This document shows positions 1 through 64,000 of a stretch of 64,000 nucleotides of DNA, one piece after another. The DNA lies in contig NZ_RCWZ01000001.1 in the NCBI RefSeq assembly GCF_003675385.1, positions 806,001 to 870,000 on the forward strand, given 5' to 3'. How positions within the stretch are numbered: the stretch's first letter is position 1; each line of letters begins with the position of its first letter. The notes below the pieces were generated by a model. The model worked only from the letters and a program-made list of their open reading frames with translations, ran no database searches and was not told the DNA's origin. This stretch comes from Mucilaginibacter kameinonensis. Lineage in GTDB: Bacteria > Bacteroidota > Bacteroidia > Sphingobacteriales > Sphingobacteriaceae. The position numbers were made by a program, and so were the translations under genes.

Positions 1-540
1 TGGCTTTTCGATGAACGAGGTGATCATGTTGTTTTCGTCTGTTTTCAGGATACCAAAGCCCGGAACATCAGCTGCATCAACCGGGATGGTAGCAATTGAA
101 ATTTCGGCGTTGGTTTCGATATGATGGTTGATCATATCTTCAAAATCCATCTGATATAGCTGATCGCCAGAAAGGATCAGAACATACTCAAACTCATGTA
201 CTGCCAAATGGTGTAAGCTTTGCCTAACCGCATCTGCCGTGCCCTGGAACCAGGCTACACTTGATGGCGTTTGTTCCGCCGCAAGGATATCAACAAACGC
301 ATCACTAAAGCTACTGAAGTGATAAGTGTTTTTGATATGCTTGTTTAACGATGCCGAGTTAAACTGCGTTAACACATAAATACGCGTAATGCCCGAGTGC
401 AGACAGTTTGAAATGGGAATATCCACCAAACGATATTTACCCGCAATTGGTACTGCCGGTTTCGACCGCGTTGCGGTTAGCGGTGATAAGCGGCTGCCCT
501 GGCCGCCACCGAGCACAATGGAAATTACTTTGGATGTCAT
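1..540 (-). CDS. glgC: Glucose-1-phosphate adenylyltransferase (ADP-glucose pyrophosphorylase), N-terminal part, cut by window edge
   Basis: Makes ADP-glucose from ATP and glucose-1-phosphate, the committed step of bacterial glycogen synthesis. The 180 codons present hold the nucleotidyltransferase N-terminus: the GGGQGSRLSPLT signature at about residues 11-22, then SKPAVPIAGKYRLVDIPISN, and ILSGDQLYQMD further on. All match the GlgC family. The C-terminal left-handed helix domain lies outside the window. The ATG at 540-538 overlaps the TGA of glgA (539-537) in an ATGA arrangement, so the two genes are translationally coupled, with glgA upstream. Family assignment is secure; only completeness cannot be judged. 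Confidence 0.95.
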   Translation of the reverse strand, partial: MTSKVISIVLGGGQGSRLSPLTATRSKPAVPIAGKYRLVDIPISNCLHSGITRIYVLTQFNSASLNKHIKNTYHFSSFSDAFVDILAAEQTPSSVAWFQGTADAVRQSLHHLAVHEFEYVLILSGDQLYQMDFEDMINHHIETNAEISIATIPVDAADVPGFGILKTDENNMITSFIEKP

Positions 541-1961
541 ATAGTGAGTTTTAAGCTTTCGTATAGTTCAATGTATTGTTGTGTTGAGCGTGTCCACGAA
601 AAATCAAGCGCCATCATTTGTTTGCGCAGCAGCTGCATTTTCGTAGTGTCCTGATAAAGTTGTTTGGCCCTGAACACCGAGTGGCATATATCCTGAACAC
701 TGGCTTGTACAAAGCGGATACCATATCCGCCCTCGTCGCCAAAGTCAATAACAGAATCATTGAGGCCTCCTGTTGTGCGTACAATAGGCATAGTGCCGTA
801 ACGCAGCGCATATAATTGGTTAAGACCACATGGCTCTACGCGTGATGGCATCAGCAGGAAATCGGCCCCGGCATATATCAGGTGAGCCAACGATTCATCA
901 TAGCCGATAAATACATTGCAATGTTCCGGGTATTTATTTTTTAGTTGAAGTAGCGCCAGTTCGTTTTCCTTGTCGCCGGCCCCTAATATCACAAAGTTTA
1001 TTTCGCCCTCGTTCTCCAGCAGGCTGCGCTCAATTGCGGCAGGCAGCAAATCGGCACCTTTTTCAACAACTAAACGCCCGATAAAGGTGAATAATGGTTT
1101 TTCAGGATCAAGTTCAAAGCGCTTGCAAATGGCCTCTTTATTAGCCCTTTTACCTTTAGCCAATGTTTTAGCCGAAAATTTAGTTGGGATCATCGGGTCG
1201 GTTTGAGGGTTCCAAACCTCGGTGTCGATGCCGTTCATGATACCGGATCCCTTTGCCCGTTCAATATAAAACAAGTATTCTAACCCGTTTGAGTTATAAG
1301 TAAGTTCCTGCAGGTAAGTTGGCGATACCGTAGTATAGCGCCAGCTGCATTTAACAGCGGCAGCAAGCGGATTAATACCACCTGCCCAGTCAAGCAATCC
1401 TGTTTTGGTAAGATCGATTTCGGGGAGTAATGAAAGTCTGTCCCAGCCGAAAGCACCGTGATACTGGCCATTATGTATAGTAAATACAGTTGGCGTATGA
1501 GCCAAACGTGTATAAAGTTTTGAATGATAAAGCAGGAAAGGTATCAGCCCGGTATGATGATCATGGCAGTGGATCAAATCGGGCGTTTGCTGCGAATAGC
1601 TGATCCAATCTAAAAATGCCAGTTGAAAGGCAATGAACTGTTCGCGTTCATCGGGGTAGCTGTATACATTTTCTCTATCAAGTAAACCTGGGATCTTCAC
1701 TAAATAAAGTTCAAAACCAAGCTTATTTGTTTTTTCTTTCAGGATCTCGAAGAAAAGACGGCGGTTGCCAAGTAAGGTTGCCGCGGCAAAAACAATTTCA
1801 AAATCGTTTTCCTGGGTAAACTTACGGTCGTAAAAAGGCAAAACAACAGCAGCCTGCAAACCTGCAAGGTTCTGGTACTTAGGCAATGCGCCAACAACAT
1901 CTGCCAACCCGCCAACTTTGGCAACGGGATAGCATTCAGCACTCAAATGGTATATTTTCAT
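537..1961 (-). CDS. glgA: Glycogen synthase (ADP-glucose-dependent glucosyltransferase, GT5)
   Basis: Transfers glucose from ADP-glucose to growing alpha-1,4-glucan. The 474-residue length is usual for GlgA. The N-terminal ADP-glucose site KVGGLADVVGALPK is at about residues 15-28; TIHNGQYHGAFG and the GT-B C-terminal half with IGRLVVEKGADLL and PSRVEPCGLNQLYALRYG follow. The last block contains the conserved Glu of the retaining GT-B fold and is followed by TTGGLNDSV. It is the first gene of a two-gene glycogen unit with glgC (4-base overlap). The 335-bp space upstream carries repeat sequence, so the promoter must lie close to the ATG. Confidence 0.95.
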   Translation of the reverse strand: MKIYHLSAECYPVAKVGGLADVVGALPKYQNLAGLQAAVVLPFYDRKFTQENDFEIVFAAATLLGNRRLFFEILKEKTNKLGFELYLVKIPGLLDRENVYSYPDEREQFIAFQLAFLDWISYSQQTPDLIHCHDHHTGLIPFLLYHSKLYTRLAHTPTVFTIHNGQYHGAFGWDRLSLLPEIDLTKTGLLDWAGGINPLAAAVKCSWRYTTVSPTYLQELTYNSNGLEYLFYIERAKGSGIMNGIDTEVWNPQTDPMIPTKFSAKTLAKGKRANKEAICKRFELDPEKPLFTFIGRLVVEKGADLLPAAIERSLLENEGEINFVILGAGDKENELALLQLKNKYPEHCNVFIGYDESLAHLIYAGADFLLMPSRVEPCGLNQLYALRYGTMPIVRTTGGLNDSVIDFGDEGGYGIRFVQASVQDICHSVFRAKQLYQDTTKMQLLRKQMMALDFSWTRSTQQYIELYESLKLTI

Positions 1962-2134
1962 TCAGGTTTTATTGGCTCAATTTAAGCAAAGATTACCAAA
2001 AGAGAAACCTATGAGAATTAATATAGTTTTTAAAAATTTAGATAAAAAGCGCTGAAATATTATTATCGTTAAGATGTTATAGTTGTAAAAATGATAGGTA
2101 AAAGGGGGGATTGGGAAAGCGTCTAATCCCATAC

Positions 2135-2181
2135 GTCATTGCGAGGAACGAAGCAATCCCCGATTTACAGAGCGACTATGC
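2135..2181 (+). repeat. REP-like dispersed repeat, half copy (GTCATTGCGAGG family)
   Basis: The stretch GTCATTGCGAGGAACGAAGC continues through CAATCC to ACAGAGCGACTATGC. The same landmarks recur in the complete inverted copy at 37601-37686, whose reverse complement reads ACAGAGCGGCTATGC after a GTCATTGC...GGCAATC arm. Only one arm is present here, so this looks like a decayed or single-armed copy. Confidence 0.6.
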
Positions 2182-2237
2182 AAGTTTTTTGTTATAGTTT
2201 AGGTTATTGGGTATTTCGCTTACATGGTGGAGAATCC

Positions 2238-2270
2238 AGACTTACGAAGTTTTTAAAACTTCGTAAGTCT
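2238..2270. repeat. Palindrome with 16-bp perfect arms downstream of polA
   Basis: Left arm AGACTTACGAAGTTTT (2238-2253), one unpaired T, right arm AAAACTTCGTAAGTCT (2255-2270). It would form a very stable hairpin or cruciform 26 bp past the polA stop. No clear U-tract follows on either strand, so it is probably a dispersed palindrome that may also protect the 3' end of the polA transcript. The ACTTC/GAAGT core recalls the palindromes at 21628-21735. Confidence 0.7.
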
Positions 2271-2296
2271 TAGGCGTAGTAAAATGCCGGGGGCAA

Positions 2297-5104
2297 TTAA
2301 TGTGCCTCCAGCCAGTTCAAACCTGTTCCAATTTCAACCATGATAGGCACCTCGGTTTTGATGGCATTTTTCATGTTATCCATAATGATTGGTTTTACAA
2401 TTTCCACTTCATGATGCGGCACGTCAAACACCAACTCGTCATGTACCTGCATGGTCATGCGGGTATCCAGTTTTTGGGCTTTCAGTTCTCGATGGATGTT
2501 GATCATAGCTATTTTGATCATATCGGCAGCGGATCCCTGTATAGGGGCGTTGATGGCATTTCGCTCGGCAAAACCACGAACGGTTGCATTGGCAGAATTA
2601 ATATCGCGCAGATAACGGCGACGCCCCATCAGCGTACATACGTACCCGTTTTCGCGCGCGAAATTCATGGTATCGCTCATGTATTGTTTGATACCTGCAA
2701 ACTGTACAAAGTATTGTTCAATGATTTCAGCGGCTTCTTTACGCGGGATGCCCAGACTTTGTGATAAGCCAAATGCCGACTGACCGTAAATAATACCGAA
2801 GTTAACCGCTTTAGCATTTCGGCGCTGATCGCTGGTTACCTCGTCAAGCCCGATACCATAAACATTGGCAGCTGTGGCTGTATGGATATCGTGGTTATTG
2901 ATAAAGGCCTGCATCATGTTCGGATCCTTGCTAATCTCGGCTATAATGCGAAGCTCGATCTGCGAGTAATCGGCAGATACAATAGTATGGTTATTATCCC
3001 TCGGGATAAAAGCTTTCCTTACCTCACGGCCACGCTCGGTACGGATCGGGATATTTTGCAGGTTGGGGTTAACACTGCTTAAACGACCTGTTGCGGCAAC
3101 AGCCTGGTTATATGATGTGTGTACCCTGCCGGTTTTCGGGTTAACCATCTGCGGCAACGCATCCACATAAGTTGATTTTAATTTTTGAAGCTGACGGAAA
3201 TCAAGGATATCACGCACGATATCGCTTTTGGCAGCTAAAGAAAGTAACACATCCTCGCCGGTTTGGTATTGACCTGTTTTGGTTTTCTTGGCTTTAGGGT
3301 CAAGCAACAGTTTTTCAAACAATACCTCACCCAATTGCTTTGGCGACGCGATATTGAATTTTACACCTGCCTTTTCATAAACTGTTTTCTCGTACTGGGC
3401 TATGTCGGTTTCTAATTGCTTACTGAAATCGCGCAGGGTGTCATGGTCTATTTTTACACCTTCGTACTCCATATCGGCAAGTACATAGATCAGCGGGTGC
3501 TCTATCTCATTTACCAGTTTTTCACCTTCAACCTCTTTTAATTTCGGCTCGAAAACATTTTTGAGTTGTAAGGTAATGTCGGCATCTTCGGCTGCGTACT
3601 CTTTTATTTTTTCAAACTCCACATCGCGCATATTGCCCTGGTTTTTGCCTTTGGCGCCAATAAGCTCGGTGATGGACACAGGTTTATAACCCAGGTAGTT
3701 TTCTGACAGGATATCCATGTTATGGCGCGTATCCGGATCAATGATATAGTGGGCCAGCATGGTATCAAACAAGGTGCCTTTTACCTCAATGTTGTACCAT
3801 TTCAACATCAGGATATCAAACTTAATGTTTTGCCCTATTTTGCCGATGTTTTCGTTTTCAAGTATTTCTTTAAATTCGGTAGCAATGCTTTGCGCAGCAA
3901 CCTGATCGGCTGGAACCGGTACATACCAGCCTTCGCCGGGTTTAACGGAGAACGACAGGCCTACCAACTCGCAATAGTTAGGATCGGTTCCGGTGGTTTC
4001 GGTATCGAAACAAAATGTTTGCTGTTGGGCTAATATTTTAATGAGGTCTGCACGCTTTTCGGCAGTATCGGCCAAATGATATTCGTGCGGGGTATTGTTA
4101 ATGTTTTTGGCGGCGATAGTAAGGTCCTCATGGATGTCTTCCACATCAACAGTCATGGTAGTGCGCCCGGTTGCTACCGGAGCCCCAAACAGATCTGTCT
4201 GTGTGCCGGCCGATTTTAACTCCGTAATACTGAAATCATCGCCAAACACGCGGCGACCAAGCGTGCGGAATTCTAATTCAGCAAACAATGGCTCTAACAA
4301 TTCTTTACTTGGTGCGCATACTTCCAAACCTTCTTCATCCAGTTCAACCGGAACGTTCAGTAATATGGTAGCCAGTTTTTTGGACATCAGCCCCTGCTCT
4401 TTAAACTGCTCTACGTTTTCGCGCTGTTTGCCTTTGAGCTCGTGGCTATGGTCAAAGATGTTTTCCATCGAGCCATATTGCTTAATAAGTGCTTTGGCTG
4501 TTTTTTCGCCGATGCCCGGGATGCCCGGGATACCGTCTACCGCATCGCCCCAGAGCCCTAAAATATCTATAACCTGATCAACGCGCTCAATTTCCCATTT
4601 GGCTAATATTTCTTTAACGCCCTGTATTTCCATCTCGTTACCCATGCGGGCAGGTTTATAAATGAAAATATTATCTGATACCAGCTGACCGAAATCTTTA
4701 TCGGGTGTCATGCAATAAACGGTGTAGCCCTTTTGCTCGGCTTTTTTGGCCAGGGTGCCTATAATATCGTCAGCCTCGTATCCATCAGATGTGATAACCG
4801 GGATGTTAAAGCCCAGTATGATTTTTATTACATAAGGTAAAGCCTTTGCCAAATCTTCGGGCATGGCTTCGCGGTGGGCTTTGTAGCCTTCAAAATCTGT
4901 ATGCCGTTCGGTTGGTGCTTCCGTATCAAAAACCACGGCCATATGGGTGGGGGCCTCTTTTTTCAAAACATCCAGTAGGGTATTGGTAAACCCCATCATT
5001 GCCGAAGTGTTTAACCCGTTTGATGTAAACCGGGGTGTTTTACTCAAAGCAAAATGAGCCCGGTAAATGAGGGCCATGCCATCCAAAAGAAATAGTTTTT
5101 TCAT
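2297..5104 (-). CDS. polA: DNA polymerase I
   Basis: Repair and Okazaki-fragment polymerase of 935 residues with all three domains. The N-terminal 5'-nuclease (about 1-300) has LLDGMALIYRAHFAL, GYEADDIIGTLA and a GIPGIPGIGEKTA helix-hairpin-helix. The 3'-5' exonuclease (about 340-520) keeps its catalytic motifs FDTETTG, GQNIKFD and YAAEDAD, so proofreading should be active. The polymerase domain has motif A SADYSQIELR, motif B RRNAKAVNFGIIYGQ and motif C MQVHDELVFDVP. I chose the ATG at 5104 (MKKLFLLDGMAL), the usual family start; the open frame runs 15 codons further upstream without a convincing start. Monocistronic by position. Confidence 0.97.
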   Translation of the reverse strand: MKKLFLLDGMALIYRAHFALSKTPRFTSNGLNTSAMMGFTNTLLDVLKKEAPTHMAVVFDTEAPTERHTDFEGYKAHREAMPEDLAKALPYVIKIILGFNIPVITSDGYEADDIIGTLAKKAEQKGYTVYCMTPDKDFGQLVSDNIFIYKPARMGNEMEIQGVKEILAKWEIERVDQVIDILGLWGDAVDGIPGIPGIGEKTAKALIKQYGSMENIFDHSHELKGKQRENVEQFKEQGLMSKKLATILLNVPVELDEEGLEVCAPSKELLEPLFAELEFRTLGRRVFGDDFSITELKSAGTQTDLFGAPVATGRTTMTVDVEDIHEDLTIAAKNINNTPHEYHLADTAEKRADLIKILAQQQTFCFDTETTGTDPNYCELVGLSFSVKPGEGWYVPVPADQVAAQSIATEFKEILENENIGKIGQNIKFDILMLKWYNIEVKGTLFDTMLAHYIIDPDTRHNMDILSENYLGYKPVSITELIGAKGKNQGNMRDVEFEKIKEYAAEDADITLQLKNVFEPKLKEVEGEKLVNEIEHPLIYVLADMEYEGVKIDHDTLRDFSKQLETDIAQYEKTVYEKAGVKFNIASPKQLGEVLFEKLLLDPKAKKTKTGQYQTGEDVLLSLAAKSDIVRDILDFRQLQKLKSTYVDALPQMVNPKTGRVHTSYNQAVAATGRLSSVNPNLQNIPIRTERGREVRKAFIPRDNNHTIVSADYSQIELRIIAEISKDPNMMQAFINNHDIHTATAANVYGIGLDEVTSDQRRNAKAVNFGIIYGQSAFGLSQSLGIPRKEAAEIIEQYFVQFAGIKQYMSDTMNFARENGYVCTLMGRRRYLRDINSANATVRGFAERNAINAPIQGSAADMIKIAMINIHRELKAQKLDTRMTMQVHDELVFDVPHHEVEIVKPIIMDNMKNAIKTEVPIMVEIGTGLNWLEAH

Positions 5105-5220
5105 AATTATTTTAACACGAATTACACCAATAAGGCAATCATCACCCAATAGCGCAGGTAATGGTTTCCTGCAAAGTACACCAATTTTAATGAATTACGC
5201 TAATACAAATTAGCGTCTGT

Positions 5221-5802
5221 TTATTTAAAACTACAGGTAGGAATGTGATCATTAACCATACCAGTGGCCTGCATAAAAGCATAACAAATAGTGGTGCCAA
5301 AGAACTTAAAACCACGTTTTTTCATGTCTTTAGCTATCGCGTCAGACTCGGGGCTGGTTGCCGGTGTTGCGTTAGAGTTGTTCATGATGGCTTTACCTCC
5401 CGGCATAAAACTGTACAGGTATTTATCAAAAGAGCCAAACTCTTTTTGTATATCAATAAACAGTTTAGCGTTACTGATGGATGTTTGGATTTTAAGCCGA
5501 TTACGAATAATGCCTTCATCCTGCAGCAGGCGCTCAACATCATCCGCAGTAAAGGCTGCAACCTTCTGTACGTCAAAATTGGCGAATGCTTTACGGTAAG
5601 CCTCCCGACGGCGTAAAATAGTGATCCAGCTCAACCCTGCCTGCGCAGATTCAAGGATCATGAATTCAAAAAAAGTATGGTCGTCATGAACCTCTTTACC
5701 CCATTCCTGGTCGTGGTATTTAATATATAATTCATCAGTGCCTGCCCAGCGGCAGCGGGTTACTAAGTCTTGATTCTTAAGTTCTGAGTTTGAAGTTGGC
5801 AT
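5221..5802 (-). CDS. tag: DNA-3-methyladenine glycosylase I
   Basis: Removes 3-methyladenine from alkylated DNA. The 193-residue protein has the TAG hallmarks: RCRWAG near the N-terminus (zinc Cys), YHDQEWG (zinc His), the AGLSWITILRRREAYRKAFANFD block, and C-terminal DHIPTCSF giving the last zinc His and Cys. It sits just upstream of polA on the same strand, about 115 bp from the polA start, so the two repair genes may share transcription. The function is well supported by the conserved zinc ligands. Confidence 0.95.
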   Translation of the reverse strand: MPTSNSELKNQDLVTRCRWAGTDELYIKYHDQEWGKEVHDDHTFFEFMILESAQAGLSWITILRRREAYRKAFANFDVQKVAAFTADDVERLLQDEGIIRNRLKIQTSISNAKLFIDIQKEFGSFDKYLYSFMPGGKAIMNNSNATPATSPESDAIAKDMKKRGFKFFGTTICYAFMQATGMVNDHIPTCSFK

Positions 5803-5883
5803 GTTTTTAAGGTTTATATGGATTATAGGCGCAATATGCCACGGCGGTTAATTTAAGGAGAAAAAGAGCGGGGAGGTGAGCGA

Positions 5884-5991
5884 TTCCCCTCTTGAGAGGG
5901 GTGGAGGGGTGTGTTTCTGCTTTGATAAGTTAAGCGTATAAACACACCCCTGCTACCGCATGTTCCTCCGCGCCCCCTCTCAAGAGGGGAA
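5884..5991. repeat. 108-bp palindromic dispersed repeat, copy 1
   Basis: Bounded by an 18-bp perfect inverted repeat: TTCCCCTCTTGAGAGGGG at 5884-5901 and its complement at 5974-5991. A second, inner inverted pair is GGGGTGTGTTT / AAACACACCCC. The reverse complement of this unit aligns with 16355-16664 (once the insertion there is removed) with about 8 mismatches in 106 by eye. Both copies are followed some 25 bp later by CTCAAGTTAACGG (6018-6030 here), and both lie just past the stop codon of a minus-strand gene. Non-coding; probably a mobile palindromic unit or a degenerate MITE. Confidence 0.8.
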
Positions 5992-6061
5992 CTTAAAAAC
6001 TCTTTCCCCATTATTTGCTCAAGTTAACGGCTATGGCTATGACGTGGTGAAAATGGTATAC

Positions 6062-6409
6062 TTATTTCACTTCATTCAACTCATCCCAGTATTCAACTGC
6101 TCTTCTGTAATGCGGAATAACAATTGAGCCGCCTACCAGGTTGGCTATCATGAAGATCTCGTTCATTTCATCATGATTAACGCCGGCCTCGTGACATTTG
6201 CCGAGGTGGTATTTGATACAATCGTCGCAACGCAAAACCATGCTGGCTACCAGGCCAAGCATCTCTTTGGTTTTAACATCAAGCGCGCCGTCGGCATAAC
6301 TGGTTGTATCGAGCGCAAAAAAGCGTTTGATGTTGGTATTGGCGGTCTCCATGATCCTTTCGTTCATCTTAGAGCGATAGGCGTCAAATTCTTCTACAAG
6401 TTTTCCCAC
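6062..6409 (-). CDS. Carboxymuconolactone decarboxylase (AhpD-like) family protein
   Basis: 115-residue all-helical CMD-fold protein. The key motif is LRCDDCIKYHLGKCHEAG, with the CxxC pair and downstream His typical of the AhpD-like peroxidase/thiol-reductase branch, so a redox role is likelier than aromatic-acid decarboxylation. The frame starts with GTG at 6409 (GTG GGA AAA), with no ATG in frame upstream. Divergent from the glyoxalase-fold gene at 6523, with which it shares a 113-bp promoter region. The substrate is unknown. Confidence 0.85.
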   Translation of the reverse strand: MGKLVEEFDAYRSKMNERIMETANTNIKRFFALDTTSYADGALDVKTKEMLGLVASMVLRCDDCIKYHLGKCHEAGVNHDEMNEIFMIANLVGGSIVIPHYRRAVEYWDELNEVK

Positions 6410-6522
6410 GGGATGTTGTGTTTGTTAATAAAAATTTAAGCTAATTAAGCTAAAATATTTAGCATTTAAAAGAATGGATTGTTATTTTTATAGCCACTAA
6501 TCAAAATTTTTACGCACTAATT

Positions 6523-6900
6523 ATGGAAAGTTTATCGCCCAACATTTTTGTAAATGATATTAACCAAACCATCAGTTTTTATGAACTGCTGGGTTTCAAA
6601 GTTACCATGAGTGTCCCCGAAACCGGTACCTATCTGGTTTGGGCCATGATGACTAATGGCAGCGTTACCATGATGTTTCAGACGTATGATAGTTTGGGCG
6701 AAGATCTGCCTGAAATACACCGTACCGACGGAGGTTCGTTACTGTTATATATCAACCTTAAAAATATCCGTGCGTTTTTTGAAGAAATAAAGGAAAAGGT
6801 AACCGTATTAAAAGGTCTTGAAACTACTTTTTATGGCGCTACCGAGTTTTCGATAAAAGATAATAACGGCTATGTGCTTACTTTTGCCGAGCATGAATAA
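6523..6900 (+). CDS. VOC (glyoxalase/bleomycin-resistance) family protein
   Basis: 125 residues with one pair of beta-alpha-beta-beta-beta modules. SPNIFVNDINQTISFYELLGFKV is the typical VOC opening, and the second module ends FSIKDNNGYVLTFAEHE, with the terminal Glu in the usual metal-ligand place. The N-terminal ligand position has Asn/Phe rather than His, so metal binding is uncertain. VOC proteins work on many substrates (methylglyoxal adducts, antibiotics, extradiol substrates) and none can be chosen here. Followed 41 bp later by a second VOC gene. Confidence 0.85.
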   Translation: MESLSPNIFVNDINQTISFYELLGFKVTMSVPETGTYLVWAMMTNGSVTMMFQTYDSLGEDLPEIHRTDGGSLLLYINLKNIRAFFEEIKEKVTVLKGLETTFYGATEFSIKDNNGYVLTFAEHE

Positions 6901-6941
6901 CGTTAACAATTCGCACCCCGCAATGACGACCTCTTCACACT

Positions 6942-7301
6942 ATGATCAACTTTAAACGCGCCGACCACATCCAGGTTTGTGTTCCGCTGGAACGGCTGGA
7001 AGAAGCAAAGATTTTTTATACGGATGTTGTGGGCTTGCAACGCATAGAACGGCCAGCCTTTAAGTCAAAAGGCTACTGGTTTCAGATAGCTGATATTCAA
7101 CTGCATTTAAGTACCGAAGATGCCTTGCCTCGTACATCGCGGCATACCGCTTTTGAAGTTACTGATATTGCCGAAGCCCGTCGGCATTTGGAAAGTTATG
7201 GCGTTGAGTTTTGGGAAGAACCGATTATTCCCGGTCGCACCCGGTTTTCGTTTATTGACCCATTTGGAAACAGAATGGAATTGCTGCAGTTTACGGTGTA
7301 A
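6942..7301 (+). CDS. VOC family protein, possible metal-dependent lyase/isomerase
   Basis: 119 residues. KRADHIQVCVPLERLEEAKIFYTDVVGLQRIERP is a classic VOC N-terminus with His at residue 9; QLHLST supplies a second His, and FIDPFGNRMELLQF gives the C-terminal Glu, so the usual His/His/Glu metal set looks complete, unlike the neighbour at 6523. The two share only the fold. Probably co-transcribed with that gene and possibly with the beta-lactamase-fold gene 26 bp downstream. Substrate unknown. Confidence 0.85.
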   Translation: MINFKRADHIQVCVPLERLEEAKIFYTDVVGLQRIERPAFKSKGYWFQIADIQLHLSTEDALPRTSRHTAFEVTDIAEARRHLESYGVEFWEEPIIPGRTRFSFIDPFGNRMELLQFTV

Positions 7302-7326
7302 ATAGAAAAAGACGAATTTATTAATA

Positions 7327-8730
7327 ATGTATTCAAAAAAATCTTTGCCAGTAGTTGCTATCGCAGCTTTTCTATTTGGCTTTTCCTGCACTTTATGCCA
7401 AGCTCAGCAACCTGTTAATAATAGTTCACAAAGTACGGAAGCAGCTCCAAACGACTATAATGACCTTGATTTTAAGATAGAAAAATGGCAGAAAGAGCTC
7501 AATATTCCCAACGTTGGGCTCGTTGTAATTGATAAAGATAAATTGGTAAAAGCGCACGTATATGGGAACGCCCGCAATGGACAACCTGCTCCCAAAGCGA
7601 TGTTGTTTGAGGTAGCATCTGTCACTAAGGTAGTATTTGCCACTTTGGTGCTTAAACTGGTCCAGGATGGTAAATGGAATTTAGACGAGCCTCTTTGCAA
7701 TTACTATATCGATTCCGAAGTTGCCTCGAACGTATATTCAAAAAAACTAACAACCCGGCACGTGCTAAGTCAGCAGTCGGGATTTGACAATTGGAGATGG
7801 ATGAATGCTTCGGGAAAATTAACTTTTAATTTTGAACCGGGAACGAAATTTAATTATTCAGGGGAAGGTTTCGAATATCTCAGGCTGGCAATCGAGCATA
7901 GGTTCCATAAATCGCTGGCTAAGCTCTCCGACTCGTTATTGTTTAGGCCATTGCACATGAACAGCACCAGCCATGAATGGGATGGGAAAAAGGATTTTGC
8001 CTTGTATAGCGGTATGTACGATGCAGAGGGTAAAGAAATTGTGAAGAATGATTATTCTGTTCAAAGCAGCGCGGCAGCGGGTTTAACGACTACCGTAAAT
8101 GACATGTCGAAATTTGCCATTGAAGTACTGAACGGCGCGCATCTTTCCGGCAAATTGTACAAAGAAATGGTTAGCAAACAGGCCTATATTAACCCCAATA
8201 TTAACCAGGGCTTGGGCTGGCGCGTTATTAATGGATTGCCCAACTATGAATATGCATTGCAACATGCAGGAAATGATCCCGGAGTGGCGTCAATTATTGT
8301 ATTGTTGCCAAAATCGAAACGGGGAGTGGTGGTAATGACCAACGCGGATAATGGACTCATTATGTGTAATAACATTGTGCGAGCAGCTTTTCCCGAGGGT
8401 TCGCAAATAATCTACAAAGCTTATAAGAGCGCTCCAATCAGTGAAGAACCTAAAAGAATGAGTTTGGCTACAGAAGTATTAATGTCCCGAACAGGGAATT
8501 TTAAAAGAGCGGATGGGGCAATGGTAACGGTTACTTTGAAAGGAAGTCAATTAGTACTAAGAATGTCTGGCATCCCGGATCTGTACCTCGTTCCTGAATC
8601 AGAAGATAAATTTTATCTGTTAGATTTAGACGCAAAAGTGTTTTTTACGAAGGATCAAAATGGGAAAATAACTTCGGTTTCCATTCAGGATGGCGGGAAC
8701 GTAATTAAGTGCGATAAAGTAGGTAACTGA
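7327..8730 (+). CDS. Secreted serine hydrolase of the beta-lactamase (class C/PBP4*) family
   Basis: 467 residues with an N-terminal export signal (hydrophobic stretch about 8-25 ending CQAQQ). The catalytic Ser-x-x-Lys is seen as ASVTKVVFA near residue 98. The second motif is FNYSGEGFEYL (Tyr-Ser-Gly in place of Tyr-x-Asn), common in esterase/peptidase members. A C-terminal domain of about 100 residues follows the hydrolase fold (LMSRTGNFKRADGAMVTV onwards), resembling the lipocalin-like tail often attached to these enzymes. Likely a periplasmic or outer-surface peptidase/esterase rather than a resistance beta-lactamase. Convergent with the ATL gene at 8743. Confidence 0.88.
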   Translation: MYSKKSLPVVAIAAFLFGFSCTLCQAQQPVNNSSQSTEAAPNDYNDLDFKIEKWQKELNIPNVGLVVIDKDKLVKAHVYGNARNGQPAPKAMLFEVASVTKVVFATLVLKLVQDGKWNLDEPLCNYYIDSEVASNVYSKKLTTRHVLSQQSGFDNWRWMNASGKLTFNFEPGTKFNYSGEGFEYLRLAIEHRFHKSLAKLSDSLLFRPLHMNSTSHEWDGKKDFALYSGMYDAEGKEIVKNDYSVQSSAAAGLTTTVNDMSKFAIEVLNGAHLSGKLYKEMVSKQAYINPNINQGLGWRVINGLPNYEYALQHAGNDPGVASIIVLLPKSKRGVVVMTNADNGLIMCNNIVRAAFPEGSQIIYKAYKSAPISEEPKRMSLATEVLMSRTGNFKRADGAMVTVTLKGSQLVLRMSGIPDLYLVPESEDKFYLLDLDAKVFFTKDQNGKITSVSIQDGGNVIKCDKVGN

Positions 8731-8742
8731 AAGCGGGTTACA

Positions 8743-9075
8743 TCACAACGCCAGTTCTACCATCGGATCCCAGAAATGCGATTTAAAATCCTGGATCTGA
8801 TCGTCAATAACTTTTACCCCTTCGCTTTCCAGCATTTCGGCCATCCTGTTACCGCCGAAATGAGCCTTTGCGGTTAACAATCCCTGGCGGTTTACTACGC
8901 GGTGGGCAGGAACGGGAGGTTTTACATTTCCGGCTGCCTGCATAGCCCATCCCACCATACGCGATGAACCTTTGGTGCCAAGGTAAGCCGCTATAGCGCC
9001 ATAAGAGGTTACCCGTCCCGGTGGAATAAGACGCGCTACCTGGTATACTTTTTCAAAAAAATTAATCTCTTCCAT
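8743..9075 (-). CDS. Alkyltransferase-like protein (MGMT fold, no catalytic Cys)
   Basis: 110-residue MGMT DNA-binding domain: VYQVARLIPPGRVTSYGAIAAYLG, then RMVGWAMQAAG. Where true O6-alkylguanine transferases have PCHRV, this has PAHRV, so the alkyl-accepting cysteine is Ala. That defines the ATL group, which binds O6-alkylguanine and hands the lesion to nucleotide excision repair (established for ATL proteins in other organisms; inferred here). The ATG at 9075 shares one base with the trmB stop (TAATG), so the two are coupled. Confidence 0.9.
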   Translation of the reverse strand: MEEINFFEKVYQVARLIPPGRVTSYGAIAAYLGTKGSSRMVGWAMQAAGNVKPPVPAHRVVNRQGLLTAKAHFGGNRMAEMLESEGVKVIDDQIQDFKSHFWDPMVELAL

Positions 9076-9734
9076 TAAGCTTTTACAGGAAATGAAAACT
9101 TAAGGTAGTTAATGTTCTTGTTATCCTGTAAATATTTTTTCTCGTAGTAGGTTTTGATAGACAGCACTTCATCTGCATGCTCCGAATGATAAAGATCTTC
9201 GGTTTTAACGTGAAGGTTCAATTTAAGCTCGTCTATCTTTTCGGCAGTGTAGGCATGCAAACCATCATTATCAGTTTTGAGGTTAACGAAGCCTCCTGGC
9301 TTAAGTATGATCACATATTTATCCAGGAAACGTGGTGAGGTGAGGCGCTTTTTCTCGCGACTTAGCTGGGGCTGAGGGTCGGGGAAGGTAATCCAGATCT
9401 CATCAACTTCGCCGGGAGCAAAATAATCGAGCAGGTTTTCAATCTGAATACGTAAAAAGGCAACATTGGGTACACCATCTTCAATAGCAGTTTTAGCGCC
9501 GCGCCAGATGCGGTTGCCCTTATAATCGATACCTATAAAGTTTTTATCGGGAAACATGCGGGCAAGGTTTACGGTGTATTCGCCTTTACCGCAGGCCAGT
9601 TCAAGCACTACCGGGTTATCGTTCTTAAAAAACTCGCGGCTCCACTGGCCTTTAAAAGGTTTGCCGGCATCTAATTGCAGTACGTTATTAAAGGTTTCAA
9701 TCTCGGCAAAACGTCTTATCTTATCTTTTCCCAC
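9075..9734 (-). CDS. trmB: tRNA (guanine-N7-)-methyltransferase
   Basis: Methylates G46 in the tRNA variable loop using SAM. It shows the SAM-binding LELACGKGEYTVNLARMFPDKNFIGIDYKGNR block and the TrmB signature ITFPDPQPQLSREKKRLTSPRFLDKY. I chose the GTG at 9734 (GTG GGA AAA GAT AAG, then RRFAEIETF) because family members begin MGKDK-RRFAEIETF, giving 219 residues. The frame also stays open to a TTG at 9758, less likely. Coupled by a one-base overlap to the ATL gene downstream. Confidence 0.93.
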   Translation of the reverse strand: MGKDKIRRFAEIETFNNVLQLDAGKPFKGQWSREFFKNDNPVVLELACGKGEYTVNLARMFPDKNFIGIDYKGNRIWRGAKTAIEDGVPNVAFLRIQIENLLDYFAPGEVDEIWITFPDPQPQLSREKKRLTSPRFLDKYVIILKPGGFVNLKTDNDGLHAYTAEKIDELKLNLHVKTEDLYHSEHADEVLSIKTYYEKKYLQDNKNINYLKFSFPVKA

Positions 9735-9839
9735 TTTAATTTTTAAAATAAAGCGCAAAAATATCTAATAAGCACCAATTTTACGAATTTAAACCTAACT
9801 GAGGCTCAAGGCGCTTATCAGACCGGGCGAAATAAGGAT

Positions 9840-10286
9840 TTATACCGCAGCCCCACCTACCGGCTTAACATATGGTGCCGGTTTGTATTCCTTATCCTCT
9901 TTCTTTTTGGTGAATTTGCTAAATAATGCTTTTGCTTTATCCCAAATACCGCTAACTGCATCCTCATTAACATAGTTTGACGCTTTTTGCGAAACAAGGC
10001 CAACCAGCGTTTTTACCAAAAAATTTGAATGCTTAAATAAAGTTTTGTTTAAGGCGAGCGGGATAATAAACCTGGAAACAAGGTTCAGAATATCCGGATG
10101 AAAGAAGCTGGTACCCTTTATCCCATCAGTATCGTTTGAACGCGGGAACAGTGTGAGCGCGGTAGAAAAAATAGCCGATGGACTATTGAAGCGCGCTTTA
10201 AGCGCAACGCTTTGCTGTTTTTCGAGTGCTTTAAGCCTGAATATTTCGGCCTGCAGATCGCTTACGTTTGTGATATGAAGATCCAT
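9840..10286 (-). CDS. Uncharacterised protein, third gene of a YtxH/holin-like envelope operon
   Basis: 148 residues, no family recognised. An N-terminal helix (LQAEIFRLKALEKQQSVALKAR) could be a short coiled coil. The middle has a moderately hydrophobic stretch (about 65-100) and the end is basic then flexible (KAKALFSKFTKKKEDKEYKPAPYVKPV). It starts 3 bp after the holin-like gene, so the two are made together. The context (YtxH, holin-like) suggests a membrane-associated stress protein; that is inference only. Confidence 0.75.
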   Translation of the reverse strand: MDLHITNVSDLQAEIFRLKALEKQQSVALKARFNSPSAIFSTALTLFPRSNDTDGIKGTSFFHPDILNLVSRFIIPLALNKTLFKHSNFLVKTLVGLVSQKASNYVNEDAVSGIWDKAKALFSKFTKKKEDKEYKPAPYVKPVGGAAV

Positions 10287-10289
10287 GGT

Positions 10290-10640
10290 TTATCGTTTAA
10301 ATATTTTTTGAATAAAGATGTTAATAAGCGGCCTTTCAAGGTGTCGTTTAAATATCTTGATAAACATGGCTATCAAAAAGTAAAGGACGGCTACACATCC
10401 AAAACCTTCCCAGTAGGAGTGAAAAACATCGGCCAGAAAAAAACCGAGCGTAACACTGGCAAAAAGAAAGGCCAGCACCATGCTGATCACAACTACCACA
10501 TCGGCAATTACACTTGCCAGTATGGATGATCCGCCTTCAATTGCTTCATATTTTAAAAGCTTAAACCGTGTTTCGGCGTACTCTTTTAACTGGTCAATAA
10601 TGGGTGGTAATGGTGGTTGGGTATCTTTTTTCTCTTCCAT
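10290..10640 (-). CDS. Phage-holin-superfamily-6-like membrane protein (PF07332 type)
   Basis: 116 residues: a short soluble N-terminus (QLKEYAETRFKLLKYEAIEGGS), then two transmembrane helices (about 42-66 and 72-96), and a basic tail. This layout matches the family named after actinobacterial holins, which in Bacteroidota is a chromosomal stress-associated protein rather than a lysis protein. It lies between ytxH and the unknown gene at 9840; a hairpin at 10656-10688 lies in the spacer to ytxH. No phage genes are nearby. Confidence 0.85.
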   Translation of the reverse strand: MEEKKDTQPPLPPIIDQLKEYAETRFKLLKYEAIEGGSSILASVIADVVVVISMVLAFLFASVTLGFFLADVFHSYWEGFGCVAVLYFLIAMFIKIFKRHLERPLINIFIQKIFKR

Positions 10641-10655
10641 AGGGTAAGGTTATAT

Positions 10656-10688
10656 ATCCCGGATATGGTGTTCATCCACATCCGGGAT
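10656..10688 (-). repeat. Stem-loop between ytxH and the holin-like gene
   Basis: Arms ATCCCGGATATGG (10656-10668) and CCACATCCGGGAT (10676-10688) pair over 13 positions with one mismatch around a 7-base loop. There is no U-run after it, so it is more likely an RNA-processing or stability element that sets the ratio of YtxH to the downstream proteins than a full terminator. Confidence 0.6.
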
Positions 10689-10703
10689 TGGTGTTATACA
10701 TGC

Positions 10704-10970
10704 TTATGCGTGCTCAAGGTCATCCTGGTATTCTTCTTCAGCGCCTTTGATTTTCGACTTAATGTTTTCAACAACTTTGTCTTTTAAACCAACCAGGTTG
10801 TCAATTTCAGCAGCTGCAGTATCTTTTATTGACTCGCCAAGGTTTTTTAACGATTCGGTAAGCTTGTCGCGGGTTTCATTTCCTTTATCAGGTGCAAACA
10901 AAATGCCTAACGCTGCCCCTGCTGCTAAACCGGCAAGCAATGCAACAACTACTTTTGAGTTATCATTCAT
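10704..10970 (-). CDS. YtxH domain-containing protein
   Basis: 88 residues: [27 protein letters not shown] is the glycine/alanine-rich membrane helix plus FAP-x-KG motif of the YtxH family. It is followed by a Lys/Asp/Glu-rich helical tail with amphipathic repeats ([24 protein letters not shown]). YtxH proteins are general-stress proteins of unknown mechanism. It is the first gene of the operon running down to 9840. A perfect dyad at 11021-11040 lies 51-70 bp upstream of the ATG. Confidence 0.9.
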
Positions 10971-11020
10971 TGTAATATAATTTAAAGTTGAACATTTGAT
11001 TAGTTACTCGTAAATATCCT

Positions 11021-11040
11021 GCCAAATATGTGTATTTGGC
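11021..11040. promoter_or_regulatory. Perfect 8+8 dyad upstream of the ytxH operon (candidate operator)
   Basis: GCCAAATATGTGTATTTGGC, with arms GCCAAATA/TATTTGGC and a 4-base centre. Read toward ytxH, one arm continues as TTGGCAGGATATTTAC, which recalls a sigma-54 -24/-12 element but has AC instead of the nearly invariant GC at -12. An operator for a dimeric regulator is the simpler reading. Confidence 0.5.
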
Positions 11041-11133
11041 GCATTTATTTTTATTTAAGTATAAATTAACTTTTATCTGATTAATAAATTTTACCCTGTG
11101 TTCACAAAACTGTTCAGGGCTGTACGGTATAAT

Positions 11134-12171
11134 TTATACACTGCTGTTTATCCGCTCAAGCCTGTCGGCCGCCATGCGGTTTGTTTCATATATCTCCAGC
11201 AACAGCAGGAAATAAGATAACAGCACCGGGCCAAATACCAGGCCCAGGATACCAAACAAAGGTAAGCCAATAAATACCCCGATTATTGAAATTATGGGGT
11301 GCGTGTTGGCTATGCGCTTGTTAATGATCATGCGTAAAACATTGTCAATATTACCTATAACCAGTAAACCGTAAACAAGTATTGCTACCCCCTGCCAGTT
11401 ATGTCCCTGTGCAAATAATATAATACTTGCCGGAATACACAAGGTTGGCGCTCCAACAACAGGTAAAAAAGATATGAATGCCCCTATTACCCCCCAAAAT
11501 ACAGCATCCGGAATACTTAGTGCGTAAAAGCCCAGAGCCAGCAAAAAGCCCTGTGTGGCGGCAATTATACCTTGTCCTAAAACGTTGGAATAGGTAGAAT
11601 CGCGTAGGGCGGCTGCAAATTTTAATGCATGCTGCTCTCGGAAAGGCGCATATTTTAACATGCCGGCCTCAAACTCACGCATTTGGGTAAGCATAAAATA
11701 CAAAAGAAAATACAGTACCAACAGGGTAATAATAATGTTGGCTGCGCTGCTTAATATTGATGGAAACAGGCCTGTGCCAAAAGTCCCGAGCTTTTGAAGG
11801 GTGTCTTCAGCAAAATGGGGCTGATTTAAATTGGACGCCGCAAAAGCATCAATTTTTGATGTCCATTGGTCAATAGGCAGGTCTTTTATATTGATGCTTG
11901 AAATTTTGCCCACAATCATGATGCTCAGCGTTAGGAAAGGGATAACGATGACGATAAGCGAGCTGAAAATGATGAGCAGGGCTACCAGTGTTTTGTTCCA
12001 GTTGCGTTTTTCGACCAGGTTTACAAACAGCGGCCTGAAAATGGTAAACAATACTACAGCACCAAGTATCGAACTAAATAAACCGCTAATTGCGTAAAGT
12101 AAAAAACAGCCCAGTATAATAATGCTTACCAGGATGATGTTATTGCGTTGTTTATAGTTGAATACTGACAT
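11134..12171 (-). CDS. AI-2E family (PerM/YdiK-like) membrane protein
   Basis: 345 residues with about eight membrane helices: two at the N-terminus (about 12-50), one near 60-85, a soluble segment (about 86-135), then paired helices to the end. GFYALSIPDAVFWGVIGAFISFLPVVGAP and the later NTHPIISIIGVFIGLPLFGILGLVFGPVLLSYFL are diagnostic of PF01594. Despite the name, most members are not proven AI-2 exporters, and some relatives act as Na+/H+ antiporters. It stands alone between two terminated units. Confidence 0.9.
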   Translation of the reverse strand: MSVFNYKQRNNIILVSIIILGCFLLYAISGLFSSILGAVVLFTIFRPLFVNLVEKRNWNKTLVALLIIFSSLIVIVIPFLTLSIMIVGKISSINIKDLPIDQWTSKIDAFAASNLNQPHFAEDTLQKLGTFGTGLFPSILSSAANIIITLLVLYFLLYFMLTQMREFEAGMLKYAPFREQHALKFAAALRDSTYSNVLGQGIIAATQGFLLALGFYALSIPDAVFWGVIGAFISFLPVVGAPTLCIPASIILFAQGHNWQGVAILVYGLLVIGNIDNVLRMIINKRIANTHPIISIIGVFIGLPLFGILGLVFGPVLLSYFLLLLEIYETNRMAADRLERINSSV

Positions 12172-12206
12172 TTAGGCTGTTGTGTTGATATTTGCTTAAA
12201 ACAAAA

Positions 12207-12230
12207 AAACGCCAAAAAGTTTTGGCGTTT
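12207..12230 (-). terminator. Rho-independent terminator of the NtrC-regulator operon
   Basis: Arms AAACGCCAAAA (12207-12217) and TTTTGGCGTTT (12220-12230) with a 2-base loop. Read on the minus strand the hairpin is followed by a T-run (TTTTTTTGTTTT). It lies 23 bp past the stop of the 67-residue gene at 12253. Confidence 0.85.
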
Positions 12231-12252
12231 CAAGTATTAATTGCAACGCCTT

Positions 12253-12456
12253 TTAGTTGGTATCGTTAAGGAGGTTATTGATCCGGGTTGAGCTTATCTC
12301 TATGGTATCCATGTAAAACAAACAATCCGACGTTGGGTTAGGTATTTCGTACCGCAACTGCTCAAGCGCAAGGTGTATGTTTGATAGTTGATTTTTTATA
12401 TCGTGCCTTAATTTGCGCAAGGCTTCGGCGTCGTTTTTATCTTCATTAGCCCCCAT
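12253..12456 (-). CDS. 67-residue protein resembling an isolated histidine-kinase phosphoacceptor (H-box) helix pair
   Basis: The sequence LRKLRHDIKNQLSNIHLALEQLRYEI looks like the H-box helix of a sensor kinase (compare HDxKNxL around the phosphorylated His), with His at residue 18. After a Pro/Asp turn, DTIEISSTRINNLLND could form the second helix of a DHp hairpin. No ATP-binding domain follows; the gene ends after 67 codons at a terminator. It starts 4 bp after the stop of the NtrC-type regulator and must be co-expressed with it. Possibly a phosphotransfer or phosphatase partner of that regulator. Family membership is inferred by eye. Confidence 0.75.
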   Translation of the reverse strand: MGANEDKNDAEALRKLRHDIKNQLSNIHLALEQLRYEIPNPTSDCLFYMDTIEISSTRINNLLNDTN

Positions 12457-12460
12457 ATTA

Positions 12461-13906
12461 CTATTTAAGGTTAATGGCCTTCATTTTGTTATAAAGCGTT
12501 TTACGGTCGATGTTCAGGATCTCGGCGGCTTTGGTTTTATTGAAGTTAACCTCCCTAAGCACCCTGATGATGGTTTCATATTCGGCTTCAAGCGCGGCGT
12601 TTTTTAGATCATGACGGGTTTCCTTAACCTCTGGGGCCTCATACGGTTTAGCAACCGGTTGCTGTTGCGTGAAATGATTAGGTGCTTCGTATGATAACTT
12701 ATAGGTCGACATTTCAAGCGGCAATGCTTTAAGTGTAATCTCGTTACCTTCGGCCAAAAGCGCCGCACGGCGGATCACGTTTTTAAGCTCGCGGATGTTA
12801 CCCTGCCAGCGGTAGTTCATAAAGCAATCCACAACTTCCTGCGAAAAGGATTCGACATTGCGGCCAAGCTCCTGGTTAGCTATTTTTAAAAAGTGTTCGG
12901 CCAGTAATATGATATCATGTCCGCGCTCACGCAATGGCGGCATGTAAATGCTGAACTCGTTAAAGCGATGATAAAGATCCTCACGGAAACGGCCCTTTTG
13001 GATGCCTTCCTGCAGGTTTTCGTTGGTGGCTATGATAATACGCACATCAAGGTCAATCTCTTTGGTGCTGCCTATCCTTTTAACCTTGCGTTCCTGTACG
13101 GTACGAAGCAATGCGGCCTGGATCTCGTATGAAAGGTTGCCCACTTCATCTAAAAACAGCGTACCGCCGTTAGCCATTTCAAAGTGGCCTATTTTGGTAT
13201 ATAAAGCGCCCGTGAATGAACCTTTTTCGTGACCGAAAAACTCACTTGCAGCAAGCTCTTTGGTTAATGAGCCGCAATCCATAGCTATGAATGGCTGGTT
13301 ATGACGCGGACTGTTCAGGTGGATGCTTTTGGCAACCGACTCCTTGCCTGTACCGCTTTCGCCTAAAATAATAACGCTGTAATTGGTTGGCGCTACCAGT
13401 TCAATCTGCCGGGCAAGCTCTTTTGATGCACGACTGGTGCCGGTAACAAATTCGGCGGCAAAAACAGTTTTTTTAACAGTATTGGTCTTTGCTTTTTCGG
13501 AAACAATAGCGGCTTGTGGTTCTTCATCAACCTCAACCAGCGCGTGGTGAGTTTCAAGAGCCTTATTTATGGTATTTAAGATCTCATCCGGATATAGCGG
13601 CTTGGTGATATAATCATAAGCCCCCATTTTGATCAACTCAACAGCCATCTTAATGTCTGAATAGCCGGTGATGATAATAACCCCAGTTTTAGGATACTGG
13701 ATTTTAATGTTACGGAGCATTTCGCGCCCGTCGGTATCTTCAAGCCTGAAATCGCAAAGTACAAGTTGATATTCACCGTTTTTCAACGCCTCCATACCCC
13801 CCGTACCACTTGATGCGGTACTAACGTCAAACCCATTTCGCGTTAAAAACTTCGATAGCAATAACGCAACATTAACTTCATCATCAATGATGAGGATCCT
13901 CTTCAT
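12461..13906 (-). CDS. Sigma-54-dependent response regulator, NtrC family
   Basis: 481 residues in three domains. The receiver (1-120) has the acidic pair IIDDE, phospho-Asp in LVLCDFRLEDTDG and Lys in TKPLYP. The AAA+ domain (about 160-390) has GESGTGKES (Walker A), GHEKGSFTGA (the sigma-54-contact GAFTGA loop, here GSFTGA), GGTLFLDEVGNL (Walker B) and an R-finger region. The C-terminal Fis-type helix-turn-helix is NKTKAAEILNIDRKTLYNKM. I chose the ATG at 13906 (MKRILIIDDE) over a TTG three codons upstream. No cognate full kinase is adjacent; the short histidine-box protein follows 4 bp downstream. A sigma-54-like promoter lies at 14844-14859. Confidence 0.95.
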   Translation of the reverse strand: MKRILIIDDEVNVALLLSKFLTRNGFDVSTASSGTGGMEALKNGEYQLVLCDFRLEDTDGREMLRNIKIQYPKTGVIIITGYSDIKMAVELIKMGAYDYITKPLYPDEILNTINKALETHHALVEVDEEPQAAIVSEKAKTNTVKKTVFAAEFVTGTSRASKELARQIELVAPTNYSVIILGESGTGKESVAKSIHLNSPRHNQPFIAMDCGSLTKELAASEFFGHEKGSFTGALYTKIGHFEMANGGTLFLDEVGNLSYEIQAALLRTVQERKVKRIGSTKEIDLDVRIIIATNENLQEGIQKGRFREDLYHRFNEFSIYMPPLRERGHDIILLAEHFLKIANQELGRNVESFSQEVVDCFMNYRWQGNIRELKNVIRRAALLAEGNEITLKALPLEMSTYKLSYEAPNHFTQQQPVAKPYEAPEVKETRHDLKNAALEAEYETIIRVLREVNFNKTKAAEILNIDRKTLYNKMKAINLK

Positions 13907-14017
13907 ATTCAGCAATTATTGTGCGGTAAATGTCTTATTAAGTGTCAAAATACAAACAATGTGCTAATTTATACGATTTATTTAATTATTAAGGTTCATA
14001 TGAATTAAAAAAACAAT

Positions 14018-14051
14018 AAAAAAGGGGAGCCCGAATGAGCTCCCCTTTTTT
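14018..14051. terminator. Terminator between the outer-membrane barrel gene and the NtrC-type regulator
   Basis: AAAAAAGGGGAGC (14018-14030) pairs with GCTCCCCTTTTTT (14039-14051) around an 8-base loop. It ends transcription from the barrel gene on the minus strand (stop at 14079). The symmetrical A/T flanks make it potentially bidirectional. Confidence 0.9.
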
Positions 14052-14078
14052 ATGTCAAGGTATTTGTAGGGCCATATA

Positions 14079-14681
14079 TTAAAAGCCGTACGCTACACGT
14101 AAACCTATAAAGTTCACTTTGCTTTGATCAATACCTGTTGCATATTTGGTAGTTGCTTCATAGCGGATACCAGCATCAATAAAGCTGCTTGCGCTTACAG
14201 GGAATTGTACACCAATTTGTGGAGCATAAACAAACGCGGTTGATTTGTTAGCACCTACGTCAGATTTGTTTAGCAAAAATGCTGCGCCAGCTTCACCTTG
14301 TACGTAGAAGTTGCTGATTGGGAAGTATTTCAAACCAGCTTTAACCGGGATTAAGTGGAAATCAGTTGCATCAAGACCTTGAACACCACCGATGTTGTTT
14401 TTACCAAATACATTGTTATAACCTGCGTTAACAGTAACAAATAATTGGTTTGAAACAACCGGGATATCAGCCTGAACCGAACCGCCTAAGTTCCATTTGT
14501 AGTTGTCTTTGAAATTGCCAACAGGTAAACCTGCTTCAACGCCTATGCTATAACGGATGCCACTTTTAGTTGTAGTTGATGTTGTAGATGGGGTAGTAGG
14601 TGTAGATGTTTGTGCTTTTGCACCAAAAGCTAAGCCTGCAAATGCAAGGGCTAAAGCTGAAACTTTGAATAAATTTTTCAT
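14079..14681 (-). CDS. Outer membrane beta-barrel protein, OmpX/opacity-like size
   Basis: 200 residues with a clean signal peptide (KNLFKVSALALAFAGLAFGAKAQ). A short Thr/Ser/Pro linker follows (about 24-42), then alternating aromatic/polar strands (GIRYSIGVEAGLPVGNF, QLFVTVNAGYNNVFG, NFYVQGEAGAAFLL, SFIDAGIRYEATTKY) and a terminal GLRVAYGF ending in Phe as barrel proteins do. Probably an 8-strand barrel of PF13568-like type. I took the ATG at 14681 because the signal peptide starts there; the upstream in-frame extension is AT-rich and unlike coding sequence. Function unknown. Confidence 0.88.
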   Translation of the reverse strand: MKNLFKVSALALAFAGLAFGAKAQTSTPTTPSTTSTTTKSGIRYSIGVEAGLPVGNFKDNYKWNLGGSVQADIPVVSNQLFVTVNAGYNNVFGKNNIGGVQGLDATDFHLIPVKAGLKYFPISNFYVQGEAGAAFLLNKSDVGANKSTAFVYAPQIGVQFPVSASSFIDAGIRYEATTKYATGIDQSKVNFIGLRVAYGF

Positions 14682-15075
14682 AACTATTGTTGTGTTTTTG
14701 ATATATGTTGTTTGAAACACGAAGCAAATTAACTGCATAATCCAGATTCGATTTTTCATCCAAAAGTCATGAGTATTTAATCAATTGATTGATAGTAATT
14801 TATTTTTTGACCCTATTGGTATTTTGGTCAGGATATTGTCAAATGGCCTTGTAATTGCTGTTTTTCTGTCAAAATTAACATTGTCTTAACATGGGGTTTT
14901 GAGCCTGAAAATGATGAATTCTGCGTGAAATTGGGTGAAATGGCAAAATGTCTTTCAAAAAATACTTTCAGAATTGGTCATTCAAGGCGGTTTAGTGTTA
15001 AGGATAGATCATTATTCAATTAAATTATTTCCTGTTAACATAGATGGGTTTTGAGCGGGTTATTTTCGTTAAAAA
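14682..15075. other. Divergent promoter region, 394 bp
   Basis: AT-rich space between the outer-membrane barrel gene (minus) and the phosphonoacetate-hydrolase-like gene (plus). No open frame of note. It contains a sigma-54-like TGGC-N7-TTGCT element at 14844-14859 pointing at the + strand gene, and short repeats (TCAATTGATTGA near 14780; several GTCAAA copies) that could be activator sites. Confidence 0.55.
14844..14859 (+). promoter_or_regulatory. Candidate sigma-54 promoter (-24/-12)
   Basis: TGGCCTTGTAATTGCT: GG and GC are separated by exactly 10 bases, and both TGGC and TTGCT match the consensus TGGCACG-N4-TTGCW. It would start transcription near 14871 toward the gene at 15076, leaving a leader of about 200 nt. 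An NtrC-type regulator is encoded about 1 kb away. A chance match cannot be excluded. Confidence 0.4.
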
Positions 15076-16284
15076 ATGATCATGAAAAATATCTGCCGTT
15101 ATATAATCGCTTTTATCTTATTGTTGACCGGACAAATAAGCCTGGCCCAGCAGAAACAATTTAACCAGGGTAAAAGGGTAGTGATCATTATGATGGACGG
15201 TTTTGGCATGAGTTATTTTAATAATGCCCCTATGCCGCATTTAAAAGCTATGATTGCCAAAGGCTTTTTTAAACAGGTTAACGCTTTAATGCCAACAGTT
15301 ACCAATGCCAACAATACTTCAATTTGCACAGGCACCTTTCCGGAAGTAAACGGCATCAGCGGAAACTTCTTTTTAAATGACAAGGGTGAGGAAGAATACA
15401 TGGAGGATAAGCACCTGGTGCTTGCCCCTACCATTTTTCAAAAGTTGAAAGCGGATGGGATTAAATCGGCGCTAATCTCCAGCAAAAAGAAAAGCACCAC
15501 GCTGCTGCCCGAAGGTGCCGATATTGTAGTATCGCCGGAAACAACCGATACCTCATGGACAAATAAGATAGGCACGCCTGCAAGTATTTACAGTGCCGAA
15601 GTAAATTACTGGACAATGAAGGCCGGCATCTATTTGCTTAAAAACCGTAAGGACATCCGTTGTATCTATATCCATACTACCGATTATCCGATGCATACCT
15701 GGGCACCTGCGGATAGTAATTCTATCAGGCATTTAACTAATATTGATAACCTGATAGGCCTGATCAGTGAAACGGCTCCCGATGCTACCATCCTCATCAC
15801 TGCCGATCATGACGTGAACCATAAAAGTCGCTGCATAGATGTGAAGAAAGCGTTGCAGTTGCAGCATGTTGATATTAAACTGGCGCTAAGCCCTGAGAAA
15901 GATAAATATGTAAAGCATCACCGTGGCTTTGGCGGCGCTGCTTATGTTTATCAGGGTAAAGATGATCTCCCGGAAGTAAAAAAGGCACTATATAAAATTA
16001 AGGGTGTTGAAACAGTACTTACCCGTGCCGAGGCAGCTAAAAAATATCACCTCCCGCCTGCGAGGATAAGTGATCTTGTTGTGCTTGGTGATTCGACCAC
16101 CGTTTTTGGCGACCTGGAAAGCAGCCCAGAAGAAGAGCTACCGGAAACTTACCGAAGCCATGGTTCTGTTTATGAGATAAAAGTGCCGATAATTATTCTG
16201 AATGCTGCTAAAATGCCGCCTGCCTCATACTTTAATTATAATAAAGACCTGGCAGCATGGCTTACGGATAAGAAATATTGGTAG
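15076..16284 (+). CDS. Exported phosphonoacetate-hydrolase-like enzyme (alkaline phosphatase superfamily)
   Basis: 402 residues, signal peptide about 3-25 (CRYIIAFILLLTGQISLAQQ). The order of motifs follows phosphonoacetate hydrolase PhnA: MMDGFG (metal Asp), PTVTNANNTSICTGTFPEVNGISGN with the nucleophile Thr, TTDYPMHTWAP (Asp and His), ITADHDVNHKS (Asp-His) and YRSHGS (last His). All seven metal/catalytic residues seem present, so it should be active on a phosphonate or phosphodiester. Known PhnA enzymes are cytoplasmic; export is unusual. No other phosphonate genes are adjacent. The ATG at 15082 is an equally good start. Phosphonoacetate as the actual substrate is a guess. Confidence 0.8.
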   Translation: MIMKNICRYIIAFILLLTGQISLAQQKQFNQGKRVVIIMMDGFGMSYFNNAPMPHLKAMIAKGFFKQVNALMPTVTNANNTSICTGTFPEVNGISGNFFLNDKGEEEYMEDKHLVLAPTIFQKLKADGIKSALISSKKKSTTLLPEGADIVVSPETTDTSWTNKIGTPASIYSAEVNYWTMKAGIYLLKNRKDIRCIYIHTTDYPMHTWAPADSNSIRHLTNIDNLIGLISETAPDATILITADHDVNHKSRCIDVKKALQLQHVDIKLALSPEKDKYVKHHRGFGGAAYVYQGKDDLPEVKKALYKIKGVETVLTRAEAAKKYHLPPARISDLVVLGDSTTVFGDLESSPEEELPETYRSHGSVYEIKVPIIILNAAKMPPASYFNYNKDLAAWLTDKKYW

Positions 16285-16354
16285 GGGTAACGCGGGAATG
16301 TGGACGCTCCTAAAATGCGATAGCCAGGGATTAATTAAAGAATACTTTGAAGAA

Positions 16355-16664
16355 TCCCCTCTTGAGAGGGGGCGCGAAGGAATGAGCGATAGCAGGGGTG
16401 TGTTTATACGATTAGCTTATCAAAGCAGAAACACACCCCTACACCCCTCTCAAGAGCAGGGCTGTTGCATTCTAAAACATATAACGCAAGTTCAAGCGTC
16501 TTTCGCTTGAATAATAACCAAAGTAAGCGTCCACGCTTACGTCTATAACGTATTACGGGAGCGTGGACGCTCAATTAAGGCTAACGATCAAGCGTAGACG
16601 CTTAATCGTGCGAGTTTTTAAGAACTCAATATTAGAATGCAACAGCCCTGCTCTCAAGAGGGGA
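16355..16664. repeat. Palindromic dispersed repeat, copy 2, split by an insertion
   Basis: Opens TCCCCTCTTGAGAGGGG at 16355 and closes with CTCTCAAGAGGGGA ending at 16664. Without the 194-bp insert and one copy of the 10-bp duplication it is 106 bp and matches the reverse complement of 5884-5991 with about 8 mismatches. The opposite orientation of the two copies and their shared position past a minus-strand stop codon suggest repeated transposition to gene ends. Confidence 0.8.
16457..16650. mobile_element. 194-bp non-autonomous element (MITE) with 19-bp inverted ends and 10-bp target duplication
   Basis: Left end CAGGGCTGTTGCATTCTAA (16457-16475) is exactly complementary to the right end (16632-16650). 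It is flanked by perfect direct repeats CTCTCAAGAG at 16447-16456 and 16651-16660, which is the footprint of insertion into the older palindromic repeat. It has no coding capacity. The interior carries several AAGCGT/ACGCTT dyads, for example GTAAGCGTCCACGCTTAC near 16523-16540 and GAGCGTGGACGCTC near 16559-16572. A 10-bp duplication fits DDE transposases such as the IS4 superfamily; the partner transposase is not in this window. Confidence 0.88.
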
Positions 16665-16737
16665 ATCACACAATCCCCCTTTTTGCCTCAAGTTAACGGA
16701 TATGGCATAGGCACTTGATTGGGCGAGAATAATTTTT

Positions 16738-17520
16738 CTATTCCCCCTTAAACTCCGCTTTACGTTTTTCCGTAAAGGCGGCCACTCCCTCTTTAAAATC
16801 TTTGGTGCCGAAGCTTTTGCCAAATTCTGTTATTTCGGTTTCATAGCCGTTAACCCCATCGGTATATGCGGCGTTGATACAGCGAATGGCGGCAGCAAGT
16901 GCTAAAGGTGCGCGGGTTAATATTTTGTTCAGGATCTCTTCGGCTTTGGTTAACAACTCTTCGGGAATAGTTACATGGGTAACCAGGCCATATTGCAAGG
17001 CATCGGCAGCGGTGATCATATCGGCGGTGAGGATCATTTCCATGGCTTTGCCTTTGCCAATCAGTTGTGTGAGGCGCTGCGTGCCGCCATAACCGGGCAT
17101 CAGTCCCAAAGTTACTTCGGGCAGGCCCATTTTAGCGTTATCGGATGCTATGCGGATATGACAAGCCATGGCCAGCTCAAGTCCACCGCCTAAAGCAAAG
17201 CCATTTACTGCCGCTATTACTGGTTTATTGCCATTGGCTATCAGGTCAAAAACTTCGGTATGGCCTTTGCGTGAAAGCTGCGCCCCTCCTTCAACATCCA
17301 GTGCCGCGAACTCACTGATATCTGCACCCGCAACAAATGCTTTTGGTCCTGCACCGGTGATGATGATACCGCCAACGTCCGGATTTTGAAATGCCTCAGC
17401 AAATGCGGTATGCAGTTCGGCAAGGGTATCTTTATTAAGGGCATTCAGTTTGCTTTCGCGGTTGATGGTGATGTATTGAATACGCTCTTTATTTGCTATC
17501 AATAAGTTTTGAAATTCCAT
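16738..17520 (-). CDS. Enoyl-CoA hydratase/isomerase (crotonase) family protein
   Basis: 260 residues, the normal crotonase length. The oxyanion-hole region AFVAGADISEF and the catalytic block NGFALGGGLELAMACHIRIA (first Glu) plus GLPEVTLGLMPGYGGTQRL (second Glu) are all present, so hydratase activity on short-chain enoyl-CoA (3-hydroxybutyryl-CoA dehydratase-like) is the likeliest. It stands alone with no beta-oxidation partners beside it. The two Glu residues separate it from inactive or isomerase-only relatives. Confidence 0.92.
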   Translation of the reverse strand: MEFQNLLIANKERIQYITINRESKLNALNKDTLAELHTAFAEAFQNPDVGGIIITGAGPKAFVAGADISEFAALDVEGGAQLSRKGHTEVFDLIANGNKPVIAAVNGFALGGGLELAMACHIRIASDNAKMGLPEVTLGLMPGYGGTQRLTQLIGKGKAMEMILTADMITAADALQYGLVTHVTIPEELLTKAEEILNKILTRAPLALAAAIRCINAAYTDGVNGYETEITEFGKSFGTKDFKEGVAAFTEKRKAEFKGE

Positions 17521-17639
17521 GGGAGATATACTTTATGTATTGCTTGAAATAACCAGATGCTTCATGTAAAAGTAGTAAGAAAATTATTGAAGTTGTTTTA
17601 CGCTTCCTGTAAACAGATGCATTGATCTGAAAGAAAAAA

Positions 17640-17667
17640 CCGGCATTCTCGTTATTGAGAATACCGG
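17640..17667 (-). terminator. Terminator of the membrane protein/winged-helix regulator operon
   Basis: Arms CCGGCATTCTC (17640-17650) and GAGAATACCGG (17657-17667) with one mismatch and a 6-base loop. Read on the minus strand the hairpin is followed by TTTTTTC. It sits 75 bp past the stop of the regulator at 17743. Confidence 0.8.
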
Positions 17668-17742
17668 GTGTTATAGTGATTAGGTTTAGGCGCAATCGAA
17701 TATTTATTCACTTTGTATTTCAAAGTGAATAAATAAAAAAAA

Positions 17743-18045
17743 TTATAGTTTCTGCTGTTTGATCAAATTTTCGAGGGCAAGCAGGTGCAGCCTGAATGCG
17801 GCGCGCCCTTTTTCGGATGCCAGGTAGCGCGTATTGGGTTTACGGCCTATGAAAGATTTCTCCACCTGGATGTATTCTTCTTTCTCCAGCGCTTTCAGGT
17901 GCGATGCGAGGTTGCCGTCGGTAAGGTCAAGCAATTCTTTAAGCGAGTTAAAGTCATAGCTTTCGTTGGCAACCAATACGCTCATGATTTGCAGGCGGAT
18001 GCGGTTTTCAAAGGCTTTATCAAACTGATCTAATGATATCTTCAC
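17743..18045 (-). CDS. Winged-helix transcriptional regulator (HTH_34/MarR-ArsR-like)
   Basis: 100 residues, essentially one winged-helix domain: FENRIRLQIMSVLVANESYDFNSLKELLDLTDGNLASHLKALEKEEYIQVEKSFIGRKPNTRYLASEKGRAAF. The recognition helix is DGNLASHLKALEK, with the wing after it; this pattern matches PF13601. No metal-binding Cys are present. Translation starts at GTG (18045-18043), which overlaps the upstream membrane gene's TGA as GTGA, so the pair is coupled. It probably controls its own operon and the divergent DCC/SDR pair through dyads at 18738-18796. Confidence 0.9.
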   Translation of the reverse strand: MKISLDQFDKAFENRIRLQIMSVLVANESYDFNSLKELLDLTDGNLASHLKALEKEEYIQVEKSFIGRKPNTRYLASEKGRAAFRLHLLALENLIKQQKL

Positions 18046-18659
18046 TTATCGTATTTAAAATGCATTACCGTACCATAAATAATGTGGAGCAGGCCGAAAC
18101 CAACACTCCAGAAAATTAAGCCGTATCCCGGCATCACGGCACAAAGCAAACCTAATAAAATCTCCAATATCCCCAAGCTTCTAATCCCCGAATATGTATA
18201 ATGACTTCCGGCAACTAACGACATGCCATAAAATATCAGTGTGGCAGGCGCTATAATGCCGTAATAGCCGCGGTAAACCAATATTATGGTAAACAAACCG
18301 CCGCTTACCAGCGGAATTGCCATATTAATAAGCAGGCGCTTGCTGCCGGCGTTCCAAAACGGCTGACCGTTTCTTTTGGCTTTACGTATCGATAGCCAGA
18401 TGCCGGTACCAATTGAAAGTACAAGTACAGCTATGGCTACGATAAATAATTTAATGATCAGCGATTCTTCAATTAAGACCTGACCTTCTCTGAGTGCGGC
18501 GTACTGGCCCTGAAGCAAAGTGTATCCTATCCCCGCGCCAATGAACGCGTAGATCCCGGCCATTACCCCCGAAAGGCCACTAAGCGAAATAAACTTGGCC
18601 GACCGCTCCATCAGGTCGCGGATGGAACTTAACTCTGCATGAATATCTTGTTCTTTCAT
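18042..18659 (-). CDS. Membrane protein paired with a winged-helix regulator
   Basis: 205 residues, six predicted membrane helices in three pairs after a soluble N-terminus. The opening EQDIHAELSSIRDLMERSAKFISLSGLSGVMAGIYAF recurs in Bacteroidota membrane proteins that always sit beside a small winged-helix regulator. ATG 18659 was chosen; the frame runs 16 codons further but that stretch reads as non-coding. It overlaps the regulator by 4 bases. Perhaps a sensor or anti-regulator; function unknown. Confidence 0.85.
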   Translation of the reverse strand: MKEQDIHAELSSIRDLMERSAKFISLSGLSGVMAGIYAFIGAGIGYTLLQGQYAALREGQVLIEESLIIKLFIVAIAVLVLSIGTGIWLSIRKAKRNGQPFWNAGSKRLLINMAIPLVSGGLFTIILVYRGYYGIIAPATLIFYGMSLVAGSHYTYSGIRSLGILEILLGLLCAVMPGYGLIFWSVGFGLLHIIYGTVMHFKYDK

Positions 18660-18737
18660 TAAAAGTACTTTGTTGTTCAAAGTTATAGATAAGATCTGAT
18701 TTTGCAAGAGGGTGAAACACTTTTATTGAAATTTAAT

Positions 18738-18796
18738 TTTCAGTATTTATTGAAAGTTTAAAATATATCGTATATTTGTTTCAGAAAACACTGAAA
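18738..18796. promoter_or_regulatory. Two identical-geometry dyads TTTCA-N8-TGAAA around the DCC-gene promoter
   Basis: Dyad 1 is TTTCAGTATTTATTGAAA (18738-18755) and dyad 2 is TTTCAGAAAACACTGAAA (18779-18796); their centres are 41 bp apart, about four helical turns. A further TGAAA half-site is at 18727-18731. Dyad 1 overlaps the -33 box and dyad 2 lies just past the -7 box of the promoter at 18750-18778. This fits a repression arrangement by the winged-helix protein encoded divergently; the binding partner is inferred. Confidence 0.6.
18750..18778 (+). promoter_or_regulatory. Bacteroidota-type promoter of the DCC/SDR39U1 operon
   Basis: -7 box TATATTTG (18771-18778), an exact match to TAnnTTTG, with TTG at 18750-18752 as the -33 box, 18 bp apart. 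Predicted start near 18785, about 15 nt before the ATG at 18800. Confidence 0.6.
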
Positions 18797-18799
18797 GTT

Positions 18800-19618
18800 A
18801 TGAAAACGCTTAAGAATCATATGATCTTGTTTGATGCCGAGTGCCCTATGTGCCGTGTTTATACCGGGGCGTTTGTAAAAACCGGTATGCTCGATGCCAA
18901 TGGCCGTTCTGCTTACCAGGAAGCGCATGCGGGCACCTGCCCTGTTTATGACAGGCAACGGGCCGTTAACGAAATAGCTTTGATAAACCTGGAAAATGGC
19001 GAGGTGACTTACGGCGTTAAAAGTCTGTTTAAAATAATTGCCAACACTTGGCCAATATTTTCCACCTTATTTGCCTTAAAGCCATTTGTCTGGCTTATGA
19101 GCAAGGCATATGCTTTTATATCATATAACCGCCGGGTAATTATTCCAGCCGCCGAAACGGGGTTTGAGTATCAGCCTACCTTTAAGCTGCATTACCGCTT
19201 ATTGTACCTGCTGTTCACCTGGTTTTGTACCGGGTTTATCTTAACGGCGTATGCGCACTTGCTTGTGGGAATGGTGCCTTTGGGTAACCCTTACCGTGAA
19301 TACCTGATTTGCGGTGGACAAATCCTTTTCCAGGGCGCCGCGATATGCAGTTTTGACCGCCGTAACATGTGGACTTATCTTGGTAATATGATGACCATCT
19401 CTTTTGCAGGCAGTTTATTGCTCTTGATTGGCCTGATGGTAAGTCGCTTTTTTCAATTCGGTCCACTGGTTTATACCATGTATTTTATGGCCGTGGCTGG
19501 TTTGATGTTGCTGGAACATATGCGCCGTACCAAATTGCTGGGGCTTGGCTGGGTACTTACCATTACCTGGGTAACCTACCGTATTGTTTTGTTATTGCTC
19601 ATTTTAAACCTTAACTGA
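18800..19618 (+). CDS. DCC1-like thiol-disulfide oxidoreductase family membrane protein (DUF393)
   Basis: 272 residues. The N-terminal DCC domain shows ILFDAECPMCRVYT (Asp plus CxxC), the family signature, and continues to about residue 115. The rest is membrane: roughly five helices between 125 and 270. The protein thus fuses a DCC head to an integral membrane tail. ATG 18800 fits both the signature spacing and the promoter; a TTG 8 codons upstream falls inside the -7 box. The next gene follows after 2 bp. Confidence 0.87.
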   Translation: MKTLKNHMILFDAECPMCRVYTGAFVKTGMLDANGRSAYQEAHAGTCPVYDRQRAVNEIALINLENGEVTYGVKSLFKIIANTWPIFSTLFALKPFVWLMSKAYAFISYNRRVIIPAAETGFEYQPTFKLHYRLLYLLFTWFCTGFILTAYAHLLVGMVPLGNPYREYLICGGQILFQGAAICSFDRRNMWTYLGNMMTISFAGSLLLLIGLMVSRFFQFGPLVYTMYFMAVAGLMLLEHMRRTKLLGLGWVLTITWVTYRIVLLLLILNLN

Positions 19619-19620
19619 TC

Positions 19621-20550
19621 ATGAAACCCTATAAAAAAATCGTACTGGCAGGTGGCAATGGCTACCTCGGTACTGTGCTGGCTAAATACTATCGCGATCT
19701 GGCTGATGAAGTGATCATTCTTGCCCGGAAACAAAAACCTGTTGATGGCAATGTGCATACCGCACTTTGGGATGGCGAAACCGAAGCCGGGTGGACAGTA
19801 CACCTTACCGGTGCCGATATGCTGATCAACCTGTGCGGCAAAAATGTAAACTGCCGGTATACCGAAAAAAATAAACGGGAAATCATCCGTTCAAGAGTAG
19901 TACCAACTGAGCTGTTGGGCCGGGTGATCAATAAAATGACTAACCCGCCAAAAGTTTGGATCAACGTAACCTCTGCTACTATTTACCGTCATGCCGAAGA
20001 CCATGCGCAGGATGAGGAAACCGGCGAAATAGGTTATGGCTTTTCTATCGATGTTTGCAATATATGGGAAAGCACTTTCTTTAAAACAGATACACCTAAT
20101 ACCCGTAAAATTGCCCTGCGCATGGGTATTGTATTAGGCCACAGTGACAGCGTTTTTCCGCGGTTGCTTAACCTGGTAAGGTTTGGCCTTGGTGGTAAGC
20201 AAGGCGACGGGCAGCAATACATGGCCTGGGTACACGAGCATGATGTGGCCCGCAGCACGCAATGGCTGCTTGATCATCCCGGGTTAAACGGTGTGTTTAA
20301 CTGTACCGCTCCCAAAGCTGAAAAAAACACGGACATGATGCAGGTCATCCGCGAGGCCTATGGCGCGCCTTTCGGTTTGCCTGCTCCCCAATGGCTGCTT
20401 GAGGCCGGCGCATTGCTGATCGGTACTGAAACCGAACTGATTTTAAAAAGCCGCTGGGTAGTTCCCAAACGTTTGCTGGATAGCGGTTTTAAATTTCAGT
20501 ATGAAAGGGCGGAACATGCGGTGCATGATATTTTAAGTATCAGGGGGTAA
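19621..20550 (+). CDS. TIGR01777-type NAD(P)-dependent epimerase (SDR39U1)
   Basis: 309 residues. The Rossmann start KIVLAGGNGYLGTVLAKYY, ADMLINLCGKNVNCRYTEKNKREIIRSRV and VTSATIYRH follow the SDR39U1 pattern, with a C-terminal DUF1731-like region (PAPQWLLEAGALLIGTETELILKSRWVVPKRL). The typical Tyr-x-x-x-Lys is not obvious, as is usual in this group. Relatives have no firm substrate. Co-transcribed with the DCC protein (2-bp gap), so the two may act on one redox process. Confidence 0.9.
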   Translation: MKPYKKIVLAGGNGYLGTVLAKYYRDLADEVIILARKQKPVDGNVHTALWDGETEAGWTVHLTGADMLINLCGKNVNCRYTEKNKREIIRSRVVPTELLGRVINKMTNPPKVWINVTSATIYRHAEDHAQDEETGEIGYGFSIDVCNIWESTFFKTDTPNTRKIALRMGIVLGHSDSVFPRLLNLVRFGLGGKQGDGQQYMAWVHEHDVARSTQWLLDHPGLNGVFNCTAPKAEKNTDMMQVIREAYGAPFGLPAPQWLLEAGALLIGTETELILKSRWVVPKRLLDSGFKFQYERAEHAVHDILSIRG

Positions 20551-20602
20551 CAGAAAGACCGGGACAGAACTCGACCCGTATAAAATTGTTATATTAGGCT
20601 TA

Positions 20603-21613
20603 ATGAAGTTCCATTTGCCGTGGGCAATTGCCTTAATATTTTTCTTTATACTGGCCGGTAGTCTAAAGGCACAGGTAAAGCCAAATCACTACACCGATTA
20701 TCACGTGCACCTGCAGGACTCTGCCACGGTACAATTGGGATTTCGCATGCTAAAGGCTTTTCATCTGAAAGCCACCAGGGTAGATTCGCTTTGCTTTGAT
20801 GCCGATACAATTATCACGCGGCTTGATAAGGCAAAATTTCATTCGGCCTGGATCATATCAAATGCGTATTGGTTCGGCTCGCCGGCAACGCCTGTAAAAA
20901 ATGAATACCAGGAAGTGAAAAAGCAAAACGACTGGATTGCCGCGCAAGCCGCACAGTATCCTGACCGGTTGAGGGCTTTTATGAGTATCAATCCGCTAAA
21001 ACCTTACGCCATAAAAGAGATTGAGCGTTGCGCGGTCACCAAACGTTTTACCGGTCTCAAGCTTCACTTTGCTAATAGTAAGATCAACCTTTTTGATAAA
21101 GCCCAGATTAAACAGTTGCAAAAGGTTTTTGCTGTTGCCAATAAATACAAGCTGCTTCTGCTTGTTCATTTCCGCAGCAGTGAAAAGTGGGACGGTGCGG
21201 CAAACACTGAAATACTGTTAAAGCAAATACTGCCTTTTGCAAAAAATACTAAAGTGGTTATCGCTCACATGGCAGGTTGGGGTGGGTATGACAGGCAATC
21301 CGATAAAGCACTGAGGCTTATAGCTGCCTATTTACATTCAAATAAAGAGCCTGGGCCCAATTTATTCCTTGATGTCAGCGCTGTTTTTCCGCTCGATGAA
21401 AATAGTAACCATACCAAATCCGTCAAAAGGAATACAACCTGGCGCCCGCTGATTGCGCTTAAAAAACAAATCAAAAAAATTGGCACAGATCACATCGTAT
21501 TCGGAACGGATTGGCCTTTAATAGATATCGACCCTTATATTGAAATGTTGAACGAAAACATAGAGAAGCAGATTACGCAACAGATATTGAATACAAGAGT
21601 GGTTGCAGATTGA
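20603..21613 (+). CDS. Exported amidohydrolase-family metal-dependent hydrolase (PF04909)
   Basis: 336 residues with a signal peptide (about 1-24, ending GSLKAQV). TIM-barrel amidohydrolase motifs: DYHVHLQD (HxH on strand 1), KLHFANSK, LLVHFRSS (His), VIAHMAGWGG (His) and FGTDWPL (the last Asp). Members of this PF04909 branch are decarboxylases or lactonases. Export to the periplasm is unusual for the family. It ends right before the palindrome cluster at 21628. Confidence 0.85.
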   Translation: MKFHLPWAIALIFFFILAGSLKAQVKPNHYTDYHVHLQDSATVQLGFRMLKAFHLKATRVDSLCFDADTIITRLDKAKFHSAWIISNAYWFGSPATPVKNEYQEVKKQNDWIAAQAAQYPDRLRAFMSINPLKPYAIKEIERCAVTKRFTGLKLHFANSKINLFDKAQIKQLQKVFAVANKYKLLLLVHFRSSEKWDGAANTEILLKQILPFAKNTKVVIAHMAGWGGYDRQSDKALRLIAAYLHSNKEPGPNLFLDVSAVFPLDENSNHTKSVKRNTTWRPLIALKKQIKKIGTDHIVFGTDWPLIDIDPYIEMLNENIEKQITQQILNTRVVAD

Positions 21614-21627
21614 AGGTTTTACTCGCT

Positions 21628-21735
21628 GTCCGAAGTCTCTGACTTCGGACGACTATGTTTGTAGTCTTCAGACTACAGTGATTTCCTGTAGTTGCAAACT
21701 ACAGGCATATGAGTTCGAAGTCAGAGACTTCGAAC
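21628..21735. repeat. Cluster of four consecutive palindromes between convergent genes
   Basis: Hairpin 1: GTCCGAAGTC-TCT-GACTTCGGAC (21628-21650). Hairpin 2: TGTAGTCT-TC-AGACTACA (21660-21677). Hairpin 3: CCTGTAGTT-GCA-AACTACAGG (21685-21705). Hairpin 4: GTTCGAAGTC-AGA-GACTTCGAAC (21713-21735). The 15-base cores of hairpins 1 and 4 are exact reverse complements, and hairpins 2 and 3 share the GTAGT/ACTAC motif, so the array is itself an inverted repeat. It lies between the + strand amidohydrolase and the minus-strand DUF3999 gene and could stop or protect both transcripts. Confidence 0.85.
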
Positions 21736-21753
21736 AGCAGAGTTCACGTGCAC

Positions 21754-22986
21754 TCAATTATCCCCTTCCTTCTTCTTCACCTCCTTAGTCATCTTCAAAG
21801 TCAAAAACAACAGCAACCCTAATGATACTATGATGGCAACCCAGATCAACACCGTGTAATCTTTACCAGCAGGTTTCACCGCCGCCGCGTAGCCGGTGTT
21901 TTTAACAACAGCTTCATGTTTAATAACGGGTGTGTTGCCGCGGATGCTATCAGCAAAAAATTTAAGGTCGTATTCGGGGGCTTGTGCCAATGAGTCGCCT
22001 GCCAGAAACTGGTAGCTTTGTTTGGCTTCCAAATAACTGATCAGGTATTCGTCGGATTGATAAGCTTTAATCTCGCCGATGCTCAACGGCTGGTTATCGC
22101 CATTGCTGATCTCAATTAGCAGGTGATTGGTTTTCGCGGCAATCAGCAGCTCGGGGTCTTTATCTGATGATAATTCGGTTTCGCTAATCAATTCTTTGCC
22201 ATTGTTCACAAACTGATAAACCGCGACGCCGCGTTTGTAATACTTCGGCGCGCTGATATTGAAGTGCAGCTTATTTACCTGGTACTTATCATTTAGCTTA
22301 ATATCAATAAATGTAGCTTTATTGCTATCCGCGCGGATAACATTTACAGGCGCTATAGCGGTATAACTTTGTGCTGCCGAGGCGTATTCGGTATAAACAC
22401 CGGCCTGCAAAAATTTAACAGGGTTCTTATTCTTATCGTTTACCTGGATTTTTAAATAACGATAGTTGCTTGCTGGGAAGGATAGTAATTGTAAATAAGT
22501 TCCTTCGCTGTTTTGTATAGCTTCCTGCAGCGGAATGTCTTCCTGGATAGCAAACCACTGGTTAAGATTATCACTGCCCAGCAGGTTCACTTTACGTTTT
22601 ACAGCAGTGTTTTGTAACCTGACCCAAAGACGGTCGAGTACCAGGGCGGTTTTATTTTCGATGATAAAAACGGTACTGGTATCTGTTTTGGGCGTGTTGC
22701 TGACCTCCGGAAAAACAACAAAGCTTTTCTGGCTTTTTTGCGGCAGACTCCCGGCTTGTATGTATGGTACAAAATTGCCTTTGGAATCTGCGATGCGGAT
22801 ATCAGATAAATCGGCTTTCGCCTTGGCAATCAACCCTGGTTGCAGACCAATACGGTAAAAGCCCGTGCTGTCAATACTTTGCAGCGCTGCCTTGTATTTA
22901 AAGTTTTTTTGTGCCGATGCCGGTGATACTATGCCGCAAAGCAGCAGTGTAAAAAGTGTTAGCTTATTCAGCTTTTTTAGCTTCAT
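21754..22986 (-). CDS. DUF3999 family protein
   Basis: 410 residues: signal peptide (LTLFTLLLCGIVSPASAQ), a long beta-rich periplasmic region with carbohydrate-binding-like strand patterns (RYLKIQVNDKNKNPVKFLQ), and one C-terminal membrane helix (about 380-400) before a Lys-rich tail. This is the DUF3999 layout, and such genes regularly follow DUF2339 genes. It overlaps the DUF2339 gene by 23 bases, so the two are co-translated and probably form one envelope complex. Function unknown. Confidence 0.85.
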   Translation of the reverse strand: MKLKKLNKLTLFTLLLCGIVSPASAQKNFKYKAALQSIDSTGFYRIGLQPGLIAKAKADLSDIRIADSKGNFVPYIQAGSLPQKSQKSFVVFPEVSNTPKTDTSTVFIIENKTALVLDRLWVRLQNTAVKRKVNLLGSDNLNQWFAIQEDIPLQEAIQNSEGTYLQLLSFPASNYRYLKIQVNDKNKNPVKFLQAGVYTEYASAAQSYTAIAPVNVIRADSNKATFIDIKLNDKYQVNKLHFNISAPKYYKRGVAVYQFVNNGKELISETELSSDKDPELLIAAKTNHLLIEISNGDNQPLSIGEIKAYQSDEYLISYLEAKQSYQFLAGDSLAQAPEYDLKFFADSIRGNTPVIKHEAVVKNTGYAAAVKPAGKDYTVLIWVAIIVSLGLLLFLTLKMTKEVKKKEGDN

Positions 22987-25369
22987 CTGTAGCTGTATTT
23001 TTTTTATCCTTTTGATAGATGAATGAAACGATAAGCAGCAAAATACCCAGGCAAAAGAAAGCCGCTATCTTACCCCATATCGGGATGTTCTTGATATCGA
23101 ACAAAAATAATTTAAGCAATGTAATGGAGAACAGTGTCAACGAAGCCACGCGCATAGCCCGCTGTTTATGCTTCATTCCCAGCCACATCAGCGCGAAGGA
23201 AAGCAGGCCCCAAAGTATAGGCAGTCCGGTTTTTATATAAACCGTTTCTATTCTGTCAATAGAATTTACCTTGTTGTAAAATAACAGGTTGCTCAGCAGG
23301 CTTACTTCCAGGCTTAAAAATACTACAACACCAATACTCAATACCCAGGTGAATATAGTTATAATGCCGGCTTTTTCATTTTTGCGGGTTAACGCGATAA
23401 CACGATATAGCAGCAGCCCTGTAAATAATGCGCCTACCCAGTGTACTACGAAATGGGCAGCCGGTACTTTACCTGTTTCGAGCATTACATGCTGTAGATT
23501 AAAAAACAGTGGTGTTAACAACAGGTAAACGGTAATGCAGGCTAACAGCAAACCAAGTTTCAGGTTATCGGTAAAGTTGATAACGGCTATTTTGAATGAT
23601 ACCACGTAGTAAATAAATACAAATACTGGTGTATAAACCATCATGTATAAAATATTCAGATCGGTGTACGGGAACCTGGTTACGAATTGATGGTTGATCT
23701 CCAGCAAACCGCTTAAGTATAACAGGACAAGCCCGGTAATACTGAAAACGCGTTTATCTACCTTAAACCTGCCGGTTGCTTCAGTTGTATCCTTAAACAT
23801 TAATACCGCGAGCAGGAATGAGCTCACCGCCGCGCAAAGTGTTGTAATAAAACCCTTATTGGCAATGACGGTAAGCGTTACATTGGTATTTCCGTAAATT
23901 TGCTCCCAATCCATCAATAAGCTTAGTAGCATAGCTATCCACAGCAATAACGAAGTATATCTCATTAAATTGATGTTTGACTTTTGGTAAAGCCAGTATA
24001 GCAGCACTGCTTCCGAAGCCCAGAATATCGTAATGCTATGCCCATGCAGTTGTATCGGGGCTGCCAGCGAAATAAATGTGAGCGTAATGCCAATCAACAG
24101 GTAAAGAATGTTGGTATCTACCTTACGGTTTCGGAACAGGATGTATGATAACACCAGGTTTACTACAGCCAGGCTTACGCAAAACAAACCACGGTACTGC
24201 TCATCATGCATCATGGTTAACAGGTATAATCCTGTAGCGAAATATAGCCCGGTATTGAGTAACAGAATACTAAAATCCGACGCGATGAATTTCTTGTTTT
24301 CGCGTACGTTGTTGGCAATGTTGATAGCAAAATAAAGCGCGTAAAAAATACTGGCAAAAGTAAAGCCGATATGATAGGTGGCCGCCGTAAGGGTATAAAG
24401 CACGGTAGAAAAAACAATAACTGTAAAGCCAAATGATACAATATTAAGCACCCGCCATGCTTTGTAATAAGCAATAATGAGCAGCCCGGTATTTAATATG
24501 AGCAGGTAAATGAACAATCCATTATAATTGGCGGTGCCGTTACTCACCATAAAAGGACTTGCAAAACCGCCTACCAGGGCAATTACCGCCAACTCCTGCT
24601 TATCATACAATAGGGAAAGTACCACCGCGAAAATGGTGATCACAATTAAAATGATAAATGCCGTTGTTTGGCCAAACAAGTGAAACTGCTGAAAGGCCAG
24701 CGTTATGGTGAAGTAAAATACAGCCAGGCCGCCGCCTACCAGCACCGAGCTAAAAGCCTTATAGCTGTTGCGGAGCATATGGGCAACGCCTATTAAAATA
24801 CCGCCGCAAACTATGCCTATGCCAACCCGGCCAACAAGGCCAATCCAATCATTATCAATAGCGTATTTTACAAAAAAGCCTATGGCCAGTACCAGTATGG
24901 CTATACCTATTTTATTGACCAGGTTTTCGCCGATGAATTTTTCCAGATCGGGATGGCGCTCAAAGAAGGATGGTTTTGGCGTTACTGGTTTAGCAGGCTC
25001 AAAATCACGTGTTTTTACCGGGCGATTGATAATTGAAAAACTATCTTCAATAACTTCAGGCTGCCTTTCAACTTTTGGAGTTATAACAGGCTCTGGTTTT
25101 ATTTCAGCTTCAATAGGTGGTTGTGGTTTTTCAACAGGAGGCTCAGGTATAACCGGTGCTACAAGAGGAGGCGGAGTGATAATAGGTGCAGGTTTTTCGG
25201 CTTTTTTATCTTCGGTAACCGGAGGCCGGTTTATTTTAAGCTGTTCAATAAGGCCTTTTAGTTCAAATATCTTATACTCCAGTTCCCTGATCTTATTGTT
25301 TAAACTGCCCTTGTGATTTAGCATCATGATAATGACAACCACCAGTAAAAAGACGGCTAATACATCCAT
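22964..25369 (-). CDS. DUF2339 multi-pass membrane protein
   Basis: 801 residues. After one N-terminal helix comes a coiled-coil-like segment (NNKIRELEYKIFELKGLIEQL), a Pro/Glu/Lys-rich linker (about 50-130), then FFERHPDLEKFIGENLVNKIGIAILVLAIGFFVKYAIDN, the signature of DUF2339, and some 20 or more membrane helices. The ATG at 25369 was chosen since the frame upstream of it reads as leader. It is the first gene of the pair with DUF3999. No biochemical role is established for the family. Confidence 0.88.
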   Translation of the reverse strand: MDVLAVFLLVVVIIMMLNHKGSLNNKIRELEYKIFELKGLIEQLKINRPPVTEDKKAEKPAPIITPPPLVAPVIPEPPVEKPQPPIEAEIKPEPVITPKVERQPEVIEDSFSIINRPVKTRDFEPAKPVTPKPSFFERHPDLEKFIGENLVNKIGIAILVLAIGFFVKYAIDNDWIGLVGRVGIGIVCGGILIGVAHMLRNSYKAFSSVLVGGGLAVFYFTITLAFQQFHLFGQTTAFIILIVITIFAVVLSLLYDKQELAVIALVGGFASPFMVSNGTANYNGLFIYLLILNTGLLIIAYYKAWRVLNIVSFGFTVIVFSTVLYTLTAATYHIGFTFASIFYALYFAINIANNVRENKKFIASDFSILLLNTGLYFATGLYLLTMMHDEQYRGLFCVSLAVVNLVLSYILFRNRKVDTNILYLLIGITLTFISLAAPIQLHGHSITIFWASEAVLLYWLYQKSNINLMRYTSLLLWIAMLLSLLMDWEQIYGNTNVTLTVIANKGFITTLCAAVSSFLLAVLMFKDTTEATGRFKVDKRVFSITGLVLLYLSGLLEINHQFVTRFPYTDLNILYMMVYTPVFVFIYYVVSFKIAVINFTDNLKLGLLLACITVYLLLTPLFFNLQHVMLETGKVPAAHFVVHWVGALFTGLLLYRVIALTRKNEKAGIITIFTWVLSIGVVVFLSLEVSLLSNLLFYNKVNSIDRIETVYIKTGLPILWGLLSFALMWLGMKHKQRAMRVASLTLFSITLLKLFLFDIKNIPIWGKIAAFFCLGILLLIVSFIYQKDKKNTATDEAKKAE

Positions 25370-25525
25370 AGTTTTAGGTTTGTAAAAAATAAAGATAAAG
25401 GAATTATGAAATAATCCACCATCGGCAGGATTAATCAATAAGCAAACCCCGTATGGAATAATGCGGCTTTAATTGTAATTTAGCTGTGCAGGCAATTGCC
25501 AATCACCTATAAACCACACTATTTC

Positions 25526-27910
25526 ATGAGGAGTTTCTTTACGCGCAATCTTTTTGCATTTTTTCTTTTAGTTACGGCGTCAACGTATGCACAAACCATA
25601 AATCCGGACCTTTTAAAATACCAGTGGAAGGCATCGTGGATCACCGTTCCGCAGGAATCTTTAAAGGAATACGGGGTTTATTATTTCAGGAAGGATATTG
25701 AGCTTATCGCTAAGCCTGCTTCTTTTGTGGTTCATGTATCTGCGGATAACCGCTATAAACTATACGTCAATCAAACGCTGGTTTCATTAGGCCCCGCGCG
25801 CGGGGATACCTATTACTGGAATTACGAAACGGTTGACCTGGCTCCATATCTTCAAGCGGGCGAAAACCTTATTTCCGCTATAGTTTGGAATGACGGTGAT
25901 TACCGTCCGGAAGCACAAATCTCATTACAAACGGGCTTTATTATGCAAGGTGATACCCCGACTGAAGAGGTCATCAACACCAACAAAACCTGGAAATGCA
26001 TCCGCGACAAATCATTTCAACCTATTACCGGTATCGGCTGGCATCCTTATTATGTAGCAGGTCCGGGCGAACGGGTGGATTTGAATCAATCCATAAAAGA
26101 CTGGAATACTACCGGGCTTGACGATAGCAGCTGGAAAAACGCTATCCGCATTGATAACGGAAACCCTAAAGGTGTAACCAACGCTTTTGGCTGGATGCTG
26201 GTACCCTCGTCCATACCCGCCATGGAGATGACCCTGCAAAGGATTCCGGTATTAAGAAAGGCGGATGGTATAAGCGTACCTTCATCTTTCCCGGGAAGTA
26301 AAACGGCGGTCACCATCCCTGCAAACTCTTCGGCTACTTTGTTGCTTGATCAAACGTATTTAACCAACGCCTTTGTAACCCTCAATTTCAGCAAGGGGAA
26401 AAATGCAGGCATCGGCATCAGTTATACCGAATCATTATTTAAAACACTGACCGGTCCCGAAGGCACTGTTAAGGGTAACCGAGATGATGTGGATGGAAAG
26501 ATCTTTGTTGGCCGCAGGGATAGTATCGTTTCTGATGGCGCCACCGGTAATTCATTCACTACGTTAACCTGGCGCACGTTCAGGTATATCGAGGTTAAAA
26601 TAACCACCAAAGATGAGCCATTGGTTATTGATGATATTTACGGAACCTTTACCGGCTATCCGTTTAAAATGAACGCCAAATTGGAAACATCTAACCCCGA
26701 AATGCAGCAAATGCTGGATATAGGCTGGCGCACCGCCCGCCTTTGCGCCGGAGAAACCTATACCGACTGCCCGTATTACGAACAGCTGCAATATGTTGGT
26801 GATACCCGCATCCAGGCACTGGTATCCTTTTATAATAGTGGGGACGACCGCCTGGTGCGCAATGCCATCAATCAGATGGATCATTCGCGGCTGGCCGAGG
26901 GGATCACCTTAAGTCGTCATCCTTCGTTCTCGCCTCAAATTATCTCTACCTTTTCGTTATGGTACATAGGTATGCTGCATGATTATTGGATGTATCGCCC
27001 CGATAGTTTGTTTATCAAAGATAAGCTACCCGGTATGCGCGATGTGCTCAACTTTTTCAGCAAATACCAACAGGCCGATGGCTCACTGAAAGATACCCCC
27101 TACTGGACATTTGTTGACTGGGTGAGCGATAAAGGCTGGGATTTTGGTCAGGCCCCTAAAAGCGCCAAAGGAACATCGGCCATATTAGATCTGCAGCTGA
27201 TGTGGGCTTATCAACAAGCCGGCGAGATGGAAGCAAAGATGGGGATGCCCGCGTTTGCTACAATGTACAAAGCCAAAGCGGCGCAATTGAAAATCGCCAT
27301 CCAAAAAAAATACTGGGATGCCGGCAAAAAACTTTATGCCGATACCGAGGATAAGCAGCTATTTTCTCAACATACCAATTCTATAGCGGTATTGGCAGGT
27401 ATGGTTAACAGTGCAGGTGCGCATGATATCAGCCTAAAACTGCTGAATGATACCGCGCTTACCCAATGTACCATCTACTTTAAATACTACCTGCACCAGG
27501 CCATGGTAAAAGGTGGTTTGGGCGATGATTACCTGAACTGGCTCAGCATCTGGCGGGATAATATTAAAATGGGCTTAACCACCTGGGCCGAGATCTCAGA
27601 TCTTGACCATAATCGTTCTGATTGTCACGCCTGGGGTGCAAGTCCTAACATCGAGTTTTATCGCACCATCTTAGGTGTGGATACCTATGCGCCGGGCTTC
27701 AGCAAAATAAAAATTGAGCCACATTTAGGGCAGATTAAAAGCATCAGTGCCGAAGTACCTCATCCAAATGGAAAGGTTTATGCCAAATATTTGTTTAACA
27801 ATGGAAAATGGAATATAAACGTAACGCTTCCGAAAGGTACATCCGGCATTTTTGTATGGAAAGGGAAAACTTTTACGCTTAAAACAGGTACTAACAATTT
27901 AATTATCTGA
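25526..27910 (+). CDS. Exported GH78-like alpha-L-rhamnosidase family protein
   Basis: 794 residues with signal peptide (FFTRNLFAFFLLVTASTYAQ). Order: N-terminal jelly-roll with VHVSADNRYKLYVNQTLVSLGPARGD (about 55-80), a second beta domain, the (alpha/alpha)6 barrel from about 390 with GETYTDCPYYEQLQYVGDTR and WTFVDWVSDKGW, and a C-terminal beta-sandwich with WNINVTLPKG. Classical GH78 has TDCPQRDERLGW; here it is TDCPYYEQLQYVGD, so this belongs to a divergent branch whose substrate may not be rhamnose. Conserved acidic residues remain. Confidence 0.82.
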   Translation: MRSFFTRNLFAFFLLVTASTYAQTINPDLLKYQWKASWITVPQESLKEYGVYYFRKDIELIAKPASFVVHVSADNRYKLYVNQTLVSLGPARGDTYYWNYETVDLAPYLQAGENLISAIVWNDGDYRPEAQISLQTGFIMQGDTPTEEVINTNKTWKCIRDKSFQPITGIGWHPYYVAGPGERVDLNQSIKDWNTTGLDDSSWKNAIRIDNGNPKGVTNAFGWMLVPSSIPAMEMTLQRIPVLRKADGISVPSSFPGSKTAVTIPANSSATLLLDQTYLTNAFVTLNFSKGKNAGIGISYTESLFKTLTGPEGTVKGNRDDVDGKIFVGRRDSIVSDGATGNSFTTLTWRTFRYIEVKITTKDEPLVIDDIYGTFTGYPFKMNAKLETSNPEMQQMLDIGWRTARLCAGETYTDCPYYEQLQYVGDTRIQALVSFYNSGDDRLVRNAINQMDHSRLAEGITLSRHPSFSPQIISTFSLWYIGMLHDYWMYRPDSLFIKDKLPGMRDVLNFFSKYQQADGSLKDTPYWTFVDWVSDKGWDFGQAPKSAKGTSAILDLQLMWAYQQAGEMEAKMGMPAFATMYKAKAAQLKIAIQKKYWDAGKKLYADTEDKQLFSQHTNSIAVLAGMVNSAGAHDISLKLLNDTALTQCTIYFKYYLHQAMVKGGLGDDYLNWLSIWRDNIKMGLTTWAEISDLDHNRSDCHAWGASPNIEFYRTILGVDTYAPGFSKIKIEPHLGQIKSISAEVPHPNGKVYAKYLFNNGKWNINVTLPKGTSGIFVWKGKTFTLKTGTNNLII

Positions 27911-28012
27911 AAAAATTTACAACGTTATTAACATTTTACGTTAATTACACTGATTTTGCCACGCATAAGTAAAAATGCTTTTAAAAATTGGCTTGTTAAA
28001 TAAAAGCAGCGC

Positions 28013-28020
28013 TAACTTTA
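28013..28020 (+). promoter_or_regulatory. Candidate -7 box for the pentose phosphate cluster
   Basis: TAACTTTA matches TAnnTTTG in all but the last base. A possible ATTG -33 box is at 27987-27990, 22 bp away, which is a little long. It would start transcription near 28027, about 125 nt ahead of the kinase gene at 28153. Weak, but the only reasonable candidate in the 242-bp gap after the glycosidase. Confidence 0.3.
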
Positions 28021-28152
28021 CCGTGTTGCTTAAGGACGATAAATTGATTTTATCAGATTATTTAACAATTTGATATTATTAAAATGTGATATTTATGCGC
28101 TGGGAACTAAGGGTTTCACCAAATTGCTAACCAGCTAAATAAATTACGCTAA

Positions 28153-28908
28153 ATGAAAAAAACACCATCCCAGCTAAGGGTTCTCTCAATCGATATCGGT
28201 GGTTCACACATTAAAGCCACTATCCTGAATAAAAAAGGGGATTTAAAAATGGAGTACGATAAGATACCTACTCCCGCTCCTGCAAATCCCGAAAACGTTA
28301 TAAAAGCTATCAACACCCTGGTTAAGGATTTTCCTGCTTATGATAAAATATCGGTTGGCTTCCCGGGGTATGTAAAAAATGGGGTTGTTAAAACCGCGCC
28401 TAACCTTGGTACCGATTATTGGGCGGATGTTGACCTGAGCAAAAAACTGGAAAAAGCATTAGGTAAACCTGCACAGGTTGTTAACGATGCCGATATGCAG
28501 GGCCTTGGCGTAGTTGCCGGCAAAGGCCTTGAAATGGTGATAACCCTGGGCACCGGTTTTGGTACCGCATTGTTAATGGACGGTCATTTATTGCCCCACT
28601 TTGAACTGGCCCACCTCCCGATAAAGGAGGGTATTACCTATGATAACTACATAGGCGAGAAGGCTTTGGAAAAAGAAGGCAAAGAAAAATGGAACAAGCG
28701 CATGAAGAAGGTTTTCAAAATACTGAAAACCGTATTTAATTACGATACTTTATACATTGGCGGCGGCAATTCAGACGAGCTTACTTTTAAGCTTGATAAA
28801 AACATGAAGATAGTTACTAATGCCGATGGCATAAAAGGGGGAGCAAGGCTTTGGCGCGATGAAAGCGAAAGCAAAACCAAGCGTAAAATAGCAACCCCTA
28901 CCGAATAA
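28153..28908 (+). CDS. ppgK: Polyphosphate glucokinase-like ROK kinase
   Basis: 251 residues. The N-terminal phosphate-binding loop SIDIGGSHIKATIL, VGFPGYVKNGVV, catalytic VVNDADMQGLG and ITLGTGFGTALLMDG follow the ROK/PpgK pattern; the LPHFELAHLPIKEGITYDNYIGEKALEKEGKEKW stretch is characteristic of PpgK and lacks the zinc-Cys motif of ordinary ROK kinases. It would make glucose-6-phosphate from polyphosphate (or ATP) for the pathway genes that follow. First gene of the cluster, 39 bp before tkt. Phosphodonor not provable from sequence. Confidence 0.82.
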   Translation: MKKTPSQLRVLSIDIGGSHIKATILNKKGDLKMEYDKIPTPAPANPENVIKAINTLVKDFPAYDKISVGFPGYVKNGVVKTAPNLGTDYWADVDLSKKLEKALGKPAQVVNDADMQGLGVVAGKGLEMVITLGTGFGTALLMDGHLLPHFELAHLPIKEGITYDNYIGEKALEKEGKEKWNKRMKKVFKILKTVFNYDTLYIGGGNSDELTFKLDKNMKIVTNADGIKGGARLWRDESESKTKRKIATPTE

Positions 28909-28947
28909 TTTAAAAACTAACACTAACTACAATACCTGATAAATAAA

Positions 28948-30951
28948 ATGGAAAACCAAAAAGACATAGAAAAATTGGCAATAGATACCGTAAGGGTATT
29001 GGCAGCCGATGCCGTGCAAAAAGCAAATTCAGGCCACCCCGGTACCGCTATGGCGCTTGCGCCGATGGGCCACGTTTTATGGACAAAGTTTTTAAACTAT
29101 AACCCTAAAAACCCTGATTGGGCAAACCGCGACAGGTTTATTCTATCAGCCGGTCACGCCTGTATTTTACAGTACAACTTTTTGTATTTAACCGGCTATG
29201 ATCTTTCTTTAGATGATATCAAACAGTTCCGCCAGCTAAACAGCAAAACTGCCGGTCACCCGGAATACGGTTTGGCTCCGGGCGTTGAAGTAACTACCGG
29301 TCCGCTGGGACAAGGTTTTGCTAATGCTGTAGGTTTCGCGATAGCTCAAAAACATTTGGCTGCGCGTTACAACAAGCCAGGTTTTGAACTTTTCAACTAC
29401 AATATTTACACCATTTGCAGCGATGGCGATTTGATGGAAGGTGTAACTTCAGAAGCAGCTTCATTAGCCGGTCACCTGCAATTGGGTAACCTGATCTATT
29501 TATATGATGACAACCACATCTCTATTGAAGGCAGTACCGATATTGCATTTAATGAAGATGTAAGCGCCCGTTTCCGTGCATATGGTTGGCATGTACAGGA
29601 CCTTACCGATGTTAATGATACCCATGCGTTAGAGCTGGCTTTGATCAATGCCAAAGCAGAAACTCAGAAACCATCGTTTATCCGCGTTCGTTCGCTGATT
29701 GCTTATGGTAGCCCTAATAAATCAGGTACTGCAGGTTCACACGGATCGCCGCTTGGTGCTGATGAAATTAAACTGGTAAAACAGTTTTTCGGTTTCGATC
29801 CTGACAAATCATTCAACGTATCTGATGAAGTATTGGATTACTACCACACCAAAGGTGCCCGTGGCGCAGCTGTTGAAGAAAAATGGAATAAATTATTTGC
29901 AGATTATAAGGCTAAATTCCCTGAATTAGCTGCTGAATATGAAGCGGCAGCTAAAGGCGAATTACCTGCGGGTTGGAAAGATAAACTGCCTGTATTTAAA
30001 GGTTCGGATCCTAAAATGGCAACCCGCCAGGCATCAGGCAAAGTATTGAACGCTATTGCCCCTGCATTACCAAACCTGATTGGTGGTGCGGCTGACCTTG
30101 CCCCATCAACCGAAACTAACCTGAAAGAATACGATTCATTTACATCAGAAAACCGTGCAGGCCGTAACTTCCACTTCGGTATCCGTGAGCATGCTATGGG
30201 TTCGGCTTTAAATGGTATGGCTTTAACCAAAGGCTTGCTACCTTTCGGTGCTACCTTCCTGATGTTCTCTGAATATATGCGCCCTCCAATCCGTTTGGCT
30301 GCCATCATGAAAATAAACCCGATTTTTGTTTATACACATGATAGTATCGGTTTGGGCGAGGATGGTACCACCCACCAACCTATCGAGCAATTGGCTTCTT
30401 TACGCTCTATACCAAACTTAACCGTGATCCGTCCGGCTGATGCTAACGAAAGTGCTCATGCTTGGCGTGTTGCCATCGAGAAAAAAGGCGGTCCTACTGT
30501 ATTGGTATTCACCCGTCAGGGTTTACCTATCCTTGATCAGGATAAATACGGTAAAGCCGAAAACCTGGAAAAAGGTGCTTACATCCTTTCAGAAGGCAGC
30601 AAAGGCCCTGATTTAATCTTAATCGCGACCGGATCTGAAGTAGCACTGGTAATGCAGGCGCAGGAAAAACTGGAAGCAGAAGGTATTTCAACCCGTGTGG
30701 TAAGTATGCCATCATGGGAGCTGTTTGAAAAACAGGATGCGGCTTACAAAGAGTCGGTGTTCCCTAAAGCAAGCAGAAAACGTTTGGCTGTTGAAATGGC
30801 ATCACCAATGGGCTGGCATAAATACACCACCGACGAAGGCGATATGCTGGGCATGACTACCTTCGGTGAATCGGCCCCGGCTGAAGATCTGTACAAACAC
30901 TTCGGCTTCACTGTTGATAACGTTGTTAAAAGAGCAAAAGCTCTGTTGTAG
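28948..30951 (+). CDS. tkt: Transketolase
   Basis: 667 residues, full length. KANSGHPGTAMALAPMGHVLW near residues 25-45, GPLGQGFANAVGFAIAQK, the thiamine-diphosphate motif SDGDLMEGVTSEAASLAGHLQLGNLIYLYDDN, and the second half with GIREHAMGSALNGMAL (catalytic Glu) and HDSIGLGEDGTTHQPIEQLASLR. Moves two-carbon units between pentose, triose and tetrose phosphates. The downstream spacer to rpiA (137 bp) is filled with inverted repeats, so transcript levels of the two genes may differ. Confidence 0.97.
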   Translation: MENQKDIEKLAIDTVRVLAADAVQKANSGHPGTAMALAPMGHVLWTKFLNYNPKNPDWANRDRFILSAGHACILQYNFLYLTGYDLSLDDIKQFRQLNSKTAGHPEYGLAPGVEVTTGPLGQGFANAVGFAIAQKHLAARYNKPGFELFNYNIYTICSDGDLMEGVTSEAASLAGHLQLGNLIYLYDDNHISIEGSTDIAFNEDVSARFRAYGWHVQDLTDVNDTHALELALINAKAETQKPSFIRVRSLIAYGSPNKSGTAGSHGSPLGADEIKLVKQFFGFDPDKSFNVSDEVLDYYHTKGARGAAVEEKWNKLFADYKAKFPELAAEYEAAAKGELPAGWKDKLPVFKGSDPKMATRQASGKVLNAIAPALPNLIGGAADLAPSTETNLKEYDSFTSENRAGRNFHFGIREHAMGSALNGMALTKGLLPFGATFLMFSEYMRPPIRLAAIMKINPIFVYTHDSIGLGEDGTTHQPIEQLASLRSIPNLTVIRPADANESAHAWRVAIEKKGGPTVLVFTRQGLPILDQDKYGKAENLEKGAYILSEGSKGPDLILIATGSEVALVMQAQEKLEAEGISTRVVSMPSWELFEKQDAAYKESVFPKASRKRLAVEMASPMGWHKYTTDEGDMLGMTTFGESAPAEDLYKHFGFTVDNVVKRAKALL

Positions 30952-30954
30952 AAG

Positions 30955-31086
30955 CAAGAAATCAAGAGTCAGGAGACAAGAGTTTTCCTGATTCTTGATT
31001 TTGAAAATTATAAAAGCAAAGATCAATGGCCGAGAGATGGGGTTTTGTCTTCCTGGCTCTTGATTCTTGACTTCCTGACTCTTAAG
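30955..31086. repeat. AGTC-rich inverted repeats in the tkt-rpiA spacer
   Basis: AAATCAAGAGTCAGGA near 30959-30974 pairs with TCCTGATTCTTGATTT about 12 bases later, one G:U-type mismatch in 16. A further block around 31046-31085 repeats the theme (CTCTTGATTCTTGACTTC then CTGACTCTT), complementary to parts of the first block. Similar spacers follow rpiA and tal. Confidence 0.65.
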
Positions 31087-31088
31087 AA

Positions 31089-31796
31089 ATGAACTGGAAC
31101 AGCAACCTGATAAATAACCTGGAGTGGGCCGATAAGATCATCAATATCGAAGGCAAACAAAAGGTAGCTGCCGAAATAGCGGCAAAAGTTAAGGATGGCG
31201 ATATTATAGGTGTTGGCTCGGGCTCAACATCGTACCTGGCACTGGTGGCCATTGCCCAAAGGGTAAAAGATGAAAAGCTGAATGTAAAAGCTATCCCAAC
31301 ATCGGTTGAACTTACCATGTTTTGCGCCAAACTGGGTTTGCCTGTAACTACCCTGTATGAGCATAAACCCGACTGGCTGTTTGATGGCGCCGATGAGGTT
31401 GATCCGGATAAAAGCCTGATCAAAGGACGTGGCGGGGCCATGTTTAAAGAAAAGTTGCTGATCAGCTCAAGCGCGGTTAGCTATATCATTGTCGACGAAT
31501 CGAAGATGGTTGATAAGTTAGGCTCGAAATTTCCGGTGCCTATCGAGGTTTTTCCGCAGGCATTGCCTTACGTTGAAAAGGAACTGAAAAGTTTGGGTGC
31601 AACGGAGTTAACTATTCGCCCGGCAAAAGGTAAAGACGGCCCGATAATTTCAGAAAATGGCAACCTGGTATTGGATGCTAAGTTTAATGAGATCGGTAAA
31701 AGTTTTGAGCGGGATATTAAATCGATAACAGGAGTAATTGAAAGCGGGCTTTTTATCGGCTTTGATCTGAATATCATTATGGCGGCTAATAATTAG
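31089..31796 (+). CDS. rpiA: Ribose-5-phosphate isomerase A
   Basis: 235 residues. VGVGSGSTSYLAL (phosphate-binding loop), DWLFDGADEVDPDKSLIKGRGGAMFKEKLL with the catalytic DGADE and KGRGGA motifs, and IIVDESKMVDKLG identify type A isomerase. Converts ribulose-5-P and ribose-5-P. It lies between tkt and tal, so regulation with the non-oxidative branch is expected. The first ten residues (NWNSNLINNLEWAD) are longer than many homologues, so an internal start is possible though no better candidate is seen. Confidence 0.96.
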   Translation: MNWNSNLINNLEWADKIINIEGKQKVAAEIAAKVKDGDIIGVGSGSTSYLALVAIAQRVKDEKLNVKAIPTSVELTMFCAKLGLPVTTLYEHKPDWLFDGADEVDPDKSLIKGRGGAMFKEKLLISSSAVSYIIVDESKMVDKLGSKFPVPIEVFPQALPYVEKELKSLGATELTIRPAKGKDGPIISENGNLVLDAKFNEIGKSFERDIKSITGVIESGLFIGFDLNIIMAANN

Positions 31797-31798
31797 TC

Positions 31799-32014
31799 TG
31801 AAGTCGCAAGTCCGAAGTCAGGAAAAACAAGACTTTTGACTTAAGACTTAGAACTTCCGGCTTAACAATGATATGTTAACAAAGTATGATATAAACCTTA
31901 CAATTAAGGGCATTCTTATTAAGAACTTTACATAACAGACCGATTTGGTAGTAATTTTTGCTACCTTCATCGCGCTTTTAACAAAATAATTAACAAACAA
32001 AAACGAACCCTATT
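31799..32014. other. rpiA-tal spacer, 218 bp, repeat plus possible tal promoter
   Basis: The first 70 bases (to about 31866) are an AGTC-rich imperfect inverted repeat (GAAGTCGCAAGTCCGAAGTC against GACTTTTGACTTAAGACTT). Further on, GGTAG (31947-31951) and CTACC (31961-31965) make a short dyad that overlaps TACCTTCA, a loose -7 box. The length of the gap suggests that tal has its own promoter here. Confidence 0.4.
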
Positions 32015-33103
32015 ATGGCAACTAATAATGTAGCGCAGATACATGGTTTTGGTCAGAGTATCTGGCTTGATTTTATTGACCGTGAGATCATCTCTTCAGG
32101 AAAACTTAAAGAATTAATTGACGTTGACGGCGTACGCGGCGTTACTTCAAACCCGGCAATTTTTGAAAAAGCTATCAGCAGCAGTTCTGATTACGATGCT
32201 GATATCGCTGCTCTTAAATCTGAAACTGACAACGAAAAATTATTTTTTGAAATTGCTGTTAAAGATATCCAGGCTGCTGCCGACCTGTTTAAAGGTGTTT
32301 ACGAAGAGTCAAACAAAGTTGACGGTTATGTAAGCCTTGAAGTTTCTCCGTTTTTAGCTTTAGATACCGAAGGTACTGCTAAACAAGCCGAAGAACTTTG
32401 GAAAAAAGTTGACCGTGAAAACGTAATGATCAAAATCCCTGGCACTAAACCAGGTTTGGCCGCTATTCAGCAATCAATTGCAAAAGGTATCAACATTAAC
32501 GTTACCCTGCTTTTTGGTTTAGAGCGTTACGAAGAAGTAACTGAAGCATATATCGCTGGTTTGGAAGAGCATTTAGCTGCCGGTCACAAAATCGCACACA
32601 TTGCATCAGTAGCAAGTTTCTTCCTGAGCCGTATCGACGTGGTTGTTGACCCAATCATCGAAGCTAAAGGCGAAAAAGAATTATATGGTGAAGTTGCTAT
32701 CGCGTCGGCTAAAAAAGCCTATGAAATTTACAAACGCGTATTCAGCAGCGAAAGGTGGAAAAAACTTGCTGAGCAAGGTGCACAGCCACAGCGCTTGCTT
32801 TGGGCAAGTACCGGCAGCAAAAACCCTGCATTTAAAGATACCAAATATGTTGAGGCATTAATTGGCCCGGATACTGTTGATACCGTTCCTTTGGAAACTG
32901 TTGACGCTTTTCGTGATCACGGTATTGCAGCAAACACTTTAGAAGCAGGTTTAGATAAAGCTACTGAGATCCTGGCAAAACTACCTTCTTTAGGTATCGA
33001 TCTGGCTGCTGTAACCCAGCAACTGGAAGACGAAGGCATCGAGAAATTCAACAAGCCATTTGAAAAGCTGTTGAATGCTATCGAAGCACAAAAAAACAAA
33101 TAA
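32015..33103 (+). CDS. tal: Transaldolase
   Basis: 362 residues, the long-chain (actinobacterial/plant-like) transaldolase type. SIWLDFIDREIISSGKLKELI at the start, GVRGVTSNPAIFEKAI, YVSLEVSPFLALDT, NVMIKIPGTKPGLAAIQ with the Schiff-base Lys in the IKIPGT motif, and NINVTLLFGLERYEEV. Exchanges a dihydroxyacetone unit between sedoheptulose-7-P and glyceraldehyde-3-P. Followed by a 105-bp repeat-filled spacer before the HAD gene. Confidence 0.95.
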   Translation: MATNNVAQIHGFGQSIWLDFIDREIISSGKLKELIDVDGVRGVTSNPAIFEKAISSSSDYDADIAALKSETDNEKLFFEIAVKDIQAAADLFKGVYEESNKVDGYVSLEVSPFLALDTEGTAKQAEELWKKVDRENVMIKIPGTKPGLAAIQQSIAKGININVTLLFGLERYEEVTEAYIAGLEEHLAAGHKIAHIASVASFFLSRIDVVVDPIIEAKGEKELYGEVAIASAKKAYEIYKRVFSSERWKKLAEQGAQPQRLLWASTGSKNPAFKDTKYVEALIGPDTVDTVPLETVDAFRDHGIAANTLEAGLDKATEILAKLPSLGIDLAAVTQQLEDEGIEKFNKPFEKLLNAIEAQKNK

Positions 33104-33112
33104 TTAAGCTCT

Positions 33113-33192
33113 GAGTCTTAAGTCGAAAGTTTTGAGTTCGAAGTCGGAATAATTTTTTGACTTCGAACTTAAGACTAAAGACTCCCGACTTC
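33113..33192. repeat. AGTC-rich stem-loop in the tal-HAD spacer
   Basis: GAGTTCGAAGTC (left) and GACTTCGAACTT (right) give a strong inner stem, and AGTCTTAAGTC / GACTAAAGACTC extend it imperfectly. The core GTTCGAAGTC/GACTTCGAAC is the same as in hairpin 4 of the cluster at 21713-21735, so these belong to one dispersed family. Confidence 0.7.
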
Positions 33193-33208
33193 AATAAAAA
33201 CTACATCT

Positions 33209-33835
33209 ATGGAAGTTGCTGATCTGAAGATCCTTTTTTTTGACGTGGGCGGCATTCTGCTGTCAAACGGATGGGGACATGAGGCCCGTGAAGAAGCGGC
33301 CAAACGTTTTAAACTCGACTACGCTGAGGTTAACGCCCTGCACAATTTTATTTTCAACGTATACGAAATTGGCAGCATCACGCTTGATGAATACTTGGAT
33401 ACGGTGATATTTAATCACCCAAGGGATTTTGTACGCGAAGATTTTAAGGATTTTATCTACTCTACGTCTGTTGAATTGCCGATGCTGCAATTCCTTAAAG
33501 ACTGGAAAAAGGATTGCGGCTTCCGTATTATATCGGTGAACAACGAGGGTAAAGAACTGAACGATTACCGTGTACGCAAATTTAAACTGCATGAGTGTTT
33601 TGATGCTTTTGTATCATCATGCGAAGTTAAAATGCGTAAACCTGATCCTGGTATCTGGCAACTGGCCATGGGTATTGCCCAGGCATCGCCGCAACAATGC
33701 GTGTATTTTGACGACAGGAAAATGTTTGTTGATACCGCGCAAAAACTGGGTATCCGTTCGTTCCAGCACACCAGCCTCGAAGGCACCAAGAAAATTTTAG
33801 AAACACTTAAAAAAGAAAACCTCAAAACAAAATGA
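33209..33835 (+). CDS. HAD-superfamily phosphatase coupled to gnd
   Basis: 208 residues. LKILFFDVGGILLSNGWG is HAD motif I (first Asp kept; the second is Gly, as in many sugar-phosphatase-like members), FRIISVNNEGKELNDYR covers motif II, VKMRKPDPGIWQLAM carries motif III Lys, and CVYFDDRKMFVDTAQKLGI is motif IV. The small cap domain suggests a small phosphorylated substrate. Its stop overlaps the gnd start by 4 bases (ATGA), so the two are made together. A repair phosphatase clearing an inhibitor of 6-phosphogluconate dehydrogenase is an attractive but unproven role. Confidence 0.88.
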   Translation: MEVADLKILFFDVGGILLSNGWGHEAREEAAKRFKLDYAEVNALHNFIFNVYEIGSITLDEYLDTVIFNHPRDFVREDFKDFIYSTSVELPMLQFLKDWKKDCGFRIISVNNEGKELNDYRVRKFKLHECFDAFVSSCEVKMRKPDPGIWQLAMGIAQASPQQCVYFDDRKMFVDTAQKLGIRSFQHTSLEGTKKILETLKKENLKTK

Positions 33836-35256
33836 GCGCAACAGAAAACAAATACGCCTTTGGTATGATAGGCCTGGGTGTTATGGGTCGCAGCCTGCTG
33901 CTGAACATGGCCGATCATGGCTTCGCGGTTGCCGGACACGATAAAGATACCGGTAAAGTAGATTCATTAAACCAGGAAGCTGGTGACAGGGAAGCCAAAG
34001 GGTTTTCCGATGTTAAAGAGTTTATACAAAGCTTAACCACGCCAAGGGCTATCATGATGCTGGTACCTGCCGGTAAAATTGTTGACGCCGTAATTGAGGA
34101 ATTAACCCCGTTGTTAGAAAAAGGTGATATCCTGATTGATGGCGGTAACTCGCACTTTACCGATACCAACCGCCGTGTTGAAGAATTGGAAGCTAAAGGC
34201 CTTCATTTCTTTGGTATGGGTGTATCTGGTGGTGAAGAGGGTGCCCGCCGCGGCCCGAGCATGATGCCGGGTGGCGATAAGGATGCTTATGCTGTAATGA
34301 AACCTATTTTTGAAGCCATTGCCGCTAAAGTTAATGGCGAGCCTTGCGTTACCTACATTGGCCCTGGCGCGTCAGGTCACTTTGTTAAAATGGTGCACAA
34401 CGGTATCGAGTACGGTATCATGCAGGTAATTGCCGAAACTTACGAGATCCTGAAAAAAGGATTGAAAGCAAGCAACGAAGAAATTGGCGATCTGTTTGCT
34501 AAATGGAACGAAGGTCGTTTGCAATCATTCCTGTTAGATATCACAAAAGATATTTTCAAATACAAAGCTCCGGGTACCGATCATTTATTGTTAGATGATA
34601 TTAAAGACGAAGCTAAGGCTAAAGGTACCGGTAAATGGACATCGCAGGTGGCTATGGACTTGGTAACCCCTATCCCAACCATCGATACTTCAGTATCAAT
34701 GCGCGACCTTTCTAAATATAAATCGTTACGTGAACAAGCTTCAACCGTTTACAACGATCCAATAGAGCTTAACGGCAGTAAAGAAGAGTTATTGGTTGCT
34801 TTAGAGCAGGCTTTCTACTTTACCAGCATCCTTACTTATGCACAAGGTATGCACCTGCTTACTAAAGCTTCAGAAGAATTTAACTACGACCTTCACCTTG
34901 GCGAAATCGCTAAGATCTGGAGAGGCGGCTGTATCATCCGTTCAGAATTCCTGAATGATATTTACAACGCATATAATAAAGATAAAGCATTGCCGCACCT
35001 GTTGCTTGACAGCGATGTAGCAAGCCTTGTTAAAGAAACTTTACCGGGCATCAGGAAAGTATTATCGGCTACAATCGCTGCCGGTGTTGCTACTCCGGGT
35101 TATGCTTCGGCATTAAGTTACTTTGATGCTTTCCGCAGCGAAAGAATGCCTTCAAACCTTACCCAGGCTCAACGCGACTACTTTGGCGCGCACACTTATG
35201 AGCTTATCGGTAAAGAAGGCGTTTTCCATACACAATGGGCTCCGGCAAACGATTAA
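33832..35256 (+). CDS. gnd: 6-phosphogluconate dehydrogenase, decarboxylating
   Basis: 474 residues, the NADP+-type length. FGMIGLGVMGRSLLLNMADHGFAVAGHDKD is the dinucleotide-binding start, ILIDGGNSHFTDTNRR and GMGVSGGEEGARRGPSMMPGG are substrate-site motifs, GASGHFVKMVHNGIEYGIMQ carries the catalytic Lys, and IWRGGCIIRSEFL is in the C-terminal helical domain. Third step of the oxidative branch. Coupled to the HAD gene upstream; zwf follows after 26 bp. Confidence 0.97.
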   Translation: MSATENKYAFGMIGLGVMGRSLLLNMADHGFAVAGHDKDTGKVDSLNQEAGDREAKGFSDVKEFIQSLTTPRAIMMLVPAGKIVDAVIEELTPLLEKGDILIDGGNSHFTDTNRRVEELEAKGLHFFGMGVSGGEEGARRGPSMMPGGDKDAYAVMKPIFEAIAAKVNGEPCVTYIGPGASGHFVKMVHNGIEYGIMQVIAETYEILKKGLKASNEEIGDLFAKWNEGRLQSFLLDITKDIFKYKAPGTDHLLLDDIKDEAKAKGTGKWTSQVAMDLVTPIPTIDTSVSMRDLSKYKSLREQASTVYNDPIELNGSKEELLVALEQAFYFTSILTYAQGMHLLTKASEEFNYDLHLGEIAKIWRGGCIIRSEFLNDIYNAYNKDKALPHLLLDSDVASLVKETLPGIRKVLSATIAAGVATPGYASALSYFDAFRSERMPSNLTQAQRDYFGAHTYELIGKEGVFHTQWAPAND

Positions 35257-35282
35257 TTAACGGTTTTAATTAAAACACAACA

Positions 35283-36797
35283 ATGAGCACAACAGCTAAA
35301 TCAGAACCTACCATATTTATCATTTTTGGTGGTACAGGCGATTTAAATGCGCGTAAAATAGCACCGGCCCTATACAACCTGTTTTTGGACGGTTGGATGC
35401 CAAAGCAATTTTCTATTATAGGTACCGGTCGTACCAAACTTACCGACGAGCAATTCAGGGAGAACCTGCACAGGGATATCAACCAGTTTTCGCGCAGCGG
35501 TAAAACCGACGATAAGCAATGGGCCGAATTTGTAAAAAACGTTTACTACCAGGTATCTGATGCTAACGATTTTGAAACTTATAAAGAGTTTGGCAAACGT
35601 ATTGAAAAACACAATGCCGAGTGGAAAACCAAGGCAAACGTGTTATTCTACCTTGCAGTAGCACCTAATTTCTTCCCGATCATCGCGTCGAACATATCAA
35701 AAGCTAAACTGGCTGAAGATAAAAAACGCGTAAGGATCATCATTGAGAAACCATTTGGTCATGACCTGGAAACAGCGAAAGACTTGAACGCTTTGTTAAA
35801 GAGCATTTTTGACGAGTGCCAGATCTATCGTATTGACCATTACCTGGGCAAAGAAACCGTTCAGAATATTATGGCCTTCCGTTTTGCCAACTCCATTATG
35901 GAGCCGCTTTGGAACCGTAATTATATCGAGCACGTACAGATTTCGGTTACTGAGCAATTGGGCGTTGAAGAACGCGGCGATTACTACGATGGCTCAGGTG
36001 CTATGAGGGATATGATCCAAAACCACTTGTTGCAGTTACTTTGTCACATCGCAATGGAGCCACCGGTAAGCTTTAGCGCCGATGAAGTACGCGACCGTAA
36101 AGTTGACGTGTTGAAAGCCATGCGCAAATTTACTGCTGAAGACGTTCGTAATTCGACCGTTAGGGGCCAGTATGGCAGCGGATGGATGAAAGGCCGTGAA
36201 GTGCCCGGCTACCGTGAAGAACCAAAAGTTGACAAAGAGTCAAATACCGAGACTTTTGCGGCTATTAAGTTTTTCATCGATAACTGGCGCTGGCAAGGTG
36301 TTCCTTTCTACCTGCGTACAGGTAAAAGGCTGCACCAGTCATCATCGGTTATCACCATCCAGTTTAAGGATGTTCCGCACCAGATTTTCCCTGCCGAGGC
36401 GACAGAAAGCTGGCAGCAAAATAGGCTCATCATCAGCATACAGCCAGAGATGAGCATCCGTTTGCAGGTTCAGGCTAAACGCCCTGGTATTGATATGGTA
36501 TTAAACGCCGTTGATATGGTGTTTGACTATAAAGGTACTTATACCAACCAGGCTCCTGAAGCTTATGAAACGCTGATACTGGATACCATGATGGGCGATC
36601 AGACTTTGTTTATGCGTGGCGACCAGGTGGAAGCTGCATGGGAACTGGTAATGCCTATCCTGAATACATGGCAAAGCAAAAAGAGCCTTAATTTCCCTAA
36701 TTATTCGGCCGATTCATGGGGCCCTGAAGCCGCTGAAGCTTTAATTGCCCGCGATGGCTATAATTGGTTTACCTTACCTGTAAACGGTAAAAAATAA
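35283..36797 (+). CDS. zwf: Glucose-6-phosphate 1-dehydrogenase
   Basis: 504 residues. The NADP+ loop is IIFGGTGDLNARKIAPALYNL, a slight variant of GxxGDLA. RIIIEKPFGHDLETAK and the active site RIDHYLGKETVQNIMAFRFAN are intact, followed by VEERGDYYDGSGAMRDMIQNH. First step of the oxidative branch. It comes after gnd and directly before pgl (7-bp gap), so pathway order is partly reversed in the operon. Confidence 0.97.
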   Translation: MSTTAKSEPTIFIIFGGTGDLNARKIAPALYNLFLDGWMPKQFSIIGTGRTKLTDEQFRENLHRDINQFSRSGKTDDKQWAEFVKNVYYQVSDANDFETYKEFGKRIEKHNAEWKTKANVLFYLAVAPNFFPIIASNISKAKLAEDKKRVRIIIEKPFGHDLETAKDLNALLKSIFDECQIYRIDHYLGKETVQNIMAFRFANSIMEPLWNRNYIEHVQISVTEQLGVEERGDYYDGSGAMRDMIQNHLLQLLCHIAMEPPVSFSADEVRDRKVDVLKAMRKFTAEDVRNSTVRGQYGSGWMKGREVPGYREEPKVDKESNTETFAAIKFFIDNWRWQGVPFYLRTGKRLHQSSSVITIQFKDVPHQIFPAEATESWQQNRLIISIQPEMSIRLQVQAKRPGIDMVLNAVDMVFDYKGTYTNQAPEAYETLILDTMMGDQTLFMRGDQVEAAWELVMPILNTWQSKKSLNFPNYSADSWGPEAAEALIARDGYNWFTLPVNGKK

Positions 36798-36804
36798 AAA
36801 GCTA

Positions 36805-37536
36805 ATGACACTGAATATCTATAACACGGAAGATGAAGTATTAACCGGGCTGGCCGATCATTTTGTTACACTGGCTACGGAAGCTATCAACAAAAACGGC
36901 AAGTTCAGTGTGGCGCTTTCGGGCGGCAGCTCTCCTAAAAAGCTATATGAACTGCTGGCTTCAACAACCTATGCCGACCAGGTAAACTGGGAAAAGGTTT
37001 TCTTCTTTTTTGGAGATGAGCGCAACGTGCCCCATGATCATAAAGACAGCAATTACCTGATGGCTAAAAAGGCCTTGTTTGAGCCATTGATGATAAGCCC
37101 GGCACAAATTTTCCCGGTTGAAACATCATTTGGACCTGCCGAGGCAGCCGCTAAATACTGGGAAGTGATCTCTGCGTTTTTTGACGATGATGAAGCAAGT
37201 TTTGACCTGGTATTATTAGGCCTGGGCGATAATTCGCACACCGCATCACTATTCCCGTATACACCTGTATTGCATGATCGTGTGCCCGGTGTGAAAGAAG
37301 TATGGCTGGAAGATCAGCAGGTATGGCGCATTACCCTTAACGCACCGCTTATTAATGACGCAGCCCAAATAGCGTTTTTAGTTTACGGAGCAGGTAAGGC
37401 CGAAGCTGTGAAACACATACTGGAAGATGATGAGGATATTGAACTGTATCCTGCTCAGCTTATTGATTCGATATCTGGTGAGGTAGAATGGTTTGTTGAT
37501 GAACCGGCTGCCGCAGCATTGGAAAGTAAAGAGTAA
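36805..37536 (+). CDS. pgl: 6-phosphogluconolactonase
   Basis: 243 residues of the DevB/Pgl (glucosamine-6-P deaminase-fold) type: FSVALSGGSSPKKLYELLAS, FFFGDERNVPHDHKDSNYLMAKKALF and LVLLGLGDNSHTASLFPYTP (with His in the GxGxDxHTASLFP motif). Hydrolyses the product of Zwf. Last gene of the cluster, followed 17 bp later by a strong terminator. The acidic C-terminal tail is longer than in short homologues. Confidence 0.95.
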   Translation: MTLNIYNTEDEVLTGLADHFVTLATEAINKNGKFSVALSGGSSPKKLYELLASTTYADQVNWEKVFFFFGDERNVPHDHKDSNYLMAKKALFEPLMISPAQIFPVETSFGPAEAAAKYWEVISAFFDDDEASFDLVLLGLGDNSHTASLFPYTPVLHDRVPGVKEVWLEDQQVWRITLNAPLINDAAQIAFLVYGAGKAEAVKHILEDDEDIELYPAQLIDSISGEVEWFVDEPAAAALESKE

Positions 37537-37553
37537 TATCTGTTATTTATAGC

Positions 37554-37582
37554 AAAAGGGCCTAAATGTTTAGGCCCTTTTT
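37554..37582 (+). terminator. Terminator of the pentose phosphate cluster
   Basis: AAAAGGGCCTAAA (37554-37566), 2-base loop, TTTAGGCCCTTTT (37569-37581) and further T: 13 perfect pairs followed by a U-tract. It begins 17 bp after the pgl stop. Confidence 0.93.
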
Positions 37583-37600
37583 GTTTACAGGTGAGGCCGT

Positions 37601-37686
37601 GTCATTGTGAGCGAAGCGTGGCAACTGCACGGAAGCATAGCCGCTCTGTATAGTTACGAGATTGCCGCGCTGCGCTCAGCAATGAC
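37601..37686. repeat. REP-like inverted repeat, full copy (GTCATTG family)
   Basis: Left arm GTCATTGTGAGCGAAGCGTG continues with GCAA (to 37624) and pairs with the right arm ending CAGCAATGAC (37662-37686) with about three differences and one gap. The centre includes GCATAGCCGCTCTGT, whose complement appears in the half copy at 2135-2181. It lies just after the pgl terminator and before the frameshifted permease gene. A short leftover (GCAATGACGAC near 6921) may be a third remnant. Confidence 0.75.
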
Positions 37687-37711
37687 GCGAGTTTGATTTT
37701 CTACCCAAAAA

Positions 37712-40070
37712 CTATTCCCGCCTTAAACTGTCAACCGGGTTAGCAAGCGCAGCTTTAATGGATTGGACGCTGATAGTAATAAAGGCTATTAAAATGGCTA
37801 TCACGGCTGCTAATGCAAAGGTTGTCCAATTTATACCTATGCGATACGCGAAAGCGTCAAGCCAGTGATTCATGGCCAACCACGCTATCGGGAAGGCAAT
37901 AACAATGGCTATCAGCACAAGCTTAATAAAATCTTTAGCCAACAGGGTAACCACGCTGCCTACCGTTGCGCCTAAAACTTTTCGCACACCTATTTCGCGG
38001 GTGCGCACCTGGGCGGTAAATGCTGCTAAACCAAGCAGGCCAAGGCAAGAGATAAAAATCGCTATCCCGGCAAAATAGTTAAACAAAGTGCCTTCGCGTT
38101 GCTCTCCCTGGTAAAGGTTATTGAATTCTTCATCAAGAAAGTTATAAGAAAAAGGGAACTCGCCGTTGTATTGCTTAAACTGCACACCCGCCGCCGCTAT
38201 AGCTTTGGTAGCATTATTAGTGGTGGTTTTGATATACATCGCTTGGTAAACGGAAGGGCGATAAAAGAAAATAGCGGGCGCAATTTTTTCGCGCAGGCTG
38301 GCAAAATGAAAATCTTTAACTACGCCAATAATGGTGCCATTTGTTTTTCGGAAACGGAAATGCTTACCAATAGGGTTTTTCATCCCTATTTCTTTTATGG
38401 CGGCTTCGTTAAGTATAAAATGAGTAGAATCAGCTACGGCGCCGCTAAAGCCGCCGCCTTGCTGCATTTTGAGCTTAAAAAACTGAATAAAATCTTTATC
38501 AATCCCCATTGGATGCAGGATAAAGGTTTGTCCCGGCGCTTTGCCATCCCATGAATTATCGCCCGATATCATGCCGCTACTAATGATGCTGCTGGTTGCA
38601 TGGGTTACGGCCTCTATGCCGGGTTCCTTCAAAAGCTCGGCCCTTACAGCGTCATAATGCTTTGAGGCATCGCGCAGCCAAACACCAAAAACGCGGCTTT
38701 TATCATACCCCAAATTTTTTGACTGGATGTATTTGAGTTGCTGCGTAATAACCAAAGTACCAACAATGAGCACCACCGAAAAAGTAAATTGCACTACTAC
38801 CAGTATTTTACGGAAAAGCACGTCGCCAATACCGCTTGATATTTTACCCTTAAGTGCTTTTAATGGTTCAAAAGATGAAAGCAGTAAAGCCGGATAAATG
38901 CTGGATAATAGCAAGGTAGCAGTTATTGTTCCGGCGATAATAAACCAAATTTGATAATCGGAAAGATTAAACGCCAATTGCTTACCTGCAACTTCATTAA
39001 AAACAGGCATCACGTTGTAAATTACCAGCACGGCTAAAACCGCCGAAAACATGAACAGCAAAGCAGTTTCCACTACAAACTGCATAAACAATTGTGTTTT
39101 GGCCGCGCCGATGATCTTGCGCATGCTGATTTCCTTTGCCCTCAGCATAGCACGGGCGGTTGACAGGTTAACGTAATTGATACAAGCGATAACCAATATC
39201 ACTAAGGCAATAATAATAAAGATGCGTACAGTGCTGATGCCCCTATCGGTACCATCGGCATTATAAAGGTGCATTTTGGTAACAGGCAGCAGGAGGTAAT
39301 CAGCATCGGTATCTTCAGGTTTCCTTTTTAAATGGATCTTATTTAAATCGGCCGATAGTTGTTTTAACGAGGTACCGGGTTTTAGCTGCAAATAAGTTTC
39401 GTACGAGTAATTGCTAAAATCATGGTTCAAATCATTTTTTAAATCAGTCCTCAAGTATTTAAAATGATAGCTCATGGGCATAATCATGTCATAATGAATG
39501 CTTGAGTTAAGCGGAAAATCATTAATAACACCCGATACCGTAAAGTTTTCTTTGTTATCGGCCACAATAACTTTTCCCAGGGGATTATCGTTTCCGAAAT
39601 ATTTTTTTGCTGTACTCCTGGTAATTACTACCGAATTATCATTGGCAAAAGGCTTTGCCTTATTACCTTATCAACGGAAAATCAAAAACAGTAAACAACG
39701 ATGGGTCGGCAAAGCCTACCGACTGTTCACCAAAAACCTTATCCTGGTATTTATACAATGAGTAAAGCCAATTATCGACTAAGCGAACCTGATTTTGCAC
39801 GGCGGGCAGCTCCTGTTTGGCCAGCGGCCCCATGGGTGCTACAGTTACCTGCCAAATCTGTCTGCTGGCGCCGGTGCCGCCAAAAAGTTCAACCCGGTAA
39901 ATGTTTGATGCATTTTTGTGAAAACTGTCAAAACTAAATTCGTCCTGCACCCAAAGCAGGATGAGGATGCCAATGGCAAGCCCCACAGTTAAACCTGCAA
40001 TATTGATCACCGAATAAAATTTATTGCGAACAAGGTTACGCCAGGCGGTTTTGATATAGTTCTTCAGCAT
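37712..40070 (-). pseudogene. MacB/FtsX-type ABC transporter permease, frameshifted
   Basis: Two frames together make one permease homologous to the intact neighbour at 40213. The 5' part (40070 down to 39663, about 135 codons from MLKNYIKTAWRNLVRNKFYSVINIAG) has the first membrane helix and the start of the periplasmic MacB-PCD domain, and ends in FDFPLIR then TAA. The 3' part continues in another frame with GNKAKPFANDNSVVITRSTA, which lines up with GDKAEAFKQIDGVLITEATA of the neighbour, and runs to the FtsX helices and C-terminus. Against the neighbour's PLVKGDKA, a 2-base loss at about 39660 explains it. A sequencing error or programmed shift is possible. Confidence 0.85.
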
Positions 40071-40212
40071 AAAAATCCATTTTATCTTATTATGTGGTAT
40101 GCAAAACAATGCCAATATCACAAATAACTATATATCAACAACTTAAACAAAAGCAACAAAACATTATCGTTCGGATACGGACAATTGAGTGTTCATTTAT
40201 GTAACGCAAACA

Positions 40213-42579
40213 TCACTCAGTCCTTAAGCTCTTAATGGGGTTCACACTGGCGGCTTTGATAGATTCATAACTAACCGTAAGCCAGGCTATACCCAAAGCA
40301 GAACCCGACGCCACAAGAAATATCAGCCAGCTAATATTAATGTGATAAGCAAATCCGGCCAGCCAGGTATTCGCCGCATACCACGCAACCGGTAGCGCTA
40401 TGCAGATAGCTATCAGGATCAACCTGGTGATTCCGGATGATAACAGGTAAACCAGGTTAAATACCGATGCTCCTAATACCTTGCGCACGCCAATTTCTTT
40501 AGTACGCTGCTCGGCAATAAATGCTGATAAACCGTACAAACCGAGGCATGATATAAAAATCCCTATCGCGGCAAACAACTTAAAAATATTGCCCATCTGT
40601 TGCTCACCGTGATAAAGGCTGGCCATTTGCTGATCAACAAAATTAAAACTGAAAGGATAAGCCGGGCTAATTCCTCTGCTCATTTTTTCCAGCACTTTAA
40701 TAGTTGCAAAGGTTGCCCCGGGTTTGGTTCGTATAACCACAGTACCGCCGCCGTCGGTTAAGGCAATGATCAAGGGCTCGATAGCCGACTGGGCCGGTTT
40801 AAAATTAAAATCTTTAACAACGCCAATAATAACACTTGGTTTATCATGCAAGGACATCGGTTTTCCAATGGCTGCCGCAGGATCAGTAAAGCCCATCAAA
40901 CCCAATAGTTTCTGATTAATAACGCAATTATTCGAATCGGTTTTAATCGATTCAGAAAAGAAACGGCCTGCCAGTAATTTCAATCCGAATAAGCGGGCAA
41001 AACTCTCACTCACGTACATTCCCGGTGTAGGGTTACCAAGCGTTTTGGGATCCTTACCCGGCCATGAGGCGTTTGCACCAATCCCAACATCAATGGGGAG
41101 CTCACTGGTAATAGTAAAATCACTGGTAAGCGGATTCTGTTTCAACTCATTTCTCAATAAGGTCCCCTTTTCTTCCATATCACCATTTATATCCATGTAT
41201 AAAAGGCTGGATTTATTGAAACCAGGGTTTCTTTCCCTTACAAACTTAAGCTGCTGGTAAATGACCACTGTACCTATCAACAGTACCACCGAGACCACAA
41301 ACTGGGTTACTACCAAAGCATGACGGAAAATTAAATTACCACCCATTGATTTCACATTCCCCTTAAGCACTTTGACAGGGTTAAAGCCGGACAGAAACAG
41401 GGCCGGGTAGCTGCCGGATATCACCCCGGTTATCAAAGCAATACACAGCAAACTAAGCCAAAGCTTAGCATCCGCAAAATTAACAGTAAGCTGCTTGCCA
41501 ACTAACTGATTAAACATCGGCAGAACTAAAATCACTATCCATAGTGCAAGTAAGAGTGATAAAAAAGCAATGAACACCGCTTCACTTAAAAACTGGAATA
41601 TCAGCTGAAATCTTTGCGCTCCGGCTACTTTTCGCAGGCCGATCTCTTTCGCCCGACGGGCCGAGCGCGCGGTAGCCAGGTTCATGAAATTGATACAGGC
41701 AACGGCAAGTATCAAAATAGCCACAACAAAAAACATTTTTAAGTACAACGCATTGCCATGGCCGGGCAAATCCATTTCGATAGCCGGGGCCATGTGAATT
41801 TGGGTAATTGGCTGAAGATGAAACGCGCTTTTCATTTGCGGTTCGTGTTTATGGTAGATTTGAAAAATCTGGCTTTCCAGTTTTTTCAAATTAGCGGGGC
41901 TTGGATCAAAGCTTTTGTCCAACTGAACATAGGTATGAAAATAAGGCGCTTCCCATTGAAATTTTTCTACTTTAGGATTAGCCCGGTATAACGCTGCCGT
42001 TGGCATTACAAAATCAAATTGCATGTGTGAATTGGCGGGAATGTTAGCTAAAACCCCGGTCACTACTACATTTTCGCTATTGTCTTTTTTCAGAAATTTC
42101 CCCACCGGGTTTTGATTGCCAAAATATTTGGCAGCCGTTGCCTCGGTTATTAAAACGCCATCTATCTGTTTAAAAGCTTCAGCCTTATCACCTTTTACAA
42201 GCGGAAATGAAAATACATCCAGAAAATCAGGATCGGCATAAAGTACCCGGTCTTCTATGAACCTTTTATCGTTGGCTTCAAACAGGTAACTCTTAGGGCT
42301 TATACGTACCGCGTTTCTAACAGCCGGTAATTGTGCTTTTACTGAAGCGGCCATTGCAGTGGGAGTACCGGCCATGGTTAAGCCATCAACATCCCAATTT
42401 ATACGATATAATTGCCCTGCGTTTTCATGAAACTTATCATAACTTGTTTCGTTTTGTACCCAAAGCAATATCAGGATACTTGCCGCAAGACCGATGGCTA
42501 AACCGGATATGTTGATAATGGAGTAAGCTTTGTCCTTAATTAAATTACGGTAGGCGAGTTTAAAGTAAGTTCTGATCAT
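40213..42579 (-). CDS. MacB/FtsX-type ABC transporter permease
   Basis: 788 residues: N-terminal helix in MIRTYFKLAYRNLIKDKAYSIINISGLAIGLAASILILLWVQ, MacB periplasmic domain (about 50-270), a block of FtsX helices (285-430 with ARSARRAKEIGLRKVAGAQRFQL), a second periplasmic domain, then a second FtsX block with EQRTKEIGVRKVLGASVFNLVYLLSS. This duplicated layout is typical of Bacteroidota permeases without an adjacent ATPase. Same strand as the broken paralogue, 142 bp apart, so it may be the surviving member of a duplicated pair. ATG 42579 chosen by family start. Confidence 0.9.
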   Translation of the reverse strand: MIRTYFKLAYRNLIKDKAYSIINISGLAIGLAASILILLWVQNETSYDKFHENAGQLYRINWDVDGLTMAGTPTAMAASVKAQLPAVRNAVRISPKSYLFEANDKRFIEDRVLYADPDFLDVFSFPLVKGDKAEAFKQIDGVLITEATAAKYFGNQNPVGKFLKKDNSENVVVTGVLANIPANSHMQFDFVMPTAALYRANPKVEKFQWEAPYFHTYVQLDKSFDPSPANLKKLESQIFQIYHKHEPQMKSAFHLQPITQIHMAPAIEMDLPGHGNALYLKMFFVVAILILAVACINFMNLATARSARRAKEIGLRKVAGAQRFQLIFQFLSEAVFIAFLSLLLALWIVILVLPMFNQLVGKQLTVNFADAKLWLSLLCIALITGVISGSYPALFLSGFNPVKVLKGNVKSMGGNLIFRHALVVTQFVVSVVLLIGTVVIYQQLKFVRERNPGFNKSSLLYMDINGDMEEKGTLLRNELKQNPLTSDFTITSELPIDVGIGANASWPGKDPKTLGNPTPGMYVSESFARLFGLKLLAGRFFSESIKTDSNNCVINQKLLGLMGFTDPAAAIGKPMSLHDKPSVIIGVVKDFNFKPAQSAIEPLIIALTDGGGTVVIRTKPGATFATIKVLEKMSRGISPAYPFSFNFVDQQMASLYHGEQQMGNIFKLFAAIGIFISCLGLYGLSAFIAEQRTKEIGVRKVLGASVFNLVYLLSSGITRLILIAICIALPVAWYAANTWLAGFAYHINISWLIFLVASGSALGIAWLTVSYESIKAASVNPIKSLRTE

Positions 42580-42938
42580 GGTATGTAGGTTTAAAGGTTT
42601 ACTAAAAAAAGCCACATCATTTCCCGATGATTTTACTCCTCAATATACAGATCATAACGGCTTTACGGCTATTATATTCCGGATGTATTTTGCAATATCC
42701 CAATCGGGATATCAGCCCATATAAAAATAATCAGGATGGTATGTTTGTGATATCAGGTTAAGTTATGATAATATGACTTTAAATTTCATGCCACAACACA
42801 ATCAACTAACAATGAATCAATTGCACATAAAGACAAGATCATATTGTTCGGAAACGTTACAACCAGTGTACGACTTTAAACGGTTGCTCTCGCTAAGGAA
42901 CAATTATGCAAACTAATCTGCCGGGGATGGCAAGGGCA
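42580..42938. other. Intergenic region, 359 bp
   Basis: Lies between the 91-residue unknown gene (ends at 42939, minus) and the intact permease (starts at 42579, minus). AT-rich in the middle (about 42720-42840). I see no repeat, clear terminator or open frame here beyond short accidental ones; it must contain the permease promoter. ATATCCCAATCGGGATAT at 42689-42706 is a small perfect dyad (ATATCCC/GGGATAT, 4-base centre) about 110 bp upstream of the permease start and might be an operator. Confidence 0.5.
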
Positions 42939-43214
42939 TCAGCCCTCAAAGGCGGGAGTTATGATATTATGATTAACCAGGATCCGCATCAGCATATCAA
43001 CCGAAAAATCGCGGGTAATATCAATACTGATAAAATCGGTTTCGCCATTTTTCACCTCGCAGGCATCGCGGTCAAAATACAATACCAACCCGCGCATGCT
43101 GCCCGAAATAATAACAATACGCTCGTTATTAATAAGCTTAAAGCTATTGCGCGTATGCTTAAAAAAGCTGCAGAGGTTTTTAATATGCCTATACGTAAGT
43201 AATGAAATGATCAT
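42939..43214 (-). CDS. Small protein of unknown function after the SDR gene
   Basis: 91 residues, not recognised. The middle alternates in a beta-like way (NNERIVIISGSMRGLVLYFDRDACEV) and ends ISIDITRDFSVDMLMRILVNHNIITP. It starts 4 bp after the stop of the SDR gene on the same strand, which is the main reason for calling it. An antisense frame of 98 codons over the same stretch is less protein-like. No signal peptide or clear membrane helix. Confidence 0.55.
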   Translation of the reverse strand: MIISLLTYRHIKNLCSFFKHTRNSFKLINNERIVIISGSMRGLVLYFDRDACEVKNGETDFISIDITRDFSVDMLMRILVNHNIITPAFEG

Positions 43215-43218
43215 GCCG

Positions 43219-44010
43219 TCAGCTTTTAATAATGGTGGCCAGCCGCTGCCTTATAATGATTTCCTTAACAGCAGCGGGCAGCAAACTGTTTAATAAAACA
43301 AGTACCCGGTTTATCATACCCGGGATAATTTCTTTTTTCCCTTTCAACAGGCCATCTATCGCTATACGTGCTACGTGTCCCGGCTCCATAATGGTTGCCT
43401 TTGATATGCCTTTAAGCTTATTATTCATCACCAGCAATTCGGGCTTGGTATTAATACCTCCAGGGCTAAGCAAGCTGATCTTCACATTTGAGCCATGCAG
43501 TTCCAGCTGTAAACATTTGGTAAAATACCTGATAAATGATTTGGTAGCGCCATACACCTGCTTTTTAGGTACCACAAACAAACCGCCCAAACTGCCCACA
43601 TTTAATATGTATGAAGTACAAGCAGTATCGGCCTGGGCCAGAAATAAGCGTGTAAGCAGTACAGGAGTAATCACGTTCAGTTCAATTTGTTTTTTGTAGA
43701 AACCAATATTCAGATCCTCAAACCACGACCAGTTGCCCAAACCGGCATTGTTAATAAGCAGGTGGGTTGTAATTTGCTCAGCACTAAGGTAATTAAAAAT
43801 TGCCGGGTAACTTTCTGCAAGTGTTAAATCAATTTCAAGATAATTCACCTTAACCTCAAAGTTTTTGCGGATAAAGGAAGCCAATTCAGGCAAGCCGGAT
43901 GCAGGCAATGAAACCAATACCAGGTTAATATGGCGCGATGCCAGTTCAATGGCAAACGACTTGCCCAGTCCTTCGCTGGCGCCGGTTATGATGGCTGTTT
44001 GAGTGATCAC
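43219..44010 (-). CDS. Short-chain dehydrogenase/reductase (SDR)
   Basis: 263 residues, classical SDR: cofactor loop IITGASEGLGKSFAIELA, THLLINNAGLGNW (NNAG), Ser of NVGSLGG and the catalytic YGATKSFIRYF (YxxxK). The loop and following basic residues are compatible with NADP(H). A C-terminal extension with KGKKEIIPGMINRVLVLLNSLLP resembles the membrane-associated SDRs acting on lipids or steroid-like ketones. Translation starts with GTG at 44010, 3 bp after the epimerase stop, so the pair is an operon. Confidence 0.9.
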   Translation of the reverse strand: MITQTAIITGASEGLGKSFAIELASRHINLVLVSLPASGLPELASFIRKNFEVKVNYLEIDLTLAESYPAIFNYLSAEQITTHLLINNAGLGNWSWFEDLNIGFYKKQIELNVITPVLLTRLFLAQADTACTSYILNVGSLGGLFVVPKKQVYGATKSFIRYFTKCLQLELHGSNVKISLLSPGGINTKPELLVMNNKLKGISKATIMEPGHVARIAIDGLLKGKKEIIPGMINRVLVLLNSLLPAAVKEIIIRQRLATIIKS

Positions 44011-44013
44011 GGT

Positions 44014-44994
44014 TCAGGCTTGTTTAAGGTAATTAATTGTTTTATGCATCCCCTCAGCAAAAGGAGTTATCCGGTAGCCCAGATGTGTTATGGCCTTATT
44101 GCTGCTATATTTCTGATCGTACTTTAAACGTTCGGCAAACTCGGGCAAAAAGAAGGGGCGTAAACCAGTAAGCTGTGTTTTAAGCTTTTCGACATGACTA
44201 TAAAATTCAATCGCCTTTAGCGGCAGGTGGATCAGCCGGTGCTGTTTGCCGGATACCTCACAAACCGTATTAAAAAATTCGTTAAAACTGATATCCTCTC
44301 CACCCAAAATATAGCGTTCTCCGCTTTGGCCTTTATCCATAGCTGCAATATGGCCCTCAACAACATCACTTAAAAACGCATAATTGGCCACCTGCTCACC
44401 GTTACCGGGAATAAAGCGCCATTTGCCGCGCATATAGGCCGAAACCATTTTGCCAACCGTATTGCTTTCGGTAACCGGCCCCTCGCCATAAACCCGTGAC
44501 GGATTTACCGTAACTATTTGTATCCCGTGTTTTATAAAATTTTGTACCTCAAGCTCGGCCAGGTATTTGGTACGCTCGTAAGCAATAGGAAAACCCGCAA
44601 TCCGCGGATCATTTTCGCTCATGGGATGCTTAACCGTTGGGCCCCATACACCACAGGTAGATGTATAAACCATTTTTTGCACACCTGCATTGGCAGCAAC
44701 TTCAAGCACATTACGGGTGCCTACAACATTGGTTTCATGATAGTCATCGGGGTTGCGGCACCACATTTTGGCCATAGCCGCGGTATGGTACACCTGCTGG
44801 CAGTCCTGCATAGCCCTGCCCAAACTTTGCCGATATAAGATATTGCCCGTAACCGGCTCAATGTTTTTATGCTTTATTAAATACGGATGATCGGTATTGC
44901 GGCATAGAGCTTTAACCTCGTAGCCCTGCATAGCCAAAATCAGGCTAAGCTGCCTGCCAATAAAACCTGTTGCCCCGGTTACTAAAACTTTCAT
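44014..44994 (-). CDS. NAD-dependent epimerase/dehydratase family protein (extended SDR, 3beta-HSD-like)
   Basis: 326 residues. VLVTGATGFIGRQLSLILAMQG is the cofactor loop, VYHTAAMAKMW follows, VYTSTCGVWG supplies the Ser/Thr, and YERTKYLAE is the catalytic YxxxK. The general shape (GNILYRQSLGRAMQDCQQVYHTAA) is closest to the dihydroflavonol reductase/3beta-hydroxysteroid dehydrogenase branch. First gene of the operon with the SDR and the 91-residue unknown. Together they may reduce a hydrophobic ketone or sterol/hopanoid-like lipid, which is speculative. Confidence 0.9.
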   Translation of the reverse strand: MKVLVTGATGFIGRQLSLILAMQGYEVKALCRNTDHPYLIKHKNIEPVTGNILYRQSLGRAMQDCQQVYHTAAMAKMWCRNPDDYHETNVVGTRNVLEVAANAGVQKMVYTSTCGVWGPTVKHPMSENDPRIAGFPIAYERTKYLAELEVQNFIKHGIQIVTVNPSRVYGEGPVTESNTVGKMVSAYMRGKWRFIPGNGEQVANYAFLSDVVEGHIAAMDKGQSGERYILGGEDISFNEFFNTVCEVSGKQHRLIHLPLKAIEFYSHVEKLKTQLTGLRPFFLPEFAERLKYDQKYSSNKAITHLGYRITPFAEGMHKTINYLKQA

Positions 44995-45086
44995 ACAGGT
45001 ATTACAACCGGATATAGGTTTACCCCTATCCGTAATAGCTAAATTTTTCAGAATGATTAACTATTAGGTTTAACGGCAGAATTATT

Positions 45087-45094
45087 TAAATTTG
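45087..45094 (+). promoter_or_regulatory. -7 box of the TM2 gene promoter
   Basis: TAAATTTG is an exact TAnnTTTG match, 30 bp upstream of the ATG at 45124. The -33 region 19 bp upstream is only a weak match (TTAG). Confidence 0.4.
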
Positions 45095-45123
45095 AAATAA
45101 CTATCAAACAAGCCTTACCTAAA

Positions 45124-45486
45124 ATGAACATGTACCAGGACCCACACAGCACTTTCGCCGGCTTTTCACCCGAAGAAATGGGCTTTTTACAACATGCTAC
45201 TCCTGACTTGACCGAAAGCCAGAAAAAATACTTCTACATGGTGTACAGCAACAAGCGTAAAAATTCGCAGGATATATTGTTATTTACCTTGCTGGGTTTT
45301 GTTGGCTTCGCAGGTATACAGCGCTTTGTATTGGGCCAAATTGGCATGGGTATCCTTTACTTTTTAACAGGAGGGCTTTGCGTTATAGGTACTATTGTCG
45401 ATTTGATCAACAATAAGTCGATAACTTTGGAGTATAATAAAAACATGGCTTACGAAAGCTACCAGATGGCTAAAATGAGTAGTTAA
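45124..45486 (+). CDS. TM2 domain-containing membrane protein
   Basis: 120 residues. A soluble N-terminus is followed by a two-helix TM2 domain: DILLFTLLGFVGFAGIQRFVLGQIGMGILYFLTGGLCVIGTIVDLI, with the GIQRFVLG turn that stands for the usual GxHRFYLG and a DLI end. A short acidic/polar tail follows. TM2 proteins have no agreed bacterial role. It is 31 bp upstream of the Nif3-like gene. Confidence 0.9.
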   Translation: MNMYQDPHSTFAGFSPEEMGFLQHATPDLTESQKKYFYMVYSNKRKNSQDILLFTLLGFVGFAGIQRFVLGQIGMGILYFLTGGLCVIGTIVDLINNKSITLEYNKNMAYESYQMAKMSS

Positions 45487-45517
45487 ACAAGCCATTATTT
45501 ATCTCTAAACTTGCTTA

Positions 45518-46615
45518 ATGAAATTATCCGCCTTAACCGCTTACCTTGAAAGCTTAGCGCCGCTTAACTACCAGGAAGATTATGATAATTCCGGTTTAAT
45601 AGTTGGCAATCCGGACCAGGAAGTGAGCCAGGCCTTGGTTTCGCTTGACTGTACCGAAGCCGTGGTTGACGAAGCTATCGCAACAGGTTGCCAGGTGATC
45701 ATATCGCATCATCCAATAGTTTTTAAAGGGCTTAAAAAATTCAACGGCAAAACCTATGTGGAGCGCGTGGTTGAAAAAGCCATTCGCAAAGGCATTGCCA
45801 TATACGCCATTCATACCAATTTAGATAGCATTATGACCGGGGTTAACGCCCGCATCTGCGAAACTTTAGGGCTGAAAAATACCCGGATCCTGCTTCCTAA
45901 ACATAACCTGATCAAAAAGCTTGTTACCTATGTGCCCCTAAGCCATGCTGATGCCGTACGCGACGCCTTGTTTAGCGCTGGAGCAGGTAACATCGGCAAT
46001 TACAGCGAAACCAGCTTTAATGCCGAGGGTACCGGAACATTTAAAGGCAATGATGCCGCTAATCCCTACGTTGGCGAAGTTGGCAAACGTCATAGTGAAA
46101 ATGAGGTTAGGATAGAAACTGTTTATCCGGCCAATTTGGAAAGTAAGATCCTGATGGCGCTGATCCTGGCCCATCCTTATGAGGAGGTGGCTTATGATCT
46201 TTACAATTTAACCAATCAGCATCAGCAGGTTGGCTCCGGAATGATTGGTGAACTGGAAATACCAATCAATGAGGAAAGCTTCCTGTTTCATGTAAAGGAT
46301 AAGATGCGTACCCATGTGATACGGCATACTAAATTATTGGGCAAACACGTTAAAAAAGTAGCTGTTTGCGGAGGCTCGGGAGGCTTTTTGCTGAAGCATG
46401 CCATAGCCGCCGGAGCCGATATTTTTATCACAGCCGATTACAAGTATCATGAGTTTTTTGATGCCGAAGGAAAGATAGTTATCGCGGATATCGGACACTT
46501 TGAGAGTGAACAATTTACGCAACAATTATTGTATGAAATAATTAGGAAAAAATTCCCTATCTTTGCCGTCCGTTTAACAGAAGTAAATACAAACCCCGTC
46601 AAATATTTTATTTAA
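45518..46615 (+). CDS. Nif3-like dinuclear metal centre hexameric protein (YqfO type)
   Basis: 365 residues. The N-terminal Nif3 half has SLDCTEAVVDEAIATGCQVIISHHPIVFKGLKKF (metal His pair) and YAIHTNLDS, the C-terminal half has ADIFITADYKYHEFFDAEGKIVIADIGHFESEQF (His/Glu ligands). Between them (about 130-230) is an inserted CutA-like/NIF3-extra domain with HPYEEVAYDLY, as in YqfO. Some relatives have been linked to GTP cyclohydrolase I type 2 annotation, which is not reliable. Its stop shares a base with the next start (TAATG). Confidence 0.92.
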   Translation: MKLSALTAYLESLAPLNYQEDYDNSGLIVGNPDQEVSQALVSLDCTEAVVDEAIATGCQVIISHHPIVFKGLKKFNGKTYVERVVEKAIRKGIAIYAIHTNLDSIMTGVNARICETLGLKNTRILLPKHNLIKKLVTYVPLSHADAVRDALFSAGAGNIGNYSETSFNAEGTGTFKGNDAANPYVGEVGKRHSENEVRIETVYPANLESKILMALILAHPYEEVAYDLYNLTNQHQQVGSGMIGELEIPINEESFLFHVKDKMRTHVIRHTKLLGKHVKKVAVCGGSGGFLLKHAIAAGADIFITADYKYHEFFDAEGKIVIADIGHFESEQFTQQLLYEIIRKKFPIFAVRLTEVNTNPVKYFI

Positions 46616-47358
46616 TGGAACAAACCGTAGAACAAAAGCTTAAAGCTTTATACGAGCTACAAACTATCCACACCAAGATTGACAGGATCCGCCAGGTAAG
46701 AGGCGAATTGCCAATGGAAGTTGCAGACCTTGAGGACGACGTTGCTGGCCTTGAAACCCGCATCCAAAAAATCAAAGGTGAACTTGACGATGTGGAAGAT
46801 GACATAGTTACCCGTAAAAACCTGATCAAAGAAGCTCAGGCAAACATCAAAAAATACGAAGGCCAGCTTAACGAGGTTAAAAACAACCGCGAATATGACG
46901 CTATCTCAAAAGAAATTGAGATCCAGGGCTTAGATATACAGGTTAGTGAGAAGAAGATCCGTGAATACGGCTTCGAAATCACTAACAAAACCCAGGTTTA
47001 CGAAAAAGCACTTGCTGACTTAGAAGCTCGTCAGAGCGACCTTGACGCAAAGAAAGAAGAATTAGGCACCATTACCGCCGAAACTGAAAAAGAAGAAACC
47101 GAATTGAACTCACAAGCTGCAAAAGCAATGGATAACATTGAAGAGCGCTTGTTAACTGCTTACACCCGTTTACGTCAAAATGCTAAAAACGGCCTTGCAG
47201 TTGTAACTATTCAACGTGATTCATGCTCTGGTTGCTTTAACCAGATCCCGCCTCAGCGCCAGTCAGATATCCGTCAGCGTAAAAAGATCATCGTTTGCGA
47301 GCATTGCGGACGTATCCTTGTTGATGAGCAAATGGCTTTAGAGGTAGAAGAAGCATAA
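46615..47358 (+). CDS. Coiled-coil zinc-ribbon protein (zf-RING_7/CT398 type)
   Basis: 247 residues: about 190 residues of long antiparallel coiled coil (LYELQTIHTKIDRIRQVRGELP through the Glu/Lys-rich stretch), then a C4 zinc ribbon with SCSGCFNQIPPQRQ (CxxC) and VCEHCGRILVDE (CxxC). This is the PF02591 pattern. Homologues are co-conserved with Nif3 and thought to bind nucleic acid or a flagellar/secretion partner; role uncertain. Coupled to the Nif3-like gene by a one-base overlap and followed by a terminator. Confidence 0.92.
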   Translation: MEQTVEQKLKALYELQTIHTKIDRIRQVRGELPMEVADLEDDVAGLETRIQKIKGELDDVEDDIVTRKNLIKEAQANIKKYEGQLNEVKNNREYDAISKEIEIQGLDIQVSEKKIREYGFEITNKTQVYEKALADLEARQSDLDAKKEELGTITAETEKEETELNSQAAKAMDNIEERLLTAYTRLRQNAKNGLAVVTIQRDSCSGCFNQIPPQRQSDIRQRKKIIVCEHCGRILVDEQMALEVEEA

Positions 47359-47385
47359 GCAACCACTTATAAAGTTAAATATATC

Positions 47386-47411
47386 AAAGGCACCCGATGG
47401 GTGCCTTTTTT
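47386..47411 (+). terminator. Terminator after the Nif3/zinc-ribbon operon
   Basis: AAAGGCACCC (47386-47395), 3-base loop GAT, GGGTGCCTTT (47399-47408) and more T. Ten perfect pairs, starting 28 bp after the stop. Confidence 0.93.
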
Positions 47412-47440
47412 GTTGCGCTTATTTAGCCGATATTTATTGC

Positions 47441-47818
47441 ATGCTTAAAAACCGTATAACCTTTTTCATATTAATAATATTAACCATTATACTGGGCCTA
47501 CTATCCCGGCACTTTAAATTCATCCCATTATTTATAGGCGATATTTTATGGGCTACCATGATTTATTTTATCATGCGGTTCCTGTTTATCAACAAACCCG
47601 TTAGGTTTAATGTAATTGCCGCCTTAATCTTTTGCTTCGCGATAGAGTTTAGCCAGCTTTATAAAGCGCCCTGGATAAATGACCTGCGACACACCTTGTT
47701 TGGCAGGTTGGTTTTGGGCGAAGGCTTTTTGTGGAGCGATTTGTTGTGTTATGTGATTGGGGTAGGGATGGGTGTTGGGGTTGAGAAAGCTATTTTGAAA
47801 CGTAACCGGCCCCGATAA
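47441..47818 (+). CDS. DUF2809 family membrane protein
   Basis: 125 residues with four membrane helices. LSRHFKFIPLFIGDILWATMIYFIMRFLF, EFSQLYKAPWINDLRHTLFGRLVLGEGFLWSDLLCYVIGVGMG match the DUF2809 (VanZ-like) signature well. Function unknown. Its last 29 bases overlap, tail to tail, the 3' end of the minus-strand gene at 47790, so no terminator separates the two. Confidence 0.9.
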   Translation: MLKNRITFFILIILTIILGLLSRHFKFIPLFIGDILWATMIYFIMRFLFINKPVRFNVIAALIFCFAIEFSQLYKAPWINDLRHTLFGRLVLGEGFLWSDLLCYVIGVGMGVGVEKAILKRNRPR

Positions 47819-48404
47819 TCGCGCTGTGTATTTGTTTATATAATTTATTCAGAATACTATTTTGATTGTGTCGATAATGCATATTCAACTGCTTTTCATC
47901 CGAATACTTAAAAGATAGATTAAATTGATCGACATGTTTTTCTATAAATTCACTACCCCAGTATATTTTAAAAATAGAAACACAGGTATGATCACGAATT
48001 ACATTCATCAATACAAGCTTTCCATTATTCATTACTTTAATTTGTGGCGATAAAATCCTGGCTATTTTAATTTCAGCTATCCCTTTAGAAACCGTGTTGA
48101 AGAATTCCTGATCTATTAACTTAGCCTTATATTCATTACACTCATCAAATCGTTGCAGGTATGATTTTCCATTCTCCAACCATACAACATATTTGATATC
48201 GTACACAGTGCATTGCCCATCAACAACAAGCCTTGGATGAACTCCGCTACAGCTCACATTATAAACAATATACCTGCTAACGTTTTCATTCTTAAAGGTG
48301 TCAAGCTTTGCTTTTACTTTATCATCGGTTGTAAGTGCGTAACTCTGAGCGCAGGCGGAGGTTTTAGTACAAATTGCGAATATGATAAGCAGTAGGTATC
48401 TCAT
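47790..48404 (-). CDS. Exported protein of unknown function
   Basis: 204 residues with a short signal peptide (YLLLIIFAICTKTSACAQ). The mature part is beta-strand-like (RYIVYNVSCSGVHPRLVVDGQCTVYDIKYVVWLENGKSYLQRFDECNEYKAKL) with three or four Cys. No family recognised. It overlaps the DUF2809 gene by 29 bases at the 3' end. Somewhat AT-rich compared with its neighbours and low in conserved-looking motifs, so perhaps a lineage-specific gene. Confidence 0.75.
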   Translation of the reverse strand: MRYLLLIIFAICTKTSACAQSYALTTDDKVKAKLDTFKNENVSRYIVYNVSCSGVHPRLVVDGQCTVYDIKYVVWLENGKSYLQRFDECNEYKAKLIDQEFFNTVSKGIAEIKIARILSPQIKVMNNGKLVLMNVIRDHTCVSIFKIYWGSEFIEKHVDQFNLSFKYSDEKQLNMHYRHNQNSILNKLYKQIHSAIIGAGYVSK

Positions 48405-48444
48405 AAAGCAATATACAAATCACAAGCTAAAGTAACTTACCCCC

Positions 48445-49515
48445 TCAAAACATACTCGTCTGTTTTCCTTTCCTCGGCACAAATAAACTATAGTCGTATT
48501 CTGGCATTTGCCTGTCGCCCATGAAGCGCTTACAGGCCATTTTAAACATTTGGTGAATGGATTCGGCCACTTTGCCCTCGCCGCTCATCCTACGGCCGTA
48601 ATCGCTGTCATTTAGCTGCCCATCGTGTGTTGACCGGATCATGTTCAACACCTTTTCGGCCCTGTCCGGAAAAGCTTTGTAGATCCAGTCGCTGAAAATT
48701 TCGGCTATGCTACCATTCAGGCGTACCATCGTAAAACCAGCGGCTAAAGCTCCCCTGTCGGCCGCCGCTTTGATGATATTGGGTACTTCGTTACTATTTA
48801 AGCCCGGGATGATAGGCGCTGCCATTACCCGTACTGGAATGCCCCTTTCTGATAGTTTTTGTACCACTGCCAAACGGCCTGTCGCGGTTACTGTGCGAGG
48901 CTCCAATTTTTGACGTAATTGCTCATTAAGCGACGTAATGGATACATTTACATGCACCAGGTTCAGCTTGGCCATATCGGCAAGCAAGTCGATATCCCGC
49001 AGGATCACGTTGTTTTTGGTGATGATACTTACCGGGTTTTTGTATTTCCAAAAAACTTCCAATAACCTTTGTGTTATCCCCAGCTTGCGTTCAACAGGCT
49101 GATAGCAATCTGTATTGCCCGAAAGCATGATGCAAACCGGCTGGTAATTTTTTTTGTTGAAATATTGCTCCAGAAGCTCCGGGGCATTTGGTTTAATAAT
49201 GATCTTCCGTTCAAAATCAAGCCCGGCGCTAAAACCATAATATTCATGGCTGTTACGGGCATAACAATATATGCAACCATGCTCGCAACCTTGGTAAGGA
49301 TTGATGGAATACATATGGCTTAAATCGGGACTGTTGGATTCGCTTACAATTTTTTTCGGTGTTTCTTCAAAAAGTTGGGTGTTGGTGTTTTCGAGCAATG
49401 GCTCGTCAATACCCTCGATATGATCAAGTACATACTTGTTTTTCAGAAACTTATTGTGCGTGTTTACCTGTGCCCCGCGTCCTTTAAAAAATTCCGGATT
49501 TTCCTCATGTGACAT
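48445..49515 (-). CDS. PA0069-family radical SAM protein (SplB-like)
   Basis: 356 residues. The iron-sulphur site is NPYQGCEHGCIYCYARNSHEYYG (Cx3Cx2C). FERKIIIKPNAPELLEQYF, VCIMLSGNTDCYQPVERKLGITRRLLE-like text (here ITQRLLE) and AAPIIPGLNS continue the family pattern. Related to spore photoproduct lyase by sequence, but the PA0069 group is not proven to repair DNA. Stands alone on the minus strand. Confidence 0.9.
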   Translation of the reverse strand: MSHEENPEFFKGRGAQVNTHNKFLKNKYVLDHIEGIDEPLLENTNTQLFEETPKKIVSESNSPDLSHMYSINPYQGCEHGCIYCYARNSHEYYGFSAGLDFERKIIIKPNAPELLEQYFNKKNYQPVCIMLSGNTDCYQPVERKLGITQRLLEVFWKYKNPVSIITKNNVILRDIDLLADMAKLNLVHVNVSITSLNEQLRQKLEPRTVTATGRLAVVQKLSERGIPVRVMAAPIIPGLNSNEVPNIIKAAADRGALAAGFTMVRLNGSIAEIFSDWIYKAFPDRAEKVLNMIRSTHDGQLNDSDYGRRMSGEGKVAESIHQMFKMACKRFMGDRQMPEYDYSLFVPRKGKQTSMF

Positions 49516-49544
49516 TGAACAAATTTGCTAAATTAATTAGCAAA

Positions 49545-50186
49545 TTACAATTCAATCAATTTATTTTTTATGCTGTATAAAACCAGCCCTACGCGGCTCT
49601 TGATCTGGAGTTTTTCAAAAAGCTGATCGCGGTAGCTATCAACGGTACGCACGCTGATATTCATAGCCTCGGCTATTTCTTTATAAGTAAGCTCGGTTCC
49701 CGTAAAACGAAGAAACTCAATTTCGCGCGGGTTGAGTTTGATATTCTCTAATTTGCTGTTGAAATTGGTAATCAGGTGACGGGTTACAAATTCCGGGTAG
49801 TAGAGCTCACCCTGCGAAACTTTCAGTAGTGCATCTTCCACCTCATAAGGTTCCGAATCTTTAAGCAGATAGCCTTTTACGCCCATTTTAACCATGAGCA
49901 ACACCTTTTCGGCATCCTCAAACATAGATAAAATGATAATCCGCACACCTGGGTATTTTGACCTGAGTACCTGGGCCGCTTCTACGCCATCCATAACGGG
50001 CATGCTAATATCCAGCAATACGATATCCGGAACAGTGCCGCTCTTGATAGTGTTTACCAGCTCCTGTCCGTTTGCAGCCTCAAATAGTATGTTATATCTT
50101 TTGAAATTGGTTACAAGAGCAGCCATACCACTCCTGAAGAGTTTGTGGTCATCAACTAAGGCTATTTGAATGGGTTCCTTTAGCAT
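49545..50186 (-). CDS. LuxR/NarL-type response regulator
   Basis: 213 residues. Receiver domain with IALVDDHKLFRSGM (acidic pair), phospho-Asp in DIVLLDISMPVMDG and Lys in GYLLKDSEP; C-terminal LuxR helix-turn-helix LNPREIEFLRFTGTELTYKEIAEAMNISVRTVDSYRDQLFEKL. Start ATG 50186 lies 35 bases inside the end of the kinase gene, so translation is coupled. The targets are unknown; the operon also includes the seven-helix membrane protein upstream. Confidence 0.94.
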   Translation of the reverse strand: MLKEPIQIALVDDHKLFRSGMAALVTNFKRYNILFEAANGQELVNTIKSGTVPDIVLLDISMPVMDGVEAAQVLRSKYPGVRIIILSMFEDAEKVLLMVKMGVKGYLLKDSEPYEVEDALLKVSQGELYYPEFVTRHLITNFNSKLENIKLNPREIEFLRFTGTELTYKEIAEAMNISVRTVDSYRDQLFEKLQIKSRVGLVLYSIKNKLIEL

Positions 50187-50982
50187 AAATTTGTTGTACC
50201 AGGGGATTGAACGACAATTTTATCTGACAACCCTTACCAGGCGAACTGGTAATAATTACATCCGCGCCTACTAAAGCTGCCCTGTTTTCAATGTTCCGTA
50301 ACCCCGAACCGCCCTTATTTTCAACCTTTTCGGCATTGAAACCAGCACCATCATCTTCGACGAGCAAATTAAACATTTGTGCAGTATAATACAAACTGAT
50401 TTTAAGGTTAGCCGCCTTAGCGTATTTCAAGGTGTTATTTACCGCTTCCTGAAATATGCGAAATATCACGAGCTCCCGCTGTTCACCCATACTGTATACA
50501 TCCCCTTCTACAGTAAAAACAGCATTGATAATACCACTGCGGGTTAAGCGCTCCGTTTCGGCTTCAAGTACTTTTATGAGCCCCAGCGAGCTGATATGCT
50601 CAAAGCTCATGCTTTTCGAAAGGTTCCTTAAATCATTAATAGTTTGCGAAATCAATTCCCGGTTTTCGTTTACACGGCCTTTCTTTTCTTCGTCCAGACT
50701 ATTGTTAAGCAAACCGAGGTTTAGTTTTACAAATGATAAAACCTGGGTGATATTATCATGGATCTCACGGCTGATATCATTGAGGGTTTGCTCCTGGATC
50801 TCTATCTGGGTTTTTAGCATCTCCTGCTTAAACGAAGCTTTCAGATTTTCGCGCTCCAGCAGGTTCTTGTTCTGCTTTTTTTGATACATAAGCATAAACC
50901 CAATAATGAATACGCCAAGCAACAGCATAAAAGCGGAACCCGCTATTATAACGAGGATAACCTGTTCTTCTTGAAAGAGCAT
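50152..50982 (-). CDS. Sensor histidine kinase, HisKA_3 (NarX/DesK-like) type
   Basis: 276 residues: one N-terminal membrane helix (about 8-32), a coiled coil, then HisKA_3 with the phosphoacceptor DISREIHDNITQVLSFVKLNLG. The ATPase domain has FRIFQEAVNNTLKYAKA (N box), VEDDGAGFN (G1) and GGSGLRNIENRAALVGADVIITSSPGKG (G2). It has almost no periplasmic part, so sensing is probably through the co-encoded seven-helix protein, whose gene overlaps by 37 bases, or inside the cell. The response regulator gene overlaps its 3' end by 35 bases. Confidence 0.94.
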   Translation of the reverse strand: MLFQEEQVILVIIAGSAFMLLLGVFIIGFMLMYQKKQNKNLLERENLKASFKQEMLKTQIEIQEQTLNDISREIHDNITQVLSFVKLNLGLLNNSLDEEKKGRVNENRELISQTINDLRNLSKSMSFEHISSLGLIKVLEAETERLTRSGIINAVFTVEGDVYSMGEQRELVIFRIFQEAVNNTLKYAKAANLKISLYYTAQMFNLLVEDDGAGFNAEKVENKGGSGLRNIENRAALVGADVIITSSPGKGCQIKLSFNPLVQQIYAKGTHSNSLS

Positions 50983-51605
50983 ATAAAGGCTATTGAAAAT
51001 AAAAAATTCAATGCAAAAGTTGTTAGGTTGAGCAGCGTTGCCGTTATCAAATAAAAATGATAATTATTCCGATACGCCATATAACTAAAACATGAGTAAA
51101 AAAACGTTGTGGATAAGTAATAAAAAAATATGCCAGTTAATGCCAGGAAAGGAGGGTGGGTTATCAGCTCAATATACTCGTCGCTATCATTGTTCAAGAG
51201 GCGATAGTAATAATCACAGATCATCCATATCAAAAAAAGATCCTGTATAAGGGTAGCTGCAGTAGCCCTTTTCCAAATCCCCCCTTGTACAAATAAAATA
51301 TCAAGTATTGATAGCAAGATGACTACCCCAGCACCTATATAAACCTTCTTTCGTCTTTCAATGCGCTCATCAAATCCCTGTATAAACCATGTAAAAAAGG
51401 CAAATAGCAGAATGTCTTCAATATTATTACACCACGCGTTTGAATGATAGATATTTAGCCAGCCAAAAATGTTCACAAAATCGTAAACAAGCAAAAAACT
51501 CAATAAGGGCAATAATCGCTTAAAGTTCTTATCAAGTCCTTTATATGTAAAAAGGCAGCATACAAAAGCCACCACATCCATTACATAGTAAAAATTCTCC
51601 AGCAT
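50946..51605 (-). CDS. Seven-helix membrane protein of a two-component operon
   Basis: 219 residues, about seven membrane helices (roughly 5-20, 30-52, 62-78, 88-108, 113-130, 150-172, 185-210). No family is recognised. The start ATG is at 51605 and the end overlaps the kinase gene by 37 bases. The tight coupling and the kinase's lack of a sensor domain suggest that this is the sensory input module of the system. Relatives of this architecture occur beside such kinases in Sphingobacteriaceae (recollection, not checked). Confidence 0.85.
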   Translation of the reverse strand: MLENFYYVMDVVAFVCCLFTYKGLDKNFKRLLPLLSFLLVYDFVNIFGWLNIYHSNAWCNNIEDILLFAFFTWFIQGFDERIERRKKVYIGAGVVILLSILDILFVQGGIWKRATAATLIQDLFLIWMICDYYYRLLNNDSDEYIELITHPPFLALTGIFFYYLSTTFFYSCFSYMAYRNNYHFYLITATLLNLTTFALNFLFSIAFICSFKKNRLSSL

Positions 51606-51658
51606 GAATGCTAAAATAACATATATACTTTAGCATTCATGAAACTGGTTGATTTATT

Positions 51659-52030
51659 CTATCCCTGGCACATAGGCGGGCATTCTCTTCCGCTGCTTAA
51701 AGCTGCAAGCCCGTTTACCGACAGGTTTGCAACCTGATCACTCTGTATGGCATCAATATGTTCATCTTTACCCTCGCCTGCAACAGTACCAACAATAGCT
51801 ACCGACGTTTGATGCGGCGCATTGCTATGATCGGCATCATGAACTCCGAAATGCAACCTTACACCAGTGGCTTCAGGTGGCAAATTATTAACAAACTCCT
51901 TCAGCTTATCGATCGAGATCCATGTCGATTCGGTATCGTTAACTTCGTGATGTTTATCAATAACTGCTTTTCGGGTTTCCTTATACCGGGCTACCATTTC
52001 CCTGGCTGTTTTTAAGTCAATAGGGTCCAT
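51659..52030 (-). CDS. Small soluble protein of unknown function with Cys-rich tail
   Basis: 123 residues, no signal peptide, no membrane helix. Opens with a charged helix (LKTAREMVARYKETRKAVID). The middle has VRLHFGVHDADHSNAPHQTSVAIVGTVAG and the end is SSGRECPPMCQG with two Cys. The His/Asp-rich stretch might hold a metal, but that is speculation. It starts 54 bp upstream of the seven-helix gene on the same strand and could be the first gene of that operon. Confidence 0.75.
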   Translation of the reverse strand: MDPIDLKTAREMVARYKETRKAVIDKHHEVNDTESTWISIDKLKEFVNNLPPEATGVRLHFGVHDADHSNAPHQTSVAIVGTVAGEGKDEHIDAIQSDQVANLSVNGLAALSSGRECPPMCQG

Positions 52031-52131
52031 AAATTTCGGGGTTTAATTTTGCCCCCAATCTATATAATTATTACAAAACAACCTATCCGTTATTTAACGG
52101 TTTTATACCCCGTTAAAACACGGTAATTAAA

Positions 52132-52258
52132 GGATAGAAGGGAGAAGGTGAAAGGATAAAGGCGAAAAGATGAAGGCGAAAAGTAAAAACAATAAAGCTA
52201 AGCCTAAATCCAGATCAGAAAACATCAACGAAATCAGCGCAATCTAAAAAATCAGCGG
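52132..52258. repeat. Purine-rich tandem repeat and AATCAGCG repeat
   Basis: From 52132 the + strand is almost only A and G with repeating AAGGCGAAAAG / AAGGTGAAAGG units (to about 52190). It is followed by an ATCAACGAAATCAGCGCAAT stretch with a second ATCAGCGG at 52250. Both kinds of simple repeat are scattered through Sphingobacteriaceae genomes (recollection). They fill the 228-bp gap between the LUD gene and the unknown gene at 51659, together with a small CCGTTA/TAACGG dyad at 52087-52100. Confidence 0.5.
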
Positions 52259-52897
52259 TCAACCTTCCAGCATAAAAACAAACAGTTCCTTAGGGCCATG
52301 GGCTCCTAAAACCAGTGTTTTTTCGATATCAGCGGTGCGGCTCGGACCGGTTACCGTACTGATCATGGATGGCAGCTGGTTTTCATATTTAGCTTTGATG
52401 AGTTTAAAACCATCTTTCAGGTCCATAACCATTTGCGAGGTATAGGCCAATACAATATGTACCGATGGATAGATACTCAACCTGCGGCCGGCCATGTTTC
52501 CGTTCGAAAGCAGGATACTGCCATTACGGGCAATTAACGCTTCGCAAAGGGTAAATCCCACTTCGGCCTGTTCAAAGTCTTTATCGGTTTCGTAGTGAGG
52601 GTATTCAAACTGGTTCAGGATCTCCTGCAATTTGGGTTCCCAGCAGTAAATTTTATGCCATTTGCGTTCTTCGGCAAGGGTGAGCAGGTTTTCAATAAAC
52701 TGCAGCTCATCTTCGCAAAAAACAAACTGACCTGCCACATTGGTGAACTGCTCGGCAAAGATTACCTCGGGCATTTCTTCGGAAGGAGGGTAAAGGGGAA
52801 GATCTTCCAGTTGAGGGTACGGGTTATCCCTTTTTTCCAAAAGCGCTTTCCTGATTTTTTTAAGCAGTTTTTCTTTTGATGTGGTGATATCCCTCAT
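52259..52897 (-). CDS. LUD-domain (LutC-like) protein
   Basis: 212 residues. A helical N-terminus (KEKLLKKIRKALLEK) leads into the LUD fold: GFTLCEALIARNGSILLSN, HIVLAYTSQMVMDLKDGFKLI and the typical end MISTVTGPSRTADIEKTLVLGAHGPKELFVFML, with the SRTADIE motif. LutC helps an Fe-S lactate dehydrogenase complex, but here no lutA or lutB is nearby; instead it follows ftsH, an arrangement usual in this family, so the true role may differ. Its start lies 14 bp past the ftsH terminator. Confidence 0.9.
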   Translation of the reverse strand: MRDITTSKEKLLKKIRKALLEKRDNPYPQLEDLPLYPPSEEMPEVIFAEQFTNVAGQFVFCEDELQFIENLLTLAEERKWHKIYCWEPKLQEILNQFEYPHYETDKDFEQAEVGFTLCEALIARNGSILLSNGNMAGRRLSIYPSVHIVLAYTSQMVMDLKDGFKLIKAKYENQLPSMISTVTGPSRTADIEKTLVLGAHGPKELFVFMLEG

Positions 52898-52910
52898 GGC
52901 TACAAAAAAG

Positions 52911-52939
52911 CAAAGCCACCAGCTTGGCCGGTGGCTTTG
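52911..52939 (-). terminator. Terminator between ftsH and the LUD gene
   Basis: CAAAGCCACC (52911-52920) pairs with GGTGGCTTTG (52930-52939) around a 9-base loop. Read on the minus strand it is followed by CTTTTTTG. It sits 16 bp past the ftsH stop and 14 bp before the LUD start, so LUD expression depends on read-through or a promoter inside ftsH. Confidence 0.88.
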
Positions 52940-52954
52940 TATTATTATTTAAAA

Positions 52955-55066
52955 TTAAAGTTTTGGATCTTCGCTGTCTACTCTTGACAGTTCAGGATTA
53001 GTCAGTGTATCAGGAATAGCGTTGTTATCCACATCCGGGTTTAACGCGGCCTCGCCGTTTACAAACTTATCATAGGTAGTACGCTCGTCAAACGGACGTT
53101 TACCTAATATCTCTTCCAGATCACTTTGGAATAATACTTCTTTTTCCAACAGCTTTTGAGCTATCTTTTCAAGGCCATCGCGTTTAGCATTCAACAGGTC
53201 TTTAGTTTTTTGATAAACCACATCAACCAGTTTACGCACTTCAGCGTCAATCATTTCGGCAGTAGTATCAGAGTAAGGTTTGTTAAACTGGTACTCGCCC
53301 TGTGGATCGTAGAATGATACGTTACCAACACTATCGTTCATACCATAAATTTTGGTCATGGCATAAGCAAGTTTGGTGATACGCTCTAAATCGCTCAGGG
53401 CACCGGTTGAAATTTTACCGAAAACGATATCCTCAGCAACACGGCCACCCATTGATACACTCATTTCATCAAGCAACTGCTCGGTAGTGTATAAAAACTG
53501 CTCTTTTGGCAGATATTGGGCATAACCCAAAGCGGCAACACCACGAGGTACGATAGATACCTTAACCAATGGATCGGCATGTTCCAGGAACCAGCCTGCA
53601 ATAGCATGACCAGCTTCGTGGTAAGCAACAATGCGTTTCTCTTCAGGAGAGATGATTTTGTTTTTCTTTTCTAAACCGCCGATAACACGGTCAATAGCAT
53701 CCTGGAAATCGGTCATATCAACCGACTCTTTATTTTTACGGGCAGCAATCAGCGCGGCCTCATTACAAACGTTAGCAATTTCGGCACCTGCAAAACCCGG
53801 GGTTTGAGCCGATAATTTTTTGGCGTCAACACCGTCAGATAATTTGATAGGTTTCAGGTGAACTTTAAAGATCTGCTCACGACCGATCAAATCCGGTTTA
53901 TCGATAGATACCTGCCTGTCGAAACGTCCCGGACGCAGTAACGCTGAGTCCAATACATCCGGACGGTTGGTAGCAGCCAGGATGATGATACCAGAATCGG
54001 TACCGAAACCATCCATCTCAACCAATAACTGGTTCAGGGTGTTTTCGCGCTCATCGTTACCACCAACTATATTGTTTTTACCACGGGCACGACCAATAGC
54101 GTCAATCTCATCGATGAAGATGATACAAGGCGCTTTATCTTTTGCCTGGCGGAACAGATCACGTACACGTGACGCACCCACACCAACAAACATCTCCACA
54201 AAGTCAGATCCTGAAAGTGAGAAGAATGGCACCTGCGCTTCGCCGGCAACAGCTTTAGCAAGCAAGGTTTTACCTGTACCAGGAGAACCTACAAGCAGTG
54301 CGCCTTTCGGAATTTTACCACCCAGGTTGGTGTATTTTTTAGGATTTTTAAGGAAATCCACAATCTCCATTACCTCCTGCTTGGCTTCTTCCAAACCGGC
54401 AACGTCATTAAACGTAACGGTTACCTGGGCTTCTTTATCAAACAGGGTAGCTTTTGATTTACCAATGTTGAAGATCTGGCCACCCGGACCACCGCCCGAA
54501 CCACCGCTCATTCTGCGCATGATAAAGATCCATACACCGGCAAATAAGATCACCATAATAACACCTTGTACCAACCAGTTTGATAACAGGCTTTCGTGGC
54601 CCTGCTCAAATTGCAACGATACTTTCTGATCATCTGGTACATCTTTCTGAGCATCAGCAATTGATTTTTTCAGACTCTCGTAAGAGGCATCTGTAAAAGT
54701 AAACTGCGGACCGCTGCTGGTGCTTGTATTGAAAAAGTTTTTGTCTTTAGATACGTTATTGGCAAAATACGGCTTTGATAAGCTTTGTTGTTTGATATAA
54801 ACATCGGCCATTACCAAATCACCACTTTTATAAGCTACAATTTTCTGAACATCATTGGTACGAAGCATGTTAGCTTCAAACTCCTGGAAAGTAACCGGTT
54901 TGCCCGATCCGCCGTTTAACAAGGCCGGGATCAATAAAAAAGCCAGGATAACAATACCATATAACCACATGATATTGAACTTTGGCGGTTTTGGAGAGGG
55001 CTTCTTGTTCACAATTTTTCGGATAGGTCTTGGATTTTCTGATTTAGAATCTTTAATATCTTTCAT
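52955..55066 (-). CDS. ftsH: ATP-dependent zinc metalloprotease FtsH
   Basis: 703 residues. Cytoplasmic start, membrane helix ([19 protein letters not shown], about 30-50), periplasmic part, second helix ([17 protein letters not shown]), then AAA+ with [18 protein letters not shown] (Walker A), [12 protein letters not shown] (Walker B) and [24 protein letters not shown]. The protease domain has HEAGHAIAG. Quality control of membrane proteins. I chose ATG 55066 ([12 protein letters not shown]); a TTG six codons upstream is also open. Downstream of rsfS by 90 bp on the same strand. Confidence 0.97.
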
Positions 55067-55156
55067 TTCTTTTAACGAGCTCAAACTTACAATCTATAAT
55101 TTAAATTTTACGCGGTAACAGTAAGACTATGCGTTGAGCCTTTTTGTGACGGATGT

Positions 55157-55531
55157 TTATGCACTTTTATAATATTTAATATCTGCATCGCCCCACAAAT
55201 CTTCCACTCCATAAAACTCACGTTTATCGGTCCTGAACACATGGATCACAACATCCACATAATCAAGCAGTATCCACTCGCCATGCTCAATTCCCTCTTT
55301 GCGCCAGGGTTCGGCTTGGGTGGCTTTGAAAATTTCATCCTCAATGCTATTTGCAATAGCTTTTACCTGTGTCGACGAATCAGCATGACAGATTACAAAA
55401 TAATCTGCTACTGAACTGAAAATATTACGAAGGTCTAACCTAATAATATCATTGCCTTTTTTTTCCTGGATACCATGTATTGCCAGTTCTGAAATATAGG
55501 CAGATTCACTTAACACTTTGTTTTTTACCAT
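55157..55531 (-). CDS. rsfS: Ribosomal silencing factor RsfS (Iojap/YbeB)
   Basis: 124 residues. The RsfS pattern is clear: IRLDLRNIFSSVADYFVICHADSSTQVKAIANSIEDEI, GIEHGEWILLDYVDVVIHVF and YGVEDLWGDADI at the end. Binds L14 and blocks subunit joining during starvation. ATG 55531 chosen. Divergent from birA with only 47 bp between the two starts, a compact shared promoter region. Confidence 0.95.
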   Translation of the reverse strand: MVKNKVLSESAYISELAIHGIQEKKGNDIIRLDLRNIFSSVADYFVICHADSSTQVKAIANSIEDEIFKATQAEPWRKEGIEHGEWILLDYVDVVIHVFRTDKREFYGVEDLWGDADIKYYKSA

Positions 55532-55578
55532 CAAAAAGAATTAGTTTTGAACGTTTTTGAGTATAAAATTATTACACT

Positions 55579-56352
55579 TTGCAAAATAACATATTTTCAG
55601 GATTATTTGTTGGTCAAAATTTAGTAACAATTAAACAAGTTGACTCAACAAATAGTTTTCTTAAAAATCTACTGTCAAATTCCACGCCAGTACCTGAAGG
55701 TACGGTCATTATGGCAGAAGAGCAATATGCCGGCCGTGGCCAGCAACAAAACACCTGGCATAGCGAACCCGGAAAAAATCTCACTTTCAGTCTGTTATTA
55801 AAACCTCATTTTTTAGCCATCGCCGATCAGTTTGACCTGAACCGAGCAGCAAGCCTGGGCGTATATGACGCATTGCAACCCATCCTGGGCGAGCAGCTAA
55901 AGATCAAATGGCCCAATGACATCTATTACGGCGACCGGAAACTTGGCGGTATGCTCATTGAAAATACCATACAGGGCGGGCAGCTAAAAGACTCGGTTAT
56001 TGGCATCGGCTTAAACATAAACCAGGAAAATTTCCCTTCCGGGGCATCAAATGCCACTTCTGTCAAACAAATCTTACAAAAGGATTATGAATTAACCCTG
56101 TTATTATCGGAAATTTGCAACTGCCTTGAAGTATACTATCTGAAACTCAAGGCTGGCGAAGTTGATTTTGTAAGGAATACTTACTTAAGCCGACTATACT
56201 GGTTAAACGAGGTTAAAAGCTTTGAGTCAAACAACAGAGTTTTTAATGGCACTGTAAAAAATGTACTGCCAAATGGCTTGCTGGTTATTGAAGATACTAA
56301 GGGGCAGCAATTGGAGTTTAACCTCAAAGAATTGAAATTTTTAAACAAATAA
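55579..56352 (+). CDS. birA: Biotin--[acetyl-CoA-carboxylase] ligase
   Basis: 257 residues, the short type without a DNA-binding domain. DSTNSFLKNLL, EEQYAGRGQQQNTWHSEPGKNLTFSLLLKP (GRGR-like biotin loop) and IKWPNDIYYGDRKLGGMLIEN (KWPND and KLGG) identify BirA. No ATG fits; the frame opens with TTG at 55579 (LQNNIFSGLFVGQNL in literal reading), which matches the usual N-terminus MQNN-FSGLFVG by recollection. It attaches biotin to carboxylases and cannot itself repress biotin genes. Confidence 0.93.
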   Translation: MQNNIFSGLFVGQNLVTIKQVDSTNSFLKNLLSNSTPVPEGTVIMAEEQYAGRGQQQNTWHSEPGKNLTFSLLLKPHFLAIADQFDLNRAASLGVYDALQPILGEQLKIKWPNDIYYGDRKLGGMLIENTIQGGQLKDSVIGIGLNINQENFPSGASNATSVKQILQKDYELTLLLSEICNCLEVYYLKLKAGEVDFVRNTYLSRLYWLNEVKSFESNNRVFNGTVKNVLPNGLLVIEDTKGQQLEFNLKELKFLNK

Positions 56353-56368
56353 ATAACTTAAAACACAA

Positions 56369-56821
56369 ATGAAGAAACTATTGGTATTGGTAACCGCGCT
56401 TATCATCAGCGTTGGCGCTTACGCCCAGATCGAATCGCCGGTAAGGTGGTCATACGCGGCAAAAAAAATGAATGATAATGAAGCTATTGTATACTTAAGA
56501 GCAACTATACAAAACGGCTGGCACATTTATTCACAAACCGTAAAAGACGGCGGCCCAATAAAAACTTCATTTGAGTTTACCCCATCAAAATTATATGCTC
56601 CTGTTGGTAAAACTTCTGAGCCAACTCCTGTCACCAAATACGAAAAGTCATTCAGCATGAATGTGAGCTATTTTGAAAAGGAAGTTGTTTTTAGCCAAAA
56701 AATCAGTTTAAAATCGCCCAAAGCAACAGCGGTTACAGGTAAATTAACCTTTATGACCTGTAACGATATGAAATGCCTGCCACCAGAAGATGTTGAGTTT
56801 AATATTCCTTTAGGTAAATAA
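56369..56821 (+). CDS. Exported DsbD-alpha-like domain protein
   Basis: 150 residues with signal peptide (KKLLVLVTALIISVGAYAQ). The mature protein is one immunoglobulin-like domain: VRWSYAAKKMNDNEAIVYLRATIQNGWHIYSQTV, and the C-terminal KLTFMTCNDMKCLPPEDVEFNIPL carries a Cys pair (CNDMKC) at the place of the redox Cys of the DsbD N-terminal domain (PF11412). It is the separate alpha domain of the split DsbD encoded here with the next gene, 23 bp downstream. Confidence 0.9.
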   Translation: MKKLLVLVTALIISVGAYAQIESPVRWSYAAKKMNDNEAIVYLRATIQNGWHIYSQTVKDGGPIKTSFEFTPSKLYAPVGKTSEPTPVTKYEKSFSMNVSYFEKEVVFSQKISLKSPKATAVTGKLTFMTCNDMKCLPPEDVEFNIPLGK

Positions 56822-56844
56822 TTCAGCACACCTTAACAGTAGTC

Positions 56845-58602
56845 ATGAAATTATTAAATAGAGGCGCTTCCCTACGCGCCGGGCTTATCACATTAATTAC
56901 CCTGATCATCCTTAATATAGCGGGAGCTAACCCGGTTTATGCTGTGCAGGCAAAATCTGCCGATACTACCGCAGCAGCTGCCGGTATTACGTTTACAGAT
57001 ATCCCAACCGCTGCCGACAGCTTGGCTATCAGGAAAAAGCATGCCGACTCTGTAAAAAAAGCGGAAGCGGCAAAGCCAGCAAAAGCAACCACCGCCGCTT
57101 CAAAAACAGCAGAAAAGCCAAAATCACTCTGGCAGATCTTTATTGAAGGCCTATTAGGTGGCTTCACAGCGGTAATTTTGCCTTGTATCTATCCCTTACT
57201 GCCTTTAACTGTAAGCTTTTTCACCAAAAAAAGTGGCAGCAGAAGCAAGGCTGTTATGCAATCACTTATTTACGGGGTATCAATCATCGTAATTTATGTT
57301 ACGTTAGGCTTACTGATCTCTATAATTTTCGGATCGGACGCGCTTAACGAGCTGGCCACTAACGGCATATTTAATATTTTCTTCTTCCTGCTGCTCATCG
57401 TATTCGGCATTTCCTTTTTGGGCGCGTTTGAAATTACCCTGCCAAGTTCGCTGGCCAATAAACTGGATGCAAATTCGGATAAAGGTGGCCTTGCAGGTAT
57501 ATTTTTTATGGCATCAACACTGGTTGTTGTTTCGTTTTCGTGTACAGGCCCTATTATAGGTACATTACTGGTTGACGCCGCTTCAAAAGGCGACAGGCTT
57601 GGCCCGGCAATGGGGATGTTTGGCTTCTCGTTAGCGTTAGCTTTACCGTTTACCATATTCGCTTTATTCCCTTCGGCACTTAAAACCCTGCCAAAATCAG
57701 GCGGATGGCTTAACAGCGTAAAGGTTGTATTGGGCTTCCTTGAGTTGGCATTTGCATTGAAATTTTTATCAAATGTGGATCTGGCTTACCACTGGAACTG
57801 GTTTGACCGCGAAATATTTTTATCGCTATGGATAGCCATCGGCTTGCTGATTGGGCTTTATCTTATTGGTAAGATCAAGTTTTCGCACGATAGCGATGTT
57901 AAATACCTAAGCATCCCGCGCACTTTCCTGGCTATAATTACTTTCGCGTTTGTTATTTACATGATTCCAGGCTTGTGGGGAGCGCCTTTAAAATCAATAA
58001 GCGCGTTTTTACCTCCCGAAGCTACCCAGGATTTTAACCTGTCGGCTATTCCTGATGGTTCTGGCTCATCGGCAGCAGCTCCCTCAGCGGTTATACCAGC
58101 AAGTATTGGCGAACGTAAGTATGCTGCAAACTACACCCGCATTAAAACCAAAGGTTTAGATGCATGGTATGATTATGACCAGGCCTTACAGGTTTCAAAA
58201 GCATTGCACAAACCAATCCTTATTGATTTCACCGGCTTTAATTGTGTTAACTGCCGCCAGATGGAGGCCAATGTATGGTCTGATCCGCAGGTGTTTAGTC
58301 GTTTAAAAAATGATTTTGTATTGCTGCAGCTTGTGGTTGACGATAAAGTTGAGTTACCTGCTTCTGAACAGTTTGTATCAGATTACAGCGGTAAAAAGAT
58401 CACTACACTTGGTGGCAAATGGAGCAACCTTGAGGCCCAGCGTTTCAATGCAAACTCGCAACCGCTATACGTAATGCTTGACAGCGACGGCAATTTAGTA
58501 AAGGATGCTTCTGGTGCCGAAATAGCGCCATCACCCGCAAATTATAACATTGCCAGCTATCTTAAATTTTTAGACAGTGGCATAGCGGCTTACAAAAAAT
58601 AG
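56845..58602 (+). CDS. DsbD-like transmembrane thiol-disulfide reductase with thioredoxin domain
   Basis: 585 residues: N-terminal signal/first helix, an Ala/Lys-rich periplasmic linker (about 30-95), then eight or nine membrane helices (DsbD beta-type) with VILPCIYPLLPLTVSFF (Cys in a PCxxP motif) and VVSFSCTGPIIGTLL (second Cys). The C-terminal thioredoxin domain has DFTGFNCVNCRQMEANVW (CVNC) and QPLYVMLDSDGNL. Brings electrons from cytoplasmic thioredoxin to the periplasm. The alpha domain is encoded separately just upstream. Confidence 0.94.
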   Translation: MKLLNRGASLRAGLITLITLIILNIAGANPVYAVQAKSADTTAAAAGITFTDIPTAADSLAIRKKHADSVKKAEAAKPAKATTAASKTAEKPKSLWQIFIEGLLGGFTAVILPCIYPLLPLTVSFFTKKSGSRSKAVMQSLIYGVSIIVIYVTLGLLISIIFGSDALNELATNGIFNIFFFLLLIVFGISFLGAFEITLPSSLANKLDANSDKGGLAGIFFMASTLVVVSFSCTGPIIGTLLVDAASKGDRLGPAMGMFGFSLALALPFTIFALFPSALKTLPKSGGWLNSVKVVLGFLELAFALKFLSNVDLAYHWNWFDREIFLSLWIAIGLLIGLYLIGKIKFSHDSDVKYLSIPRTFLAIITFAFVIYMIPGLWGAPLKSISAFLPPEATQDFNLSAIPDGSGSSAAAPSAVIPASIGERKYAANYTRIKTKGLDAWYDYDQALQVSKALHKPILIDFTGFNCVNCRQMEANVWSDPQVFSRLKNDFVLLQLVVDDKVELPASEQFVSDYSGKKITTLGGKWSNLEAQRFNANSQPLYVMLDSDGNLVKDASGAEIAPSPANYNIASYLKFLDSGIAAYKK

Positions 58603-58747
58603 GGATCGAGTTAAAAAAATAAATGTAAATTCGCGCAAAATTCAAATTCTGCGTTTTATTGGTTAGGCGCGGGGTTTAAATAAAAACAATATTTACAACC
58701 CTAATTAGTTATGAATAGGTTAGCCTGTTTATAACCAACACAAAAAA

Positions 58748-59728
58748 ATGACTCAGATCAAAAATATCGGCGTTTTTACTTCAGGTGGTGATGCACCCGG
58801 AATGAACGCTGCCATAAGAGCGGTTGTACGTGCCGCGATGTATTACGGAATTGAAGTCACGGGTATTCGCCGTGGTTACGACGGTATGGGCAAAGGTGAT
58901 TTTTTCACCATGAACCGTAAATCCGTTTCAAACATTATTCAGCGTGGCGGTACTATACTTAAAACGGCAAGGTGTGATGATTTCAGAACGCCAGAAGGCC
59001 GTAAAAACGCTTATGAACAACTGGTAAAACATAAGGTTGATGCATTGGTAGCCATTGGCGGCGACGGTACTTTTACCGGCGCTAAAGTTTTTGGCAGCGA
59101 ATACGATATTCCGGTAGTTGGTTTACCAGGCACTATCGATAATGACCTTGTAGGTACCGATTTTACCATTGGTTATGATACCGCCATTAACACTGTTGTT
59201 GATGCCGTTGATAAGATCAGGGACACTGCCGAATCGCACGACCGTTTATTTATTGTTGAGGTAATGGGCCGCGATTCCGGACTGATTGCTTTACGTACCG
59301 GTATTGCTACCGGCGCCGAGGCCATCCTGATCCCTGAAAGCAAAACCGGGCTCGAAGGTTTATTTAACCGCCTTGAGTTTGGCCGCAAAGACAAAACATC
59401 ACGTATTGTAATTGTAGCCGAAGGTGACGATACCGCAGGTGGCGCGTTTGAAGTTGGTCGTCTTGTTCAGGAAAAATTCCCTAACTATGATACCCGGATC
59501 TCTATTTTAGGCCACATACAACGTGGTGGTGCACCAAGCTGTATGGACAGGGTACTGGCAAGCCGCGTTGGCGCTGCTGCCGTTGAAGCTTTAAGAGACG
59601 GACACCGCAACGAAATGATCGGCCTCATCAACGGAGAAGTAGCTTATACGCCATTTGAGCATGCCATTAAACATCACCAGGGTATTGATCCTAACATGAT
59701 TAAGCTGGTTGAAATGTTATCTATGTAA
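58748..59728 (+). CDS. pfkA: ATP-dependent 6-phosphofructokinase
   Basis: 326 residues. GVFTSGGDAPGMNAAIRAVVRAA (ATP site), AIGGDGTFTGAKVF (GGDGS/T loop with Gly at the ATP-determining position), GLPGTIDNDLVGTDFTIGYDTA (catalytic Asp) and EVMGRDSGLIALRTGIATGAEAILIPE. Committing step of glycolysis; ATP-type since GGDGT has Gly rather than Asp. Monocistronic with a 145-bp leader gap and a strong terminator after it. Confidence 0.97.
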   Translation: MTQIKNIGVFTSGGDAPGMNAAIRAVVRAAMYYGIEVTGIRRGYDGMGKGDFFTMNRKSVSNIIQRGGTILKTARCDDFRTPEGRKNAYEQLVKHKVDALVAIGGDGTFTGAKVFGSEYDIPVVGLPGTIDNDLVGTDFTIGYDTAINTVVDAVDKIRDTAESHDRLFIVEVMGRDSGLIALRTGIATGAEAILIPESKTGLEGLFNRLEFGRKDKTSRIVIVAEGDDTAGGAFEVGRLVQEKFPNYDTRISILGHIQRGGAPSCMDRVLASRVGAAAVEALRDGHRNEMIGLINGEVAYTPFEHAIKHHQGIDPNMIKLVEMLSM

Positions 59729-59748
59729 TTTCAGCTAAAACGATAAAT

Positions 59749-59785
59749 AAAACAGCCCGGGCTACTACTTAGTCCGGGCTGTTTT
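59749..59785. terminator. Bidirectional terminator between pfkA and the PAS protein gene
   Basis: AAAACAGCCCGG (59749-59760) pairs perfectly with CCGGGCTGTTTT (59774-59785), 12 pairs with T-runs on both strands. The right arm lies inside the coding 3' end of the minus-strand gene that stops at 59765, so that gene's last codons form part of the stem. Confidence 0.9.
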
Positions 59786-61135
59786 ATTTGGCATGGTGCT
59801 GTCAACAACAAGCCGGATAGCGGCATCAATTTCGGCGCTCACGGTAAACAGATGAGCTATGATCTCTTTATTCTCGGGATTATAAAAATCTTCGCGATCC
59901 ATTAAACCTATAAGGCCCAGCATACTTGCTACCGGTCGGCGCAATTCATGCGAACTTAATGAGGCGATGTTTCTTAAACGCTCGTTTTGGTCAACAAGTT
60001 CTTTCTGTATTTTGAGCCTTTCGGTAATATTATGTCCGAAGCATCCCGCACCAATGATATCGCCGGCAGCTGTGTAGATGGGGTTAAAGCTCACCTCAAA
60101 ATATAAACTCTGTCCGTTCACAGGATCAATACTTTCACTGATGATTGAATAACGCTCACCGTTTAAGGCGCGGTTATAGTAAACCGTCCAGTCGTCAATT
60201 ATTTGCCGGCTAAAACCCTCGTGTTTATAAGAATATTGGCCTCTATATGGTTTTACACCGGTTAAATACGTAACCTGCTCAACATAAGCCTGGTTCATAT
60301 AAAGGTAACGTAATTCCTTGTCAACCGACCAGATATGATCCTGAGTATTGTTGATCAGTGCTTCAAGACTGTCTTTGATTTGCAAAGCCTCTTCCCGCAT
60401 TTGCATTTGCGGGGTAATATCCCGGCCAATGCCCTGTACTTCAAATATATCCCCTTCGTTATCGGCTATGGAAACAAACTCCCATTCGGTATCATGAAGT
60501 GTGCCGTCTTTAGCAGGCTTTTTGTGAATAAGCCTGATGATCTTGCCGGGATTGTTAATACAATTAGAAAAAGCTTCCTCGCACAGATGGGCTTCCTCCG
60601 GAATTGTTGTTTTTGAAAAGTGATGCCCGATAATTTCATCTACGGCATATCCAAAAGTTTTCAAAAACTGGCGGTTAACAAAGCTGAACTTACCATCGAT
60701 GCCTATCCTGACCAAAAAATTGGTTTGCGAATTAATAAGCGAATCTAAAAACCGCTCGCGCAGGCCAATTTCTCCAAAAGGGCCAGGAGTTGAAATCACT
60801 GCCAGGGCATTTGTGATATTACTTAATATGATCTTATGGCCGGTAAGCCCATCAACAGTAAGTGTCCGTTTTTCGGTCAATTGTTTTTGATTGGCTTCCA
60901 GGTGATAAGTCATCTGGATCGACTCGCCGGGAGGCAAGTCAGCGGTAAGCCGTTCAATATCGGCCAGCACCTTAGGCTTTACCAGGCCATTCAAAAAATT
61001 GGTATTTTGATGAAGATGCTCGACCCCTACACCAAAAAGGCTATAAAAGTTTTCGCTTACAAACAGGTATTTCTGTTCGTCAAGATCAAAAACAATGGTA
61101 CAATTTCCTTTTGTAGCAGGGTTTGGGTTAAACAT
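59765..61135 (-). CDS. PAS-domain protein ending in a His-box, without a kinase ATPase domain
   Basis: 456 residues. At least two PAS domains: one around 120-240 (RFLDSLINSQTNFLVRIGIDGKFSFVNRQFLKTFGYAVDEIIG, with a PAC motif HDTEWEFVSIADNEG), one around 255-380 (LEALINNTQDHIWSVDKELRYLYMNQAYVEQV to IGAGCFGHNITERL). A shorter PAS-like region opens the protein (CTIVFDLDEQKYLFVSENFYSLFG). The end has NIASLSSHELRRPVASMLGLIGLMD, a clear H-box with His, but the protein stops about 45 residues later, with no N, G1 or G2 boxes. Cannot autophosphorylate; possibly a regulator or receiver of phosphate from another kinase. Confidence 0.88.
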   Translation of the reverse strand: MFNPNPATKGNCTIVFDLDEQKYLFVSENFYSLFGVGVEHLHQNTNFLNGLVKPKVLADIERLTADLPPGESIQMTYHLEANQKQLTEKRTLTVDGLTGHKIILSNITNALAVISTPGPFGEIGLRERFLDSLINSQTNFLVRIGIDGKFSFVNRQFLKTFGYAVDEIIGHHFSKTTIPEEAHLCEEAFSNCINNPGKIIRLIHKKPAKDGTLHDTEWEFVSIADNEGDIFEVQGIGRDITPQMQMREEALQIKDSLEALINNTQDHIWSVDKELRYLYMNQAYVEQVTYLTGVKPYRGQYSYKHEGFSRQIIDDWTVYYNRALNGERYSIISESIDPVNGQSLYFEVSFNPIYTAAGDIIGAGCFGHNITERLKIQKELVDQNERLRNIASLSSHELRRPVASMLGLIGLMDREDFYNPENKEIIAHLFTVSAEIDAAIRLVVDSTMPNKTARTK

Positions 61136-61189
61136 GGAAACAAGCCGTAATTATTTAAAGGTATAGCTATTTATATGATAAACAAACAA

Positions 61190-61726
61190 CTACAATAATT
61201 TTTCGGCAACCTCTTTCCAGGTATTTACCCTTTCATAATCGGTAAGCAGCATGTTATGCGGCGATGTATAAAGTATTTTGCGGCCATTAAATGTGGCGAA
61301 GTTCTTAATCCGGTCGTCAATCATGATATCCACATCCAGGATCTTATGTCCGCAAAAAATAATGTTTGTCCATGATATAAAAGGAAAATGTTCTTCAAGC
61401 CAGGCCTGCTTATCCTCCAGGGAATACTTGAATTCCATAGCAGCCGATGCTATATACACATCATATTTATCGTGCAGGGCTTTCACCACTTCCTGCGCAT
61501 CGGGCATTACGGGGATATCCCTGAAAAAGCCACGCTCATTAATATATACGCGCAAAGTTTCACTTAGGTGAGGCGGCAGGATCTCCCTAAACTCCTTGCC
61601 TTCCATATTGCCAAGGCTTATTTCTTCTTTATGCCTCTCTTTATACATGCTGATGAATTTGCCAATGGTATCGGCAATAACTTCATCCATATCAATTGCT
61701 ATACGTGTTTTCCGGGTGATGCTCAT
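61190..61726 (-). CDS. 5'(3')-deoxyribonucleotidase-family HAD phosphatase (NT5C)
   Basis: 178 residues. TRIAIDMDEVIADTIGKFISMY is HAD motif I (DMDEV), VYIASAAMEFKYSLEDKQAWLEEHFPFI holds motif II and the NT5C-type cap, IFCGHKILDVDIMIDDRIKNF is motif IV. Matches the family of cytosolic/mitochondrial 5'(3')-deoxyribonucleotidases (PF06941). Removes phosphate from nucleoside monophosphates. ATG 61726 was chosen; the frame stays open 29 codons further upstream through AT-rich sequence. Confidence 0.88.
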   Translation of the reverse strand: MSITRKTRIAIDMDEVIADTIGKFISMYKERHKEEISLGNMEGKEFREILPPHLSETLRVYINERGFFRDIPVMPDAQEVVKALHDKYDVYIASAAMEFKYSLEDKQAWLEEHFPFISWTNIIFCGHKILDVDIMIDDRIKNFATFNGRKILYTSPHNMLLTDYERVNTWKEVAEKLL

Positions 61727-61863
61727 GGCAGGTAAGTTCCGATTTTTTTGATTTACTGCAATGTTAAGTTTGAAAAAACGACAATTAACAAGTAAAAAAC
61801 TACCGTTTATCATGCAACTCCTTAAGCCACACAGCTAAAAGATAAATAATTAATTATCAGCTA

Positions 61864-61894
61864 TTTTTAATTGTGATAAAAATTAATACCTTTG
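61864..61894 (+). promoter_or_regulatory. Promoter of rpsP-rimM
   Basis: -7 box TACCTTTG (61887-61894), exact TAnnTTTG. The -33 box 19 bp upstream is TTTT (61864-61867), three of four bases of TTTG. Predicted start near 61901, about 45 nt before the rpsP ATG. Confidence 0.6.
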
Positions 61895-61896
61895 CA

Positions 61897-61920
61897 TCCC
61901 CGCAGAAAGAACTCCGGGGA
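61897..61920 (+). promoter_or_regulatory. Leader hairpin of rpsP
   Basis: TCCCCG (61897-61902) and CGGGGA (61915-61920) form a six-pair stem with a 12-base loop (CAGAAAGAACTC) at the very start of the predicted transcript. A candidate for stabilising the 5' end or for autogenous control by S16; no proof in the sequence. Confidence 0.45.
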
Positions 61921-61946
61921 TAATGTTGAATACATAAAAATTTACA

Positions 61947-62465
61947 ATGGCAACTAAGATCAGACTACAAAGACACGGTAAAAAAGGTAAACCTTTTTAT
62001 TACATCGTGGTAGCAGACGCACGCGCTCCACGTGATGGACGCTTCATTGAGCGTTTAGGTTCATACAACCCAAACACTAACCCAGCAACTATCGACATCA
62101 ACTTTGACAAAACTTTAGATTGGGTTAACAACGGTGCCCAGCCTACTGACACTTGTCGTGCTATCCTTTCATACAAAGGTGTGCTTTACAAAAAACACTT
62201 ACAAGGTGGTGTTAAAAAAGGTGCTTTAACAGAAGAGCAACTTGAAACTAAATTTGCTGAATGGCTTGACCAGAAAGACGGCAAAATCACCGGTAAAAAA
62301 ACCAGCCTTAACGTTGCTAAAGACGAAGCCCGCAAAGCTGCTTTAGCTGCTGAAGCTAAAAAGAGCGAAGAAAAAGCTGCTGCTATCGCTGCTAAAAACG
62401 CTCCTGTTGCTGAAGAAGAAGCTCCTGCAGAAGATGCAGCAGCAGAAGCTGAAAGCGCAGAATAA
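61947..62465 (+). CDS. rpsP: 30S ribosomal protein S16 with Ala/Glu-rich extension
   Basis: 172 residues. [41 protein letters not shown] and [35 protein letters not shown] are the S16 core (about 1-80). Beyond it a long helical, then low-complexity tail ([25 protein letters not shown] to [17 protein letters not shown]) roughly doubles the size compared with E. coli S16 (82 residues). Such tails are common in Bacteroidota. Co-transcribed with rimM, whose product matures 30S particles containing S16. Confidence 0.97.
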
Positions 62466-62538
62466 TTATTTGATTAAGCGTACAGAACGCAGGAATAACA
62501 TTTATCTTGAATCTTTACGTTTGATTTCTTAAATCCGG

Positions 62539-62569
62539 ATAATGGCGAGGCAAACAGCTTCGCCATTAT
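62539..62569 (+). terminator. Attenuator-like hairpin between rpsP and rimM
   Basis: ATAATGGCGA (62539-62548) pairs with TCGCCATTAT (62560-62569), followed by TGTTT. The U-tract is short, so partial termination seems likelier than complete. It would reduce rimM relative to rpsP and also covers the upstream ATG at 62542, which argues for the rimM start at 62587. Confidence 0.6.
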
Positions 62570-62586
62570 TGTTTAACTCATTTTAT

Positions 62587-63114
62587 ATGAAAGCTGAAGA
62601 TCATTTCAGGATAGGTACAGTTTTAAAAACCAAAGGCCTGAAAGGCGAATTGCAGATATACGTTGATTTTGATGGTATTGAAGATATTAAGTTCAATGCT
62701 GTATTTATTGATATTGCCGGGAAGATGATCCCTTACTTTGTATCATCAATAAAGTACCTGCAAAAAAGCAACGCCTACCTTAACCTGGAAGACGTTGACA
62801 CCATTGAAAAAGCCTCGGCACTGGTTAAGCGGGATATTTACCTGCCCAATAAACTAAAGCCTAAAAAGAAGAAAGGCGAATTTACCTTAAATGACGTGGA
62901 AGGCTTCATTGCCATCGACGAAACCCATGGCGAACTGGGCGAGATCCTGACTGTGCAGGAATATCCTCAGCAATTGATAGCTACCGTTCAGTATAAAAAT
63001 AAGGAAGTACTGTTTCCGCTTAACATCGAGATCATTAAAGGCATTGATGTTGAAGGCGGCGAAATTTATATCGACTTGCCCGAAGGCCTGCTGGATATTT
63101 ACCTGGAAGGATAG
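62587..63114 (+). CDS. rimM: Ribosome maturation factor RimM
   Basis: 175 residues. FRIGTVLKTKGLKGELQIYVDFD is the RimM N-terminal signature; VKRDIYLPNKLKPKKKKGEFTLNDVEGFIAIDETHGELGEI leads to the PRC-barrel domain, with VLFPLNIEIIKGIDVEGGEIYIDLPEGLLDIY at the end. Binds S19 in late 30S assembly. ATG 62587 chosen: it gives the family N-terminus, while the extra 15 codons from 62542 overlap the attenuator hairpin. Confidence 0.95.
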   Translation: MKAEDHFRIGTVLKTKGLKGELQIYVDFDGIEDIKFNAVFIDIAGKMIPYFVSSIKYLQKSNAYLNLEDVDTIEKASALVKRDIYLPNKLKPKKKKGEFTLNDVEGFIAIDETHGELGEILTVQEYPQQLIATVQYKNKEVLFPLNIEIIKGIDVEGGEIYIDLPEGLLDIYLEG

Positions 63115-63164
63115 CGTTTGAGATGCAAGACTTTTAGAAGTAAGAAATAAAAATTTTAAAACCG

Positions 63165-63190
63165 ATGCCCGTGTCCCCACGGGCATTTTT
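63165..63190 (+). terminator. Terminator of rpsP-rimM
   Basis: ATGCCCGTG (63165-63173), 4-base loop TCCC, CACGGGCAT (63178-63186) and T-run to 63190. Nine perfect pairs, about 50 bp after the rimM stop. Confidence 0.93.
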
Positions 63191-63217
63191 ATATGGTAAA
63201 ATTTAAAAAAATATTTT

Positions 63218-63274
63218 GTCAAATATATTTGACATTTGTAAAGTTTGTTTTACTTTTGGTAAGCCAAACTTTAC
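63218..63274 (+). promoter_or_regulatory. Promoter with two overlapping dyads ahead of the tandem membrane-protein genes
   Basis: -33 box TTTG (63228-63231), 19-bp spacer, -7 box TACTTTTG (63251-63258): a full match to the Bacteroidota consensus. The perfect palindrome GTCAAATATATTTGAC (63218-63233) covers the -33 box. A second inverted repeat GTAAAGTTTG (63238-63247) / CAAACTTTAC (63265-63274) surrounds the -7 box. The start would be near 63265, about 14 nt before the ATG at 63279. Looks tightly regulated. Confidence 0.7.
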
Positions 63275-63278
63275 AATT

Positions 63279-63713
63279 ATGAAATCACGTTTTTTATTCC
63301 CGCACTATTGTCGCTTAATTGGTTACCTATGCTTTGTCATAGACATATTAAAAGCAATCATTTTAAAGCTACTCCATCCCCAGGGCTTCACCCAAACAGG
63401 AGATGTTCCCAATATCTGGATGAATATCACAAACGACTTTAATATTATCATCGTTATCATAGGATTATTGCTTATAGCTTTCTCCAGAGAAAAAGACGAA
63501 GACGAACTTATTTCGCAATTGAGGTTAGATTCGCTACAATGGGCAATATATGTAAACTATTGCCTTTTTTTGATTTTAGTCGTTTTGATACATGGCTTTA
63601 AATTTCTTGAAATTGTAGCCTACAATGTCATTACTCCTTTGATATTCTTTATCATCCGGTTTAGATGGAAGGTTTTTTTATTAAATAGAAACCTCGCAAA
63701 AGAATCAAATTAA
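63279..63713 (+). CDS. Four-helix membrane protein, first of a tandem pair
   Basis: 144 residues. The start MKSRFLFPHYCRLIGYLCFVIDIL is shared with the next gene. Four helices (about 12-30, 52-68, 90-110, 112-130) with the soluble centre SREKDEDELISQLRLDSLQWAIYVNY between the second and third. This motif is common in small Bacteroidota membrane proteins that sit in front of a helix-turn-helix regulator (recollection), which would lie past the window end. Start chosen at 63279 from the shared N-terminus and the promoter. No function known. Confidence 0.8.
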   Translation: MKSRFLFPHYCRLIGYLCFVIDILKAIILKLLHPQGFTQTGDVPNIWMNITNDFNIIIVIIGLLLIAFSREKDEDELISQLRLDSLQWAIYVNYCLFLILVVLIHGFKFLEIVAYNVITPLIFFIIRFRWKVFLLNRNLAKESN

Positions 63714-63781
63714 GCTACACTTGATTCAATAAGAAAAATTCAGAGTACAGCCATCTTGTGTTTCGAGCAAATCTTACAATC

Positions 63782-64000
63782 ATGAAATCACGCTTTTTAT
63801 TTCCGCACTGGTTCAGGTACCTGGGGCTCGCGCTTTTCCTGATCCATATCCCCATCGTAATGTTTAAAAAGGAGATGGGCTTTAGCATGCATGACGAACC
63901 CGATAGTGACAATCTTTTTAACAGTCATCACATCTTTTTCATGACCACCACGCTGCTCATGGCCATCGGCCTATTCTTTATTGCTTTCGCGAAAGAGCGC
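63782..64000 (+). CDS. Paralogous membrane protein, second of the tandem pair, cut by window edge
   Basis: 73 codons present, starting MKSRFLFPHWFRYLGLALFLIHIPIV, with nine identical leading residues to the gene at 63279 and the same layout: helix 1, a polar segment (here with MHDEPDSDN), helix 2 (IFFMTTTLLMAIGLFFIAFAKER), after which FAKER corresponds to FSREK of the first copy. The rest lies beyond 64000. A recent or conserved tandem duplication; 68 bp separate the genes, and the stretch just before each ATG is alike (CTTTACAATTATG / TCTTACAATCATG). Confidence 0.8.
   Translation, partial: MKSRFLFPHWFRYLGLALFLIHIPIVMFKKEMGFSMHDEPDSDNLFNSHHIFFMTTTLLMAIGLFFIAFAKER

Follow-up and report, generated by a model that had tools for sequence, protein, structure and literature searches.

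Several insertion sequences (IS) are known to target REP repeats, among them ISPsy8, ISPa11, ISPpu9, ISPpu10, ISRm22 and ISRm19 (Tobes and Pareja 2006, PMC1525189). The accessible part of that article names IS3, IS110, IS4, IS256 and IS5 as REP-targeting families, and ISAs1 does not occur in it (0 occurrences). For ISPlr1 of Planktothrix, a member of the ISAs1 family, direction by REP-like repeats has been proposed in the available portion of a further report (PMC9366434). The idea of a repeat-directed ISAs1 element is thus not wholly new. Duplications of ~10 bp, roughly one helical turn, are described for IS231A and the IS4 family, some members of which have conserved target arms (PMC2266710, in extract). 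Programmed frameshifting is assigned to IS1, IS3, IS5 and IS630 (Atkins et al. 2016, PMC5009743); in the sections of this source at hand, ISAs1 is not among the frameshifting families named and has 0 occurrences. The same count of 0 holds for ISAs1 in the accessible text of a review of prokaryotic MITEs (PMC10969869), and the available parts of PMC3281130 and PMC5756416 contain no ISAs1 frameshift or palindrome targeting. Within the open-licence literature, a search for Mucilaginibacter and MITE yielded nothing on mobile DNA by title, and a search combining the genus with insertion sequence, transposase and repeats gave no matches.

Here, we describe a MITE of Mucilaginibacter kameinonensis (genome G000), the hairpin repeat into which it has inserted, and a family of IS from congeners that carry the same ends.

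A MITE in one arm of a hairpin repeat

The window, i.e. the whole stretch of 64,000 nucleotides that was analysed, contains a non-autonomous MITE of 194 bp (16457..16650, without strand assignment), delimited by sequence, repeat search, empty site and translation. It lies between two open frames, one ending at 16284 on the plus strand and the other spanning 16738-17520 on the minus strand. Its left terminal inverted repeat, CAGGGCTGTTGCATTCTAA (16457..16475, plus strand), is identical to the ends of the compared IS copies from the congeners G374 and G329. The right one (16632..16650, minus strand) is its exact reverse complement, so that the inverted repeats are perfect over 19 bp. An exact 10-bp target-site duplication, CTCTCAAGAG, flanks the element on the left (16447..16456, plus strand) and on the right (16651..16660, plus strand). 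An earlier note, made from the letters of this DNA, had described both the 194-bp element with its perfect 19-bp ends and the exact direct repeats around it, with coordinates that proved right to the base. In the inverted-repeat search of the window, the pair extends to 32 nt at 94% (16444-16475/16632-16663) because the target itself is nearly palindromic.

The note had also called the interior non-coding, and translation in six frames indeed gave no plausible gene within the 194 bp. Folded as a single strand, the element reaches -56.9 kcal/mol versus a shuffle mean of -20.75 (sd 3.04, n=200), corresponding to z = -11.89. A comparison with Rfam returned three matches, all well under their gathering scores. 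The element thus combines the features of a MITE: it is short, has inverted ends and no coding capacity, occurs in dispersed copies, shows a duplication with an empty site, and shares its ends with an autonomous element.

The target is one arm of an older palindromic repeat, as the note had recognised. Pattern and inverted-repeat searches locate an intact left arm, the 16-bp palindrome CCCCTCTTGAGAGGGG, at 16356..16371, and the inverted-repeat search an inner stem-loop, AGGGGTGTGTTT ... AAACACACCCCT, at 16394..16440, with its stem at 16394-16405/16429-16440. The right arm, CCC CTCTCAAGAG GGG, is split by the MITE and now spans 16444..16663; none of the three parts is assigned a strand. The arms pair at 100% (16359-16371/16444-16456). 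The host hairpin repeat is also present in the window at 5886-5989; as in the one at 16356-16371, its 16-bp palindromic arms surround a GGGGTGTGTTT...AAACACACCCC stem.

Across the 7.33 Mb of G000, the intact palindrome CCCCTCTNNAGAGGGG occurs 86 times and the reversed pattern not at all (0). Sites of the form CCCC-N8-GGGG with any centre number 108, versus 23 for the control. The 15 genomes counted hold 8-108 intact arm palindromes each, with 11 in G329. Read from the outside to the inside of the hairpin, all 11 of the 11 pattern-found arms have a TG centre (464 kb of G000 and 400 kb of G374).

A probable ISAs1-family helper in congeners

The note had suggested a search for a full-length IS with the same ends. 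Such elements, 1151-1163 bp long and flanked by 10-bp duplications, are found in three congeners, G374 (17 copies), G357 (12 copies) and G329 (2 copies), and not in G000. The two halves of their transposase score 108.8 and 148.7 bits against the ISAs1 family model NF033564 (curated cut-off 70), with Pfam matches to DDE_Tnp_1_assoc and DDE_Tnp_1. Members of the ISAs1 family duplicate 8-10 bp of their target. The helper IS falls within this range, with an exact 10-bp duplication at 39 of 52 elements when IS and MITEs are taken together. This agrees with the note's view that a 10-bp duplication points to families making 9-12-bp duplications.

An autonomous partner was not found in G000 by 19-mer (up to 3 mismatches), protein or family-model search. 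At E <= 0.001, there was no ISAs1 match in G000, G306, M. endophyticus RS1 (G313), M. gossypiicola Gh-48 (G309), Mucilaginibacter sp. SMC90 (G335), G332 or G326. All seven carry the MITE, remnants of it or a sister element, and by this search the helper is not visible in them. The MITE is nonetheless very probably moved in trans by an ISAs1-family transposase, one that was not found in G000; what ties it to the IS is limited to the shared ends, target and duplication.

Two observations extend the occurrence of the IS ends. In M. flavus CECT 7857 (G353), several contigs stop within an element whose first bases, judged by eye, are similar to the G374 IS end; this genome is therefore likely to have a collapsed IS. 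Beyond the named Mucilaginibacter records, the marine Bacteroidetes MAG Dive100_bin10.8 (L266:7941) has the same IS end adjoining CTCCTTGGAGGGG. The sequence before this end resembles the C-terminus of the helper transposase; there is no evident full transposase frame upstream, and a second end was not found at this locus.

Target choice and duplications

We measured 52 two-ended elements, comprising 31 IS and 21 shorter ones. L085, L089-L095, L173-L175, L204 and L205 do not have two recognisable ends and were left out; two further MITE places in G374 are likewise not among the 52. At least two pairs in this set, L003/L077 and L076/L086, are orthologous insertions counted twice.

Most measured copies sit at the centre of a palindromic arm, CCC-CTCT(TG/CA/CG)AGAG-GGG, of the dispersed hairpin repeat. 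The duplicated sequence is CTCTNNAGAG in 33 of the 39 exact cases, in the arm variants CTCTCAAGAG (12), CTCTCGAGAG (11) and CTCTTGAGAG (10), and it follows the local arm variant, both sides alike. The six remaining exact targets are CCCTTGGGAG, CTGTTAAAAG, CCCCCTATAG, CTCCCAAGAG, CCCTGAAGAG and CTTTTAGTTG. Every exact duplication starts with C and ends with G (39/39), and in 34 of the 39 it is preceded by CCC and followed by GGG.

Insertions in CTCTNNAGAG, or within 2 bases of it, account for all four MITEs of G000 (4/4), all IS of G374 (17/17), 11 of the 12 IS of G357 and neither of the two in G329 (0/2). Since G000 has only 86 intact palindromes in 7.33 Mb, the rough chance of finding all four of its copies inside them is 2e-20. 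In G374, the arm palindrome makes up 45 of 71 intact CCCC-N8-GGGG sites, and 15 of 17 IS are in CTCTNNAGAG; the resulting preference for the arm beyond CCCC-N8-GGGG (~0.003 by rough estimate) is only suggestive. Three exact targets, the two of G329 and one of G357, are something other than arm sequence, and the G329 sites have runs of C and G. The hairpin repeat as such thus does not seem to be needed. Probably, the transposase recognises a symmetric target of roughly CCCC-N8-GGGG, for which the hairpin repeat is the commonest source.

A rival reading is that the transposase responds to secondary structure, attacking the host repeat when it is extruded as a hairpin or cruciform, regardless of sequence. 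Most copies do lie in arms of a strong hairpin repeat, and in three of three cases (L002, L159 and L160) the copy with the reversed centre is on the inner side, a pattern that might point to an exchange of strands inside the hairpin. However, exact targets without the CTCT..AGAG interior keep their C and G ends (CTGTTAAAAG and CCCCCTATAG in G329, CTTTTAGTTG in G357 and CCCTTGGGAG in G335), and the G335 target CCCTTGGGAG sits in a hairpin repeat of different sequence. Moreover, insertion occurs at the dyad centre of one arm, not at the tip or base of the hairpin, and the duplications are regular 10-bp copies. We therefore regard attack on an extruded structure as unlikely. The earlier note had spoken of structure-guided target choice: its placement of the insertion in a palindromic arm holds, and the habit is better described as recognition of a symmetric sequence, as nothing shows that a hairpin or cruciform is needed.

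If symmetric sequence recognition is correct, the transposase would bind the 19-bp ends, pair them, and attack the symmetric CCCC-N8-GGGG at positions staggered by 10 bp about the dyad axis. The gaps would then be filled by host repair, giving rise to the 10-bp duplication. Insertion into intergenic palindromic repeats would keep the harm to the host small.

The duplication is inexact in 13 of the 52 elements, ten of which differ by one or two bases, a small shift or an indel. In L002, L159 and L160, the flanks differ in the central TG/CA only, with two extra bases beyond in L002, and the reversed centre is on the hairpin-core side in all three. L167 and L169 have one base different at the centre, and L087 one base elsewhere. 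A shift by one base is seen in L078, L196 and L199, and L088 is shifted as its first terminal bases are missing. In L076 and L086, which represent one orthologous insertion, the left flank is more altered. The 408-bp pair L203 probably does not represent a single element. A simple duplication does not account for the reversed TG/CA centres; they may have been copied from the partner arm.

The same CTCTYRAGAG palindrome is bordered by a second repeat family, whose ends resemble TAATAGCCCATNATTRGACA, in four of five contexts (L207:2796 in G313, L095:892 and L089:832 in G309, position 613 on the minus strand of L081 in G335, and L237:19199 in G000 were the five inspected). An unrelated mobile element may thus use the same landing site.

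A conserved -1 split in the helper transposase

The helper transposase is not encoded by a single frame. In all 31 of 31 IS copies, the N- and C-terminal halves are in separate open frames, of 190-204 aa and 189-213 aa, respectively. In five copies from three species that were read closely, the -1 change falls at an eight-A run, CAAAAAAAAC. Here, the junction reads TGY-CAA-AAA-AAA-C and lies between LDALHCQKK and TV, with the second frame at -1. Taking the catalytic residues from the family motifs, we presume that it separates the second catalytic aspartate from the glutamate. Other full-length-looking ISAs1 transposases of the order occupy a single frame of ~367-424 aa; among these, the G190 protein has an internal stop, and several shorter ones look truncated.

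The split in all copies, placed at one eight-A run in the five read closely, and the conservation of both frames make programmed -1 recoding likely, be it ribosomal or transcriptional. The ribosome or the RNA polymerase would slip by one base on the eight-A run, and only then would a complete transposase be made. The need for slippage would keep transposition rare, and the upstream product alone, without the catalytic glutamate, may be inactive or inhibitory.

Alternatively, the frame break could reflect degeneration, in which case all IS copies would be dead and the MITE family extinct. An unsplit version of the helper subfamily was indeed not seen in 149 genomes of the genus or 400 of the order. 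Yet the break falls on one and the same CAAAAAAAAC in all three species, with first-half proteins 70-73% identical to that of G374, and purifying selection acts on both frames, with pN of 0.17-0.26 vs pS of 0.67-0.90 over the two. In addition, seven more G374 copies are set apart from the first by just 3-4 substitutions, without any indel (8/17 copies compared), indicating that these near-identical copies spread recently in the split form. We thus consider degeneration improbable, and more so than attack on an extruded hairpin, and favour recoding.

Copies, empty site and age

Further copies of the MITE, for which the note had proposed searching the genome and its relatives, are present in G000 and in five congeners. 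G000 has four 214-bp copies at 94-100% identity, all on contig C1, which are 95-98% identical to each other. The 19-mer end, with up to 3 mismatches, matches 10 times in this genome, representing four MITE pairs and two lone matches with 3 mismatches, and the reversed 19-mer used as a control has 0 matches. The four copies and the unmatched control argue that the MITE is not a chance pattern.

Two-ended copies with the same interior occur in G306, G309, G313, G335 and G374. G332 has one-ended remnants, and G326 carries an element of 172 bp in which the same ends enclose a different interior. A 22-mer (GAGAG plus the end, up to 3 mismatches) is found in 13 of 149 genomes of the genus, including G000; the single matches in G270 and G340, at 2-3 mismatches, may be chance. 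In the wider family, the 19-mer with up to 2 mismatches matches 15 of 301 genomes, G000 included, the other 14 having one match each, versus 4 of 301 for the reversed 19-mer.

The orthologous place in G306 is empty: it is without exactly the 194 bp and one CTCTCAAGAG, as the note had expected of such a site. Both sides align, with 94-95% identity between the near flanks in the window and those of the empty site. G313 lacks the MITE at this place as well, but the place differs in other respects and has another insert, located between CTCTTGAGAG and CTCTCGTGAGAG. Two other insertions each occur in two species: L003/L077 in G000 and G306 (92.5% over 1609 bp), and L076/L086 in G313 and G309 (90.3% over 1570 bp). 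This indicates that part of the MITE family is old. The transposition had been called recent. This fits the insertion in the window, which G306 lacks, and does not fit the family as a whole, since copies within G000 differ by 2-5% and two insertions are common to two species each. Alternatively, the MITE could belong to the host repeat, as a 214-bp unit with CTCTCAAGAG included that spreads by homologous recombination and without any transposase. This would suit the match of the four own-genome copies over 214 bp, flanks included, and the insertions common to different species. It is hardly credible, however, given that the flanking 10-mer varies by site and matches on both sides (CCCTTGGGAG, CTCTCGAGAG, CTCTTGAGAG and CTGTTAAAAG) with nearly fixed ends, that G306 has an exact empty site, and that the same ends bound an element coding for a transposase.

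IS ends around a foreign repeat

The earlier note had drawn attention to AAGCGT/ACGCTT dyads in the interior of the MITE. These dyads are real, and they belong to a separate dispersed repeat that the element carries as cargo. This repeat, here called B, is ~125 bp long, contains four dyads of the AAGCGT...ACGCTT type, occupies 16488..16612 (no strand assigned) and is also found alone in G000 and congeners. MITE positions 32-156 match stand-alone G000 repeats at 71-90% in nine loci compared (L005-L010, L013, L015 and L016). Matches to the 194 bp were present in 42 of 100 Mucilaginibacter genomes, chiefly through repeat B.

Five IS copies were compared with the MITE. Those of G374 and G329 have 20-21 bp in common with it at each end; those of G357 share 15 bp at one end and, at the opposite one, 19 bp, in one copy with a single mismatch. 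Elsewhere, the comparison gave only 9-bp chance matches. Origin of the MITE by internal deletion of the IS was considered and rejected, as only the terminal 15-21 bp are shared and the interior is repeat B. This points instead to a foreign repeat between two IS ends: two ends would have come to flank an unrelated dispersed repeat, giving rise to the MITE without a deletion inside the IS. Such a case leads to nested repeats, which complicate annotation and assembly, as the M. flavus contigs that stop within the element illustrate.

Discussion

Taken together, these data link a non-coding repeat that had been an orphan to a defined transposase and a defined target of 16 bp, which makes target recognition by an ISAs1 enzyme directly testable. 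On balance, we lean towards a picture in which a subfamily of ISAs1 combines programmed -1 recoding with a symmetric CCCC-N8-GGGG target. A genus-wide hairpin repeat would thereby serve as a safe landing pad for the IS, for MITEs with a foreign repeat inside, and perhaps for a second, unrelated family (ends TAATAGCCCAT...). The helper may be listed in ISfinder. Recoding in ISAs1 has no report in the open-licence literature, among the matches listed, so that within this scope the helper would probably be an instance of transposition controlled by recoding, in a family without reported examples. The IS families with programmed frameshifting resemble it in that their transposase is made via a frame change, often into -1, as far as the accessible part of the review goes (PMC5009743).

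With respect to its targets, the system is akin to the REP-targeting IS, copies of which interrupt a dispersed palindromic repeat at a single fixed position (PMC1525189, part of the text). In contrast to what that part describes, MITEs share the habit here, and the target is a 16-bp arm of a longer hairpin repeat, which is at most a putative REP in the strict sense. For ISPlr1, the proposal made in the available portion of the report concerns distant gene clusters and specifies neither a fixed insertion point nor a duplication (PMC9366434). IS4 elements differ from the helper in their transposase family, and a single-ORF transposase is their hallmark in the extract available (PMC2266710). Compared with the ISAs1 family itself, both halves of the helper transposase are over the cut-off of NF033564 and the duplication is 10 bp; unlike in that family, the transposase is split by a conserved -1 change and targeting of the palindrome is tight. 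The MITE and the IS are thus a new pair of a known family, with tight palindrome targeting and the conserved -1 split as variant features, and they would add a family to those that use palindromic repeats as landing pads.
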